A model generated the notes under the pieces. It searched no databases. It was given only the letters and a program-made list of their open reading frames with translations, and had not been told where the DNA came from. Positions 1-64,000 of a DNA stretch of 64,000 nt are shown here, piece by piece; the stretch's first letter is position 1, and the number at the start of each line of letters is the position of its first letter. Where the stretch lies: NCBI GenBank assembly GCA_022071965.1, contig JAJVIQ010000009.1, positions 62,001-126,000 on the forward strand, in the 5' to 3' direction. The translations under genes and the position numbers were made by a program. This DNA is from Gammaproteobacteria bacterium (GTDB lineage: Bacteria > Pseudomonadota > Gammaproteobacteria > JAJPIJ01).

Positions 1-139
1 GCCGTCGGTCGAGCGCATCATCGCCAACGTTCACGAATCCCGCACCCTCGCCGCCCTGCGCGACACGCTGCTGCCCAAGCTCATCTCCGGCGAGCTGCGG
101 GTGAAGGACGCGGAGCAGTTCGTCGGGAGGGGGGGCTGA
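1..139 (+). CDS. hsdS: Type I restriction-modification specificity subunit HsdS, C-terminal end (partial)
   Basis: Only the last 45 codons lie in the window, in the frame that starts at base 2 and stops with TGA at 137-139. The peptide contains [16 protein letters not shown], the characteristic ending of type I specificity subunits, where the second conserved coiled-coil region closes the protein. HsdS reads the bipartite DNA target and joins HsdM and HsdR in the restriction-modification complex. Its stop overlaps the start of the next gene (TGATG), and the hsdR gene lies just beyond, so the genes form one operon. The target-recognition domains and hsdM must lie to the left of the window. The assignment is secure for so short a piece because of this motif and the context. 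Confidence 0.85.
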
Positions 140-1127
140 TGGCCGAGGCGCCGGGCGGTCAGGTCGTCGTGTACGAGGCGCCGGACGGGGAGGTGCGGGT
201 CGATGTGCGGCTCGAGCACGAGACGGTCTGGCTGACCCAGCAGCAGATGGCCGAGCTGTTCGAGCGCGAGCGTTCGGTCGTCACCAAGCACATCCGGAAC
301 GTCTTCCGGGAGGGCGAGCTCCCGGAAGAGAGCAATGTGCATTTTTTGCACATTGCCGGATCCGACAAGCCGGTCGGCTTCTACAGCCTGGACGTCATCA
401 TCTCGGTTGGGTACCGCGTGAAATCGCGGCGCGGCACCCAGTTTCGCATCTGGGCCACGCGGACCCTGCGGGACCATCTGCTACGGGGTTACACGCTCCA
501 CGAGCGGCGGCTGGCGGAGCGCGGGCTGGGGGAGGCGGAGCAGGCGGTCGCGCTGCTCGCGCGGACGCTGAAGGCACACGCCCTCGTCACCGACGAGGGT
601 TCGGCCGTGCTCGACGTGGTGCAGCGCTACACCCGTTCCTGGCGGCTGCTGCTGGAGTACGACGAGCAGCGCCTCGGCGAACAGCCCGCACGACCCGTGG
701 TTCCGGCCGCGCGCCTGACCCTGGAGGACGCACGCGCCGCCGTGGCCACGCTGCGCGCGGCGGTCGCGCGACGCGGCGAGGCCGGCGCGCTCTTCGGCCA
801 GGAGCGCGGGGACGCGCTGGCCGGCATCCTCGGCGCCGTCGAGCAGACCTTTGGCGGCGACCCGCTCTACCCGAGCGCACAGGTGCGCGCCGCGCACCTG
901 CTCTACTTCGTCATCAAGGACCACCCCTTCAGCGACGGCAACAAGCGCATCGGCACGCTCTTGTTCCTCGATTACCTGCGGCGCAATGGGCTGCTCTTGC
1001 GCGCCAACGGCGAGCCGCGGCTCGCCGACAACGCGATGGTGGCGCTGGCGCTCCTGATCGCCGAGAGCGAGCCGGCGCAGAAGGAACTCATGATCCGGCT
1101 CGTCCTCAACCTGCTCGAGGACGGCCA

Positions 1128-1131
<4 letters not shown>
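139..1131 (+). CDS. RhuM-type / Fic (death-on-curing) fusion protein within the type I RM operon
   Basis: A 330-residue protein in two parts. Residues about 1-120 match the RhuM virulence-protein type, with the DNA-binding-like stretch [19 protein letters not shown] and then [19 protein letters not shown]. Residues about 190-330 are a Fic/Doc domain with the catalytic loop [11 protein letters not shown] at 262-272: His262 and the phosphate-binding DGNKR are intact. Fic enzymes transfer AMP or phosphate to target proteins, and Doc toxins phosphorylate EF-Tu. The start overlaps the hsdS stop, and its own stop overlaps the hsdR start by 4 bases, so it is translationally coupled inside the restriction operon. 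No separate antitoxin gene is visible. The RhuM part could act in regulation or target choice, which is inference. Confidence 0.88.
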
Positions 1132-4274
<3,143 letters not shown>

Positions 4275-4278
4275 GTGG

Positions 4279-4346
4279 GCGTCCAACAACCGGCTGCAGC
4301 GGACGGCCCGCAGCGCGGCCCGCCGCTGAACCGGAGCGTTGGACGC
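4279..4346 (+). mobile_element. Integron attC-like recombination site (59-base element type)
   Basis: A 68-bp imperfect palindrome starts five bases after the hsdR stop. The outer arms are exact 9-base inverted copies, GCGTCCAAC at 4279-4287 and GTTGGACGC at 4338-4346. They fit the integron simple-site consensus RYYYAAC / GTTRRRY. A second inner pair (AACCGGCTGCAGCGG against CCGCTGAACCGG) pairs with mismatches and an extrahelical base, as L-boxes of attC sites do. The loop between is GC-rich. No integrase gene is in the window and only one convincing site is seen, so this may be a solitary attC or the edge of a cassette array. Folding the bottom strand would test it. Confidence 0.65.
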
Positions 4347-4356
4347 CCGCAGTCCA

Positions 4357-4737
4357 ATGGCGCTCGCGCTCACCGATCTGGTCACTGATCTCGCTGATGC
4401 GCTCGCTGCGGTAGACGCCACTCGCGCGGTCCACAAGGCATTTCAGCCTGGTATCGGTCCCTTCGGTGAGGCCGATGCTGTGCGCGCAGCACTCGTCTGG
4501 TTGCGCGACTCAAAGGCATCAGCCTATCGAGCGGTGCAAACAAAGCGGCTCCCCGATCTTCTCGTTCCCGGCGAGTGGGCCGTCGAACTCAAAGTGGTCC
4601 GTCCGTTCGGCGACAACGGCAAACCAGCAGAGCATTGGTCGGAGAACGTGCTTCACCCGTACGCGGGCAACACCAGCTCGCTCGGTGACTGCCTGAAACT
4701 CCTCGCATCCGGCCTCTCAGAGCGGAAGGTCGTCTGA
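4357..4737 (+). CDS. Truncated restriction-endonuclease-like protein (PD-(D/E)XK-type fragment)
   Basis: The ORF encodes 126 residues from the ATG at 4357; a TTG start at 4339 would lie inside the attC-like site and is unlikely. I do not recognise the family by name. The stretch LPDLLVPGEWAVELKVVRP has a PD...ExK spacing like a PD-(D/E)XK nuclease core, preceded by a helical region with RAALVWLRDSKASAYRAV. The protein stops at SGLSERKVV, where a longer product would be expected to continue, so it is probably a 3'-truncated gene. It sits directly after the attC-like site, as a cassette gene would, and seven bases before a second gene fragment. The nuclease reading is inference from motif spacing alone. 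Confidence 0.45.
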   Translation: MALALTDLVTDLADALAAVDATRAVHKAFQPGIGPFGEADAVRAALVWLRDSKASAYRAVQTKRLPDLLVPGEWAVELKVVRPFGDNGKPAEHWSENVLHPYAGNTSSLGDCLKLLASGLSERKVV

Positions 4738-4744
4738 ATCCTCG

Positions 4745-5086
4745 ATGAGCCAGTTCACGTTCCTCCAGCGCGAACGGGTCGCCGTCTTCGAGGCTGCGTC
4801 GAAGGCTGAGGCGGCGGTCCACGCCGATCCGCGCACGGCCTGCTTCTATTCCCGCCGCGCGCTGGAGCTGGCGGTGACCTGGGCCTTCAAACACGACGGG
4901 GCGCTCCGACTTCCGTACCAGGACAACCTCTCCCCACGGATCCACGAGCCGAGCTTCAAGGAGGCGACCGGCCGGGCGGTGTTCAGCAAGGCGCGGGTGA
5001 TCAACACGCTTGGCAACCGCGCCGTGCACAGCCACCGTCCGGTACCCGAGGCGGACGGGTTCTACCCCGTTATCACGGACGGTTGA
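4745..5086 (+). pseudogene. N-terminal fragment of a second type I HsdR-like protein (DUF4145 region)
   Basis: The 113 residues begin MSQFTFLQRERVAVFEAA and contain DPRTACFYSRRALELAVTW and LPYQDNLSPRIHEPSF. This is the DUF4145-type N-terminal domain carried by EcoEI-like HsdR subunits and related DEAD/DEAH proteins. The family similarity runs to about HSHRPVPEAD and then changes into unrelated residues and a stop at 5084-5086. The nuclease and helicase portions, roughly 700-900 residues in intact homologues, are missing. The break lies just before the left end of an IS5-type remnant at 5092, so insertion followed by deletion is the likely cause. It is distinct from the intact hsdR at 1128-4274 and marks a lost second restriction system. 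Confidence 0.7.
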
Positions 5087-5091
5087 GTTAA

Positions 5092-5290
5092 GGAACCTCT
5101 GCAAAAGTCCACGATCTGATCGGTAGGCACACCGAAACACATCGGAGACGGCAATGAGCAAACAGCTGACCCTGGGCACGGGCTTTGAGAAGCTCTCCAG
5201 GACGACGAAGCGGGCGAAGTTTCTGGCCGAGATGGAGCGCATCGTGCCATGGGCCGAGCTGTGCAGGCTGATTGCGCCGAAATGCCCGGC
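5092..5290 (+). mobile_element. IS5-family insertion sequence remnant (left end plus transposase start)
   Basis: GGAACCTCTGCAAAAGTCC at 5092-5110 looks like an IS5-group terminal inverted repeat. An ATG at 5154 opens a reading frame whose first 45 or so residues, with GFEKLSRTTKRAKFLAEMER and VPWAELCRLIAP, match the N-terminus of IS5-family transposases. Similarity stops near 5290, so the DDE catalytic core and right end are gone. The same frame runs on by chance into the downstream amphi-Trp gene to 5621, but that is a separate gene with its own ribosome binding site. The fragment cannot transpose. It probably caused the truncation of the HsdR-like gene on its left. Confidence 0.62.
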
Positions 5291-5396
5291 ATCGACCGGA
5301 ATCCGCAGAGGAACGGTGCTAAGCTTTCCGGAACGGCATTTTCTACAACCTCGTTGGGCGGCGCATCGTAAGTCGACACACTCGGGAGGAATCGAA

Positions 5397-5621
5397 ATGG
5401 CAGCGAAACGCGGCAGGGACGTGGAGAAGACCTATCCCAGGGCAAAGTTCGTGGAGAAGTTGCGCCGCCTTGCGGACGCCATGGAAAATGGCGAGCGCTT
5501 CGCAATTCAGATCGCGGGAGAGAGGGTTTTCGTCCCTGCCAAGGCCATTTTCAACATCGAGCACGAACGGTCCGGGGAAGAGGAGGAGATCGAGTTCCAG
5601 ATCAAGTGGGCAAGAGAGTGA
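5397..5621 (+). CDS. amphi-Trp domain protein
   Basis: A 74-residue protein starting at the ATG at 5397, which is preceded by the good ribosome site GGGAGGA. An upstream in-frame ATG at 5154 belongs to the transposase remnant. The pattern of a helical part (YPRAKFVEKLRRLADAMENG), a short strand with a Gly-Glu turn (AIQIAGERVFVPAKA), then IEHERSGEEEEIEFQIKW fits the small amphi-Trp domain family, named for its ending with acidic residues and a conserved Trp. These are small alpha/beta proteins of unknown function found in many bacteria and archaea. The gene sits alone between an IS remnant and other orphan genes, so context gives no role. Confidence 0.68.
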   Translation: MAAKRGRDVEKTYPRAKFVEKLRRLADAMENGERFAIQIAGERVFVPAKAIFNIEHERSGEEEEIEFQIKWARE

Positions 5622-5752
5622 CGTTGCCGGAGTTGCCGCCCGAGCACTCGCTGGGGGCCGATCTCCCGGACGGGCTGCGGTCCTGGCCCGAACGTCAGGC
5701 CCGGGAGGCGACACCGGCAACGCGTATGCCGATCACGATACCTCCGCGGTGA
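5618..5752 (+). CDS. Small ORF overlapping the amphi-Trp stop, unrecognised
   Basis: A 44-codon frame opens with GTG overlapping the amphi-Trp stop (GTGA) and ends at 5750-5752. The predicted peptide is Pro- and Arg-rich (PELPPEHSLGADLPDGLRSW) with no recognisable domain. The GTGA overlap is typical of coupled genes, but no family is recognised and the length is small, so it may be chance or the start of a truncated gene. It is listed because of the overlap only. Confidence 0.2.
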   Translation: MTLPELPPEHSLGADLPDGLRSWPERQAREATPATRMPITIPPR

Positions 5753-5771
5753 ACGTCAGCCGTCGGCGCCC

Positions 5772-6275
5772 ATGACTGCTCCGATCCTGGTTGTCAGCGC
5801 ATCCCGACGGAAGCTCGTCCTGCCGCTCACCGCATCCGCCGGCTGCGTTGCGCTCGGCGTTTTCCTCGTGGCCAGCGAAAGTGGCGCCGGCCACTGGGTG
5901 GGGTGGATGTGCATCGTGTTCTTTGGTACGGGCATCCTCCTGTTCGTGCGTCAGCTCGTCGATACGCAGCCCAGGGTCGTGCTCGACGAAGCCGGAGTTC
6001 TTGATCGAACGCTCGGTGTCGGCGTCATTCCGTGGTCGGATATCGGGAGTTCATACGTCAGGACGATTCATGGAGGCGACTTCGTCTGTCTCGTGCTGCA
6101 CAACCCGGAAAGGTGGATTGCCAAGCTCTCCGAGACGCAGCGAGCCCTGGTCGAGGCGAACGAGAAACTTGGCTTCCAGCCGCTGAACATCAACCTCTCC
6201 GGCACGGCGGCGGACGCCGCGATGGTGCAGGAAGTGGTGCTGAGGAAGTGCGGCGAACGCGCCCGGCGCGGCTGA
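5772..6275 (+). CDS. STM3941-family membrane-anchored protein
   Basis: A 167-residue protein with two hydrophobic segments near the N-terminus (residues about 17-36 and 43-62), then a soluble region. That region has VLDEAGVLDRTLGVGVIPWSDIGS, a PH-like strand pattern often seen in bacterial membrane-associated domains, and ends PLNINLSGTAADAAMVQEVV. That ending and the overall layout match the STM3941 family of uncharacterised membrane proteins. The role is unknown. It is a single gene with about 150 bp before it and a gene-poor stretch after it, in the accessory segment of the window. Family placement rests on pattern recognition, and function is not inferred. Confidence 0.65.
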   Translation: MTAPILVVSASRRKLVLPLTASAGCVALGVFLVASESGAGHWVGWMCIVFFGTGILLFVRQLVDTQPRVVLDEAGVLDRTLGVGVIPWSDIGSSYVRTIHGGDFVCLVLHNPERWIAKLSETQRALVEANEKLGFQPLNINLSGTAADAAMVQEVVLRKCGERARRG

Positions 6276-7253
6276 CGTGCGCTTCAGGTTCGCGCGCTGC
6301 ACGTGCCCGATCATCAACGGCGCCACGGCGCTGTTCGCGGCTTGTTCGCGGCGTTCGACGGCGAAGTGATTGCGAGCGGGGCAGGCTCGATGAAAGGCGG
6401 CGACGGGGCAGCTCACGCGCGTGGCCAGAAGGCGCTCTACGGTCTTCTCGCGCCTCTCGTCGTCGGTGTTCTTGACTTCTGGCTGATCGGGCTCGTGCTT
6501 GCACATGCCTGGCAGTGGCGGATTGGGCCATTTCAGCGCTAGGGTGCGTTCGTTTCCGACCGACCCTCCGCACGACCCTGACGCGCCGGAAGCGCGCGCA
6601 GATCAACGGAACTTCGGCGTCAGGTCGGAGATGAAGGGCAATTGCCGCCTTTGCACGGACCTCGCGTGGCTGTGGCCGATGTGGGGCGCCGCCGGCTCCG
6701 GGTACGCGCTCTACCGCAAACAGCTCACGGGACATATTCGCCGGAGCGCGGCGCGCCCGGTCGCCACGCTGCCGGACGTTGGATGCGAAGACGGGAAGAA
6801 CATCCTGAACCCGAAGCAGGAGTTCACGGCCGCCGGTCCGGATGTGAGCCTCGCCACACCGGACGAGACGGCCGGGACGTTTCAGCAGAACAGGACCACG
6901 ACCACCCGGGGCGTGCGGGACGGCTTGGATATCGTTTCCGTCGAGAACCTGTACGACCCTGACCCTGCAGGTGAGCAGTATGAGGCGACGATGCCGTATC
7001 CGATTCGCGAACACGGGCGCCCCGGATTGAAAGCGATCACGGGACACCGGGATGTTTACCATCGACTCTGGAAGACGGGTTCTGCGCGAAGCGGGCTTCG
7101 GGATCCACGAGGGACGGTGCAGCCCTGCAGAGGACGAGTTTACCGTGTTCACGCGCGTCAGGACGGGATGATGGCCGATTCCGCCCATGCGGCCGATCCG
7201 TCCCGGGGGCTACGCCCGCCTGCCCGGGCTACTGACGGGCGACGCCGAACGTC
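6276..7253. other. Gene-poor, probably decayed stretch
   Basis: About 980 bp with no convincing gene. A GTG frame at 6303-6542 gives 79 residues with one hydrophobic run (LLAPLVVGVLDFWLIGLVLA) and could be a small membrane protein. A 252-residue frame at 6499-7257 reads like non-coding GC-rich DNA, but it includes LPDVGCEDGKNI, which faintly recalls the SAM-binding motif I of methyltransferases. A short frame at 7052-7171 with RRVLREAGFGIHEG and a final DEFTVFTRV resembles a methyltransferase C-terminus. These scattered pieces suggest a degraded methyltransferase gene, with low confidence. The stretch separates the STM3941-like gene from the AAA ATPase gene. Confidence 0.4.
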
Positions 7254-8021
<768 letters not shown>

Positions 8022-8100
8022 TACATGCAACAGGCCAGTCCGGGGACATGGGTTGGACATGATGGCGCTTCAACCGCCGAAAAGCGCCCTCGATGGAATG

Positions 8101-8748
8101 CTAATCGCCGATCGTGGCGGCGGCGGGCACGGGCGTCGGCGCCGGCGGCGGTCTGCGGCGCGGGCGCTGGAACACGGGCGCGCGCAGGACGAGCAACGCC
8201 ACCAGTATCACCCCGTACAGGACGGGATGGTAGGTGTCCTTCTTGACCAGCCACAGGTAGTGCAGGATGACCAGGGTGCCGACCACGTAGACGAGGCTGT
8301 GCAGCCTCTTCCAGCGCCCGCCGCCAAGGCGCTTCACCATGCCGTTGGTCGAGGTCAGCGCCAGCGGTATGAGCAGCACGAAGGCGCTGAAGCCGACGGT
8401 GACGTAGGGACGCTTGCGGATGTCCTTGGCCATCTCCATCACGTCGAAGAAGTGATCGAACACCAGCCACGCGGAGAAGTGCAGCGTCGCGTAGAAGAAG
8501 CAGAACAGGCCCAGCATGCGGCGCAGGCGCACGATGGCGCCCCAGCCCGTGAGCCGGCGCAGCGGCGTGATCGCCAGCGTCGCGAGCAGCAGGTACAGGG
8601 CCCAGTCGCCGGTGAAGTGCTCGATGGTCTCGACCGGATTCACACCCAGGCGGCCCACGATCGCGCGGTAAACCAGCGACGCCGCGGGCAGCAGGGCGGC
8701 GAAGAACACCAGCGGCTTGATGATGGTTACCGGATCGGTACGGCGCAT
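8101..8748 (-). CDS. msrQ: Protein-methionine-sulfoxide reductase heme-binding membrane subunit MsrQ
   Basis: The ATG at 8748 gives 215 residues, the usual MsrQ length. The frame stays open upstream to 9030, but that part lies over msrP and lacks family features. Six or so membrane helices are visible, with conserved histidines in EHFTGDWALY, FYATLHFSAW, RLHSLVYVVG and LVILHYLWLV that would bind two b-type hemes. MsrQ takes electrons from the respiratory chain or flavin reductase and hands them to MsrP, which repairs oxidised methionines in periplasmic proteins. It lies just after msrP on the same strand (106 bp gap), as in E. coli yedYZ. The C-terminus has an extra Pro/Arg-rich tail. Confidence 0.93.
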   Translation of the reverse strand: MRRTDPVTIIKPLVFFAALLPAASLVYRAIVGRLGVNPVETIEHFTGDWALYLLLATLAITPLRRLTGWGAIVRLRRMLGLFCFFYATLHFSAWLVFDHFFDVMEMAKDIRKRPYVTVGFSAFVLLIPLALTSTNGMVKRLGGGRWKRLHSLVYVVGTLVILHYLWLVKKDTYHPVLYGVILVALLVLRAPVFQRPRRRPPPAPTPVPAAATIGD

Positions 8749-8854
8749 GGCTGCCCATCCATCATGTTCGCGCTGCGCCGGGGATCCGCGATGGGCCGAA
8801 CCCGCGGTGGCTGCCCGCATCTGCCCCCGGAGTGTCCTTTTCCCATCGGTCGCA

Positions 8855-9814
8855 TCAGAAGTACCTGTTGACGAGGTCCATGCCCGTGTAGAGCGAGGCG
8901 ACCTGGTCGGCATAGCCGTTGAACGGCAGCGTCGGCCGCTTGAGGAATTCGCCGATGCGGCGTTCCTTGGCCTGGCTCCAGCGCGGGTGATCGCGCTCCG
9001 GATTGACGTTGGAGTAGAAGCCGTACTCATCCGGCGCCGCGCGGTTCCAGGTCGAGCCCGGCTGCTCCTCGGTAAAACGGAGCTTCACGATGGACTTGAT
9101 GCTCTTGAAGCCATATTTCCACGGCACGACCAGCCTCAGCGGCGCGCCGTTCTGGTTCGGCAGCACCTCGCCATACATGCCGGCGGCGAGGATGGTCAGC
9201 GGATGCATGGCCTCGTCCATGCGCAGGCCTTCCACGTAGGGCCAGTCGAGCACGGCCCGGCGCTGCCCTGGCATCTGCTGCGGATCGAGCAGCGTCGTGA
9301 ACTCCACGTACTTCGCGTTGCCGGTGGGCTCGAACCGCCTGATGAGATCGGCCAGCGGGAAGCCGACCCAGGGGATCACCATCGACCATGCCTCCACGCA
9401 GCGCAGGCGATAGATGCGCTCCTCCAGCGCGTGCGGTTTCAGGAAGTCCTCCAGCGCGTAGGTGCCCGGCCGGGCGCACTCGCCCTCGACCGTCACCGAC
9501 CACGGGCGGGTCCTGAAGTCCTTCGCGTAGAGCGAGGGGTCCTCCTTGGCGGTCCCGAACTCATAGAAGTTGTTGTAGGTGGTCGCCGATTCGTAGGGCG
9601 TCAGCTCCTCATCGGTCACGTAGGCGGATTTCGCTATGCCGGAGATTTTCTCCCCTGCGAGCACGGAGGGCGCCGCGAGGCTGCCGAACGCCCCGAGGGC
9701 GGCGGCGGTGAGGCCGGCGTCTATGGAACAGGAGAGGAATTCGCGGCGGCGCAGGTATACCGACCGGTCCGTGATCTCCGAGGACGGGATCTCTTGTGGA
9801 CGTTTGATCAGCAT
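8855..9814 (-). CDS. msrP: Protein-methionine-sulfoxide reductase catalytic subunit MsrP
   Basis: A 319-residue periplasmic molybdopterin enzyme that reduces methionine sulfoxide in envelope proteins. The N-terminus has a twin-arginine signal, RRREFL at residues 22-27, followed by a hydrophobic stretch to about residue 53, so it is exported folded. The molybdenum-ligating cysteine is Cys139 in [11 protein letters not shown]. Other family blocks are [26 protein letters not shown] and STWN. The pair with msrQ forms the complete MsrPQ system. The upstream 230-bp region is shared with the divergent beta-barrel gene at 10045. Nothing essential is missing. Confidence 0.95.
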
Positions 9815-10044
9815 CGCGGTGCCCTCTCTTTGGACTACAGCCTGGCCCTGTGGCGCTTGGGGTACATGCCGGCAGGGCTCGCGTTACAACCTTGCACGCC
9901 CGGTTAGAGAGGGTGTCGCCACCGAACGTTACGTACCGATATCTTGAGGATATAAAAACCTTGTAATTCCATGAGTTATCAATTATTGTTCATTATAAGG
10001 TCGAAGTGTCGGCAGTGCTCTAGGTCCGCCAGGGGAGGGGTACG
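9815..10044. promoter_or_regulatory. Divergent intergenic region with an AT-rich patch
   Basis: This 230-bp gap lies between the divergent msrP and the outer-membrane gene at 10045. Bases 9937-10000 are strikingly AT-rich for this genome. They hold the inverted repeat ATATC-TTGAG-GATAT (9939-9953) and a -10-like TATAAG at 9994-9999 reading right. On the other strand the sequence TATAATGAACAATAATTGA partly resembles tandem Fur hexamers (about 10 of 19 positions by eye), too weak to claim. A strong ribosome site, AGGGGAGGGG, precedes the GTG at 10045. Promoters for both directions are expected here. Confidence 0.4.
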
Positions 10045-11463
10045 GTGTCGGGATTACGTCGAAATCTCAGGGGCTTAGCGATAGGCTGCACGCTCGTCGC
10101 CACGGTCGGCGTGGCCGCGGACGAGGCGCTGTACGCCAAGGCCCGGGATCTGCTCGCCAAGCGCCGGGGTGCGGAGGCCTACGAGGTCCTCAGGCCCGCG
10201 GTCGCGACCAAGGCCGGGGATCCGGAGTTCGACCTCCTCTACGGCATGTCCGCGATCGACGCCGGCAAACCCACCGAGGCGACCTTCGCGCTCGAACGCG
10301 TGCTGGATGCCGAGCCCGACAATGCCGCCGCCCAGGCCGAGCTCGGGCGCGCCTATTACGAGATGGGCGAGAACGACGCGGCCAAGGCGCAGTTCGAGCA
10401 GGTCCGGGGGGAGAAGCTGCCGCCGACCGTGCAGCAGAACATCGACCGCTACCTCGCGGCCATCGACGTCCGCAACGAGGCCCGGCGCACCACCTACCGG
10501 GCCTATGTCGAGGTCGGCGCGGGCTACGACTCCAACGTCAACAGCGCGACCGACCAGACGCAGATCATCGTGCCGCTGATCTCGCCGGTGATCCCGGCGA
10601 CGCTCGGGGATTCCGCCCTGGAGCAGGAAAGCGCCATCTGGAGCATCGACACGGGATTCAGCTTCAATAGTCCGCTGGCCGACCCGTGGACACTGTACGG
10701 CGGCGTGAACCTGCAGCACCGCGCCGCCATGTCGGACACCGTCTGCAACACGCCGGAGGGCGAGACGTCCTGCTCGACCGCGGCGGCCGACGGCACGCTC
10801 GGCGCGGCCTACGCACTCTCGGAGAAGGATCGACTCCGCGGTTCCGTGTACGGCCAGAAGTTCCTTGTCGGCAGCGAGGAAAATCGCGATCTCGCGGCCT
10901 TCAACTTCGACTACACGCACACGTATGCGAAGTCGGACCAGATGAGCCTGTTCAGTCAGGCCGCCATGATCCGTTATCCGGAGCAGAGCCTCCGCGATGT
11001 CAATCGCTACGTGGCCGGCGCCGGCTGGGTGCATGCGTTCTCCGGGGGCGGCGCACCGGTCGCTTTCATCAGCGGCTACGGCGGCACCGAGGTGAACCTG
11101 AACGACAACGACGACCCGGTGAGGCCCGCGCTCGGCGTCGGCCGCAACCTCGCCGGACTGCGGGCGGGCGGGGAGTATTCCTTCACCAGCCGCGCCCGGG
11201 TATTCGGCTCGGTGACCTACGAGGGCAGCTGGTACGACAGCGCCTCGCCCGGCTTCTTTCTGGCCGGCGCCGATCCCACCGATTGCGACGAGGTGGATTG
11301 CCGCGAGGACGATTACGTGAGCGTCAACGGCGGCGTTCGCTACTCGGTCACGCGCATGATCAGCATACGCCCGGAGGTCCGCTACACCTCCAACGACTCG
11401 AACGTCGTATTGAACGATTACGACCGGTGGGAGGCCATGGTCTTCTTCCGCAGCGCCTTCTGA
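10045..11463 (+). CDS. TPR plus outer-membrane beta-barrel protein, Slam / type XI secretion-like (DUF560 type)
   Basis: A 472-residue protein starting at GTG after a strong ribosome site. Residues 1-25 are a signal peptide (cleavage near VGVAADE). Residues about 28-145 are TPR-like helices (AEAYEVLRPAVA, ATFALERVLDAEPDNAAAQ, ELGRAYYEMGENDAA). From about residue 150 the sequence alternates as amphipathic strands, beginning AYVEVGAGYDSNVNS, and ends in Phe (AMVFFRSAF), the outer-membrane barrel signature. A periplasmic TPR joined to a barrel of about 320 residues is the layout of Slam proteins, which move lipoproteins or hemophores across the outer membrane. The next gene encodes a plausible cargo. 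The architecture is clear; the transport role is inference. Confidence 0.7.
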   Translation: MSGLRRNLRGLAIGCTLVATVGVAADEALYAKARDLLAKRRGAEAYEVLRPAVATKAGDPEFDLLYGMSAIDAGKPTEATFALERVLDAEPDNAAAQAELGRAYYEMGENDAAKAQFEQVRGEKLPPTVQQNIDRYLAAIDVRNEARRTTYRAYVEVGAGYDSNVNSATDQTQIIVPLISPVIPATLGDSALEQESAIWSIDTGFSFNSPLADPWTLYGGVNLQHRAAMSDTVCNTPEGETSCSTAAADGTLGAAYALSEKDRLRGSVYGQKFLVGSEENRDLAAFNFDYTHTYAKSDQMSLFSQAAMIRYPEQSLRDVNRYVAGAGWVHAFSGGGAPVAFISGYGGTEVNLNDNDDPVRPALGVGRNLAGLRAGGEYSFTSRARVFGSVTYEGSWYDSASPGFFLAGADPTDCDEVDCREDDYVSVNGGVRYSVTRMISIRPEVRYTSNDSNVVLNDYDRWEAMVFFRSAF

Positions 11464-11838
11464 CACTGCGCTCCGCCCCGCCCCGGGCCTGGGAATTGCG
11501 TCGAACCATCGCGGCGCCGCATGCGCCCAGCATCGATTGCATGCTCATCGGCGAGCGCAGGCCGTGCCCGCTCGCCGTATCCGCATACGCCGTCGATCGC
11601 GCGCAGGGACCCGGGGCGCGGATCGACGGCCAGCGCGCGCCGCGGGTGCCGGCGATGCGCGGCGATCGGGCCGGTCCGGTGGGTGTGATCGATCGACCAG
11701 GGTCATGGCGCTGCCGCCACGGTCCGGGTGCCAGCGCTGGTTCAGGCGCGTATGATTGGATCACTTCGATCACCAACGAGGTCGCGGTGGCGGGTGCAGG
11801 TCTGCATGCCCGTGCGGCCGCCGGCCAAGGAGCGAGTC
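11464..11838. other. 375-bp intergenic region between barrel gene and FecR gene
   Basis: I see no gene here. A frame upstream of the FecR-type gene is open from 11728, but its residues are Arg-rich and lack a signal peptide; the real start at 11839 has its own ribosome site (AAGGAG at 11827-11832). The region is GC-rich with many short inverted repeats but no clear terminator. A separate promoter for the FecR gene is possible, given the gap length. Confidence 0.4.
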
Positions 11839-13392
11839 ATGGGCGGAGTACGCGGGTGTGGATTGGCAGTATTCGCGCTGGCCTTGCTGATGACCACGAA
11901 GGTCGGCGCCGGGCAGGCGGCGGACGTGGTCTATGCGCACGGCGACGTGCGCGTGATGGACGCGGCGGGCGCGGCGCAGCCGGTGCGGCGCGGGATGGCG
12001 GTGCAGTCCGGGCAGACGCTCGTGACCGGGCAGGGCCGCCTGCAGATGCGCATGTCCGATGGCGGCTTCATCGCGCTGCAGCCGGACACGCAGTTCCGGA
12101 TCGACGAATACAACTACGCGGGCGCCGAGGACGGCAGCGAGCGCAGCTTCTTCAACCTCGTGAAGGGCGGGATCCGCTTCATCACCGGGGCGATCGGTCA
12201 CCGGAACAAGGAGAATTTCCGGATCAAGACGGCGGTGGCGACCATTGGCATCCGGGGCAGCGCAGGCCGCGCGAACTTCTGCGAGGGCGGCAGTTGTGGC
12301 GGATACCCCGACGGGCTGTACGTGACGGGCAATCAGGACACCCTGACCATGCAGAACGAGAAGGACAGCCAGGACATCGATCCGGGCCAGACCTTCTATA
12401 CGGGGTGCGCCGACTGCGACATCCACGAGGTCGACGCCGGGCCGAACGCCTACGCCGCGGTCACGCCCGGCGAGGGCGAACAGGAGGAGGACAACGAAGG
12501 AGAAGGGGAAGGCGCGTCCGGTGCCCCGGCCGAAGGCGGGTATGCCGCCGGTGACCAGCGCGATGCCGAGGGCGATCTGATCGGCTTGCCGGACAACCCC
12601 GTGATTCCGGTGCCGGAGAGCGGTGACCTCATCGCCTCGGTGGTCGGTGCCGGGAGCAGTTCCAGGCCGGAACTGGCCTTCCTGGTCGGCGTGGACAAGA
12701 ATCCTCCCACCGCGATCACCGGCGTCGAGAGCTCCAGCGGCGTGCTGCATTCCGCGGTGCTGGGCACGGCCACCGTCAAGGACTCCTATTCCAGCGCGAA
12801 CGGCGCACTGTTCCTGGCGCGCTGGGGTGGCGGCACCTACACCGACATCCAGGACGGGGTGAGCAGGACCGAGACGCTGAGCGGCGAGCAGGGACTGCAT
12901 TTCGCGTATGGCACCTCGGCAACTGTCTCGGAGTCGGCGTTGAGCTCGGGCGCTACGGCGTTCTACGACCTCGCCGGCTTCACCGCGCCGACACGGGCCA
13001 GCGGCAGCGGTGCGCCGGGTACGGTGACCGGCGGCACCCTTGCCGTCAACTTTTCGACCGAGCCGAGCGCGGAGCTTCTCGGGATGACGGTGCAACAGGG
13101 CGGCGCGACCTACAGTGTGAGCACCGGCCCGATGGACATCCTGTTGTTGTCGGCCTCCGGTGGCGGCGTGAATCCGATCTTCTCGGATATCGGCACCGCG
13201 GTCGGCACCGGGCGCACCGGCGCGTGCGCAAACGGCTGCGGCGTGGATGTCGCGGGATTCCTGAGCGGCTCGGCGAACTCCACGATAGGCACCATCCCTT
13301 CACACGCCGGGTTGACGTACACCATACGCGACGCCGATCCGCTGTCAGGCGCGGCAGGCTTCGAGTTCAACGGTGAGGTCTCGGCGCCCTAG
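11839..13392 (+). CDS. Secreted FecR-domain protein with C-terminal Gly/Ser/Thr-rich (probable beta-barrel) domain
   Basis: A 517-residue exported protein. The signal peptide is MGGVRGCGLAVFALALL, cleaved near GAGQAAD, with no lipobox. Residues about 30-150 form a FecR domain: VVYAHGDVRVM, FIALQPDTQFRIDEYNY, KTAVATIGIRGS. An acidic low-complexity linker (GEQEEDNEGEGEG) lies near residues 212-224. The C-terminal 250 residues are Gly/Ser/Thr-rich with strand-like alternation, ending GAAGFEFNGEVSAP, which recalls the eight-stranded TbpB-like barrel of Slam cargo. Cys pairs occur in FCEGGSC, GCADC and CANGC. No FecI sigma factor or membrane helix is present, so it is not an anti-sigma factor. It may be exported by the barrel protein upstream, which is inference. 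Confidence 0.68.
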   Translation: MGGVRGCGLAVFALALLMTTKVGAGQAADVVYAHGDVRVMDAAGAAQPVRRGMAVQSGQTLVTGQGRLQMRMSDGGFIALQPDTQFRIDEYNYAGAEDGSERSFFNLVKGGIRFITGAIGHRNKENFRIKTAVATIGIRGSAGRANFCEGGSCGGYPDGLYVTGNQDTLTMQNEKDSQDIDPGQTFYTGCADCDIHEVDAGPNAYAAVTPGEGEQEEDNEGEGEGASGAPAEGGYAAGDQRDAEGDLIGLPDNPVIPVPESGDLIASVVGAGSSSRPELAFLVGVDKNPPTAITGVESSSGVLHSAVLGTATVKDSYSSANGALFLARWGGGTYTDIQDGVSRTETLSGEQGLHFAYGTSATVSESALSSGATAFYDLAGFTAPTRASGSGAPGTVTGGTLAVNFSTEPSAELLGMTVQQGGATYSVSTGPMDILLLSASGGGVNPIFSDIGTAVGTGRTGACANGCGVDVAGFLSGSANSTIGTIPSHAGLTYTIRDADPLSGAAGFEFNGEVSAP

Positions 13393-13558
13393 CGCCGGCC
13401 TGGCTGCTGCCGGTGTCGCGGATCGCCTGTGAGGCGACCCGGTGTGGCGCCTGGTTTTGTGAATCAGTCGCCGCTACCTCGCGGCGCCGCCGGCAGAGTC
13501 GCGCCACCACCGGATCGATAATACGGCTCGACGCAAGGCCAACGAGGGGAGGTTCGAC

Positions 13559-14371
13559 ATGCAAACGACCAGCGGAAGCATGACTGCACGCGCCGCCCTG
13601 ATGGCCGCCGTGCTCGTGGCGGTGCCGGGAACGGCCGTGGCGGCGGATTCTGCGGGCCGGGTCGTATCCGTGACCGGTCAGGTGCAGGCAACGGGTGCGG
13701 ACGGCCAGGCGCGCGCCGTGCGCAAGAACGACATGGTCGGCGCCGGGGACACCCTGAGCACGAATGACGGGCGGGCGCAGATCCACTTTCGCGACGGCGG
13801 CGTCATCGCGCTGAAGCCGCGCACGGAGTTCCGCATCGACGCATACAACTATGCCGGCGGCGAAGACGGCAGCGAGCGCAGCTTCTTCAGCCTGCTGAAA
13901 GGCGGCTTCCGCGCCATCAGCGGCGCCATCGGCCACAGGAACCGGGAGGCCTATCGCGTGCAGACCGCGGTGGCCACGATCGGCATACGCGGCACCGCCT
14001 ACGAGGCGGATCTCTGCAACAACGACTGCGAGGGCAGGGAGAACGGCCTCCACGAGACCACCGACGACGGGACGACCAATCTTTCCAACCGGGCCGGATC
14101 GCTGGACGTGCCGGCGGGCAGGTCCGCCTACGTGAAGGACGAGAATACACCGCCCGTGCTGGTCGAGGAGAACGGCGGCGGCCCGCTGGATGAATTGGGT
14201 GAAAATCCGCTCGACGACCCGAACTTCAGGGCCGGCGAGAATCCCGTCGATTTCACGCCGCCGAAGATCGATCCGGTGCCGTCTCCGACGCCGGAGATCC
14301 CGCCACCGAGCGACGGCGGCGGGGTCATCACGCCGCCGACCGGCGGGCCATCGACCGCGCCGCTCAATTGA
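13559..14371 (+). CDS. Secreted FecR-domain protein, paralogue of the upstream gene
   Basis: A 270-residue protein with a signal peptide (cleavage near GTAVAADSAG) and strong ribosome site GGGGAGG. Residues about 30-150 are a FecR domain nearly matching that of the preceding gene: FRIDAYNYAGGEDGSERSFF, then GAIGHRNREAYRV and TAVATIGIRGTA. The rest is short and Pro-rich (DPVPSPTPEIPPPSDGGG), with no barrel domain, so it could be a wall- or partner-binding tail. LCNNDC mirrors the Cys pair of the paralogue. It ends 18 bp before the convergent purL stop. The paralogues share long blocks at DNA level too, pointing to tandem duplication followed by loss or gain of the C-terminal domain. Confidence 0.72.
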   Translation: MQTTSGSMTARAALMAAVLVAVPGTAVAADSAGRVVSVTGQVQATGADGQARAVRKNDMVGAGDTLSTNDGRAQIHFRDGGVIALKPRTEFRIDAYNYAGGEDGSERSFFSLLKGGFRAISGAIGHRNREAYRVQTAVATIGIRGTAYEADLCNNDCEGRENGLHETTDDGTTNLSNRAGSLDVPAGRSAYVKDENTPPVLVEENGGGPLDELGENPLDDPNFRAGENPVDFTPPKIDPVPSPTPEIPPPSDGGGVITPPTGGPSTAPLN

Positions 14372-14389
14372 CCCGGTAGCCTGCGGCGC

Positions 14390-17300
14390 TCAGGACTCGT
14401 CCACCCACGCCCGTGCGTTGCGGAACATCCGCAGCCACGGGCCTTCTGCCTGCCGCCAACCCGGGTCGATCCACGAGAACTGCCTGCGCAGGAACACGCG
14501 CTCCGGGTGCGGCATGAGTATGGTGACGCGGCCGTCGATATTGGTGAACGCCGTGATGCCCAGCGGCGAGCCGTTGGGATTGAAGGGGTAGGCCTCCGTC
14601 GGCGCACCGTGATTGTCGACATAGCGCATGGCCGCGAGTTTCGCATGCAATGCCTGCCGGGGTCCGCGCTCGTCGTTGTACAGGGCACGGCCCTCGCCGT
14701 GCGCGACCACGATCGGCAGCCGCGAGCCGGCCATGCCGGCGAAGAAGATCGAGGCGGTATCGAGGATCTCGACCATCACCAGACGCGCCTCGAACTGCTC
14801 GGAGCGATTGCGCACGAATCGGGGCCAATGCCCGGCGCCGGGCACCAGGGAGTCGAGCTGCGAGAGCATCTGGCAGCCGTTGCAGACACCCAGGGCGAAA
14901 CGATCGCCGCGGTCGAGAAAGGCTGCAAACTCCTCGCGCGCACGCGCGTTGTAGAGGATGGACTTCGCCCAGCCGCCGCCCGCCCCGAGCACGTCGCCGT
15001 AGGAGAACCCGCCGCCGGCCGCCAGGCCTCTGAAATCGCGCAGCCGCACGCGGTCGTCCAGGATGTCGCTCATGTGCACATCCACCGCGGCGAAACCCGC
15101 CAGGTCGAAGGCGGCGGCCATCTCGTTGTGACCGTTGACCCCCTGCTCGCGCAGGATGGCCACGCGCGGCCGCGCCTTGCCGATCACCGCCGGCGCGCTG
15201 TCGACGCTGAAGGTCGCCATGACGCTCAGGCCGGGATCCTCGCGGTCCAATAGCGCATCGAACTCCTGCCGCGCGCAGTCGGGGTGGTCTCGCAGCGCCC
15301 GCAACCGGTAGCCGGTCTGCGACCAGAGGCGGTGCAGCGCCGGCACGTCCGAGCAGTAGACCTCGCTGTCGCGGTGCCGGATCCGCAGGGCGAGATCCTC
15401 CCCGGGCGCGCCGATCGGGTGCACGCATTCGCCGAGGCCGACGGCGGCGAACTGCGCGCGCACCTCGTCGCCATGCGCGCGGCGTACCTGCACGACCGCG
15501 CCAAGTTCCTCATTGAACAGGGCCGACATGACGTCGCCGCCGACCGCGTCGAGGTCCAGCGTCACGCCGGTGCGCCCGGCGAAGGCCATCTCCGCTATGG
15601 TCGTGAACAGGCCGCCGTCGGAGCGGTCGTGATAGGCGAGCAGCAGGCCCGCCTCGTTCAGGACCTGCACGGTGGTGAAGAAATGCCGCAGATCCTGCGG
15701 CGCCTCGAGGTCCGGCGCCTCGGCGCCGAGCTGGCCGTAGACCTGCGCCAGGCAGGAGCCGCCGAGCCGGCCGCGGCCGCGGGCCAGGTCGATGAGCAGC
15801 AGCTCGGTCTCGCCGCAGTCCGCGCGCAATTGCGGCGTGAGGGTCTGCCTGACGTCGACCACCGGCGCGAACGCCGAGACGATGAGCGACATCGGCGCCA
15901 CCACCCGGTGCTCGCCGCGCTCGTCCTTCCACACCGTCTTCATCGACAACGAATCCTTGCCGACCGGCACGGCGATGCCGAGGGCGGGACAGAGCTCCAT
16001 GCCGACGGCGCGTACGGCATCGAACAGGGCGGCATCCTCGTCGCCGTGCCCGCAGGCCGCCATCCAGTTCGCCGAGAGCACGATGTCGGACAGCTGCATG
16101 ATGCGCGCCGCCGCGACATTCGTGATCGCCTCGCCGATCGCCAGCCGTGCGGAGGCCGCCGCGTCGATGAGAGCGACCGGCGTGCGCTCGCCCATCGCCA
16201 TCGCCTCGCCGGTGATGTCGCGATAGCCGCTGGCGGTGACCGCGCAGTCGGCGACCGGGACCTGCCATGGCCCGACCATCTGGTCGCGCGCCGTCAGGCC
16301 GCCGACGGTGCGATCGCCGATGGTGATGAGGAAGCCCTTGTCGCCCACGGTCGGCAGGCTCAGCACCCGCTCGATCGCCTCCGCGAGCCCCGCGGCGGGC
16401 AGATCGAGCGCGCGCGCCGCGGGCGCCGGCCGTATCGCCGTGCGATGCATGCGCGGCGGCTTGCCGAACAGCACGTTCATGGGCATGTCGACCGGGGTGC
16501 CGCCGAGCAGACGATCCGTCAACCGCAGCCGCTGTTCGACGGTGGCGTTGCCCAGCACGGCGAACGGGCAGCGCTCGCGCGCGCAGATCGCGCCGAAACG
16601 CTCCAGATCGCCGGGGCCGATCGCCAGCACGTAGCGCTCCTGGGCCTCGTTGCACCAGATCGCCAGCGGCGACATCCCCGGCTCGACGTTCGGGATCTCA
16701 CGCAGCTCGAGCTGACCTCCGCGGCGGGCGCCGTGCAGCAGCTCCGGCACGGCATTGGACAGGCCGCCCGCCCCCACGTCGTGGATGGAGAGTATCGGGT
16801 TCGCATCGCCGAGGGCGATGCACGTGTCGATGACCTCCTGGCAGCGACGCTCCATCTCGGCGTTGTCGCGCTGCACGGAGGCGAAGTCGAGGTGCTCCTG
16901 GCCGGCGCCGCTCGCGACCGAGGAGGCCGCGCCGCCGCCCAGCCCGATCTGCATCGCCGGGCCGCCGAGCACGATGATGAGCGCGCCGGCCGGCATGCCG
17001 CGTTTCTCGATGTGAGCCACGCGTATGTTGCCCACTCCTCCGGCGATCATGATGGGCTTGTGATAGCCGCGCACCTCTCCGTCGACCTGCTGCTCGTAGG
17101 TACGGAAGTAACCGCCGAGAGCGGGCCTGCCGAACTCGTTGTTGAAGGCCGCGGCGCCGATCGGGCCCTCGAGCATGATCGACAAAGCCGAGGCCATCCG
17201 CGCCGGCCTGCCGTGCTCCCGCTCCCAGGGCTGCGGCAGCCCGGGGATGCGCAGGTTCGAGACCGAGAAGCCGGTCAGGCCCGCCTTCGGCCGCGCACCG

Positions 17301-18331
17301 GTGCCGGTGGCGCCCTCGTCGCGGATCTCCCCGCCGGCGCCGGTCGCCGCGCCCGGGTAGGGGGAGATGGCGGTCGGGTGATTGTGGGTCTCGACCTTCA
17401 TGACGATGTGCACGTCCTCGGCATGATGGCGGTATACGCCGGTGGCGGGATCGCGCAGCCAGCGGTGTCCGGGGTAGCCGCGCGCGACGGCGGCGTTGTC
17501 CTTGTAGGCCACGAGCACCTTGCCCGGATGCAGCTCGTGGGTGTTGCGGATCATCTGGAACAGCGAGCGTTGCTGCTCCTCGCCGTCGACGGTCCAGCCC
17601 GCGTTGAAGATCTTGTGCCGGCAGTGCTCGGAATTGGCCTGCGCGAACATCATCAGCTCGACGTCGGTCGGATTGCGCCGCATCGCTGCGAAGCTCTCGA
17701 ACAGGTAGTCGATCTCCTCCGCGGAGAGCGCCAGCCCCAGGTCGCGGTTGGCCTCGAGCAGCGCGGCGCGGCCCGCCCCGAGCACGTCCACGTGCGCGAG
17801 CGGGGCGGGCGCGGTGTGCGCGAACAGCCGGCCGGCCTCCCCGGGGTCCGTGAACACCGACTCCGTCATCGGGTCGTGCAGCGCGCGCTTGAGACCGGCG
17901 AGGGTCGTGTCATCAGGTGCGGCGGCCGCGTCGATCTGCAACTGCCAGCGCGTGCCGCGTTCCAGGCGTCGTATCTTGGACAGTCCGCAGTTGCGGGCGA
18001 TATCCGTCGCCTTGCTCGACCATGGCGAGACCGTGCCGAAGCGCGGGGTCGTGTGGATGCAGAGCAGCGGGGCGCTTTCGGCATCGGCCGCCGGGGCGCC
18101 ATAATTCAGCAGCGAGTCGAGCCGCGCGCGGTCCTCGGCATCGAACTCCTCCGCGATGTCGATGAAGTGCATGAAACGCGCGCTCAGCCCGCGCACCCCC
18201 GGGTGCAGGACGCGCAGCTCGTTCAGGCGCCTGGCGAGGCGAAAGTCCGAGAGCGCGGAGGGGCCGTTCAGGGCGAGCATGACGGGCGAGTCGGCGGCTG
18301 CGGCGATGTCGGAAAAAGAGCGCGTGATCAT
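14390..18331 (-). CDS. purL: Phosphoribosylformylglycinamidine synthase (large, single-chain PurL)
   Basis: Catalyses the ATP- and glutamine-dependent conversion of FGAR to FGAM in purine synthesis. About 1313 residues match the large gammaproteobacterial form. The N-terminal domain begins [14 protein letters not shown]; the AIR-synthase-like halves carry [17 protein letters not shown]-type sequence (here [20 protein letters not shown]) and GVGNIRVAH. The C-terminal glutaminase holds the nucleophile Cys in GVCNGCQML, with HGEGRA and PHPERVF. The start is uncertain: ATG at 18331 fits the family better, while ATG at 18367 gives 12 more residues, and neither has a good ribosome site. The upstream neighbour at 18403 is divergent and the downstream FecR gene is convergent. 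Confidence 0.95.
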
Positions 18332-18402
18332 ACTGGAAACGGCTGCGAATTGGGGGTCGCCGGCCATCTCGGCCGGCGCATATCGCGCGGAGGAGGGTTT
18401 GC

Positions 18403-19767
18403 ATGGCTGACATGAAGATACTGACGCTGGCGGCGGGTTTGCTGGTGTGCCCCGCGCTCGTCGACGCGTGCTGCGGTCTGTACGTCGCCGGGTCCGAGGC
18501 GAATCTTTACAACCGCGGCTCCCGCGTCGTCCTGGCCCGCGACGGCTCGCGCACGGTCATGACCATCGTCAACGATTACAGGGGTGAGCCGACCGAATTC
18601 GCGATGCTTGTTCCGGTCCCGGCGGCGGTGGAGCGCGAGCAGATCCATCTCGGGGACCCCGCGCCCCTCGACCATCTCGATGCCTACACCGCCGCACGCC
18701 TCCACGAGCAGTTCGATCCGGATCCCTGCGGGATGATACGCAAGGAACCGGCCGGCCAGGCGAGGACCGCCGCGGCTGCGCTCGGCGACCGGCGCGAGCG
18801 GACCCTGGGCGTGCGCATCGAGGCGCGATACGCGATCGGTGAATACGAGATCGTCATGCTCGACGCGGAGCAGAATGCCGGTCTCGGCACGTGGCTGGGG
18901 GAGGAGGGGTACGTGCTGAGCGACGGCGCGGCGGCCATGCTGGCGGGCCATGTCCGGCAAGGCATGCATTTCTTCCTCGTGAAGGCGACGTTGCGCGAAC
19001 GAACCGGGTCGGACTACGACACGCTCCGGCCGCTGCAGGTGGCCTTCGAGTCGGCCGAACTCCCGCTGCCGATCCGGCTGGGCGCGTCGAACGCCGACGG
19101 ACCTCAGGACCTGGTCATATACGCATTGACGCGCGGCGGGCGGATCGAGGCCGCCAATTATCCGACCGTCACGATGCCGACGGACGTCGAGATCCCCGTC
19201 TTCGTCAAGGACGACCCGGCGCGGTTCTACGCCGCGGTCGTGGACGCACAGGTCGCGCGCGCGGCCGCCGATATGGTCTTCCTCGAATATGCCGGAGACC
19301 TCAACGGCTGCGATCCCTGCACCGCCGCTCCGCTGGTCGATGAGGAGCTGCGCGCGCTCGGCGTGTTCTGGGAGCTGAACGAAACGGAGCCGCAAGGCGT
19401 GTTCAGCCCGGACAATCCGGAGAGATCCATTACCCTGCCGCACGCCCGCAACGTGTTCGTGACCCGGCTGCGACTACGCGGGGGCGCCGGGACTTTTCCG
19501 GAGGATCTGGTCCTGCGCGAGACGGCGGATCGCGCATCGTTCCAGACCCGCTACCTGCTTCGGCATGCCTGGGAGGGCAATACGGTCTGCGAGGCGGCGC
19601 GGATCTACCAGGCCGGCCTGCCGGGGCGCAGCGAACGTCAGGCGCAGGCGCTGGCCGACCTGACCGGCGAGGAGATCGATCGGATCCGCGCGCGGATGGG
19701 GCTTGAAGTTCCCGGGCCGGCCGCGCCTCCGGTGGAAAAATGGTGGGGCAGGATCTGGAGGGATTAG
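18403..19767 (+). CDS. DUF2330 domain protein, exported
   Basis: A 454-residue protein with a hydrophobic signal ([18 protein letters not shown]) followed by [15 protein letters not shown] and [32 protein letters not shown]. These blocks define the DUF2330 family of bacterial secreted or membrane-associated proteins of unknown function. Good spacing from GGAGGAGGG supports the ATG at 18403; an internal ATG at 18412 is possible. A further Cys pair appears in NGCDPC. It lacks an evident C-terminal membrane helix and ends with [11 protein letters not shown]. It is transcribed away from purL and lies 94 bp before terC. No function can be assigned. Confidence 0.85.
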
Positions 19768-19861
19768 CGGCCGGGGCGGGTCTCGCCTATCATCTGCCGC
19801 CGCCCGGCGCCGCCACAGGTGCCGGCCACGAACGCCCCGCACACACTACCGGAGAGATCGC

Positions 19862-20611
19862 ATGATCGAGTTGCTGACCGACCCGCAGGCCTGGATCGCC
19901 TTCTTCATGCTCACGGCGCTGGAGCTCGTCCTCGGCATCGACAATGTCATCTTCATCTCGATACTGGTGGACAAGCTGCCCCGGGCGCAGCGGACGATGG
20001 CGCGCCGCATCGGCCTGCTGCTGGCGATGTTCATGCGCCTCGGGTTGCTGATGGTGCTCGCCTGGATCGCCGGTCTCACCGTCACGGTGTTCGCCGCCCT
20101 CGGCAACGAGTTCAGCGGCCGCGATCTCATCCTGCTGTTCGGCGGGGTGTTCCTGGTCTGGAAGAGCACGAGGGAGGTCCATCAGCTGCTGGAGGGCGAG
20201 GAGGGACATGAATCCAGTGCGGTGAAGGCGACGTTCATGGCGATCATTCTTCAGATCATCATCATCGACATCATCTTCTCCCTGGACTCCATCATCACCG
20301 CGGTCGGGATGGTCGATGAGGTGGAGGTGATGATGGCCGCCGTGGTGGTATCCGTGGCGCTGATGATGGCGTTCTCCGGCGTTATCGGCGAGGTCGTGTC
20401 GCGTCATCCCACGATCAAGATGCTCGCACTGTCGTTCCTGATGGTGGTGGGCGTCATGCTCATCGCCGAGGGCTTCGGCCACCACGTGCCCAAGGGCTAC
20501 ATCTATTTCGCGATGGCATTCTCGGTGGCGGTGGAGACGCTCAACATCCGCGTGCGCAGGCGCGCCACCGTGCCCGTGCACCTGCACGAGCCTTACACCG
20601 CCAAAGAGTAA
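19862..20611 (+). CDS. TerC-family integral membrane protein
   Basis: A 249-residue membrane protein starting at the ATG after GGAGAGATCGC. The TerC family signature LELVLGIDNVIFISIL sits at residues 18-33, and the second acidic membrane motif IIIIDIIFSLDSIITAVG lies near 135-152, with about seven helices overall. TerC-type proteins are linked to metal (manganese) export and loading of exported metalloproteins, and to tellurite resistance in plasmid operons. No tellurite-resistance genes are nearby, so a housekeeping metal role is more likely. A short inverted repeat CCGCGAT-TCAG-ATCGCGG at 20658-20675 lies in the convergent gap after the gene, without a T-tract. Confidence 0.93.
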   Translation: MIELLTDPQAWIAFFMLTALELVLGIDNVIFISILVDKLPRAQRTMARRIGLLLAMFMRLGLLMVLAWIAGLTVTVFAALGNEFSGRDLILLFGGVFLVWKSTREVHQLLEGEEGHESSAVKATFMAIILQIIIIDIIFSLDSIITAVGMVDEVEVMMAAVVVSVALMMAFSGVIGEVVSRHPTIKMLALSFLMVVGVMLIAEGFGHHVPKGYIYFAMAFSVAVETLNIRVRRRATVPVHLHEPYTAKE

Positions 20612-20754
20612 GGCGCGCCGGCCCCGCGACCGGAACGGCGCGCGCTGACTCGGAGTTCCGCGATTCAGATCGCGGGCGCCGGGGAGTGCGGTCGGGGAAG
20701 AGGCCGGCGAGTGCGGCCAGGCGCGCGCCGGCGCGACGGGCCGAGACGGCGATC

Positions 20755-21282
20755 TCAGTCCTCGTGCGCGAACAGCGCCGTCCAGAAGATCCCGCAGCCG
20801 CCACCGCGGCGGGTGGCGAGCGCGACGCCGATGTCCACGGCATCGGCAGACAGCATGTTCTCACGGTGTCCCGCGCTGCTCATCCAGCTGGCGACGATGC
20901 GCCGTGGGGTGTCCTGTCCGCAGCCGATGTTCTCGGCCACGTAGCGCCAGCGATAACCCTCGCGCGCGACGCGTTCGTCGGGCCCGCTGCCGTCGGAACC
21001 CCGGTGAGCAAGGAAATCGCCGCCGGCCATGTCGATGCTGTGGCTCGCGGCCGCGTCCGCCAGCCGCGGATCCGGGGTCAGGGGCGGCAGGCCCTGACGG
21101 GAACGCTCACCGTTGATGATGTCGATGACCTCCTGCTCGACGGGCGCGATCGCCAGCGGCCGGGTGGTGCGCGACTCGACCACCTGGCTGCGGGCGCCGT
21201 CGTACTCTGCCCACGCGGGAGGACTGGCGGCGACCGCCGCCAGCGAGGCGGCGCAGGCGAGTGCCGGGAGGCCGACCCGCAT
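20755..21282 (-). CDS. CAP (SCP/PR-1-like) domain extracellular protein
   Basis: The ATG at 21282 gives a 175-residue exported protein with signal peptide MRVGLPALACAASLAAVAA (cleavage near AWAEYDG). The CAP domain follows: VIDIINGERSRQGLPPL, LADAAASHSIDMA, FLAHRGSDGSGPDERVA, YVAENIGCG, SWMSSAGHRENML and GCGIFWTALFA. The conserved His, Glu and His positions of the CAP cavity are present. Bacterial CAP proteins are secreted, often cell-wall or matrix associated, with poorly known activity. It is the last gene of a three-gene leftward operon, 17 bp after the secretin-domain gene. The frame stays open upstream into that gene, but the signal peptide fixes the start. Confidence 0.9.
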   Translation of the reverse strand: MRVGLPALACAASLAAVAASPPAWAEYDGARSQVVESRTTRPLAIAPVEQEVIDIINGERSRQGLPPLTPDPRLADAAASHSIDMAGGDFLAHRGSDGSGPDERVAREGYRWRYVAENIGCGQDTPRRIVASWMSSAGHRENMLSADAVDIGVALATRRGGGCGIFWTALFAHED

Positions 21283-21299
21283 GCCGTGTGCTCCCGCCC

Positions 21300-22163
21300 T
21301 CAGCGGACCTCCTCGACCTTCACCCAGATGCCGCGCGTCTCCCCGCCGCGCTGGCGCGTGCTGGTGAGATTGACGTTGTCGGCGCGCTCGAAGTCCTCGT
21401 TGGATCCGCCGACGCGGATCCACTCGCCCAGCCGCCCGCTCACCTGCGTCTGCGCCTGCTGCCGGTCGATGGTGTACTCGCCGCGCTCGTCGAAGCGATC
21501 GAGCTGCGGGGCGATATCGAGGGTCACCTGGCTGCCGCTCACGCGCGGGACAACATAGAAGCCGCGATTGGCGTCCTGGTACTGGATGCTCTCCTGGACG
21601 CTGGTTCCGCCTGGCCCCACATACACGTCGCGCGTGGGCACGGGCAGCGATTCGCCGGTCTGGATCCACGCCGGCTGTCCCTCGAGCGCCGTCACGAAGT
21701 GCGAGTTGTAGCTGTCGGCGCTGCCGCGCGTGCTGTAGGTGCGGTACTGCACGCTGCCGTCTTCGTTGCCGATGCCGACGGTGGCGCCACCGCGGCCGGC
21801 ATCCGGCAGGCGGGCGCGCACGTCGCCGACGCGGCCGGTCGCCGAGATGGCGTCCTGGCGGGCCTCGAGGCTGTCGGCCACGTCCTGGCGCACGGTGATG
21901 CGCAGCTGGCGCGGCGCCCGATCGATGCTCGCGAGCACGCCCCTGAGCTGCTCGATGTTCTCGGGCGTGGACTTGATGATGAGCTGGTTGTTCATGCCGG
22001 TGACGGTCCCGCCCGGCGCCACCAGCGGTTCGAGCGCCGGTACGACGTCGCTCACCAGGGCGTGCCGCAGCGGGATCACCTCCATGATCATGTCCTCCTG
22101 CGCCTGCGCGCAGGCGGTCGCTGCCAGCAGCAGCGCGACCAGCGGCGCGCACGGCGATCTCAC
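21300..22163 (-). CDS. Secretin short-domain (NolW/STN-like) periplasmic protein
   Basis: Starts at GTG 22163, overlapping the stop of the upstream gene (GTGA), with GGAGG eight bases before. The 287-residue product has a signal peptide (PLVALLLAATACAQAQ), possibly with a lipobox-like ATAC. Its N-terminal domain, EVIPLRHALVSDVVPALEPL then MNNQLIIKSTPENIEQLRGVL, is the ring-forming secretin N1/NolW type. The C-terminal part, GFYVVPRVSGSQVTLDIAP, looks like the start of a secretin-type beta domain. It is far shorter than a pore-forming secretin, so it is not a secretion channel by itself. It is co-operonic with a DUF7931 gene upstream and a CAP gene downstream. Function unknown. Confidence 0.72.
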   Translation of the reverse strand: MRSPCAPLVALLLAATACAQAQEDMIMEVIPLRHALVSDVVPALEPLVAPGGTVTGMNNQLIIKSTPENIEQLRGVLASIDRAPRQLRITVRQDVADSLEARQDAISATGRVGDVRARLPDAGRGGATVGIGNEDGSVQYRTYSTRGSADSYNSHFVTALEGQPAWIQTGESLPVPTRDVYVGPGGTSVQESIQYQDANRGFYVVPRVSGSQVTLDIAPQLDRFDERGEYTIDRQQAQTQVSGRLGEWIRVGGSNEDFERADNVNLTSTRQRGGETRGIWVKVEEVR

Positions 22164-22669
22164 AGGCTCAGCCTCCGGAAATTCTGGTCGATCGCACCGT
22201 GATCCCACAGGTCGTCGAAGCGCCGCGCCAGTTCGCGGACGTACGCGCGATCGTTGAAGTGGGCGATGCCTTCGTAGCGGTCCGAGAGCCTGCGATGCAC
22301 GTAGCCGGCGTCGTCCGCAATCAGGATGGCCTCGTTGAAATCGCGATCCTCGGTCCCCGGCACGCGCACGTGTATGTAAGTGGGCAGCTCATGCGCCAGC
22401 AGCAGGAGCTGATGGCCGCGCGCGTACAGCTGCTCCGGCTGCAGCACCAGCAGGCGTATGCGCGCGAAACGGCTGCTGATGGCCAGCGCCTTGACGGCGT
22501 CGGCAAACTCGACGTTGTCGAACACGTGCGGGTCCAGTGCCCGTCCGCAGATGTCGAGCGTGCGCCGGCACTGCGAGGCGAGCGTGGTTCCGATCGTGCG
22601 TACCTCCTCGCTGCTGCCGCAGGACAACCTCTCGCCGGCCTTGCCCAGCGATTGCGTGGTCAGATCCAT
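22160..22669 (-). CDS. DUF7931-type protein (often annotated near GNAT/HPA2 acetyltransferases)
   Basis: The ATG at 22669, preceded by GGGAGGGG, gives 169 residues. Key blocks are LDICGRALDPHVFDN, FARIRLLVLQPEQLYARGHQLLLLAHELP, DFNEAILIADDAGYVHR and YEGIAHFNDRAYVRELARRFDDLW. This phospholipase-D-like fold without the HKD motif matches the DUF7931 domain found alone or after GNAT acetyltransferase domains in gammaproteobacteria. Catalytic function is not visible. It opens a tight three-gene operon, and its stop overlaps the GTG of the secretin-domain gene. From memory, purB, a RoxA-type cupin and this gene are commonly neighbours; here the RoxA gene between them is broken. Confidence 0.72.
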   Translation of the reverse strand: MDLTTQSLGKAGERLSCGSSEEVRTIGTTLASQCRRTLDICGRALDPHVFDNVEFADAVKALAISSRFARIRLLVLQPEQLYARGHQLLLLAHELPTYIHVRVPGTEDRDFNEAILIADDAGYVHRRLSDRYEGIAHFNDRAYVRELARRFDDLWDHGAIDQNFRRLSL

Positions 22670-22736
22670 AGCCCCTCCCCGTCGCGGCCGGCCGTGGCGG
22701 CGGCGCGGCGAGCATGATCGCACATGCAGGTCGCGC

Positions 22737-23200
22737 TCACGGAAAAACCAGATACCCTTTGTTATGCAATTCACAGAGCAGTTCGGCGAACCCCGAACGC
22801 CGCCGTTCCCTGGCGAGCGGTTCGAATTCGAAGTGCCGTCGGCCGCGGAGGAGCGCGCCGGCAGACGCGGGCGGCCGGGGCAGCGCGGACGGCCGCCCGT
22901 CGGCGTACAGCGTGCAGCGGCGGCCTCGCGTGATATGTGCGGATCGGCTGCGGTCATGGCGCGGCAGTGTGCCCCGGCGGGCCCAACGGGCGCTGAACTG
23001 CTTCGCCGTGAGGGGGCGCCGCGGCGGTTCGGTAGGCCGCCAGGGTCCGCTCTCGCTGAGGTAACGTCCCAGCCAGTCGTCCAGTCCCGCCTCGAAATCC
23101 TCGGCGGTGAGCAGCGTGCGAAGCTCGGGCATGGCCCGCCTCGCCAGCAGGGGTTTCTTCCGCCAGTGCCCGCACAGGAAGGTGTCGATGCGCAGCCCGC
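22737..23200 (-). pseudogene. RoxA-like ribosomal protein uL16 hydroxylase (JmjC/cupin) with the catalytic core deleted
   Basis: The leftward frame reads LRIDTFLCGHWRKKPLLARRAMP near 23200-23130, matching the N-terminus of RoxA/YcfD hydroxylases (E. coli: FLERHWQKRPVVLKRGF). It passes straight into a C-terminal part: FEAGLDDWLGRYLSES, PTEPPRRPL, LYADGR, and ELLCELHNKGYLVFP, matching the RoxA tail (WFGEFISQSR...ALVNSGYWFF). The roughly 200-residue JmjC region with the iron ligands HxD...H is missing, and no start codon exists ahead of the N-terminal motif; the first ATG is inside, at 23132. An in-frame internal deletion is the simplest reading. The product cannot be an active oxygenase. Position between purB and the DUF7931 gene is where an intact homologue would be expected. 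Confidence 0.72.
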
Positions 23201-23304
23201 CCCGGCAACGGGTCGGGCCGCGGCGAGGGGCCTCGGGGCCGTCGCGGGCCCGTGGGTGCGACCGCAGGTGATTCAGGACGTGTCGCGGTCCTCCGCGCGG
23301 CCAT

Positions 23305-25832
<2,528 letters not shown>

Positions 25833-25879
25833 CCGTTCCTCCGTCACCGCAATCGCCCGATCGCGGATAATATGACGCG

Positions 25880-26506
25880 ATGCCCGAGAGCCTCGTCAAC
25901 GCCTTCATACTGCTGTTCGTGGTCATCGATCCCATCGGTGTGGCATCGCTGTTCTGCGCCATCACCAGTGGCTATTCGCCGCGGGCCGCCCGCGCCGCGG
26001 CAGTGCGCGGCGTGGCGGTGGCCTTCCTCATCGTGCTCGCCTTCGCCCTGGGCGGCAGTGTGCTGCTCAGATACCTGGGCGTGAGCATGCCCGCGTTCAC
26101 CGTGGCCGGCGGCATTCTGCTGTTCCTGCTCGCGGTCGACATGGTCCTCGTGCGGCAATCCGGTCTGCGCACGGCCACGGCGAGCGAGCAGGAGGAGGCG
26201 GAGCACCGCGCCGACATCAGCGTCTTCCCGCTCGCCATACCGATGATTGCCGGGCCGGGAACCCTCACCACCGTGCTGCTGCTGACCGGAGATCACGGCT
26301 GGGCGCGGCGGAGCCTGGAGGTGATGATCTCGGTGGTTCTCGTCCTCGGCATCACGCTCGCGATGCTGCTGGCGGCTCGCCTCATCCGGCGGGTCCTCGG
26401 CGAGACGGGGGTCAACGTCGTCGTTCGCCTCTTCGGCATACTGCTCGCGGCGCTCGCGGTACAATATGTCAGCAACGGCATTCATCAGCTCGCCACGGCC
26501 TCCTGA
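25880..26506 (+). CDS. MarC-family integral membrane protein
   Basis: A 208-residue protein with six predicted membrane helices and the family blocks FVVIDPIGVASLFCAIT near the N-terminus and FPLAIPMIAGPGTLTTVLLL in the middle. MarC proteins are inner-membrane proteins of unknown transport role, not themselves drug efflux pumps despite the name. GATAATAT at 25866-25873 lies just ahead of the ATG and could serve as a -10 element, but its nearness to the start is unusual. The gene is followed by pyrC after 53 bp. TACAAT at 26460-26465 inside its end may be part of a pyrC promoter. Confidence 0.9.
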   Translation: MPESLVNAFILLFVVIDPIGVASLFCAITSGYSPRAARAAAVRGVAVAFLIVLAFALGGSVLLRYLGVSMPAFTVAGGILLFLLAVDMVLVRQSGLRTATASEQEEAEHRADISVFPLAIPMIAGPGTLTTVLLLTGDHGWARRSLEVMISVVLVLGITLAMLLAARLIRRVLGETGVNVVVRLFGILLAALAVQYVSNGIHQLATAS

Positions 26507-26559
26507 GACCGACACCCTGAAACGACTGGCGCCCCAGGCGCGCGCCGCACGACCAGATC

Positions 26560-27597
26560 ATGGAACTGACCATTACGCGCCCCGACGACTGGCACGTGCA
26601 CCTGCGCGACGGCGGCGCGCTGTCGGCCGTCGCGCCCGACACGGCGCGCCAGTTCGCCCGGGCCATCGTCATGCCCAATCTCAAGCCGCCGGTCGTGACC
26701 GTCGAACAGGCACGGGCCTACCGCGAACGCATATTCGCCGCGCTGCCAGCCGGCTCGGATTTCCGGCCCCTGATGACGCTGTACCTCACCGACAATACGC
26801 CGGCGACGGAGATCGCGCGCGCCCGCGACAGCGGCATCGTGCATGCCGTGAAATATTATCCGGCGGGCACAACCACGAATTCTGATTCGGGCGTCACGGA
26901 TGTGACACGGGTTTATCGCGTGATCGAAGCCATGCAGCGCTGCGGGCTGCCGCTGCTGGTGCACGGCGAGGTCGCCGACCCTTTCGTCGATGTCTTCGAC
27001 CGCGAGATGGTCTTCATCGAGCACGTACTCGCGCCGCTGCTCGAGCAGTTTCCGGGTCTGAAGCTGGTATTCGAACACGTCACGACCGCCGACGCGGTGG
27101 AGTTCGTGCTGTCGCAGCCGGGGAACGTCGCCGCCACCATCACGGCCCACCATCTGCTCCTCAACCGGAATGCGATGTTCGACGGCGGGATCAGGCCGCA
27201 TCACTATTGCCTTCCGGTCCTCAAGCGCGAGGATCACCGCCAGGCCCTGCTGCGGGCGGCGACCGGCGGCAGCCCCAAGTTCTTCCTCGGGACCGACAGC
27301 GCACCGCATGCCCGTCACACCAAGGAGACCGTCTGCGGATGCGCTGGCCTGTACACCGCGCACAACGCGCTGGAACTGTATGCCGAGGCCTTCGAGCAGG
27401 CCGACGCGCTCGACAGGCTGGAGGGCTTCGCGAGCTTCCACGGCGCGGATTTCTACGGCCTGCCGCGCAACTCCGGTTCCGTGACCCTCATCCGGCGCCG
27501 GCAACCGGTGCCGGAGGCGTTGCCGTTCGGCGATCACACCCTGGTGCCATGCCGGGCCGGCGGGGAGTGCGCGTGGACGTTCCGGCCGACATCGTAG
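26560..27597 (+). CDS. pyrC: Dihydroorotase (PyrC, class II type)
   Basis: A 345-residue zinc amidohydrolase that closes carbamoyl-aspartate to dihydroorotate in pyrimidine synthesis. The metal ligands are visible in WHVHLRDG near residue 14. The carboxylated Lys is in [15 protein letters not shown], a His in LPLLVHGEV, and the catalytic Asp in FLGTDSAPH. Length and motifs match the E. coli-type enzyme. The end overlaps the start of rnt, so the two are probably co-transcribed. pyrF, a later step of the same pathway, lies at 42829-43548. Confidence 0.97.
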
Positions 27598-28232
27598 AGA
27601 AGTTCGCGCCCAAGAGCCTGCTCGCGAAGCGCTTCCGCGGCTTCCTGCCGGTGGTGGTGGACGTCGAGACCGGCGGCTTCAATGCCCAGACCGACGCACT
27701 GCTGGAGATCGCCGCGGTCACCCTGCGGGTCGCCGGGGGCGGCAGGTGGGAGCGCGGTGAATCCGTGCACCGCCACGTGCAGCCCTTTGCCGGCGCCAAC
27801 ATCGAGAAGGCCGCGCTCGAGTTCACGGGCATCGATCCCTACCACCCGTTTCGCAACGCCGTGCCGGAACGCCAGGCCCTGGAGGACATCTTCAAGGTCG
27901 TGCGCAAGCTCGTCGTCGAGCACGGCTGCAGCCGCGCGATCCTGGTCGGTCACAACGCCTTCTTCGATCTCGGCTTCGTCAAGGCGGCGGCCGAGCGCTG
28001 CGGCATCAAGCGCAATCCGTTCCACTCCTTCAGCACCTTCGACACCGCCGCGCTGTCCGCCCTCGCCTATGGCCAGACGGTGCTGGCGCGGGCGGTGGAG
28101 GCCGCGGGACTGAAATGGAAGGCGAGCGAGGCGCATTCGGCGCTCTATGACGCCGAGATCACCGCCGACCTGTTCTGCGCGATCGTCAATCGCTGGGACG
28201 AGATGGCGCGCACCGCCGGCTCGGCGGACTGA
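27573..28232 (+). CDS. rnt: Ribonuclease T
   Basis: A DEDDh 3'-5' exoribonuclease that trims tRNA CCA ends and matures stable RNAs. Catalytic positions are visible: Asp and Glu in [10 protein letters not shown], Asp in [12 protein letters not shown], His and Asp in [13 protein letters not shown]. The GTG at 27573, six bases after GGGGAG, gives 219 residues, close to the 215 of E. coli. An in-frame ATG at 27549 is the alternative. Either start overlaps the pyrC end by 25-49 bases. The pyrC-rnt order is common in gammaproteobacteria. Confidence 0.93.
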
Positions 28233-28283
28233 CGACGCCGGTCACGGGTGACGAGGACCCGAATGGCCGGCGGCGCACGGGCC

Positions 28284-29606
28284 TCACCGCGCGGCGAGCC
28301 GGTCGTGCCACTGGCTGGCACGCTGGGCTAGGTCGATCTCGTCCACCGTGAGCAGCTCGCCGCCACGGAGCAGATGCCGGCCGGCGACCCACACGTCGGT
28401 GACCTGATGGCGGCCGGCCGCGTAGACCAGGTGGGAGATCGGGTTGTAGATCGGCTGGGTGGCGATGCCCCCGAGGTCGACCGCCACCACGTCGGCGGCC
28501 TTGCCCGGCAGGAGGGAGCCCAGCAGATCCTCCAGCCCGAGAGCGCGCGCGCCGTTCAGCGTCGCCATGCGGAGCGCCGCGGCGGCAGGCACGGCGCTCG
28601 CGTCGCCGGCCACCGCCTTGGCCAGCAGGGCGGCGCTGCGCATCTCGCCGAACATGTCGAGATCGTTGTTGCTCGCCGCCCCGTCGGTCCCCAGCGCCAC
28701 GTTCACGCCGGCGGCGGCCAGACGGGCGACCGGGCAGAAGCCGCTGGCGAGCTTCATGTTCGACTCCGGGCAATGCAGCACGTGCACGCCCTGCGCGGCC
28801 AGCACGGCGATCTCGTGCTGCTCGAGCTGCGTCATGTGGACGGCCATCAGCTGCGGAGACAGCAGGCCGAGGCGCTCCAGGCGTTTGAGCGGTCGCGCGC
28901 CGATCCTGGCGACCGACTCGCGCACCTCGGCCTCGGTCTCGTGCACGTGCATGTGTACCGGCACGTTCAGCTCGGCCGCGTAGGTCACGATGCGGCCGAG
29001 CGCCTCGTCCGAGACGGTGTAGGGCGCATGCGGCGCCAGCGCCGTGCGCACCAGCGGATGGTCGCGGTAGCGATCGTGGAAGTCGATGCCCTTGCGCAGG
29101 TAGTCGTCGCAGTCGCTGGCGTAGGCCGACGGAAACTCGATGACGATCATGCCGACCACCGCCCTGATGCCCGCCGCGATCGCGGCCCTTGCCACGTCAT
29201 CGGGAAAGTAGAACATGTCGCCGAAACACGTGGTGCCGCCCGCCAGCATCTCGGCGGCGGCGAGCAGGGTGCCGTCGCGCACGAAGTCCGGACTCACCCA
29301 TTTCCGCTCGGCCGGCCAGATGTAGTCCTTGAGCCACTGCATGAGCGGCAGGTCGTCGGCGTAGCCGCGCATCAGCGACATGGCGGCGTGCGTGTGGGCG
29401 TTGACGAGGCCGGGTATGATCGCGTGGCGATCGCGGGCGACGACCTCGCGTGCGGTGTAATTGCGCAGGGCGGCCGCCGCGGGCAGGACGGCGGCGATGC
29501 GACCGGAGTCCACGACCACGGCATGGTGCTCGAGTACCGTGCCTTCCGGCTCCACCGGGACGACCCAGCGGCCGGTCACGATCAGGTCGACGGCTTGCGC
29601 GGACAT
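28284..29606 (-). CDS. mtaD: 5'-methylthioadenosine (S-adenosylhomocysteine) deaminase, TRZ/ATZ family
   Basis: A 440-residue amidohydrolase from the ATG at 29606; an upstream ATG at 29621 adds five residues. Metal ligands are visible in [34 protein letters not shown] and [14 protein letters not shown]. The family deaminates methylthioadenosine to methylthioinosine, with S-adenosylhomocysteine or adenosine as possible side substrates. It stands back-to-back with mtnA (84-bp gap), and an MTI-type phosphorylase is at 47737-48483. So the deaminating route of MTA salvage, as in Pseudomonas aeruginosa, is likely here. The assignment of MTA as main substrate rests on that context. Confidence 0.88.
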
Positions 29607-29690
29607 GGTGCCAGTGTACATGGGCGGGCCGCCCGGTTGTCATCGTCGCCGCAAGCGCCGATGATGCGCCAGCCGGCCAGCCACGACACC

Positions 29691-30737
29691 ATGAGCACTC
29701 ACCGCCCCGAATCGTTTCGCGCCGTCGACTGGAAAGGCGACGCGCTGGTGCTGCTGGATCAGCGCGAGCTGCCGCAGCGGGAGACCTACCGCAGCTACAC
29801 CGATGCCGGTGATGTCGCTGCCGCCATCCGTTCCATGGTGGTGCGCGGGGCGCCCGCCATCGGCATCGCCGCGGCCTACGGCTACGTGCTCGCGGCGCGC
29901 GCCGCTCACGCGGCGGAGCCGGCGCGCTGGCGTTCGCAACTGCACCCGCAGATCGAGCGCCTTGCGGCGTCACGGCCGACCGCGGTGAATCTCGCCTGGG
30001 CCCTGGCCCGCATGGGCAGGGCGGCCGAGCGCGTCGAAGGACCGCCCGAGGCGGCGCTGCTCGCCGAGGCGATCGCGATCCACGAGGAGGACGTTGCCGC
30101 AAACCGTCGCATGGGCGGCATCGGGGCCGCATACATCGGTTCCGGCGCGGTCGTGCTCACGCACTGCAATGCGGGCGCCCTGGCCACCGGCGGATACGGC
30201 ACCGCGCTCGGGGTGGTGCGCGCAGCCAGTGCGCGCGGATCGATCGCAGCGGTGTATGCCGATGAAACGCGCCCGTGGCTGCAGGGCGCGCGCCTGACGG
30301 CCTGGGAGCTGGCGCGCGACAACATCCCGGTGACGCTGATCGCCGATGCCGCCGCAGCGCACCTGATGCGGACCCGCGGTGTGGACTGGGTCATCGTCGG
30401 CGCCGACCGGATCGCCGCCAACGGCGACGTCGCCAACAAGATCGGCACCTATCAACTGGCGCTCGCCGCGCGCGCGCACGGCACCCGGTTCATGGTGGTG
30501 GCGCCGAGCTCGACCTTCGATGCCGGCATCGCCGAGGGCGCGGCGATTCCGATCGAACTGCGTGGCGAGGAGGAGCTGCTCGCCGCCGCCGGGCAGCGCC
30601 TCGCGCCGCCCGGCGCATCGGCGTGGAATCCGGTCTTCGACGTCACTCCCGCGGCGCTGATCGATGTCATCGTCACCGAGCGGGGAGCCATCGAGCGGCC
30701 CGATGCCGCCGGCATGAGGCGAGCGCTGGGCGTCTGA
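29691..30737 (+). CDS. mtnA: S-methyl-5-thioribose-1-phosphate isomerase
   Basis: A 348-residue enzyme from the ATG at 29691 that turns methylthioribose-1-phosphate into methylthioribulose-1-phosphate in the methionine salvage pathway. Family motifs are [34 protein letters not shown] with the conserved Cys, and the catalytic Asp in [20 protein letters not shown]-terminal [13 protein letters not shown] also fits. It is divergent from mtaD. The later salvage enzymes (MtnB, MtnC, MtnD) are not in the window. No frameshift was seen. Confidence 0.96.
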
Positions 30738-31026
30738 TGCCGCCTCGCGAGCGCGAGGAACGGCAGGCTCTCCCAGTGTGGCGACTCGCCGCTGCCGGCG
30801 GGATCGACACGCGCCCGCAGCGCTGCATGTCGATCCGCGTCCATGCACGCGCGCTGCCCGCGGCGTCGCCGGGGAGGCGCGGACGTGCCATGTTCCGGGT
30901 GCGGCGGAGGGTGCCCGCGTGATACACTCGCGGGACTGAAAAACAGCCCGCGCACTCATCAGACGGCTGCCAAGTGAACATGCCGCGCGCCGGTATCCCC
31001 GATCGTTCTTTGAAGCTGGTTCGCTG
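30738..31026 (+). promoter_or_regulatory. gyrA upstream region with candidate extended -10 promoter and a hairpin
   Basis: The 289-bp gap between mtnA and gyrA has no gene. CCTCGCG-AG-CGCGAGG at 30743-30758 is a perfect inverted repeat just after the mtnA stop, without a T-tract. TGATACACT at 30920-30928 fits an extended -10 element, about 100 bp upstream of gyrA; no good -35 is seen. No strong ribosome site stands before the gyrA ATG. The promoter call is tentative. Confidence 0.35.
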
Positions 31027-33621
31027 ATGGTCGATTTCGCCAAGGAACTGTTCCCGGTCAACATCGAAGACGAGATGCGGCAGTCCTATCTGGACTATGC
31101 CATGAGCGTCATCGTCGGTCGCGCCCTGCCGGATGTGCGTGACGGCCTGAAGCCGGTGCACAGGCGCGTGCTGTACGCCATGCACGAGACCAACAACGTC
31201 TGGAACCGCCCGTACGTGAAGTGCGCGCGCGTGGTCGGCGAGGTGATGGGCAAGTATCACCCGCATGGCGACGCCGCGATCTACGACACGCTGGTGCGCA
31301 TGGCGCAGGATTTCTCGCTGCGCTACACGCTCATCGACGGCCAGGGAAACTTCGGCTCCGTCGACGGCGATTCGCCCGCTGCGATGCGATACACCGAGTG
31401 CCGCCTGGATCGCATCGCCACGGAGCTCACCACCGACATCGACAAGGAGACCGTCGAGTTCGTCCCCAACTACGACGGCAAGGAACAGGAGCCGGCGATA
31501 CTGCCGGCGCGCATCCCGAACCTTCTGGTCAACGGTTCCACGGGCATCGCCGTCGGCATGGCCACGAACATCCCGCCGCACAATCTGCGCGAGGTTATCG
31601 ACGCCTGCGTCGCGATGGTCGACGATCCGGACATCGACATCGACGCGCTGATGCAGATAGTCCCCGGCCCGGATTTCCCGACCGCCGGGATCATCAGCGG
31701 CGTGGCCGGAATCCGCGAGGCCTATCGCACCGGACGCGGACGACTGTATGTGCGTGCGCGCACCTGCATCGAGGGGGAGGACGACAGGCAGACGATCATC
31801 GTCACCGAGCTCCCTTACCAGGTCAACAAGGCGCGGCTTCTGGAGAAGATCGCCGAGCTCGCCAAGGACAAACGCATAGAGGGGATCAAGGACCTGCGCG
31901 ACGAGTCCGACAAGGATGGCATGCGCATGGTGATCGAGCTGAAGCGGGGCGAGGTCGCCGACGTCGTGCTCAACAACCTCTACAAGCACACGCAGATGCA
32001 GGAGGTCTATGGCATCAACTGCGTGGCGCTCGTCGGCGGACAGCCGCGGACGCTCAACCTGCGGCAGCTGCTCGATGCGTTCCTCCGCCACCGGCGCGAG
32101 GTGGTGACGCGGCGCACCGTCTTCGACCTGCGCAAGGCGCGCGAACGCGCCCACAAACTGGAAGGCCTCGCCGTCGCGCTCGCCAACGTCGACCCGGTGA
32201 TCGAGCTCATCAAGACCTCCGCCAATCCAGCCGAGGCCAGGGATCGACTGCTCGCCACGACCTGGCCGCCCGGCATCGTCGTGCAGATGCTGGAGCGCGC
32301 CGGCGCGAAGTCATCGCGTCCCGACGGCCTGCCGGAAGGGCTCGGACTGACGGCGCAGGGCTACAGACTCTCGGAGGTGCAGGCGCAGGAGATCCTCGAT
32401 CTCAAGCTGCAGCGCCTGACGGGGCTCGAAAAGGAGAAGATCATGGGTGAGTACGAGGAGGTGCTCGTGACCATCGCCGACCTGAGCGACATCCTTGCGC
32501 GGCCGGAGCGCCTGATGCGGGTCATCCGCGACGAGCTCACGGAGATACGCGAACGCTACGGTGACGATCGCCGCACCGAGATAGTCCAGGATCATCACGA
32601 TCTTAACGACGAGGACCTCATCACGCCGGAGGACGTCGTGGTGACGCTCTCGCATGCCGGATACGCGAAGTCCCAGCCAATAGACGTGTACCGCTCGCAG
32701 CGCCGGGGCGGCCGCGGCCGCACCGCGGCCACCACGCGCGAGGAGGACTTCGTCGAGAAGCTTTTCATCGCCAACACGCACGACACCGTGCTGTGCTTCT
32801 CCACGCGCGGGCGGCTTTACTGGCTGAAGGTCTACCAGTTGCCGCAGGCCGGCCCGCAGGCGCGCGGCAAGCCGCTGGTCAACCTGCTGCCGCTGGTGGA
32901 GGGGGAACGCATCACCGCGGTGCTGCCGATCAAGGAGTTCTCCGACGATCACTACGTGTTCATGGCGACGCGCCAGGGTATCGTCAAGAAGACCGCGCTG
33001 GCGGAGTACTCGCGTCCCCGCCCGAGCGGCATCATCGCCGTGGACCTGCCGGCCGACGACGATCTCGTCGGCGTGGCGCTGACCGACGGCAGGCAGGACG
33101 TGATGCTGTTCCGCAGCGACGGCAAGGTCATCCGCTTCAACGAGGACGACGTCAGGCCCATGGGACGCGTTGCGCGCGGCGTGCGAGGGATGCGCCTGGA
33201 CGGGAACCGGGACCAGTGCGTGATCGCGCTCATCATCGTCGAGCCGGACACGACGATCCTGACCGCGACGGCCAACGGCTACGGCAAGCGCACGCCGATC
33301 GAGGACTACCCGGTGCAGGGCCGCGGCGGACAGGGCGTCATCTCCATACAGACCACGGAGCGCAACGGCGAGGTCGTCGGCGCGGTGGCGGTGGCCGCCG
33401 AGGACGAGGTGATGCTCATCAGCCAGGGGGGCACGCTGGTGCGCACGCCCGCGGCCGGCATCTCGGAGATGGGCCGCAACACGCAGGGGGTGCGGCTCAT
33501 CAATCTCGACGACGGCGAGCACCTCATCGGGGTCGAACGCATCATCGAGGCGGGCGGCGAGGAAAACGGCAACGGCGAGGCAAACGGCGGCGGGGAGGAA
33601 GGCCCCGCCACTGCCCACTGA
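31027..33621 (+). CDS. gyrA: DNA gyrase subunit A
   Basis: An 864-residue gyrase A subunit, the DNA breakage-reunion subunit that introduces negative supercoils with GyrB. The numbering equals E. coli at the start: catalytic Tyr122 lies in [10 protein letters not shown]. The quinolone-determining stretch reads [15 protein letters not shown], so position 83 is Ala rather than the usual Ser, while Asp87 is kept. The C-terminal beta-pinwheel carries the GyrA box as RRGGRGRT. The tail is Glu/Gly/Asn-rich ([15 protein letters not shown]). It heads the gyrA-pheA-hisC-tyrA-aroA-cmk-rpsA supraoperon, with pheA 22 bp downstream; serC, often found between, is absent. Confidence 0.98.
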
Positions 33622-33643
33622 GCGGCGCAATGACGGCGGTCGC

Positions 33644-34729
33644 ATGAGCACCGGCAACGAAATCGATCAGATCCGGGCCCGCATCGACGCCATCGATCGG
33701 GAGTTGCTCGGGCTGATCAGCCGGCGCGCCGAACTCGCCTGCCAGGTGGCGCGCGTGAAGACGGCGCAGGGCGAGAAGTTCTGCTACCGGCCCGAGCGCG
33801 AGGCGCGGATCCTGCGCAACATCATCGAGAGCAACCCGGGACCACTCTCCGACGAGGAAACCGCAAGGCTGTTTCGCGAGATCATGTCCGCCTGCCTGGC
33901 GCTGGAGCAGCCCCTGGCGGTGGCCTACCTCGGACCGCAGGGCACCTACACGCAGTCCGCCACGCTCAAGCACTTCGGGCATTCGGTCAATACGCAGCCG
34001 TACGCCGCCATCGACGAGGTCTTCCGTGAGGTGGAATCCGGCGAATGCCACTACGGGGTGGTGCCGGTGGAGAACTCCATCGAGGGCGTCATCAGCCACA
34101 CGCTGGATTCCTTCATGCAGTCGCCGCTGAAGATCTGCGGCGAGGTGGAGCTTCGCATCCGCCACAACCTGCTGAGCCGCGCACCCGGGCTGGGGTCCGT
34201 CGCGCGGGTTTACGCACACAGCCAGGCGCTGGCGCAGTGCCGCCACTGGCTGGATCATACGTTGCCTGAGGCCGAGCGCGTGGCGGTGTCGAGCAATGCG
34301 GAGGCCGCCCGCCGCGCCAGCGCCGAGCTGGACGCGACCGCGGCGATCGCCGGCGATGCGGCCGCGGAGCTGTACGGACTGACGGCACTGGCCAGCGGCA
34401 TCGAGGATGATCCGACCAATACCACGCGCTTCCTGGTGATCGGACACCAGGCCGCGGCGCGCAGCGGTGACGACAAGACGACCGTGCTGTTCTCCACGCC
34501 CAACAAGCCCGGGGCGTTGCATCACGTGCTCGGCGCGTTCGCGGAGGTGGGCGTGAGCATGACCCGCATCGAGTCGCGACCATCGCGGCGTGGCATGTGG
34601 GACTATCTGTTCTTCGTCGATCTGGAAGGTCATGCCGACGATGCCATCGTGGCCGATGCGCTGCAGCGGTTGCAGGAGCGCGCCGCGATGGTGAAAATCC
34701 TGGGCTCGTACCCGCGCGCCGTTCTCTGA
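33644..34729 (+). CDS. pheA: Bifunctional chorismate mutase / prephenate dehydratase (P-protein)
   Basis: A 361-residue enzyme of phenylalanine synthesis. Residues 1-95 are an AroQ-type chorismate mutase domain (IDQIRARIDAIDRELLGLISRR). Residues about 100-275 are prephenate dehydratase, with VAYLGPQGTYTQSAT, GVVPVENSIEGV, and the catalytic-region TTRFLVIG near 265. A C-terminal ACT domain follows, with PGALHHVLGAF and the phenylalanine-binding motif IESRPSRRGMWDYLFFVD, so feedback inhibition by phenylalanine is expected. It lies 22 bp after gyrA and before hisC, as in many gammaproteobacteria but without serC. Confidence 0.97.
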   Translation: MSTGNEIDQIRARIDAIDRELLGLISRRAELACQVARVKTAQGEKFCYRPEREARILRNIIESNPGPLSDEETARLFREIMSACLALEQPLAVAYLGPQGTYTQSATLKHFGHSVNTQPYAAIDEVFREVESGECHYGVVPVENSIEGVISHTLDSFMQSPLKICGEVELRIRHNLLSRAPGLGSVARVYAHSQALAQCRHWLDHTLPEAERVAVSSNAEAARRASAELDATAAIAGDAAAELYGLTALASGIEDDPTNTTRFLVIGHQAAARSGDDKTTVLFSTPNKPGALHHVLGAFAEVGVSMTRIESRPSRRGMWDYLFFVDLEGHADDAIVADALQRLQERAAMVKILGSYPRAVL

Positions 34730-34771
34730 TCGAGATGGCGGGCCTGGCGTGAGCCGCGCTGCGGCGACGTG

Positions 34772-34791
34772 TTCCCGGCCTCGGCCGGGAA
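34772..34791. repeat. Perfect inverted repeat between pheA and hisC
   Basis: TTCCCGGCC-TC-GGCCGGGAA is a perfect 9-base inverted repeat in the 121-bp pheA-hisC gap. It has no T-tract after it, so it is not a clear intrinsic terminator. It may be an mRNA-stabilising hairpin or a binding site. The hisC ATG is 60 bp downstream. Confidence 0.5.
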
Positions 34792-34850
34792 GCGCCGGCG
34801 CCCGATCATGAGCTGCCCTTCACCAATCAGCGATTGTTGATCACTCCTCG

Positions 34851-35972
34851 ATGAAAGATTGCGACTACATCCAGCTCGCGGTGCCCGGCATACGGGCGCT
34901 GCAGCCCTATCAACCGGGCAAGCCGATCGAGGAGCTCGAGCGCGAACTGGGCATCACCGGCATCGTCAAGCTCGCCTCCAACGAGAACCCGCTCGGCGCG
35001 AGCCCGCTTGCGGTGCGGGCCCTGAGGGGGGCGTTGGGGGAATTGCACCGTTATCCCGACGGCGGGGCGTTCGAACTCAAGCGCGCGCTGGGCGCGAAGC
35101 TCGGCGTCGGCACGGACGCGATCACCGTGGGCAACGGCTCCAACGACGTGCTCGAGCTCGTCGCCCGCGCCTACGTCCGGCCCGGCGCGGAGGTCGTCCT
35201 CTCGCAACACGCCTTCGCGGTCTATCCGCTCGTGACGCAGGCGGTCGGCGGCCGGCCCGTGGTCGTGCCAGCGGCCGACTACGGGCACGACCTCGACGCG
35301 ATGCGGGCGGCCATCACGCCGGACACGCGCATGGTCTTCATCGCCAACCCCAACAATCCGACCGGCACCTGGTCGCGACACGATGGAGTGCACCGGTTTC
35401 TGCGCGGCGTGCCGCCCGAGGTCGTGGTCGTGCTGGACGAGGCGTATTTCGAGTTCGTGAGGGAGGCGCAGTATCGCGGCGGCGTGCAGTGGCTGCGCGA
35501 ATTCCCCAATCTCGTGGTGACCCGCACCTTCTCCAAGATCCACGGACTGGCGGCGCTGCGGGTCGGATATGGCATCTCGCATCCGCAGATCGCCGATGTG
35601 CTCAACCGCGTGCGGCAGCCCTTCAACGTCAACAGCCTCGCCATGACGGCGGCGGTCGCGGCCCTGGAGGACGATGAGCACGTGCGCGCGAGCGCGGAAC
35701 TCAATCAGCGCGGGATGCGGCAGCTCGAGTCCGCGTTCAGGGCCATGGGACTCGACTACATCCCGTCGGCGGGCAACTTCATCAGCGTGGAGGTCGGCGA
35801 AGCGGCGCGGGTCTACGAGGCCCTGTTGCGGCGGGGCGTCATCGTGCGACCGATCGCCGGTTACGGACTGCCGCGGCATCTGCGCGTGACGGTCGGACTG
35901 CAGGCCGAGAACGATCGCTTCCTCGCCGCCCTGGCCGCCGCGCTCGACGCCGTCGGGGCGGGCCGGCCATGA
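34851..35972 (+). CDS. hisC: Histidinol-phosphate / aromatic aminotransferase (HisC2 type)
   Basis: A 373-residue PLP-dependent class II aminotransferase. Motifs include KLASNENPLGASP, FIANPNNPTGTW, VVLDEAYFEF, and the PLP Lys229 in RTFSKIHGLAALRVGYG, with the C-terminal PIAGYGLPRHLRVTVG. Enzymes of this family make histidinol-phosphate or transaminate aromatic keto acids. Its place between pheA and tyrA suggests an aromatic-amino-acid role in addition to, or instead of, histidine synthesis. No histidine genes are nearby. It begins 121 bp after pheA. Confidence 0.95.
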   Translation: MKDCDYIQLAVPGIRALQPYQPGKPIEELERELGITGIVKLASNENPLGASPLAVRALRGALGELHRYPDGGAFELKRALGAKLGVGTDAITVGNGSNDVLELVARAYVRPGAEVVLSQHAFAVYPLVTQAVGGRPVVVPAADYGHDLDAMRAAITPDTRMVFIANPNNPTGTWSRHDGVHRFLRGVPPEVVVVLDEAYFEFVREAQYRGGVQWLREFPNLVVTRTFSKIHGLAALRVGYGISHPQIADVLNRVRQPFNVNSLAMTAAVAALEDDEHVRASAELNQRGMRQLESAFRAMGLDYIPSAGNFISVEVGEAARVYEALLRRGVIVRPIAGYGLPRHLRVTVGLQAENDRFLAALAAALDAVGAGRP

Positions 35973-36009
35973 ACCGCGCGAACATGCGCCGCGACGCGCG
36001 AGGACACGC

Positions 36010-36909
36010 ATGAACGTTGGCCGCCTGACCGTGATCGGGATCGGTCTCATCGGCGGATCGTTCGCGCGCGCCGTCCGGCGCGGTGGTGCGGTCGGGGAGA
36101 TCGTCGGCTGCAGCGCCGACGCGGCCGAGTTGCGCGGCGCGATCGATCTCGGCGTCATCGACCGCGCCGAGACCGACGTGGCGGCGGCCGCGCGCGGCGC
36201 CGGCGTCGTCATGATTGCAACACCGGTCGGCGCGATCCCGGCGGTGTTCAGGGCAATCGCCGGGAGCCTGGGCGAGGAGACGATCGTCAGCGATGCCGGC
36301 AGCGTCAAGGGCAGCGTGGTCGCCGCGGCGCGTGCGCTTCTCGGCCGGCACTTCCCGCGGTTCGTCGCCGGGCATCCGATCGCCGGCACCGAGCGCAGCG
36401 GCGTCGCGGCCTCGCTGCCGGACCTGTACGTCAACCAGCGGGTCATCCTCACGCCCGAGGCCGAGACGCGCGCCGATGCAATCGCCACGGTGCGGGCATT
36501 GTGGGAGGCGGCCGGCGCGCATGTCGAGGAGATGCCGGCGGGCGAGCACGATGCGATCCTGGCCTACACCAGCCACCTGCCGCACATGGTGGCATTCGCG
36601 CTCGTGAACTGCCTGGGCGGCGCAGAGCCGGCCTCGGAGCTGCTGCGGTTCGCCGCCGGCGGCTTTCGCGATCTCACGCGCATCGCCTCCAGCCACCCGG
36701 TGATGTGGCGCGATATCGCGCTGGCGAATCGCGACGAGCTCCTGCGCGCCCTGCACGGCTACCAGGGCAGCCTCGCGGAGATCATCGCCGCCATCGAAAA
36801 GGGGGACGCCGCGGCGCTCGAGGCGATATTCGCGCGCGCGCGAGCCCTGCGGGAGCGCCTGGGAAATGCCGGCCAGGCGCACGGTCAATCAAAAATGCCG
36901 CCGTCATGA
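36010..36909 (+). CDS. tyrA: Prephenate (arogenate) dehydrogenase family protein
   Basis: A 299-residue NAD(P)-dependent enzyme of tyrosine synthesis. The N-terminal nucleotide fold begins VIGIGLIGGSFARAVRRGG. Other family blocks are VSDAGSVKGSVV, FVAGHPIAGTERSGV, AYTSHLPHMVAFAL and FAAGGFRDLTRIASSHPVMW; the last bears the substrate Arg. It is the unfused short form, without a chorismate mutase or ACT domain. It sits 37 bp after hisC, and its stop overlaps the aroA start (ATGA), so it is translationally coupled to aroA. In Pseudomonas relatives the two are fused into one protein. Confidence 0.96.
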   Translation: MNVGRLTVIGIGLIGGSFARAVRRGGAVGEIVGCSADAAELRGAIDLGVIDRAETDVAAAARGAGVVMIATPVGAIPAVFRAIAGSLGEETIVSDAGSVKGSVVAAARALLGRHFPRFVAGHPIAGTERSGVAASLPDLYVNQRVILTPEAETRADAIATVRALWEAAGAHVEEMPAGEHDAILAYTSHLPHMVAFALVNCLGGAEPASELLRFAAGGFRDLTRIASSHPVMWRDIALANRDELLRALHGYQGSLAEIIAAIEKGDAAALEAIFARARALRERLGNAGQAHGQSKMPPS

Positions 36910-38213
36910 ACCGGTCCGACACATTCGAGATCAGCCCGGGCGGACTCTTCCACGGCGCGCTGCGCGTCCCCGGCGACAAGTCCATCTCGCACCGCGCGAT
37001 CATGCTGGGCGCCATAGCCGAGGGCCATACCCGGATCAGCGGCTTTCTCGAGGGCGAGGATACGCTGGCCACGCTCGCCGCCTTCCGCGCGATGGGCGTG
37101 ACCATCGAGCGCGACGCGGACCGCGTGAGCATCGACGGTGCCGGCCTGCACGGGCTGAGGCCGCCGGTGGCGCCGCTCGACCTCGGCAACTCGGGCACCT
37201 CGATGCGGCTGCTCGCCGGACTCCTGGCCGGGCAGCGGTTCGACACCACGCTCACCGGCGACGCCTCGCTCAGCCGCCGCCCGATGCGGCGGGTGACCGA
37301 ACCGCTGGCGCGCATGGGCGCGTGGATCGACACGACGGCGGCGGGCACGGCGCCCCTGCACATCCACGGCGGGCGCGCGTTGACCGGCATCGAATACGCC
37401 AGCCCGGTGGCCAGTGCGCAGGTGAAATCCTGCCTGCTGCTGGCCGGCCTGTATGCCGGCGGCGCCACCCGCATCTCCGAGCCGATGCCGTCGCGCGATC
37501 ACACCGAGCGCATGCTGGAGGCCTTTGGATGCCCGGTCTCGAGCGAGGCGGCGACGGTGACCGTTCACGGCGGACCCACGCTCAGCGCCTGCGACATCGA
37601 CGTACCGGCCGACATCTCCTCGGCGGCCTTCTTCATGGTCGGCGCGTCGATCTGCCCGGGTTCCGACCTCACGCTCCGGCACGTCGGCGTCAACCCGACC
37701 CGCGCCGGCGTCATCACGGTCCTGCGCGCGATGGGCGCGGACATCGCGGTCCTGAACGAACGTCGCCAGGGCGGCGAGCCGGTCGCCGATCTGCGCGTGC
37801 GGTACGCGCCGCTGCATGGGGTGGCGATCGGGCCGGAGGTGGTGCCGGCCGCCATTGACGAGTTTCCCGCCATCTTCATTGCCGCGGCCTGCGCCGAGGG
37901 AGTCACCACCCTGGGGGGGGCGGAGGAGCTGAGGGTCAAGGAGAGCGACCGCATCGCCACCATGGCCGGGAATCTTCGGCTCCTGGGGATAGACGCCACT
38001 GCGCTGCCTGACGGCATGGTCATCACCGGCGGGCGGCTCGGCGCCGGCACGGTCGATGCCCACGATGATCACCGCATCGCCATGTCCTTCGCCGTTGCCG
38101 GCGCGCGGGCCCTGGGCCCCGTGCGGGTATTGCACTGCGCCAACGTCGCCACCTCGTTTCCGGGCTTCGTCGAGCTCGCCCGTACCGCCGGCCTGGGGAT
38201 CCGCGGTACCTGA
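36906..38213 (+). CDS. aroA: 3-phosphoshikimate 1-carboxyvinyltransferase (EPSP synthase), class II motif set
   Basis: A 435-residue enzyme joining shikimate-3-phosphate and PEP in the shikimate pathway, from the ATG at 36906 that overlaps the tyrA stop. The start is LRVPGDKSISHRAIML. The four motifs used to define class II (CP4-like) EPSP synthases all appear: GDKS, SAQVK in PVASAQVKSCLL, RDHTE in PSRDHTERML, and NPTR in VGVNPTRAG. The E. coli-type class I enzyme lacks this set. Class II enzymes are known to be less sensitive to glyphosate. Catalytic Asp and Glu lie in IDEFPAIF and EELRVKESDRI. Confidence 0.97.
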   Translation: MNRSDTFEISPGGLFHGALRVPGDKSISHRAIMLGAIAEGHTRISGFLEGEDTLATLAAFRAMGVTIERDADRVSIDGAGLHGLRPPVAPLDLGNSGTSMRLLAGLLAGQRFDTTLTGDASLSRRPMRRVTEPLARMGAWIDTTAAGTAPLHIHGGRALTGIEYASPVASAQVKSCLLLAGLYAGGATRISEPMPSRDHTERMLEAFGCPVSSEAATVTVHGGPTLSACDIDVPADISSAAFFMVGASICPGSDLTLRHVGVNPTRAGVITVLRAMGADIAVLNERRQGGEPVADLRVRYAPLHGVAIGPEVVPAAIDEFPAIFIAAACAEGVTTLGGAEELRVKESDRIATMAGNLRLLGIDATALPDGMVITGGRLGAGTVDAHDDHRIAMSFAVAGARALGPVRVLHCANVATSFPGFVELARTAGLGIRGT

Positions 38214-38219
38214 CCGCGT

Positions 38220-38906
38220 ATGGCGGCCCCCGCGCCAGTCATCGCCGTCGATGGCCCGAGCGGGACCGGCAAGGGGACGGTGTGTCTGCGGCTCGCCGAG
38301 GTCCTGGGCTGGCACCTGCTCGACAGCGGTGCGATCTACCGTGTGCTGGCGCACGCAGCCCTCGCCCGCGGCCTCGACCTGGAGGACCCCGCCGCCCTCG
38401 CCGGGGCGGCCCGCTCCCTGAATCTCGAATTCCTCGCCGGGCGCGCCGAGGGCGTCCTGGTCCTGCTTGATGGCCAGGACGTCACGCATGCCATACGCAC
38501 GGAGGTCGCGGGTAACGCCGCCTCCAGGGTGGCGGCCGTCCCGTCCGTGCGCGCGGCACTGCTGGAGCGCCAGCGCGCGTGTCGCCGCGCCCCCGGGCTG
38601 GTGGCCGATGGCCGGGACATGGGGACGGTGGTATTCCCCGACGCCGAGCTGAAGGTTTTTTTGACCGCCAGCGCCGAAGAGCGGGCCCAAAGGCGCTATA
38701 AGCAGTTGAAAGGAAAAGGGGCAGGTGTTAGTCTGCCGGCCCTCATCAAGGACATCACCGAGCGCGACGAACGCGACCGTGCCCGTTCGGTATCTCCCTT
38801 GGTGCCCGCGCCGGATGCCCGCGTTCTGGACACCACGCACATGGATATCGAGGCGGTATTCGATATGGTCATGGGCATGGTCCGTGAGCGGGGCCTGAGC
38901 CGTTAG
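38220..38906 (+). CDS. cmk: Cytidylate kinase
   Basis: A 228-residue nucleoside monophosphate kinase converting (d)CMP to (d)CDP. The P-loop is visible as IAVDGPSGTGKGTV at residues 8-21. Family blocks LLDSGAIYRVLA, VVADGRDMGTVVFPDAELKVFLTASAEERAQRR and ERDERDRARSVSPL follow. It begins 6 bp after aroA and precedes rpsA, the classical aroA-cmk-rpsA order. A 224-bp gap separates it from rpsA. Confidence 0.97.
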   Translation: MAAPAPVIAVDGPSGTGKGTVCLRLAEVLGWHLLDSGAIYRVLAHAALARGLDLEDPAALAGAARSLNLEFLAGRAEGVLVLLDGQDVTHAIRTEVAGNAASRVAAVPSVRAALLERQRACRRAPGLVADGRDMGTVVFPDAELKVFLTASAEERAQRRYKQLKGKGAGVSLPALIKDITERDERDRARSVSPLVPAPDARVLDTTHMDIEAVFDMVMGMVRERGLSR

Positions 38907-39098
38907 CGGTCGCGCCGGCCGCGGGATGGCGGTCGGCCGGTGTCCGGTCCCGGGACAGGCCCGGCGATGGGATGGAAGGGCGGCCCGCGCGCCGCCACCA
39001 TGCAGGGAGCGTAAAGGCGGTTGCGCGGCTGCCGGCGAGGCGGCGCACGCAGCCCATCATTCACTCAACCCGCAGTGTATCGCGGCCAACAGAAGGGT

Positions 39099-39119
39099 CC
39101 CGGTATCTTCCGGGGTTTT
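39099..39119 (+). promoter_or_regulatory. Hairpin with T-tract in the rpsA leader
   Basis: CCCGG-TATCTT-CCGGG followed by G and TTTT lies 12 bases ahead of the rpsA start and next to its GAGG ribosome site (39120-39123). It could be a weak intrinsic terminator or attenuator, or part of the translational operator by which ribosomal protein S1 represses its own synthesis. The stem is only five base pairs, so the call is tentative. Confidence 0.35.
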
Positions 39120-39130
39120 GAGGTCAATTC

Positions 39131-40813
39131 ATGTCGGAGATGTCGGAGAGTTTTGCGGAGTTATTCGAGCAGAGTCAGGTGGGCGCCAAGATGCGGCCCG
39201 GCTCGATCGTGCCGGCGACGGTGGTGTCCATCGGCAACGAGATGGTGGTCGTCAATGCCGGGCTGAAGTCCGAGGGTTTCATCCCCACCGAACAATTCAG
39301 GAACGAGCAGGGCGAGCTGGAGATCGCCGTCGGCGACATCGTCGATGTGGCGCTCGACGCGGTCGAGGACGGCTCCGGCGCCACCCGCCTCTCCCGCGAG
39401 AAGGCCAAGCGCGCGATGGCCTGGACCCGCCTGGAGAAGGCCAGCGAGGCCGGCGAGGCGGTCACCGGGATCATCACCGAGAAGGTCAAGGGCGGATTCA
39501 CCGTCGACGTCGAAGGCATACGCGCCTTCCTGCCAGGATCGCTGGTCGATGTGCGCCCGGTACGCGACACCAGCTATCTGGAGGGCAAGCCGCTCGAGTT
39601 CAAGGTCATCAAGGTCGATCGCAAGCGCAACAACGTGGTGGTGTCGCGACGCGCGGTGGTCGAGAGCGAGAGCAGCGCCGAGCGGGAGACGCTCCTCAGC
39701 AATCTCAAGGAAGGTTCGGTCACCAAGGGCATCGTCAAGAACCTCACCGATTACGGGGCGTTCATCGATCTCGGCGGTGTCGACGGACTGCTGCACATCA
39801 CCGACATGGCGTGGAAACGCGTCAAGCATCCCTCCGAGGTCGTGCAGATCGGCCTGGAGGTCGAGGTCAAGGTTCTGAAGTTCGATCGCGAGCGCATGCG
39901 CGTATCGCTGGGTTTGAAGCAGCTCGGGGAGGATCCCTGGGTCGATCTGGCGCGCCGCCACCCGGTGAAGTCGCGCCTGTTCGGCAAGGTCACGAACCTG
40001 GCCGACTACGGCTGCTTCGTGGAGATCGAGGACGGTGTCGAGGGCCTGGTGCACGTCTCCGAGATGGACTGGACGAACAAGAACGTGCATCCCTCCAAGC
40101 TGGTGCATGTCGGCCAGGAGGTCGAGGTCATGGTGCTCGACATCGACGAGGAGCGCCGCCGCGTGTCGCTGGGCATCAAGCAGTGCCAGGCCAATCCCTG
40201 GGAGGAGTTCGCCGCCAGGCACAGCAAGGGCGACAAGGTCCGCGGGGTGATCAAGTCGATAACCGACTTCGGCGTGTTCATCGGCCTGGAGGGCGGCATC
40301 GACGGGCTGGTCCATCTCTCGGACCTGTCGTGGAACGAGGCCGGCGAGGAGGCCGTGCGCAAGTACAAGAAGGGCGACGAGCTCGAGGCGATCGTGCTGG
40401 GCGTGGATGCCGAACGTGAGCGGATCTCGCTCGGCGTGAAGCAGTCGGACAAGGATCCGTTGTCTTCCTATCTCGATACGCACCAGAAGGGCAGCGTGGT
40501 CAAGGGTATCGTCCGCAGCGTCGATGCCAAGGGTGCGGTCGTGCAGCTCGCCGACGGCGTGGAGGGCCACATCCGCGCCTCGGAGCTGTCGCGCGACGAG
40601 GTGGAAGACGCCCGCAAGGTTCTTCGCGAGGACCAGGAGCTGGAGGCGATGCTTATCGGTGTCGACCGCAAGAAGCGCGTGGTCACGCTCTCCGTGCGTG
40701 CCAAGGAGAGCGAGGAGGAGGCCGCCGCGATCCAGGAGTACAGCTCCGAGAAGGATGCGAGCGGCACCACCCGGCTCGGCGACCTGCTCAAGAAGAAGCT
40801 CGATGCGCAGTGA
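39131..40813 (+). CDS. rpsA: 30S ribosomal protein S1
   Basis: A 560-residue protein with six S1 RNA-binding domains, the full gammaproteobacterial form. The repeats are visible as [21 protein letters not shown], then [16 protein letters not shown]. Four canonical repeats of the type [24 protein letters not shown] follow, recurring at about 86-residue steps. S1 helps mRNA bind the 30S subunit. ATG at 39131 is chosen because GAGG lies seven bases before it; an in-frame ATG at 39140 also fits family N-termini ([10 protein letters not shown]). The 224-bp upstream gap probably holds its own promoter and leader. ihfB follows after 131 bp. Confidence 0.97.
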
Positions 40814-40864
40814 CGGGGCGCTGCATACGGAGACGGTCAGCAGCTAGAAGAATGTAGAAACGGA

Positions 40865-40886
40865 CCGGCGCGGTATGACGCGCCGG
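40865..40886 (+). repeat. Perfect hairpin between rpsA and ihfB
   Basis: CCGGCGCG-GTATGA-CGCGCCGG is a perfect 8-bp stem with a 6-base loop, about 50 bp after the rpsA stop and 58 bp before ihfB. No T-tract follows, so it is more likely a processing or mRNA-stability hairpin, or a partial terminator, than a full intrinsic terminator. Confidence 0.5.
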
Positions 40887-40944
40887 CCCGTCCCGAGCGT
40901 ATCCGCTGCGGATTTGAACGCAAAGCGAGAGATTGGGGATCTTC

Positions 40945-41253
40945 ATGACCAAATCGGAATTGATCGAACTGCTGGTGCGCAAGCAGGCGCAACTGGGCTA
41001 CCGTGACGTGGAGCTGGCGGTTCGAACCATGCTGGAGCACATGGCGGGAACGCTGGCAGGCGGACAGCGGATCGAGATCCGGGGATTCGGAAGCTTCTCG
41101 CTGCACTATCGGCCGGCGCGGGTGGGCCGCAATCCGAAATCGGGCGATCCGGTGATGCTGCCGGCCAAGTACGTGCCGCACTTCAAGCCGGGCAAGGAGC
41201 TGCGCGATCGCGTCAACGAGTCGGTAGCGACCAAGCCGATCATCAACGACTGA
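40945..41253 (+). CDS. ihfB: Integration host factor subunit beta
   Basis: A 102-residue HU/IHF-family DNA-bending protein. It starts [13 protein letters not shown], and carries the family signature [22 protein letters not shown] in the DNA-embracing arm, with the Pro that intercalates DNA in RNPKSG. IHF-beta pairs with IHF-alpha (gene not in the window) to bend DNA at promoters, origins and recombination sites. The ATG at 40945 fits the family; an in-frame ATG at 40933 adds four residues. It follows rpsA and precedes lapAB, the usual order. Confidence 0.97.
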
Positions 41254-41349
41254 GGGCAGGCCGCGGACTTTTCGTCCGTCCGCCGCCCACCTATACTGCC
41301 CCGAAGGTGCTCCCGTGGAGCACGCGAGACCCGGGCATTCTCATATTCC

Positions 41350-41655
41350 ATGCAACGCATCGTCGCCCTGCTGCGCCTGTTGGCGATCGTCGTCATCATC
41401 CTGAGCGGACTGGTCCTGCACACGCGCAACGCACAGCCGGTAACGCTGGATCTGTATTTCGTACGCATCGAACAGCCGCTTTCCCTCATCCTCGCGGTGA
41501 GCCTGCTCATCGGCGCCGTGCTGGGCGTACTGGGCGCCCTGCCCAGGCTGCTGGCGGGGCGGCGGGCGAACCGGCGGCTGCGCCGCGAGCTGCGGGCGCA
41601 CGCCATGCTGCCCGCCGCGCCGCCGACGGACGCGGCCGACAAGGGGCCGGCCTAG
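41350..41655 (+). CDS. lapA: Lipopolysaccharide assembly protein LapA
   Basis: A 101-residue inner-membrane protein with two hydrophobic helices (residues about 5-23 and 42-66) and a basic cytoplasmic tail, the LapA/DUF1049 layout. The NAQPVTLDLYF linker between the helices is characteristic. LapA works with LapB in control of LPS synthesis. The lapB ATG follows six bases after its stop, so they form an operon, as in E. coli yciS-yciM. The gene has a 96-bp gap after ihfB. Confidence 0.9.
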   Translation: MQRIVALLRLLAIVVIILSGLVLHTRNAQPVTLDLYFVRIEQPLSLILAVSLLIGAVLGVLGALPRLLAGRRANRRLRRELRAHAMLPAAPPTDAADKGPA

Positions 41656-41660
41656 CGGGG

Positions 41661-42827
41661 ATGCAGGGTCTGCTCTGGCTGCTACTGCCCGTCGCCGCCT
41701 TCTCGGGCTGGCTGGCGGCGCGCCGCGAGCAGCGGCGAAACCGGCGCGAGCCGGCGCGCCGGCTCGCGCCGGACTACTTCAAGGGCATCAACTACCTGCT
41801 CAACGAGCAGCCCGACAAGGCCATCGAGGTCTTCATCAAGATGCTCGAGGTCGACAGCGAGACGGTCGAGACGCATCTCGCGCTGGGCAACCTGTTTCGC
41901 AAGCGTGGCGAGGTCGATCGTGCCATCGCGATCCACCAGAACCTCATCGCCCGCACCAATCTCACCGACGAGGAGCGCACGCTCGCCCTGCTCGAGCTCG
42001 GGATCGACTTCATGAAATCCGGGCTCCTCGATCGCGCCGAGGGCCTGTTCAACCAGGTGCTGGGATCCGGGATGTACACGCGCCAGGCGCTGTCGAACCT
42101 GGTCGACATCTATCAGCAGGAGCAGGACTGGCCGCGCGCGATCGATTATGCGCGCCGGCTCGAAACCGCCCGCGGCAAGAGCCTGCGTCAGATGATCTCG
42201 CACTTCTACTGCGAGCAGGCGGAGGAGGGCCTGCGCGCCGGCGACCTCAGGAAGGCTCGCCAGCACATACAGAGCGCCATGGACGAGGATCCGCGCTGCG
42301 TGCGCGCCAGCATGCTCGCGGCCCAGGTGGCGCAGAAGGACGGCGATACGGAACTCGCGATCCGGCACTACGAGCGCATCGAGCACCAGGACGAGGAGTT
42401 CCTGCCGGAGGCGATCGAGCCGCTCGGAAGGTGCTATGCGGCTCTCGGGCGCAGCGCGGAGTTCTTCGAGTATCTCAATCAGCTCGCCAGCCGGCATCGG
42501 GGCATCACGCCGGTGCTGGCGGTCACCGAGATGGTCGCTCAGCGCGACGGCGTCGCGCTGGCCGTGGAGTACCTGACCGCGGCGCTGCGCAAACGAACCT
42601 CCACGCGCGGACTGGATCGGCTGATCCACTACACGCTCATGCACGCCGAGGGCAAGGAACGCGAGAATCTGCAGTTGCTGCAGGAGTTCACCAGCAAGCT
42701 GCTCGAGAACAAGTCCGTGTACCGCTGCAATAACTGCGGCTTCATGGGCAGGCTGCTGCACTGGCAGTGTCCGGGCTGCAAGCGCTGGAACTCGGTCAAG
42801 CCCATACACGGCATCGAGGGTGAGTGA
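41661..42827 (+). CDS. lapB: Lipopolysaccharide assembly protein LapB (YciM)
   Basis: A 388-residue protein (E. coli LapB has 389). One N-terminal membrane helix ([20 protein letters not shown]) anchors a cytoplasmic TPR array (residues about 40-340: [56 protein letters not shown]). A C-terminal rubredoxin-like metal site has CNNCGF and CPGCKRW. LapB brings LpxC to the FtsH protease and so balances LPS with phospholipid synthesis. It follows lapA closely and its stop overlaps the region of the pyrF start. Confidence 0.96.
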
Positions 42828-42828
42828 C

Positions 42829-43548
42829 GTGAGCGCCGGCAGCGGACCCCGCATCATCGTGGCGCTGGACTTCGCCGAGCCCGATTCGGCGCTGGCCTTC
42901 GTTCGCGGCCTGGACCCGGCACGATGCCGGCTCAAGATAGGCAAGGAACTGTTCACGCGCGCCGGCCCGGAGATGGTACGCGAGATGACGTTGGCCGGGT
43001 TCGATGTCTTCCTGGATCTGAAATTCCACGACATCCCCAACACCGTCGGCGCGGCGTGCGCGGCCGCGGCGGCGCTCCGGGTATGGATGCTGAACGTCCA
43101 CGCCCTCGGCGGCAGGGCGATGATGCGGGCGGCACGCGAGCAGGTGGACGCCGCCGCGCACAGGCCGCTGCTCGTCGCCGTGACCCTGCTCACCAGCATG
43201 GCGCAGGGCGATCTGGAGGATCTCGGCCTTGCCGGGCCGCCGCAGGAGGCCGTGTTGCGGCTTGCGCGGCTGGCGGAGGGCGCCGGCATGGATGGTGTCG
43301 TGTGCTCGCCGCAGGAGGTGCCGCTGCTGCGGGCCGAGATGCCGCGGGATTTCAGGCTGGTCACGCCGGGCATCAGGCCGGCGGGGATCGGCATGGACGA
43401 TCAGGTCCGCATTGCCACGCCGGCCAGCGCGGTGAGGAGCGGTGCGGACTATCTCGTCATCGGTCGCCCCGTCACCCGCGCCCCGGATCCGGCGCGCACG
43501 CTGGCTGCCATCGAGCGGGAGATCAACGAGGCGACGGACGGCCCGTGA
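42829..43548 (+). CDS. pyrF: Orotidine 5'-phosphate decarboxylase
   Basis: A 239-residue TIM-barrel enzyme making UMP from OMP. The signature is [15 protein letters not shown], containing the catalytic Lys and Asp; [10 protein letters not shown] and [11 protein letters not shown] form the phosphate site. The GTG at 42829 is preferred because GAGGG lies eight bases before it; an in-frame GTG at 42820 adds three residues but would have no ribosome site spacing. It directly follows lapB, the common gammaproteobacterial order lapA-lapB-pyrF. Confidence 0.96.
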
Positions 43549-43606
43549 CTGCCGGGCCGTACACGCGCCCGCCCGTCCGGGCGCGCATTGCCGGTCGCGA
43601 ACAATC

Positions 43607-46600
43607 GTGAAGACGGACGCCGCACGCCACAGCCCTCTGCAACCGCCGCTGCCGCGGCCGGGTGAGCGCCACACATGGCGTCGCCTGTACGGCAGCGCCC
43701 GCGCCCTGGCGATAAGCCGCGCGGCGCACCGGCACGACTCGCTGGTGCTGGTGGTCACGCGGGACCCCGCCGTGGCCGAGGCGCTGATGGAGGAGATCCG
43801 GTTCTTCCTTGGCGGCCGGCCCGACGTGCCGGTGGTGCTGTTCCCGGGCTGGGAGACGCTGCCCTACGATCAGTTCTCGCCCTACCAGGACATCGTCTCC
43901 GATCGCCTGGCGCTGCTGGCGCGGCTTCCCGGGATGCGCCGCGGAGTGATCGTCGCCTCGCTCAACACGCTGATGCACCGGATGTGTCCGGTGGCGTTCG
44001 TCTCCGGCAACAGCTTCGGCCTGCGGCCGGGCGATCGGCTCGATCGCGAGGCCTTCCGTCGTCGCCTCGAGGCCGCCGGCTATCGCGCCAGTCCGCAGGT
44101 GTCCGAGCACGGCGACTTCGCCGTGCGCGGTTCGCTCGTCGACCTCTTCCCCATGGGCAGCGAGGTGCCCTTCCGCCTCGATCTGCTCGACGAGGAGATC
44201 GACACCATCCGGACCTTCGATCCCGAATCCCAGGTCTCCACCGGGGTCGTGGCGGAGATGCGGCTGCTGCCGGCGCGTGAATTTCCACTGCATGAGCAGG
44301 CGATAGGCGCTTTCCGCCAGCGCTGGCGGCAGCGGTTCGAGGGCAAGCCGACCGGCTCGCCGGTGTACAACGACGTCAGCGAAGGCTTCTGTCCCGCCGG
44401 CATCGAGTATTACCTGCCGCTGTTCTTCGACGGCACCGCGACCTTCTTCGACTATCTGCCCTCCGCGGCCGTGGTCGTCCTCGACGAGGGCACGGCGTCG
44501 GCGGCGGAGGAGTTCCGCGAGGAGGTGGAGACGCGCTACGAACAGGGGCGCCACGACGTGCAGCGGCCGCTGCTGGTCCCCGGCGAGCTGTTCCTGCCGC
44601 CCGCGGAGTTCTACGGCGCCTGCCGGCGCTACGGGGAGATCTTCGTGCGCGGCGACGAGGAGGAGGGCGCGGCCGGGCTCATCGAGTTCGACACCGGGCT
44701 GCCCACGGGAATGCCGGTGGACAGCAGGGCCGCGGAGCCATTCGCGCTGCTCGATCGCTTTCTCGGCGGATTCGCCGGCCGCGTGCTGATCGCGGCGGAG
44801 TCCGCCGGCAGGCGCGAGACTCTGGTGGAGGTCCTGGGCGGCCACGGCCTGCGGCCGCTCGTGGTCGAGAGCTGGCCGGCATTCGAGTCGGGCGATGCGC
44901 GGCTCAGCCTGGCCGTCGCGCCGGTGACGCAGGGCCTGCTGCTGCCCGGCGACGGCATGGCGGTGGTTGCCGAGTCGCAACTGTTCGGCGAGCGCGCGGT
45001 GCAGCAGCGCCGCAGACGCGCCGCAGCGCGCGATCCCGAGGCCATCATCAGGGATCTCACGGAGCTGCGCCCGGGCGCACCTGTCGTGCACGAGCAGCAC
45101 GGCGTCGGCCGTTATCGCGGACTCATCACCCTGGCGGTGGACGGGATCAACGCCGAATACCTGCATCTGGAGTACGCGGACGCCGACAAGCTCTACGTGC
45201 CGGTGTCCTCGCTGCATTTCATCAGCCGCTACACCGGCATCGATCCGGATCTGGCGCCCCTGCACAAGCTCGGCAGCGGGCAATGGGCGAAGGCGCGCGC
45301 CAGGGCCGCGGAACGCGCGCGCGACGTCGCCGCGGAGCTGCTGGAGATCCACGCCCGCCGCGCGGCCCGGCAGGGTCACCGCTTCCAACTCGACACCGCG
45401 GCCTACAACGCCTTCGTGGAAAAGTTCCCGTTCGAGGAGACCGCTGATCAGGCAGCGGCCATCGAGGGCGTGCTGAAGGACATGCAGAGCGACCAGCCCA
45501 TGGATCGGCTGGTCTGCGGCGATGTCGGGTTCGGCAAGACCGAGGTTGCGATGCGCGCGGCCTTCGTCGCCGCGCACGACGGCTGGCAGGTGGCCGTGCT
45601 CGTGCCCACGACCCTGCTGGCGCAGCAGCACTATCAGAATTTCCGCGATCGCTTCGCCGACTGGCCGATGCGCATCGAGCAGTTGTCGCGCTTCCGCGGC
45701 AGGAAGGATCAGGAAAGCGTCGTGCGCGGGCTCGCCGACGCGACGGTGGACATCGTCATCGGCACGCACAGGCTCCTGCAGCCTGGAATCGGCTTCAAGC
45801 GGCTCGGTCTCATCATCGTCGACGAGGAGCATCGTTTCGGAGTGCAGCAGAAGGAGCAGTTCAAGAAGCTGCGCGCCGAGGTGGACATCCTGACGCTCAC
45901 GGCCACACCGATCCCCAGGACCCTGAACCTCGCGCTCAGCAACGTGCGCGAGCTGTCGATCATCGCGACGCCGCCATCCCGGCGGCTGGCGGTGAAGACC
46001 TTCGTGCGCGAGTGGGACGATGCGCTGTTGAAGGAGGCCCTGCTGCGCGAGGTGAGTCGCGGCGGCCAGGCCTATTTCCTGCACAACGACGTCGAGACCA
46101 TCGAGAAGACGGCCGGGCAGGTCGCCGAGCTCATCCCGCAGGGGCGCGTGGCGGTCGCGCACGGGCAGATGCGCGAGCGCGACCTGGAGCGCGTGATGCT
46201 CGATTTCTATCACCGCCGCTTCAACGTCCTGGTCTGCACGACCATCATCGAGACCGGCATCGACGTGCCGACGGCCAACACCATCATCATCAACCGCGCC
46301 GACCGCTTCGGACTGGCACAGCTCTACCAGCTCCGCGGCCGCGTCGGACGCTCGCATCATCGCGCCTATGCCTACCTGCTGGTGCCCACGCGCGTCGATC
46401 CGCAGACCGGCCTGAAGACGACCCTGCGCGGTGATGCGCAGAAGCGGCTGGAGGCCATCGAGGCGCTGGAGGAGCTGGGCATGGGCTTCACGCTGGCGAC
46501 GCACGACCTGGAGATCCGCGGCGCCGGCGAGATCCTGGGCGAGGAGCAGAGCGGCCACATCCAGGAGGTCGGCTTCGCCATGTACACGGAGCTCCTGGAG

Positions 46601-47143
46601 CGGGCGGTCAGGAGCCTCAAGTCCGGCAGGCAGCCGCGGCTCGACGCCGCCGCCACGGTGCCGGCGGAGATCAACCTGCACCTGCCGGCGCTGTTCCCGG
46701 AGGATTACATACCGGACGTGCACACCCGGCTCATCCTCTACAAGCGGATCAGCGGCGCCGCCGACGAGGAGGCGCTGACGGTCCTGCGCGAGGAGACCAT
46801 CGATCGCTTCGGGCCGCTGCCCGCGCCGGCGCAGAACCTGTTCGTGCTGACCCGCGCCAAGCTGCTCGCCGATGCGGTCGGGTTGCGCAAGGTGGACCTC
46901 AGCGCGAGGGGCGGGCGGCTGCAGTTCGATCCGCAGCCCAGGATCGATCCGATGACGGTGATCCGCCTCGTCCAGCAGCAGCCGAAGCTCTACAGGCTGG
47001 AAGGCGGCGAGAAGCTGCGCGTGCTCAAACCGCTGCCCGACCCGCAGGCGCGGATCGAGGAGCTGCTCGATCTGCTGTCGCTGTTCGGCGGCACACAGCG
47101 CCCGCCGCCCGCCCGCGCCGACCGCGGCGTGGAGACCGGATGA
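43607..47143 (+). CDS. mfd: Transcription-repair coupling factor Mfd
   Basis: A protein of 1178 residues from the GTG at 43607 (the frame is open further left, over pyrF, without family features). Mfd removes RNA polymerase stalled at DNA lesions and recruits UvrA. The N-terminal UvrB-like region has FPGWETLPYDQFSPYQDIVSDRLALL; the RNA polymerase-interaction domain has PVVHEQHGVGRYRGL. The RecG-like motor shows Walker A CGDVGFGKTEVAMRAAF, DEEH box IIVDEEHRFGV and motif VI QLRGRVGRS. A C-terminal UvrA-like inhibitory domain follows. The stop overlaps the csiV ATG by 4 bases. Confidence 0.97.
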   Translation: MKTDAARHSPLQPPLPRPGERHTWRRLYGSARALAISRAAHRHDSLVLVVTRDPAVAEALMEEIRFFLGGRPDVPVVLFPGWETLPYDQFSPYQDIVSDRLALLARLPGMRRGVIVASLNTLMHRMCPVAFVSGNSFGLRPGDRLDREAFRRRLEAAGYRASPQVSEHGDFAVRGSLVDLFPMGSEVPFRLDLLDEEIDTIRTFDPESQVSTGVVAEMRLLPAREFPLHEQAIGAFRQRWRQRFEGKPTGSPVYNDVSEGFCPAGIEYYLPLFFDGTATFFDYLPSAAVVVLDEGTASAAEEFREEVETRYEQGRHDVQRPLLVPGELFLPPAEFYGACRRYGEIFVRGDEEEGAAGLIEFDTGLPTGMPVDSRAAEPFALLDRFLGGFAGRVLIAAESAGRRETLVEVLGGHGLRPLVVESWPAFESGDARLSLAVAPVTQGLLLPGDGMAVVAESQLFGERAVQQRRRRAAARDPEAIIRDLTELRPGAPVVHEQHGVGRYRGLITLAVDGINAEYLHLEYADADKLYVPVSSLHFISRYTGIDPDLAPLHKLGSGQWAKARARAAERARDVAAELLEIHARRAARQGHRFQLDTAAYNAFVEKFPFEETADQAAAIEGVLKDMQSDQPMDRLVCGDVGFGKTEVAMRAAFVAAHDGWQVAVLVPTTLLAQQHYQNFRDRFADWPMRIEQLSRFRGRKDQESVVRGLADATVDIVIGTHRLLQPGIGFKRLGLIIVDEEHRFGVQQKEQFKKLRAEVDILTLTATPIPRTLNLALSNVRELSIIATPPSRRLAVKTFVREWDDALLKEALLREVSRGGQAYFLHNDVETIEKTAGQVAELIPQGRVAVAHGQMRERDLERVMLDFYHRRFNVLVCTTIIETGIDVPTANTIIINRADRFGLAQLYQLRGRVGRSHHRAYAYLLVPTRVDPQTGLKTTLRGDAQKRLEAIEALEELGMGFTLATHDLEIRGAGEILGEEQSGHIQEVGFAMYTELLERAVRSLKSGRQPRLDAAATVPAEINLHLPALFPEDYIPDVHTRLILYKRISGAADEEALTVLREETIDRFGPLPAPAQNLFVLTRAKLLADAVGLRKVDLSARGGRLQFDPQPRIDPMTVIRLVQQQPKLYRLEGGEKLRVLKPLPDPQARIEELLDLLSLFGGTQRPPPARADRGVETG

Positions 47144-47715
47144 ATCCTCCCCCCCGCTCCGCCGCATCCCGCCTGCGCAAGGCGGTCGTCGCGACCGCCG
47201 CGTTGTCGGCGGCAGCGATTGCGCCGGTCCCGGCACGGGCCGAACCTGTCTACCAGGTCGAGATGATCGTGTTCCACCATCTGCGGGCCGCCGTTCCGCC
47301 CCACGATCCGACCATGCCGCCGATGCCGCGCGATCCGTCGATCGCGCCCGGCGCGATCGACCCGGGGCCGCTGCCCCGGGAAGCGATGCTGCTGAACGAT
47401 TCCGTGCGCCGGCTCGACGCGTCCGGAAAGTACCGCACGGTGCTGCATATCGGCTGGCGGCAGAACGCCGCGCAATCCCAGCCGTTGCGGATTGGCGATC
47501 CCGTGGGCGTCGAGGAGTCGGGCGTGCGCGGCCATGCGGCGCTGCAGGTCGGTCAGCAGCTCGCCTTCAGCGCCGACCTCTCATGCCGCCGCGATGGCTC
47601 GGTTGCGGTGATCCGCGCGCGACGCTCGGTCAGGATCGGCGAGTTGCACTATGTCGACAACCCGCTGTGCGGACTGCTGGTCCAGGTGACGCGCGTGCGG
47701 GAATCGGGGGACTGA
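47140..47715 (+). CDS. CsiV-family (cell shape integrity) periplasmic protein
   Basis: A 191-residue exported protein. A signal peptide (RKAVVATAALSAAAIAPVPARA) precedes the CsiV domain start VYQVEMIVFHHLR. Other family blocks are DASGKYRTVLHIGWRQ near residue 90 and IGELHYVDNPLCGLLVQVTRV at the end. CsiV is a peptidoglycan-interacting protein described in Vibrio cholerae. The start overlaps the mfd stop; csiV after mfd is a conserved pair in gammaproteobacteria. The shortish proline-rich middle is variable in the family. It converges on the MTI phosphorylase gene with a 21-bp gap. Confidence 0.85.
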   Translation: MNPPPRSAASRLRKAVVATAALSAAAIAPVPARAEPVYQVEMIVFHHLRAAVPPHDPTMPPMPRDPSIAPGAIDPGPLPREAMLLNDSVRRLDASGKYRTVLHIGWRQNAAQSQPLRIGDPVGVEESGVRGHAALQVGQQLAFSADLSCRRDGSVAVIRARRSVRIGELHYVDNPLCGLLVQVTRVRESGD

Positions 47716-47736
47716 CGCGGCGGCCGCGGGCAGCGA

Positions 47737-48483
47737 TCAGGGCATCGCGTGCAGCGACGGCAGCGCCCGCACCAGGACTCGCATCACGTCGGCCGTTCCA
47801 CCTGCCAGCGCCGCGGTGATCGCCTCCATGGTGATGGGACCGGCGCCGCGGCCGGCGGCCCAGTTCGCCACGACCGCGCAGCAGGCATAGGGGATGGCGA
47901 GTTCGCGCGCCAGCGCCGCCTCGGGCATGCCGGTCATGCCGACGATGTCGCAGCCGTCGCGTTCCATGCGCGTTATCTCCGCCGCGGTCTCCAGCCGCGG
48001 CCCCTGCGTGGCCCCGTAGACCCCGTCGCAGGCGGCGTCGATGCCTGTCGCGATCGCCGCATCGATGAGCATCCCGCGGGTTCCCTCGCAGTACGGATCG
48101 GTGAAGTCGACGTGCACCACGGGACGCTCGCCGCCGTCGGCATAGGTGTGGTCCCGGCCCCACGTGTAATCGACGAGCTGCGAAGGAAAGACGAGTCGGC
48201 CCGGGCGCATGCCGGTGGTGATGCCGCCGACGGCGGCGACGGCGACGATGCGGCGGACTCCCGCCTGTTTCAGCGCGAACAGATTGGCGCGGTAGTTGAT
48301 TCGATGCGGCGGGAGCGCATGGCCGCGACCGTGGCGGGCGAGGAACGCCAGCGGCACGCCGGCCAGCTCGCCGGCGCGGATCGGTGCCGAGGGCGGACCG
48401 TACGGGGTGGCAATCTGCAGCTCGCGCCGTGCCTGCAGGCCCTCGATCTCCTCCAGGCCGGTGCCCGCGATGATGCCGATCAA
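47737..48483 (-). CDS. S-methyl-5'-thioinosine phosphorylase (MTAP/PNP family)
   Basis: A 248-residue trimeric-type purine nucleoside phosphorylase. Phosphate and sugar motifs are MIGIIAGTGLEEIEG, FLARHGRGHALPPHRINYRANL and GATQGPRLETAAEI, with MTGMPEAALARELAIPY. The purine-site segment reads VVANWAAGRG: Asn stands where MTA phosphorylases have Asp and where 6-oxopurine-specific PNPs have Asn. This fits phosphorolysis of methylthioinosine to hypoxanthine and methylthioribose-1-phosphate, as in Pseudomonas aeruginosa MTIP. It overlaps the upstream hypoxanthine phosphoribosyltransferase gene by 4 bases, matching product to user. Confidence 0.86.
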   Translation of the reverse strand: MIGIIAGTGLEEIEGLQARRELQIATPYGPPSAPIRAGELAGVPLAFLARHGRGHALPPHRINYRANLFALKQAGVRRIVAVAAVGGITTGMRPGRLVFPSQLVDYTWGRDHTYADGGERPVVHVDFTDPYCEGTRGMLIDAAIATGIDAACDGVYGATQGPRLETAAEITRMERDGCDIVGMTGMPEAALARELAIPYACCAVVANWAAGRGAGPITMEAITAALAGGTADVMRVLVRALPSLHAMP

Positions 48484-49043
48484 GCCGGCATCCTCGCGGC
48501 GTAGATGCCCTCACCGTTGCGCAGATAGCTGTGATAATCCATGCCCCAGCCGAAGAGATACCTGTCGTCGGTCTCCAGGGCGGCGAAATCCGCCGCCTGC
48601 AGACCCTTGCGCAGCGCCAGGCGTTTGGAGATCAGGACGGCCGTCAATACCTCCCGCGCGCCGGCGTCGCGGCATTCCTCGACGCCGGCCGCCAGCGTGA
48701 TGCCGTGATCGAGCACGTCGTCGACGATCAGCACCGTGCGGTTCTTCAGGCTCAGACCGGGCTTGCGCAGCCAGTCGAGATGGCCGCCACGGGTGCCGCC
48801 CTGGTAGCGTGTGGCGTGCAGGTAGTCGACCTGCAGCGGGAACTGCAGCCGCGGCAGCAGCGCACCGAGCGGAACCATGCCCCCGATCATCATCGCCAGC
48901 AGCACGGGATCCCGATCGCCAAGTCGCGCGGTGACCCCCTCGGCCATGCGGTCCAGGGCGTACTCGATCTCCTGGCGTCCGTAGACGAGCTCCGCGTCGC
49001 GGCGCACGCGCATCAGCTCCTCGTTGTCCGGCCTCTCATCCAC
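48480..49043 (-). CDS. hpt: Hypoxanthine-guanine phosphoribosyltransferase
   Basis: A 187-residue type I phosphoribosyltransferase with the PRPP-binding motif TVLIVDDVLDHGITLAAG near residues 103-120 and the flexible-loop region YLHATRYQGGTRGG. The hood shows FGWGMDYHSYLRN. It salvages hypoxanthine (and guanine) to IMP/GMP. Its stop overlaps the MTI-phosphorylase ATG (4 bases), so the enzyme producing hypoxanthine and the one consuming it are coupled. The DUF815 ATPase gene lies immediately upstream, with two bases between. Confidence 0.9.
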   Translation of the reverse strand: MDERPDNEELMRVRRDAELVYGRQEIEYALDRMAEGVTARLGDRDPVLLAMMIGGMVPLGALLPRLQFPLQVDYLHATRYQGGTRGGHLDWLRKPGLSLKNRTVLIVDDVLDHGITLAAGVEECRDAGAREVLTAVLISKRLALRKGLQAADFAALETDDRYLFGWGMDYHSYLRNGEGIYAARMPA

Positions 49044-49045
49044 GA

Positions 49046-49933
49046 TCAGCTCTCGGGGTCCCCGTCATGCGACAGTGACGTCCGGCCCGCCCAGTCCTTC
49101 GCGAACTGCCAGGCGGAACGCCCGCTGCGCGACCCGTGCAGCATCGCCCACTGCAGCGCCGCGCCGCGGGCGCCGTGGCGGCCGGCCTCTCCGACGCCGA
49201 GCCGTTCGAGCCAGTGCGCGACGATGCGCAGATACTCGTCCTGGCTGAAAGGGTGGAATGCCAGCCAGACGCCGAAGCGCTCGGACAGCGAGATCCTCTC
49301 CTCGACCGCCTCGGACTGGTGCAGCTCGCCTTCGACGAACTGCGCGTCGAGATTGTCGGCGGCGCGTTCCGGCAGCAGGTGGCGGCGGTTGGAGGTCGCA
49401 TAGACGAGGACGTTCTCGGGCGGGACGTGCACCGAGCCGTCGAGCAGTACCTTCAGTGCCTTGTAGCGGGAGTCGCGGGCCTCGAATGACAGATCGTCGC
49501 AATAGAGGATGAATCGCTCCGGCCGGCCCTCGATGCAATCGAGGATCACGGGGATGTCGGTCAGGTGTTCGCGCTCCACCTCGATGAGGCGCAGTCCCCG
49601 ATCGCAATAGGTGCTGAGCAGCGCCTTGATGAGGGAGGACTTGCCGGTGCCGCGCGGACCCCACAGCAGGACGTTGTTGGCCGGCAGGCCGGCGAGGAAC
49701 TGGCGGGTGTTCAGGTCGATCTGGCGTCGCTGCTCGTCGATGCACAGCAGGTCATCGAGCCGCGTCGTTCCCGGTGCACGGACCGGGTACAGGTGCCCGC
49801 GATATGCCTGCCTGCGCCAGAGGTAGGCCGGGGCGCTCCAGTCGGTATCGATCTCCGGCGCGTCCGGGAGCAGCGCATCGATGCGCGCGATGAGGTGCAG
49901 CAGTCGCTGCGTCAGCTCGTCGGGAAGCGTCAT
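49046..49933 (-). CDS. DUF815 AAA+ ATPase
   Basis: A 295-residue ATPase with Walker A WGPRGTGKSSLIKALL near residue 93 and a Walker B-like FILYCDDLSFE near 145. Sensor-type VLVYATSNRRHLLPE and the ARHGARGAALQWAMLHGSRSGRSAWQFAKDW end are DUF815 hallmarks. DUF815 proteins are uncharacterised AAA+ ATPases widespread in gammaproteobacteria. It starts the leftward DUF815-hpt-MTIP operon; TAGAAT (read leftward) at 49974-49969 is a possible -10 element upstream. Confidence 0.88.
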   Translation of the reverse strand: MTLPDELTQRLLHLIARIDALLPDAPEIDTDWSAPAYLWRRQAYRGHLYPVRAPGTTRLDDLLCIDEQRRQIDLNTRQFLAGLPANNVLLWGPRGTGKSSLIKALLSTYCDRGLRLIEVEREHLTDIPVILDCIEGRPERFILYCDDLSFEARDSRYKALKVLLDGSVHVPPENVLVYATSNRRHLLPERAADNLDAQFVEGELHQSEAVEERISLSERFGVWLAFHPFSQDEYLRIVAHWLERLGVGEAGRHGARGAALQWAMLHGSRSGRSAWQFAKDWAGRTSLSHDGDPES

Positions 49934-50011
49934 GTGACCGGGTTCTGGAACGGAGATGGCCGCGCCCCATTCTAACCCGACGCCGCCGAGCGCGTGGGAG
50001 TCTTTCCGCGC

Positions 50012-52849
50012 TCAGCCTGCCGCGCAGAGGTCGGTGAGGGCGCGGTTCAGCCGTTCCTCGATCAGGCACTTCTGCTCGAGCAGCCGCACCGTCTGAACGC
50101 TTTCTCCGGGCAGCTGCGCGCCGGAGAGGTCGATGTCGGTGATGTAGATGGGATACGCCGACCCGGGCGTCCGGACCGAAATTACGTGCCTGGCGACCAC
50201 GCGGAACAGATCGGCGCCATGCGCCAGCGAGGAGAATTCCCGGCCGTCGCAGGTCACCGTGTACCGATGCGAGGAGTCCTCGCCGGCCTCCACCAGTACC
50301 TTGATCTGCAGGTACTGCCGACCGAGATCGGGGTTGTAGCTGACCGGCTCGATCGCGAACTCGCGCTTCGCGCCGCCCGCGAGGTGGCGAAACTCGAAAC
50401 CTGTCCTTCGAGACTCGCCGTTCAGACTCGATCCGCGCGTCATGCGTTGCGAGGTGCTGCGGAAGAAGCGCGCGAGATGATCGAGCAGCACGTGCTGGTT
50501 GTGGAACGTCAGGGTCTGCGTGAACAGGCTGCCCCGTTCGTCGATCACGAACAGCTCGGCCTCCTTGTCCAGCACCCGATAGAAGGTCTGAATGGCATCC
50601 GCGCGATTCTGCTCGTACAGGCGGGGAAGCGGCCCGTTGCGCAGTGCGTAGCGATCGAAGCGCGTGTGCGCGTAACGCGGCACCGGCCGTCCCAGGAAGG
50701 CGACGAGGCCGGCGTGGTCGCCGATCCGCTCGAAGCGTATGCCGCCGTCGTCGCGCACGATCGCGTAGTAGTTGTCGGCGGCCTCGAGTATGTAGCGCCA
50801 GTGCCCGGCGGTTTCCTGCACGCTCCTGGAAATGTCGTCGAACAGGGCGTGGAACCGCTGACTGATGTTGGAGCCGTGGCCCGGGGAGAAGCAGTGCGTG
50901 GTGAAGGTCTCCGGGACGGTCGCGGATCCCGCGTTGGCGCGCAGACGCAGGTACTCGCACAGGCATTGCAGCAGGCCGTCCAGTCCCCGGTAGTGAAAGC
51001 TGAAAACCTCCTCCCAGCTCGTCATCAGGACGAGGTCGAAGCACTCGGTGAGATTGTGGTGCATGCCGCCGAAGCTCAACGGGTCGGTGCGGCTGCTGGC
51101 GATCATGTCGGCGCTGCGCGCGAGGCCGGCGCGGTGCTCGAGACCGACGTTCACGAACAGCGCCGCCCGCAGCAACTGCGGTGCCCGCGTCAGATCGGTG
51201 CAATCCGAGCTGCCGAGCAGGCCGCCGGGGAAGGTGCCCTCCAGGGCGCCGAGGATCGACCGGAGTTCGCGGGCCGCGTAGGGCTGAGCGCCGGCATAGG
51301 CGGTGATCTGGGTATCCGCGGCGATGATGCGGTTGAAGTGGCACCAGGCCAGCACGTCGACGATGCTGGTGGATCGACGGACCGCCGCATGCTGGCCGAT
51401 GTCCTCGGGCGCGACGGCGTCGGTGAACAGCAGCCAGTTGGACTCCGTGGCGGCCTCGCCGAGCAGATGGATGGACAGGCGCTGCTCGGCGATATCCGGT
51501 GCGATGCCCCGATTCACGATCTCGATCTTGCCGGCCTTGCGTTCGAACGCGGAATAGAGCTTGCGCCCGAGCACGTGCAGATCGCGCTGGCTGATGCGCG
51601 CGGAGTCGGCCTGCTCGCGGCCGAACTGGGACAGCAGGCGGTAGCTTTGCGTCAGCGTGGCGATGAGATCGCGGCGCTGGTCGAGCACCACCGGCACCTT
51701 CCACTGATCGCGCGAGTCCAGCAGCGCGAGGTGGGCAGTGTCCCAGCCCCACGAGGAGACCAGCTCGCGCAGCACCTCGCGCCGCCAGTTGTCCTCGCCG
51801 CGGGCCGGCCGCGCCGTCAACCGCTCCTCGACCTTGAAATAGAAGCATCGCCTGAACAGGTGCAGCCGCTCCGTGTCGCCGCGCCGGGTGAGGTAGTCCT
51901 CGACCTTGCGGTACATCAGCAGATACGGGTCGATGGCGTTCAGATTGGTCTCCCCGTCGTAGACCAGGCGCTTGTAGTGCAGGGCCAGCAGGTCGATGTC
52001 CGGGTATTCCTGCGCGTACGCCTCGATGAGGATGAGCTTGAGCACCGACTTGTACGGTGAGTTGATCGACTTGTAGATGTGCCACACGGCAGCGCCGAAG
52101 AACTCCTCCGCCGGCACGCGCTCCAGGCCGCCGAAATCGATGTAGTCGTGCTGACCGATGAATCGTCCCTCCACCAGTGTCCTTGCCGTCGCGGTGTACT
52201 CGCGCTCCTGTTCCGGCGGCACCCGCCACCACAGGGGGTACAGGCCGGCCAGCACCACGGCGGAGCGGTAGAATTCGTCGAGCAGCAGATAGTGCTGCGA
52301 GCTGCCGCTGCTCTCCGCGGACAGCGAGGAGAGCTCCCCGCGCCGGAAGCCTTGCGGGTCGAAGACGAAGAAATGGACGTCGAGGTTGAGCTCCTTGGCG
52401 GTCTCTTCGATGCGGGCGGCCTTCAGCCGCAGGTCCGCAACCGCGGATTCCTCGAGCCCGGGGGTGTGGCAGAGCCAGATGTCGAAGTCGCTGCCCGGCG
52501 TGTAGGCGATGGTCCCGCAGGACCCCATCATGTACAGGCCCATGATGTCCAGTCGCGGGAGGATCCGGCGCTCGTGGTTGTAGGAGCGGGTGACGCGCTG
52601 GGCGGCCGTGAGCGTCTCCTGGGTCGGGGTGTAGTCGCGTACGCCGCAGGGCGTGGTCTGGTTGACGTATCCCGGCAGGAGCGGGTGGTTGCTGTGGAAC
52701 AGCAGCGGCAGCAGCTCCAGGAAGTCGCGCTGGCGCGGCGTGAGCGCATCGCGGATCCGCCGCAGCCGCTCGCGGTTGATGGCGACGAAGCGCTCCTCGC
52801 TGGAGCGCGGACGCGGCGGGTGGCTGTGGGCGTTTTGCCTGCGTTGCAT
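50012..52849 (-). CDS. cyaA: Class I adenylate cyclase
   Basis: About 945 residues from the ATG at 52849; an ATG at 52897 would add 16 residues and neither has a clear ribosome site. Residues about 40-500 are the enterobacterial-type catalytic domain, with NHPLLPGYVNQTTPCGV, the nucleotidyltransferase motif MGSCGTIAYTPGSDFDIWLCH, and the block FPGGLLGSSDCTDL. The C-terminal half is the regulatory region that senses phosphotransferase state in enterics. It makes cyclic AMP from ATP. No CRP gene is in the window. It is divergent from glyA across a 313-bp gap. Confidence 0.95.
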   Translation of the reverse strand: MQRRQNAHSHPPRPRSSEERFVAINRERLRRIRDALTPRQRDFLELLPLLFHSNHPLLPGYVNQTTPCGVRDYTPTQETLTAAQRVTRSYNHERRILPRLDIMGLYMMGSCGTIAYTPGSDFDIWLCHTPGLEESAVADLRLKAARIEETAKELNLDVHFFVFDPQGFRRGELSSLSAESSGSSQHYLLLDEFYRSAVVLAGLYPLWWRVPPEQEREYTATARTLVEGRFIGQHDYIDFGGLERVPAEEFFGAAVWHIYKSINSPYKSVLKLILIEAYAQEYPDIDLLALHYKRLVYDGETNLNAIDPYLLMYRKVEDYLTRRGDTERLHLFRRCFYFKVEERLTARPARGEDNWRREVLRELVSSWGWDTAHLALLDSRDQWKVPVVLDQRRDLIATLTQSYRLLSQFGREQADSARISQRDLHVLGRKLYSAFERKAGKIEIVNRGIAPDIAEQRLSIHLLGEAATESNWLLFTDAVAPEDIGQHAAVRRSTSIVDVLAWCHFNRIIAADTQITAYAGAQPYAARELRSILGALEGTFPGGLLGSSDCTDLTRAPQLLRAALFVNVGLEHRAGLARSADMIASSRTDPLSFGGMHHNLTECFDLVLMTSWEEVFSFHYRGLDGLLQCLCEYLRLRANAGSATVPETFTTHCFSPGHGSNISQRFHALFDDISRSVQETAGHWRYILEAADNYYAIVRDDGGIRFERIGDHAGLVAFLGRPVPRYAHTRFDRYALRNGPLPRLYEQNRADAIQTFYRVLDKEAELFVIDERGSLFTQTLTFHNQHVLLDHLARFFRSTSQRMTRGSSLNGESRRTGFEFRHLAGGAKREFAIEPVSYNPDLGRQYLQIKVLVEAGEDSSHRYTVTCDGREFSSLAHGADLFRVVARHVISVRTPGSAYPIYITDIDLSGAQLPGESVQTVRLLEQKCLIEERLNRALTDLCAAG

Positions 52850-53162
52850 GGCAGCTGAGGTTAGCGGCCGCAGGGGTCGTTCCTTGACCCCGGGCACGCG
52901 GCGGAAAGGGCTTTGATCCCGGTCACTTGCGCGGCGGCCACGGAGGCGGACAATGAGCCTGTCCGGCCGTGCAGTCCAGGGGGAGATTTGCTAATCTACG
53001 CCGGCTTCGAAGGGGGCGTCCGGCCGGTTGCCCGGCAACGGCGGTCGCCACCATTGCGACCCGGAGGGGACGTTGAACCGAGCATCGCTGCGCCCGGGTG
53101 CCAACCACGAAAAATGCCGCCGCGGAGCCTCCGGGTCTCGCCTGGCGCGAGGAAGAAACACA
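52850..53162. promoter_or_regulatory. Divergent cyaA-glyA intergenic region
   Basis: This 313-bp gap holds no gene. GGGGTC-GTTCCTT-GACCCC (52873-52891) is an inverted repeat close to the cyaA start. TGCTAATCT at 52989-52997 is an extended -10-like element pointing to glyA, which would give a leader of about 155 nucleotides. The leader is GC-rich with several CCGG/CCCGG inverted pairs. I found no match to the SAH or glycine riboswitch core by eye. A good site, GAGGAAG, stands before the glyA ATG. Confidence 0.4.
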
Positions 53163-54419
53163 ATGTTCAGCAGAAAGATGAAGATTGCGGGATTTGACGA
53201 TGAGCTTTGGACGGCGCTGCAGGACGAGGCGCGGCGGCAGGAAGAGCACATCGAGCTGATCGCCTCCGAGAATCACGTCACCCCGCGCGTGCTCGAGGCC
53301 CAGGGCAGCGTGCTCACGAACAAGTACGCCGAGGGCTACCCGGGCAAGCGGTACTACGGCGGCTGCGAGTACGTCGACGTCGTCGAACAACTGGCGATCG
53401 ACCGGGCCAAGCAGCTCTTCGGCGCCGACTATGCGAACGTGCAGCCACACTCCGGCTCGCAGGCCAACGGCGCCGTCTACCTGGCGCTGCTGAACCCCGG
53501 CGACATCGTGATGGGCATGAGCCTGGCCCATGGCGGGCACCTGACCCATGGTGCGAAGGTGAATTTCTCCGGCAAGACCTACAACGCCGTGCAGTACGGG
53601 CTGAACACGGCCACCGGGGAGATCGACTACGACGCCGCCGAGAAGCTGGCCCTGGAGCACAGGCCGAAGATGATCATGACCGGCTTCTCCGCCTACTCCC
53701 GGATCCTCGACTGGAAGCGCTTCCGCGAGATCGCCGACAAGGTCGGCGCCTATCTCGTCGCGGACGTTGCTCATGTCGCCGGCCTCATCGTGACCGGCCT
53801 TTATCCGAGTCCGATGCAGTTTGCGGACGTGGTGACCACGACGACCCACAAGACCCTGCGCGGCCCGCGTTCCGGCCTGATCCTCGCGCGCAGGAACGAG
53901 GACATCGAGAAGAGGCTCAATGCCGCGGTATTCCCGGGCATCCAGGGCGGTCCGCTCATGCACGTGATCGCCGCCAAGGCGGTGGCCTTCAAGGAGGCGA
54001 TGCAGCCGGAATTCAAGGCCTACCAGGAGCAGGTGAAGAAGAACGCCCAGACCATGGCCGGGACCTTCATGGAACGCGGGGTGAACATCGTCTCCGGCGG
54101 CACGGACAACCACCTGATGCTGGTGGACCTCATCTCGCGCAAGATCACGGGCAAGGATCTCGACGCCGCGCTCGGTCGCGCCTACATCACGGTCAACAAG
54201 AACGCGGTGCCGAACGACCCGCAGTCGCCGTTCGTGACGTCCGGCATTCGCGTCGGCACTCCCGCCTGCACGAGCCGGGGCTTCAAGGAGAACGAGGCCA
54301 GGGCGGTCGCCGGATGGATCTGCGACATCATCGACAACATGGGCAACGAAGCCGTGGTCGACGCGACCCGCGGCAAGGTGGCCGAGCTCTGCAAGGCGTT
54401 CCCGCTCTACACGGACTGA
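53163..54419 (+). CDS. glyA: Serine hydroxymethyltransferase
   Basis: A 418-residue PLP enzyme (E. coli 417) converting serine and tetrahydrofolate to glycine and methylene-tetrahydrofolate. Motifs include [56 protein letters not shown], and the PLP Lys230 in [14 protein letters not shown]. The ATG at 53163 follows GAGGAAG; the frame is open further left but without family residues. It ends just before a strong terminator. The next genes (nrdR-rib) are a separate unit. Confidence 0.98.
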
Positions 54420-54450
54420 CCTGGCCGGCCCTCGAGCGGCTGGCAAACGG

Positions 54451-54491
54451 CGGCCGTGGTGGCCATGTGGCCACCACGGCCGTTTCGTTCT
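54451..54491 (+). terminator. Strong intrinsic terminator after glyA
   Basis: CGGCCGTGGTGGCCA (54451-54465), loop TG, and TGGCCACCACGGCCG (54468-54482) form a perfect 15-bp inverted repeat (14 bp with a 4-base loop), followed by TTTCGTTCTT. It lies 32 bp after the glyA stop and should end glyA transcription, isolating it from nrdR. Confidence 0.88.
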
Positions 54492-54689
54492 TGCAGGACA
54501 TTCATCCTCGAAACCTTGGCAGGCGCGTGGGCGGCATGCTCACCGACCTGATCGCCGCAATGCCACCGGCGGCACCTCCTGTGCCATGGCCGGCGCCATC
54601 CGCCGGCAGCCTTCGGCGTGCCGGTCCCACCGCTGGCGCAGCCGCCGGCAGCCCCCAATTGCCGGGGGTAGTGGGTTAAGATCATCGTC

Positions 54690-55289
54690 ATGAAGTGCCC
54701 ATATTGCGCCTTCCCCAATACGCGCGTCATCGATTCCCGTTTCGTCGGCGAAGGCGAACAGGTGCGGCGGCGTCGCGAGTGCGAGAAGTGCCGCGAGCGG
54801 TTCACCACCTACGAAACGGCCGAGCTCAACCTGCCGCGCATCGTCAAGCAGCGCGACAAGCGGCGCGAACCCTTCAGCGAGGAGAAGCTGCGCGCCGGTA
54901 TGGAGCGTGCTCTGCGCAAGCGTCCCGTGGAGACCGGGCGTGTGGACGCGGCGGTCAACAACATCAAGCGCAAGCTGCGGGCGAGCGGCGAGCGCGAGAT
55001 CCCCTCCAGCCGCCTCGGCGAGTGGGTGATGCAGGAGTTGCGGGAGCTGGACCAGGTTGCCTACGTGCGGTTCGCATCCGTGTACCACAGCTTCGACGAC
55101 GTCAAGGCCTTCAGCGAGGCGATTGCCGGTCTGGAGAACGAGATCCCGCCGCACGTGCGTCGCCGGCAGTTGAACCTCATGCTGCCGGGCGACGACGGCG
55201 CCCCGTCGGCGGAGGAGGCCACGTCGCGGTATGCCGCCAAGGCGACCAAGGCCGGCAGGCAGCCCCGCCGCCCGCGCGCGCGTTCGTGA
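54690..55289 (+). CDS. nrdR: Transcriptional repressor NrdR
   Basis: A 199-residue regulator that represses ribonucleotide reductase genes. The N-terminal zinc ribbon has [17 protein letters not shown] and [17 protein letters not shown] (CxxC...CxxC). The ATP-cone follows: [20 protein letters not shown], and [19 protein letters not shown]. The family is usually about 150-170 residues; here a variable tail adds a basic end ([13 protein letters not shown]). TTAAGAT lies directly ahead of the ATG and could be a -10, though very close. Its stop overlaps the ribD GTG, so it leads the riboflavin run, a common arrangement. NrdR boxes should lie upstream of nrd genes elsewhere. Confidence 0.96.
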
Positions 55290-56401
55290 GCCCGCCGGAT
55301 TATCCGATCGGCTACACGGCCGATGATCATCGCCGCATGGCGCGTGCATTGCAGCTTGCAACGCGGGGACTGAACTCAACGCGTCCGAATCCGCGTGTCG
55401 GTTGTGTCATCGTCAAGGACGGGGTAGTCGTCGGCGAGGGCTGGCACGAACGCGCCGGTGCGCCGCATGCCGAGACGCTGGCCCTGCGTGCCGCGGGCGC
55501 CGGGGCGCGCGGCGCATCCTGCTACGTCACGCTCGAGCCGTGCTGCCATCATGGGCGCACGCCGCCGTGCATCGGAGCCCTGTTGGAGGCCGGCGTGGGG
55601 CGGGTGGTGGCGGCGATGACGGATCCGAATCCGCGCGTCGGCGGAGAGGGGCTGCGGCAGCTTCAGGCCGCCGGCGTCGCGGTCGGCACCGGTCTGCTGG
55701 CCGGCGAGGCCGAGGCATTGAACGAGGGATTCTGTCAGCGTATGCGCAAGGGCCGGCCGTGGGTGCGCGCGAAGGTCGGCATGAGCCTCGACGGCCGCGT
55801 GGCGATGGCAGACGGCGAGAGCAGGTGGATCACCGGTGAAGCCGCGCGCGCCGACGTGCAGCGCTGGCGCGCGCGAAGCTGTGCGGTGATCACCGGAGTG
55901 AACACGGTGATGGCCGATGACCCGGCCCTGACGGTGCGCACGCAGCCGTATCTGGCGGAGCTTCCGGGGCAACCGCTGCGCGTGGTATTCGATTCGGCCG
56001 TGCGCACGCCGCGCAGTGCGCGAGTGCTGTCCGGTCCAGGGGCCGCGCTGGTGATCACGGCCGTTTCGGATCGCTGCCTGGACCGTGCGGAGCTCGTGTG
56101 CTGCCCTGGCGCGGACGGGAGGATCGATCTGCACGCGGCGATGCTTGAACTCGGCCGCCGTGAGCTCAACGAGGTACTGGTCGAGGCGGGCCCCACCCTG
56201 ACGGGGGCGCTGCTGCAGGCGGACCTGGTCGACGAGCTCATCTGCTACGTCGCGCCGAGGCTGATGGGGGACGCGGCACTGCCTCTGGCACGGCTGCCGG
56301 GCCTGAACCGCCTGGCCGATGCCATCCGCCTCGACGTCGCCGACGTGCGGCAGATCGGACAGGACTGGCGCGTGATCATGCGCCCCCGGACCATGGTGTA
56401 A
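55286..56401 (+). CDS. ribD: Bifunctional diaminohydroxyphosphoribosylaminopyrimidine deaminase / reductase RibD
   Basis: A 371-residue enzyme performing steps two and three of riboflavin synthesis. The N-terminal deaminase has zinc ligands in PHAETLAL and [13 protein letters not shown]. The C-terminal reductase (residues from about 150) has [23 protein letters not shown] and [17 protein letters not shown], ending in [14 protein letters not shown]. The GTG at 55286 overlaps the nrdR stop (GTGA). It is followed by ribE after 8 bp. Confidence 0.97.
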
Positions 56402-56409
56402 TCAGGCGT

Positions 56410-57009
56410 ATGTTCACCGGCATCGTGCAGGCCATGGGAAAAATCCATGCAATCGCGCCGCGGGCCGAAGGCGTGCGGATCCATGTCGACACCGGCCGGC
56501 TCGCGCTGACCGACGCGCGCGTCGGCGACAGCATCGCGGTCAACGGCGTGTGCCTGACCGTCGTGGAGTTCGACGCGCACCGCTTCGCGGTGGACGTCTC
56601 GCCGGAGACCCTCCGCTGCACCTCCCTGGGCAGGCTCGCGGTCGGCGGTCGCGTCAACCTGGAACTCGCGCTGCGCCTGGGCGATCGCCTGGGCGGGCAC
56701 CTGGTCAGCGGCCACGTCGACGGCGTCGGCCGGATCCGCTCGGTGCGCGCGGACGGCGACTGCCTCCGGCTGCGCATCGAGGTGCCGGTGGAGCTGGCGC
56801 GCTACGTTTCCCGCAAGGGCTCGGTCTGCGTCGACGGCGTCAGCCTGACCGTGAACGCCGTGGAGGGAGCCACCTTCGAGGTTCAGATCATCCCGCACAC
56901 CCGCGAGGAGACGCTGTTCGGGGGTTACGAGCCGGAGGACACCGTCAACATCGAGGTTGACCTGATCGCACGCTATCTCGAGCGGCTGATCGCCGACGCA
57001 AAGACCTGA
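56410..57009 (+). CDS. ribE: Riboflavin synthase alpha chain
   Basis: A 199-residue enzyme dismutating two lumazines to riboflavin and a pyrimidine. It shows the internal duplication typical of the family: MFTGIVQAMGKIH with SIAVNGVCLTVVEF in the first half, and HLVSGHVDGVGRI with SVCVDGVSLTVNAVEG in the second. The catalytic-site Cys and Ser/His residues of GHVDGVG are present. It follows ribD and precedes ribBA by 84 bp, where TATAAT is found. In some naming schemes the gene is called ribC. Confidence 0.96.
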   Translation: MFTGIVQAMGKIHAIAPRAEGVRIHVDTGRLALTDARVGDSIAVNGVCLTVVEFDAHRFAVDVSPETLRCTSLGRLAVGGRVNLELALRLGDRLGGHLVSGHVDGVGRIRSVRADGDCLRLRIEVPVELARYVSRKGSVCVDGVSLTVNAVEGATFEVQIIPHTREETLFGGYEPEDTVNIEVDLIARYLERLIADAKT

Positions 57010-57093
57010 ACCCGCGGCCGCGTCTGCCGCGAGGACGGCGCCGCAAAGCAGGTATAATCCGACCATTCACCGGTTCGTCTCCTGACCGCACGC
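57010..57093 (+). promoter_or_regulatory. Candidate promoter upstream of ribBA
   Basis: An exact TATAAT lies at 57053-57058 in the 84-bp ribE-ribBA gap, with no convincing -35. It would give a leader of about 30 nucleotides, too short for an FMN riboswitch, and none is seen. It may let ribBA, ribH, nusB and thiL be expressed apart from nrdR. Confidence 0.4.
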
Positions 57094-58209
57094 ATGTCCT
57101 CATTCTGCCCGACCGAAGAGATCGTCGATGACATCCGTCAGGGACGCATGGTCATCATCATGGACGACGAGGATCGCGAGAACGAGGGCGACCTGGTGAT
57201 GGCCGCGGCCCGCGTCAAGCCGGCGGACATCAACTTCATGGCGACGCACGGACGGGGCCTCATCTGCCTGACCCTCACCCGCGAGCGCTGCCAGCGGCTG
57301 AACCTGCCCTTGATGGTGCGCGACACGTATTTCAACTACGGCACCAACTTCACCGTGTCCATCGAGGCCGCGACGGGCGTGACGACCGGCATCTCGGCGG
57401 CCGATCGCGCCCGCACCGTGCAGGCGGCGGTGGCCGGGGACGCCAGGCCCAGCGACGTGGTGCAGCCCGGGCACATCTTCCCGCTGATGGCGCAGCCGGG
57501 CGGGGTGCTGACGCGCGCCGGGCACACCGAGGCCGGCTGTGACCTGGCCCGCCTGGCCGATCTGGAGCCGGCGGCGGTGATCGTGGAGATCCTCAACGAG
57601 GACGGCTCGATGGCCCGTCGTCCCGAGCTCGAGCGGATGGCCGCGCAGCACGGCCTGAGGATCGGCACCATCGCCGACCTCATCCGCTACCGCATACACA
57701 ACGAGAAGACCATCGAACGCGTGGCGGAGACGGACCTGCAGACCGACTTCGGCCAATTGCACGCGATCGCCTACCGCGACACCATTGCCGGGGACCTGCA
57801 CCTCGCACTGGTGCAGGGAACGGTCGAGCCGGAGAAGCCCGTCGCCGTGCGCGTGCACATCGAGAACCCGCTTATCGATCTGCCCGGGGCTGCGCGTGGC
57901 GATTCCGGCTGGCCGTTGCGAGATGCCCTGCGGCGCATCGCGCGCGAGCCCAGCGGCGTGCTCGTGATACTCCGCAACCAGTACGACAACGACCAGCTCG
58001 TTCGCAGTCTGCAGCGCATGCACGACCCCGCGCCTGCGCAGGCCGAGACGCCGGCTGCGCCCGGGCGCGATGAGCTGCGCACCGTGGGTCTCGGCGCCCA
58101 GGTACTGGCCGACATCGGGGTGCGCAAGATGCGCGTGATGAGCCGGCAGCGGAAATACAGTGCGCTGTCGGGCTTCGGGCTGGAGGTCGTCGAATACATC
58201 ACTCACTAG
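57094..58209 (+). CDS. ribBA: 3,4-dihydroxy-2-butanone-4-phosphate synthase with degenerate GTP cyclohydrolase II domain
   Basis: A 371-residue two-domain protein. Residues 1-200 are an intact Rib[41 protein letters not shown], and [15 protein letters not shown]. Residues about 205-371 align with RibA, with [21 protein letters not shown] and [14 protein letters not shown]. The zinc-binding Cys cluster of true GTP cyclohydrolase II (HSECLTGD...RCDCG) is absent, so this half cannot catalyse that reaction. GTP cyclohydrolase II activity must come from another gene. It is followed by ribH after 8 bp. Confidence 0.92.
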
Positions 58210-58217
58210 GAATGAAC

Positions 58218-58697
58218 ATGGCAGACGTCAGGCAGATAGAAGGAGAGGACATCCCCTCGGAGGACGCCCGTTTCGGCATCATCGCCAGCCGCTTCAACGA
58301 CGAGATCGTCGGCAAGCTGATCGACGGCTGCGTGCGGGCGTTGAAGGAACGCGGTGTGGCGGGCAGGCGCATCACCGTCGTGCGCGTCCCTGGCGCCTAC
58401 GAGATCGCCTTCGCGGCGAGGCGCATGGCGATGTCGGGGGACTACGATGCACTGATTGCCCTGGGCGCCGTCATACGCGGGGAGACGCCGCACTTCGATT
58501 ATGTCGCCGGCGAGTGCGCGCGCGGGGTATCGGAGGTGAGCGCGGACCTCGACATCCCCATCGCCTTCGGCGTGCTGACGACCGAGAGCGATGAACAGGC
58601 GGAGGCGCGGGCGGGCGGGGCCATGGGCAACAAGGGCTCCGAGGCCGCCCTGGTCGCCATCGAGATGATCAATCTCGCGCGGGAACTGGCCAGGTAG
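58218..58697 (+). CDS. ribH: 6,7-dimethyl-8-ribityllumazine synthase
   Basis: A 159-residue lumazine synthase, the penultimate step of riboflavin synthesis. Motifs are FGIIASRFNDEIVGKL, VRVPGAYEIAFAARRMA, AVIRGETPHFDYVAGECARGV, and PIAFGVLTTESDEQAEARAGG. The ATG at 58218 is favoured because AGGA lies six bases before it; ATG at 58212 has no spacing. Its stop codon abuts the nusB ATG directly (TAGATG), the conserved ribH-nusB arrangement. No active-site residue is missing; the catalytic His is in TPHFDYV. Confidence 0.96.
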   Translation: MADVRQIEGEDIPSEDARFGIIASRFNDEIVGKLIDGCVRALKERGVAGRRITVVRVPGAYEIAFAARRMAMSGDYDALIALGAVIRGETPHFDYVAGECARGVSEVSADLDIPIAFGVLTTESDEQAEARAGGAMGNKGSEAALVAIEMINLARELAR

Positions 58698-59162
58698 ATG
58701 AGCTCCGGGAAGGGCAGAGGGGGCGGCAGGGCCACGCACGCGCGCGCGCGCGCGCGCCGGTGCGCCGTGCAGGCGCTGTACCAGTGGCAACTCGCGGGCC
58801 AGGATCCGAACGACATACTGAAAGAGTTCGTCGCCGAACGCGAGGTGGTCAATGCCGACATGGGGTTGTTCGAGAAGCTGACGCGCGGCATCCCACGCCA
58901 CATCGAGGAGCTGGAAGCGGCCTTGACGGGCGTGATCGATCGGCCGGTGCGGGAGCTCGATCCGGTGGAGCGGGCGATCCTGCTCATCGGCGCCTATGAG
59001 CTTCGGCACTGCATCGAGACGCCGTGGCGCGTGGTCATCAACGAGGCCATAGAGCTGGAAAAGATGTTCGGCGCCGAACAGGGGCATCGCTACGTCAACA
59101 CGGCGCTGGATCGGCTGGCACGCGCCCTGCGGCCGGTCGAGACGGCGGCGGGAGCGGGGTAG
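58698..59162 (+). CDS. nusB: Transcription antitermination factor NusB
   Basis: A 154-residue RNA-binding protein that joins NusE in rRNA antitermination. The core begins ARARARRCAVQALYQWQLAG; other family blocks are PVRELDPVERAILLIGAYELRH and TPWRVVINEAIELEKMFGAEQGHRYVN. The N-terminus is extended by a basic Gly/Arg stretch encoded partly by a CG-dinucleotide repeat. It starts immediately after ribH and is followed by thiL after 58 bp. Confidence 0.96.
   Translation: MSSGKGRGGGRATHARARARRCAVQALYQWQLAGQDPNDILKEFVAEREVVNADMGLFEKLTRGIPRHIEELEAALTGVIDRPVRELDPVERAILLIGAYELRHCIETPWRVVINEAIELEKMFGAEQGHRYVNTALDRLARALRPVETAAGAG
58739..58757. repeat. CG dinucleotide repeat in the nusB 5' coding region
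   Basis: A 19-base alternating run of C and G lies about 15 codons into nusB and encodes alternating Arg and Ala. Such runs can slip in replication and can adopt Z-DNA. A change of one or two bases would frameshift nusB. Confidence 0.7.
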
Positions 59163-59220
59163 CGGGGTCCCGCCGCCGTTCGGAACCGGAACCCGAGCCG
59201 TCGGCAGCCCGGCGAGCGCC

Positions 59221-60186
59221 ATGTCCATCTCCGAATTCGAGCTCATCGATCGCTATTTCAGACGGCGCGGCGCGCGCCGCAACGACGTGGTGATCGGGAT
59301 CGGCGACGACGGCGCGGTGCTCCGGCCACGCCCGGGGCATGAACTTGTGCTGGTGACCGATACCATCGTGGGCGGGGTGCACTTCCCCGCGATGATGTCA
59401 GCCGGGGATGTCGGGTACCGTGCCCTCGCCGTGAATCTCAGCGACCTGGCGGCCATGGGGGCCGAGCCCGCGTGGTGCAGCCTCGCCCTGACGCTGCCGC
59501 AGGCCGACGAGACGTGGCTGCAGGGGTTCGCCGACGGGCTGCTCGAGCTGGCGGAGCGCTTCGACATGGAACTGGTGGGAGGCGACACCACGCGTGGTCC
59601 GCTGACGGTCACCGTCACAGCGCACGGATGGGTGCCCGCGGGACAGGCCCTGCGGCGCGCGGGAGCCGGCACCGGCGATGGCGTGTACGTCTCCGGTTGC
59701 CTGGGCGATGCCGCCGCCGGCCTGCGCGTGGTCATGGGCGAGAGCACGTGCGATGCGGAGTCCGGGTCGGCGCTCACACGCCGTTTTTTGCGGCCGGAAC
59801 CGCGGGTCGCGCTGGGACAGTTCCTCCGCGGGGTCGCCAGCAGCGCCATCGACGTGTCCGACGGACTGGCGGCGGATCTGCGGCACGTGCTCGAGGCCAG
59901 CGCCAGGGGCGCGGAGGTTCACCTGGCCCGCCTGCCGATCTCCGCGCCGCTGCGCGCCTGCGAACACGGCGAGTCGGCGATCGAGCGCGCGCTCGGCGGC
60001 GGTGACGACTACGAACTGTGCTTCACGGTGCCGCCCGGTCGCGAATCGACCCTGGGAGACTGGCTCGCGGAGGACGGCGTGCCATTGACGCGTATCGGCA
60101 CGGTCGTCGAGCGCCCGGGCCTGCGTTTCGTGGATGCCGGGGATGTGGTCGTCGATCGTCACATTTCCGGCTACGCGCATTTCTGA
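59221..60186 (+). CDS. thiL: Thiamine-monophosphate kinase
   Basis: A 321-residue AIR-synthase-fold enzyme phosphorylating thiamine monophosphate to the active pyrophosphate. Motifs are EFELIDRYFRR, GIGDDGAVLRPRPGHELVLVTDTIVGGVHF, LAVNLSDLAAMGAEPAWCSL and ELVGGDTTRGPLTVTV, with ASSAIDVSDGLAADL and GGGDDYELCFTVP further on. The metal-binding Asp residues are intact. It ends the nrdR-ribD-ribE-ribBA-ribH-nusB-thiL run, the usual position of thiL in proteobacteria. Confidence 0.96.
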   Translation: MSISEFELIDRYFRRRGARRNDVVIGIGDDGAVLRPRPGHELVLVTDTIVGGVHFPAMMSAGDVGYRALAVNLSDLAAMGAEPAWCSLALTLPQADETWLQGFADGLLELAERFDMELVGGDTTRGPLTVTVTAHGWVPAGQALRRAGAGTGDGVYVSGCLGDAAAGLRVVMGESTCDAESGSALTRRFLRPEPRVALGQFLRGVASSAIDVSDGLAADLRHVLEASARGAEVHLARLPISAPLRACEHGESAIERALGGGDDYELCFTVPPGRESTLGDWLAEDGVPLTRIGTVVERPGLRFVDAGDVVVDRHISGYAHF

Positions 60187-60396
60187 TCGGGGCCCGCTTC
60201 GGTCGCGGGATGCTAAGATTCCGCGCGGCCGGCGATCCTCGCGGCACGGGGCGGCGGCGTGGCCGGGATGCAGCAGGCGTGGTGCCTCGGCACGGACGCG
60301 CGGAATCCGGGCAGCGGGATGTGCGCCTGCGGTGGCGCAAGGCAGTCGCGCGCCGCGGACGGGGAGGTCTGTGAACTCGAGCGATCTGGAGCGGAA

Positions 60397-61146
60397 ATGA
60401 AAACGTGTGGCTGGTGGCGGGCGGTGGCGGGCGCAGCGATGCTGGGCGCATGCGGTGGCGTTCCGGCGCAGGATCTGGCGCTCAGTGATTTTGGCGACAT
60501 GCCGCTCATACGCGTGACCGGCACGGGTCATGTGTCGGTTGCCGTGGATACCGCGTCGGTAAACCTCGGCGTCGAGGCGCAGGCCAAGTCGGCGGAGGAG
60601 GCGCGGGCGAAGGCAGCCGAGGCCATGACGGCCATGGTCGCGGCGGTGCGCGCAAGCGGCATCGAGGACAAGGACCTGCAGACCCGGCACCTGTCGCTGA
60701 ATCCGATCTTCGCCCCGGACTCGGCCAACAGGATAGTCGCCTACCAGGCGCACCATCAGTTGACGGTGAAGGTGCGCGACGTCGCGAGCGTCGGCAAGGT
60801 GATCGACGAGTCGCTGAAGGCCGCCGGCGACGCCGGTCGCATGTACGGGATCGGTTTGCTGGTCGATGATCCCAGCGTCGCCGAGACGGAGGCCCGCAAG
60901 CAGGCATACGAGAACGCCCTGTCCAAGGCCCGGGAGCTTGCCAGGGCAGCCGGCCTGACCCTGGGCCGGCCGCTGCGCATCATCGACATGCCGGCCTCCA
61001 TGCCGGGCCCGATCCCCATGGGCGGCGTCGCGATGGCCAAGATGTCCGCCGAGGCGGCAACACCGGTGGCCGGCGGCGAACAGGAGGTCTCGGTCACCAT
61101 CGACGCCGTGTTCGCCGTTACCGAGCCGACGCCGGCGCCGCAGTGA
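60397..61146 (+). CDS. SIMPL (DUF541) domain exported protein
   Basis: A 249-residue exported protein from the ATG at 60397 (GGAGCGGA before it). The N-terminal signal contains LGAC, so it may be a lipoprotein with Cys19; cleavage after GVPAQ by the ordinary peptidase is the alternative. The SIMPL domain runs through IRVTGTGHVSVAVDTASVNLGVEAQA, AHHQLTVKVRDVASVGKVID and ARELARAAGLTLGRPLRI. SIMPL proteins are periplasmic and linked to oxidative stress protection in a few cases. A 210-bp gap separates it from thiL; it converges on the thioesterase gene. Confidence 0.88.
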   Translation: MKTCGWWRAVAGAAMLGACGGVPAQDLALSDFGDMPLIRVTGTGHVSVAVDTASVNLGVEAQAKSAEEARAKAAEAMTAMVAAVRASGIEDKDLQTRHLSLNPIFAPDSANRIVAYQAHHQLTVKVRDVASVGKVIDESLKAAGDAGRMYGIGLLVDDPSVAETEARKQAYENALSKARELARAAGLTLGRPLRIIDMPASMPGPIPMGGVAMAKMSAEAATPVAGGEQEVSVTIDAVFAVTEPTPAPQ

Positions 61147-61185
61147 CCTCCTCGCCGCAGGGCGGCGGGGAACCCGCCGGGCGTC

Positions 61186-61704
61186 TCAGCCGGTCGCCGC
61201 GCCGCTAGGCGTCTGGCCCTCCGGGATGCGCACGTGCAGGGCGTCGTTGCGCTGCTGGACCTCCTTGCGCATCTCCTTGCGCATCTTGCCCGCCTCGAAC
61301 AGCCGTTGCTCGATGTCGGTCTCGATATCGAGCCGTGGAACGGTCGTCGGGCGGCCATCCTCGCCGACCGCCACCATCGTGAAGAAGCACGAGCTCGCGT
61401 GGCGTTTCTCCTTCGTACGCAGGTCCTCGGCCACGACCTTCACGCCCACCTCCATGGAACTGGTGCCCACGTAGTTGACGTTGGCCATGAACGTCACGAG
61501 CTGCCCCACCTCGACAGGCTGCCTGAAGGTGACCAGGTCGAGCGACGCGGTGATGACATAGCTCTTCGCGTAGCGCGCGGCGCAGGCATATGCGACCTGG
61601 TCGAGCAGCTTGAGCAGCGCCCCACCGTGCACCTTGCCGGCGAAGTTGGCCATGTCGGGGGTCATGAGGACGGTCATGTACAGCGATTTTTCCTGTCGGC
61701 TCAT
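61186..61704 (-). CDS. Acyl-CoA thioesterase (hotdog fold, YciA/cytosolic type)
   Basis: The ATG at 61704 gives 172 residues. The hotdog-fold blocks are MTPDMANFAGKVHGGALLKLLDQVAYACAARYA, with the catalytic Asp in LLDQVAY, then VITASLDLVTFRQPVEVGQLVTFMA and SMEVGVKVVAEDL. It hydrolyses acyl-CoA to free acid and CoA; substrate range cannot be read from sequence. The tail is charged and helical (MRKEMRKEVQQRNDAL). Its upstream region is shared with the divergent TetR gene, whose operator lies 160 bp from this start. Confidence 0.9.
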   Translation of the reverse strand: MSRQEKSLYMTVLMTPDMANFAGKVHGGALLKLLDQVAYACAARYAKSYVITASLDLVTFRQPVEVGQLVTFMANVNYVGTSSMEVGVKVVAEDLRTKEKRHASSCFFTMVAVGEDGRPTTVPRLDIETDIEQRLFEAGKMRKEMRKEVQQRNDALHVRIPEGQTPSGAATG

Positions 61705-61836
61705 AGTCGGCGTACGTGTTGTCGGTTGCGCGTGCCTGCCGTGGCGGGGAGGCGAATGATAGCGAGCCGCAACCCGGATAAGAAGCCGTCGCGTCATCGG
61801 CGCCCGCGCCCGCGGGCGTGGCGCAGACGCAGGCCC

Positions 61837-61880
61837 TTGCAGTCGCGGGCATGTCGTATATACTATCTATCGGTAGATAG
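61837..61880 (+). promoter_or_regulatory. Promoter and palindromic operator of the TetR-type regulator gene
   Basis: TTGCAG (61837-61842) and TATACT (61859-61864) are spaced by 16 bases and form a plausible sigma-70 promoter. CTATCTA-TCGG-TAGATAG (61863-61880) is a 7-base-arm palindrome that overlaps the -10 and the expected start site, 18 bases before the regulator ATG. This is the layout of an autoregulatory TetR-family operator. Confidence 0.65.
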
Positions 61881-61897
61881 GCAGCCGCATTCCAGCC

Positions 61898-62488
61898 ATG
61901 GCCACTTCCGCGCAGATAATCGAGATCGCCCAGGAATACGTCCAGAAGGTGGGATTCCACGCCTTCAGCTACCGGGATATCGCCGAGCGTATCGGCATAC
62001 GCACGGCGAGCATCCACTATCACTTCCCGACCAAGGCCCATCTCGCCATGGCGATCGTCGACCGCGTTCGCTATGCGACCGCTGCGGCGGTGGCGGAGAT
62101 CGAGGCATCTGTCGCGTCCCCCGGTGAGCGTCTGCGCCGCTACTGCGGTCTATTCCTGCAGACCTGGGGGTCGGGCGATCGGCTCTGCCCGATGTGCATG
62201 CTGGCGATGGGCCAGGACGCGATCCCGGCCGAGGTGCAGGGCGGCGTGCGTGATTTCTGGCAGGGCGGGGAGTCCTGGGTCGCCCGGACCGTGCGCGCCG
62301 GACAGGCCACGGGCGCGTTCCGCCGCGACCTCGATCCACGGTCCGTAGGCAGGACCTTTGTGGCAGCGCTGGAAGGCGGCATGGTCGCGGCACGCGCCTT
62401 CTCGGACCGCACGCGCATGGAAGATGTCATCGAACATCTCATGGATTCGGTGAAGGCCGGGCGAACAGAAGGCGCAAGCACAGTCTAA
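61898..62488 (+). CDS. TetR/AcrR-family transcriptional regulator, NemR/AcuR-like
   Basis: A 196-residue repressor. The DNA-binding HTH reads FSYRDIAERIGIRTASIHYHFPTKAHLAMAI near residues 24-54, with HYHFPTK as the recognition signature shared by NemR/AcuR-like regulators. The ligand domain contains DRLCPMCMLA (two Cys near residues 90-95), a possible site for sensing electrophiles, since NemR of E. coli uses Cys for that. It has its own promoter and palindrome just upstream, and the MBL hydrolase gene starts four bases after its stop, so they are co-transcribed. Target ligand is unknown. Confidence 0.9.
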   Translation: MATSAQIIEIAQEYVQKVGFHAFSYRDIAERIGIRTASIHYHFPTKAHLAMAIVDRVRYATAAAVAEIEASVASPGERLRRYCGLFLQTWGSGDRLCPMCMLAMGQDAIPAEVQGGVRDFWQGGESWVARTVRAGQATGAFRRDLDPRSVGRTFVAALEGGMVAARAFSDRTRMEDVIEHLMDSVKAGRTEGASTV

Positions 62489-62492
62489 CCGT

Positions 62493-63482
62493 ATGGAGGC
62501 GCACGCCCTGATGACAGCCCGACAGCCCCGCAATCGACGTGGATACCGCGCCGCGTACGTGTTGACGCTGGTCGTGCCGCTCGCTGCGGGCCTGTCGTAC
62601 AGCCTGCGCGGGACCGCCTATACGCCGCCGTTCAACCTCGTGGAGGTCGCGCCGGGCAATTTCGTGCACCTGGGCAGGCAGGTGTCCTTCGAGGATCCCG
62701 ATACCGACGATATCGCCAATATCGGCTTCATCGTCGGAGAGAAGTGCGTGGCGGTCGTCGATACCGGGGGTTCGGTGGCCGTGGGACGGGCCCTGAGGGA
62801 TGCGATACGCGAGCACACACCGGCACCGATCTGCTACGTCATCAACACCCACTCGCATTTCGATCACTACTTCGGCAACGTCGCCTTCAAGGACGACGGA
62901 CCCCAATTCATCGGACACCGGAAACTGCCCGAGGCGCTCGGTGGCGACAATGCCTACGTGCTGGAGCACTTCGGCAGGTATCTCGGAGAGCATCCGAGCA
63001 ACGCCGACATCATCCCGCCCGGCCGGACCGTCGACTCCACGCTGGAGCTGGACCTGGGCGGCAAGACGCTGCGGCTGACGGCCTACCCGACGGCGCACAC
63101 GCACTGCGACCTCTCCGTGCTCGACGTCGGCACCGGCACGCTCTGGCTGGGGGATCTGCTGTTTCGCGAGCGGCTGCCCTCCTTCGACGGAAGCGTGCTG
63201 GGCTGGCTGAAGGTGATCGGCACGCTGGAGCAGGAGCATGGCGTCAAGACGGTGATCCCGGGTCACGGCCCGATCGGCGAGGATCTCGAGGCGGCGTTCG
63301 CCGACGAGAAGCGCTACATGGAAACCGTGGTCTCCGAGGTCAGGGCGCAGATCGCCGACGGCAGGGATATCGACCAGGCGGTGGAGACGGTGGGCCTGTC
63401 CGAACGCGAGCGCTGGCTGTTGTGGGATCAGCAGCACAAGCGCAACGTCTCGCGCGCCTACACGGAACTGGAGTGGGAATGA
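62493..63482 (+). CDS. Metallo-beta-lactamase-fold hydrolase of the quinoprotein relay (SoxH-like) type
   Basis: A 329-residue exported zinc hydrolase: a hydrophobic N-terminal segment (YVLTLVVPLAAGLSYSL) precedes the MBL fold. The metal motif HxHxDH is NTHSHFDHYFGN, with further ligands in TAHTHCDLSV, LWLGDLLF and IPGHGP. The pattern VAPGNFVHLGRQ with DIANIGFIVGEKCVAVVDTGGS fits the quinoprotein relay zinc metallohydrolase family related to SoxH. It follows the TetR gene by four bases. The next gene is a SoxYZ-like carrier of the same relay system, so a link to a PQQ-dependent dehydrogenase is inferred. Confidence 0.82.
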   Translation: MEAHALMTARQPRNRRGYRAAYVLTLVVPLAAGLSYSLRGTAYTPPFNLVEVAPGNFVHLGRQVSFEDPDTDDIANIGFIVGEKCVAVVDTGGSVAVGRALRDAIREHTPAPICYVINTHSHFDHYFGNVAFKDDGPQFIGHRKLPEALGGDNAYVLEHFGRYLGEHPSNADIIPPGRTVDSTLELDLGGKTLRLTAYPTAHTHCDLSVLDVGTGTLWLGDLLFRERLPSFDGSVLGWLKVIGTLEQEHGVKTVIPGHGPIGEDLEAAFADEKRYMETVVSEVRAQIADGRDIDQAVETVGLSERERWLLWDQQHKRNVSRAYTELEWE

Positions 63483-63554
63483 GCGGACTTTCATGGCGAT
63501 TGCGGCGCCAGGCGGTGGTCGCGTCGATCACAAACGGAGCTTAGGAGGCACATC

Positions 63555-64000
63555 ATGAACATGCAGACATTCGGGCGCGGCCTCATCGCTGCGCTGGCTT
63601 TTTTCGGCGCCCTGCAGGTAGGGCAGGCCGCGGCGGAGGAGAAGCTCGAGATCGTTCGGCCCAAGGACTTCAAGTCCGACGTGGACCTGTGGGCGACATT
63701 CCTGCGCGATGCCTATTTCAAGGACACGGAGATCATCGAGGACAAGACCGTCATCGACATGAAGACGCCGTATCGCGCCGAGGACGCCGCGGTGACGCCG
63801 GTGTCGATCACCGCGCAGTTCGATCAGTCCCCTGACCGGTACATCGAGAAGCTCTACGTCATCGTCGACAACAATCCCCAGCCGCTGGTCGGGACCTTCC
63901 ATTTCACGCCTGATACCGGGAAGGCCGACCTCGCGCTGCGGGTGCGCATCGATCGCTATACCAACATCCGCGCGGTCGCGGTGCTGAACAACGGCGAGCA
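63555..64000 (+). CDS. Quinoprotein dehydrogenase-associated SoxYZ-like carrier protein (partial, cut by window end)
   Basis: The first 148 codons, starting at ATG after the strong site AGGAGG. A signal peptide (GLIAALAFFGALQVGQAAA) precedes the SoxY-like part: FKSDVDLWATFLRDAYFKD, MKTPYRAEDAAVTPVSITAQF, KLYVIVDNNPQPLVGTF and LRVRIDRYTNIRAVAV. This is the fused SoxYZ-like carrier found with PQQ-dependent dehydrogenases, distinct from the thiosulfate-oxidising SoxYZ. The C-terminal SoxZ-like half and the carrier Cys (expected at GGCG near the end of the SoxY part) are beyond the window. A quinoprotein dehydrogenase gene is expected close to the right. Confidence 0.82.
   Translation, partial: MNMQTFGRGLIAALAFFGALQVGQAAAEEKLEIVRPKDFKSDVDLWATFLRDAYFKDTEIIEDKTVIDMKTPYRAEDAAVTPVSITAQFDQSPDRYIEKLYVIVDNNPQPLVGTFHFTPDTGKADLALRVRIDRYTNIRAVAVLNNGE

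Follow-up and report, generated by a model that had tools for sequence, protein, structure and literature searches.

Three adjacent genes on the forward strand, at 10045-11463, 11839-13392 and 13559-14371, make up the locus considered here, and all three are open at these coordinates, which are those given in the first-pass annotation. They lie within the window, that is, the whole stretch of 64,000 nucleotides, taken from a 3.56-Mb draft genome. The first gene (10045-11463) begins with a GTG start codon and encodes a Slam/DUF560-like candidate translocon of 472 amino acids, which consists of a signal peptide, TPR helices (residues ~42-147 of the AlphaFold2, or AF2, model) and a predicted 14-stranded outer-membrane barrel (10492-11457, residues ~150-471, according to the DSSP assignment of that model). 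The second gene (11839-13392) encodes the probable cargo, a protein of 517 amino acids in which a type I signal peptide is followed by a FecR domain (11914-12432, residues 26-198, with AF2 block means mostly of 77-94), a disordered linker and a C-terminal TbpB-like handle-barrel lobe. The lobe (12628-13389, residues 264-517) is supported by AF2 strands and a profile match, and is the probable export signal. The mechanical open reading frame of the second gene begins at 11728, but it is the ATG at 11839 that is preceded by AAGGAG. The third gene (13559-14371) encodes a FecR-only paralogue of 270 amino acids with a signal peptide, a FecR domain at residues ~33-184 and a proline-rich tail.

Upstream of the three genes, msrP and msrQ are located on the opposite strand, and downstream a long purL-like gene, as read from the sequence, occupies 14390-18367 on the reverse strand. 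The flanking genes scanned with Pfam matched AAA ATPase, MsrQ, MsrP and DUF2330; among them there was no sigma factor, no TonB receptor, and no heme or TonB neighbour. Scans for promoters and terminators in the region returned nothing useful. In the window (sites 14390-18367 and 8855-9814) and in several relatives (L066-L068 and L071), a purL-like gene lies next to the pair of the first two genes, and in some cases msrP is close by. This purL/msrP neighbourhood suggests a long-standing vertical inheritance of the pair at this site.

The TPR-barrel gene and the cargo lobe

In the product of the first gene, Pfam identified TPR_19 (E 7e-11), while the Slam barrel model SlipAM (PF04575) scored 17.7 bits, under its cut-off of 22, and a family search of the whole window genome for a SlipAM-type translocon gave no match. 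The same model is passed by four of the eight orthologues scanned (L070, L072, L073 and L074), with 28-31 bits and over nearly its whole length. When an alignment of 45 members of the translocon family was compared by hhalign with seven canonical Slams from the same class, the full-length homology had a probability of 100% and an E value of 6.9e-43. Because the TPRs might inflate this score, the barrels were also compared separately, and they align end to end with the canonical Slam barrels (99.8%, E 1.4e-27), while reversed-sequence controls reached 0.9%. The AF2 model, with a mean pLDDT of 90.8, shows helices and then 14 strands, and the architecture described for Slam is likewise a TPR region plus a 14-stranded barrel (PMC5449769). 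As judged from its sequence, the 10045-11463 protein is a Slam relative, although a divergent one.

In the product of the second gene, only FecR was detected by Pfam (E 1.6e-9), with no anti-sigma segment. In the AF2 model, the FecR domain is followed by the disordered linker and then by a lobe of beta structure; the Gly/Ser/Thr-rich C-terminus is this folded lobe, for which the confidence of the model is high from about residue 300 onwards. The top Foldseek match is TbpB of Neisseria meningitidis (4qq1, E 4.6e-5), and hemophilin and fHbp are found further down the list; the TM-scores of these matches are low (0.24 for TbpB), since the domains are loosely placed in the model. By profile, an alignment of 60 C-terminal lobes matches canonical TbpB barrels with a probability of 68.8% and an E value of 4.5e-5, compared with 0.1-0.2% for the controls. 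The NCBIfam model NF041636 (slam_lipo, 'Slam-dependent surface lipoprotein') matches 4 of the 37 cargo members, with the last lobe as the matching region in L169, L141 and L133, at 20-30 bits, far below the cut-off of 80. The Pfam model TbpB_B_D (PF01298), which is common but not universal in type XI cluster 1, matched none of 13 cargo members up to E 1, and in L169 it scored 16.8 bits, below its cut-off of 26. Two claims of the first-pass annotation, a Slam-like protein with TPR and barrel and a TbpB-like region at the C-terminus of its neighbour, are therefore upheld, the former by the predicted helices and strands, the SlipAM matches of the orthologues and the homology to Slams both at full length and in the barrel alone, and the latter by fold (TbpB, hemophilin, fHbp) as well as by profile (TbpB barrels).

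There is no lipobox in the window cargo, and a regular expression found a lipobox-like motif in only 5 of 83 cargo relatives, with the other 78 lacking it. The soluble-cargo branch of type XI is likewise without lipid (PMC8406197), and the cargo predicted here appears to resemble that branch in this respect. In sum, the 11839-13392 product looks like the cargo that is probably carried by the 10045-11463 barrel. The lobe also occurs alone, as in L105 and L106, where lobe proteins of the same subfamily have no FecR domain. In L073 (genome G037), FecR and lobe sequences appear to be spread over several frames at 3971-6808, downstream of the translocon, which may reflect a frameshift, decay or a true split.

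Conservation of the gene pair

With the FecR cargo protein as the query, 80 loci were fetched from public genomes. Their hosts include Gallionella, Sideroxydans, Methylotenera, Polaromonas, Agitococcus, Xylophilus, Oceanospirillum, Moraxellaceae and many gammaproteobacteria; it should be noted that the loci were picked by similarity and are not independent, yet they span several orders. Cultivable hosts such as Polaromonas sp. JS666 and Agitococcus lubricus are among them. The translocon gene is located directly upstream and on the same strand in 61 of the 70 loci with 1.5 kb of upstream sequence, with gaps from -148 to 165 nt; the gap is mostly below 70 bp elsewhere, compared with 375 bp in the window. 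Both the lobe and the translocon are present in 50 of the 59 FecR relatives that are complete and have sufficient sequence upstream, and the remaining ones have the lobe only (four), the translocon only (two) or neither (three). When the lobe without FecR was used as the query against 274 genomes of the class, 30 loci were fetched, of which 27 have FecR in the same frame and 21 contain part of the translocon gene in their short flanks. In the window genome, one translocon match contrasts with five FecR matches, and the other FecR genes have no such translocon neighbour. Because the first two genes stand side by side in distant proteobacteria, their adjacency is not due to chance, and the co-occurrence of barrel and FecR-barrel genes that the first-pass annotation proposed to look for is found across the relatives. 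A group of Methylotenera/Nitrosomonadales loci (L138, L143, L145, L146 and L191) has the FecR-lobe gene in a conserved neighbourhood with no adjacent translocon. An apparent contrast, in which loci without a lobe also lack the translocon, is weaker than it seemed, since an improved lobe profile detects lobes in L143, L145 and L146.

Among the complete pairs, the cargo contains one lobe in 26 cases, two in 15, three in 8 and four in 1, and other members have up to six lobe matches and exceed 2,200 amino acids. Conservation is higher for the last lobe than for the best pair of internal lobes in 248 of 300 protein comparisons, which were made between related sequences and with lobes found via a profile built from C-termini. 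Such a pattern fits a putative constant C-terminal export signal combined with variable internal lobes. The linker motif [FY]xAG[ED]Q of close relatives is not general, with 5 occurrences in 87 proteins.

As for the third gene, Pfam FecR matches its product with E 1.3e-10, and over residues 11-189 the protein shares 49% identity with the FecR domain of the cargo. An orthologue is present in a genome of the same genus (G001), and FecR-only genes are also located beside the pair in G002 and G003; in G014, the sole gene after the translocon encodes a FecR protein without a lobe. Consequently, what had been described as a trio is reduced to a constant pair, with the FecR-only gene found beside it in only a few relatives; the 13559-14371 gene is an accessory and not a constant member. 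Another combination of FecR with a barrel was seen outside the window, on contig C4 of the same genome (L081, 1910-6628), where FecR, TPR repeats and, at the C-terminus, an outer-membrane barrel domain of the Pom type are united in a single protein of 1572 amino acids.

Further genes are found downstream of the pair in some lineages. A GT41 glycosyltransferase gene is located there in 17 of the 80 loci. In nine of these (L119, L120, L133, L134, L136, L160, L162, L169 and L170), it starts -64 to +37 nt from the stop codon of the cargo gene, which suggests a translocon-cargo-glycosyltransferase operon, and in the others (L161, L166, L167, L176, L177, L178, L181 and L195) the spacing is looser. 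The linked enzymes are of the O-GlcNAc-transferase type with TPRs. No GT41 gene was found in the window genome, and cargo proteins beside GT41 genes show no enrichment of N-x-S/T sequons, Ser+Thr or Asn (p 0.77, 0.65 and 0.23, respectively). Large multi-domain genes also occur downstream of the pair, in six loci (L127, L129, L130, L131, L137 and L187) and likewise in L076, L077 and L078; they encode surface-type proteins of ~860-1620 amino acids, some with apparent lipoboxes, FG-GAP, HYR or cadherin-like domains, and these might be further cargo.

Export route and the role of FecR

These observations make it very probable that the first two genes encode a translocon and its cargo and belong to a divergent type XI (Slam/DUF560) branch, the cargo being FecR-headed and non-lipidated. 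The cargo would be made with the cleavable, non-lipidated signal peptide seen in its sequence, and would cross the inner membrane by the Sec route. By homology with Slam, the TPR-barrel protein would then recognise the C-terminal TbpB-like lobe, which would pass through the 14-stranded barrel and fold outside. FecR and the linker are N-terminal to the lobe, and FecR may stay in, or hold on to, the periplasm, serving instead of a lipid as the tether of the surface lobe. The FecR-only protein, as a relative of the cargo FecR domain, would be an accessory part. The whole of this picture, namely a self-anchoring type XI system in which the lobes exit via the pore, FecR stops in the periplasm, display is lipid-free and GT41 glycosylates the cargo in some lineages, is doubtful when taken together.

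Two alternatives would leave the two genes without an export relationship of this kind or give it another purpose. The TPR-barrel protein could be a polysaccharide exporter or general porin of the BcsC/PelB/PgaA or BBP2 type, with the FecR genes as unrelated neighbours. BcsC and PelB are indeed its best PDB matches by Foldseek, smaller porins such as OmpG are also matched, no Slam structure is among the matches, and a partial match to BBP2_2 (26 bits) covers the last strands. However, the 14 strands are as in Slam, the barrel alone has the Slam homology that reversed sequences fail to reproduce, and the same neighbour gene, ending in the TbpB-like lobe, recurs in dozens of genomes, so that this explanation is very improbable. 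According to the other alternative, the FecR-lobe protein is the input of a periplasmic or surface sensor: FecR would control a cyclase or kinase of the CHASE2 type, and an external signal would be reported through export of the lobe. FecR-LysM proteins are paired with CHASE2 kinases in a biofilm operon of Burkholderia (PMC5192318), and CHASE2-cyclase genes are found within 8 of the 80 loci; in one of these, which bears both handles L147 and L072, the gene comes after the pair on the same strand. Most loci, however, have no CHASE2 gene, those in the eight loci are mostly on the opposite strand to the pair, the only CHASE2 gene of the window genome is on another contig, and the scanned flanking genes include no sigma factor partner; a sensor is therefore unlikely, though less so than an exporter or porin. 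The statement of the first-pass annotation that FecR is not in signal transduction agrees with the scanned flanks, which have neither sigma factor nor TonB receptor, but is too strong in view of the one relative with a CHASE2-cyclase after the pair. In that relative (L072/L147, from UBA6915), the translocon, cargo and CHASE2-cyclase genes interrupt a type II secretion operon, with a gspF-like gene on one side of the insertion and a gspG-like gene on the other.

The other alternatives concern what FecR does once the lobe is exported. The version of the first-pass annotation has its export steps in common with the preferred translocon-cargo explanation and departs from it only at the end: FecR would leave the cell together with the rest of the cargo and form an extracellular ligand-binding or adhesive effector domain atop the lobe. 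Known T11SS cargo combines a constant barrel at the C-terminus with N-terminal effector domains that vary (PMC12282271), the FecR part is matched by the NCBIfam models Lsa33 and LipL45, which stand for surface adhesins or lipoproteins, in 30 and 32 of 37 members, respectively, albeit below cut-off, and GT41 abuts the cargo gene in nine loci, as in glycosylated surface adhesins. Against this, these models are also matched by ordinary FecR proteins of the periplasm, and FecR is otherwise a periplasmic domain; an exported effector is quite possible, if a little short of an even chance. Alternatively, FecR could act as a retention module of the LapA type, and a protease would control the release of the cargo. 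By Foldseek, the cargo FecR domain resembles the FecR-type anti-sigma domains 4m0n/4m0h, and it superimposes on the cell-surface-anchoring domain of MpAFP (5ix9) at 1.0 A over 62 residues, with a profile E value of 1e-4. Of the 37 cargo members, 33 match the NF033682 model of the retention module below its cut-off, with a score of 25 bits recorded in one scan against the cut-off of 50, but control FecR proteins from the same genome score as well or better, and a likeness that is common to ordinary periplasmic FecR proteins is no specific argument for anchoring. LapG-like cleavage sites are present in only 5 of 87 proteins, and no LapG homologue (PF06035) was found in the window genome. LapG-type release was consequently dropped, and the LapA-type reading has very little probability; a plain FecR anchor without LapG release is possible. 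The likeness to MpAFP and the retention module, together with the otherwise periplasmic nature of FecR, makes an anchoring role attractive, and FecR as the periplasmic anchor of the surface lobe is our leading but weak guess, somewhat below an even chance and about as likely as the exported effector.

Relation to known systems

The closest known system is type XI secretion (PF04575), especially the soluble-cargo subcluster 1B (HrpB/HrpC, hemophilin), which shares the translocon with TPR and 14-stranded barrel as well as the adjacent non-lipidated cargo with a signal peptide and a C-terminal TbpB-like barrel. The differences are the divergent sequence and the FecR-headed cargo found here, the absence of heme or TonB neighbours among the scanned genes, and the hosts, which are mostly environmental proteobacteria and not animal-associated. 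The Slam1-type surface lipoproteins are lipidated, unlike the window cargo with its lack of a lipobox. TbpB and the multi-lobe T11SS surface proteins of Sphingomonas and Psychrobacter have tandem handle-barrel lobes of which the C-terminal one is the presumed targeting lobe, as here; they differ from the present cargo in its FecR N-terminus, in the number of lobe matches and in lobes that TbpB_B_D does not recognise. In HMW1A/HMW1B/HMW1C, a GT41-family enzyme modifies the exported adhesin (PMC3983070), and the tight run of exporter, cargo and GT41 genes is shared by the nine related loci. The exporter, however, belongs to another family, the GT41 enzymes here have TPRs, unlike HMW1C, the cargo has no sequon enrichment and the window genome has no GT41. 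With FecR-FecI-FecA signalling only the FecR domain is shared, since the protein here has a signal peptide and an export-type lobe, whereas the set that marks such signalling (anti-sigma segment, transmembrane helix, nearby sigma factor and TonB receptor) was not found, Pfam detecting FecR alone and the scanned flanks containing neither of the two neighbours.

Surveys of T11SS, including PMC12282271, name TbpB-like barrels as the common cargo feature, and in the openly licensed literature searched, none of these surveys mentions FecR; the proposed variant of type XI with FecR-headed cargo is therefore taken to be new. The recurrence of the pair in many environmental proteobacteria points to a widespread, undescribed type XI branch. 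According to a survey of 2025, only seven type XI systems have been verified experimentally, all in one animal-associated cluster (PMC12282271). A branch across environmental gamma- and betaproteobacteria, with its fixed gene order and conserved last lobe, would offer ready pairs for testing translocon specificity, and would also bear on the limits of lobe repetition and on the retention of cargo by a non-lipid N-terminal domain. In addition, the linkage to GT41 hints at a third partner of the kind seen with the HMW adhesins, and a role would follow for many proteins that are at present annotated merely as 'FecR domain-containing'.
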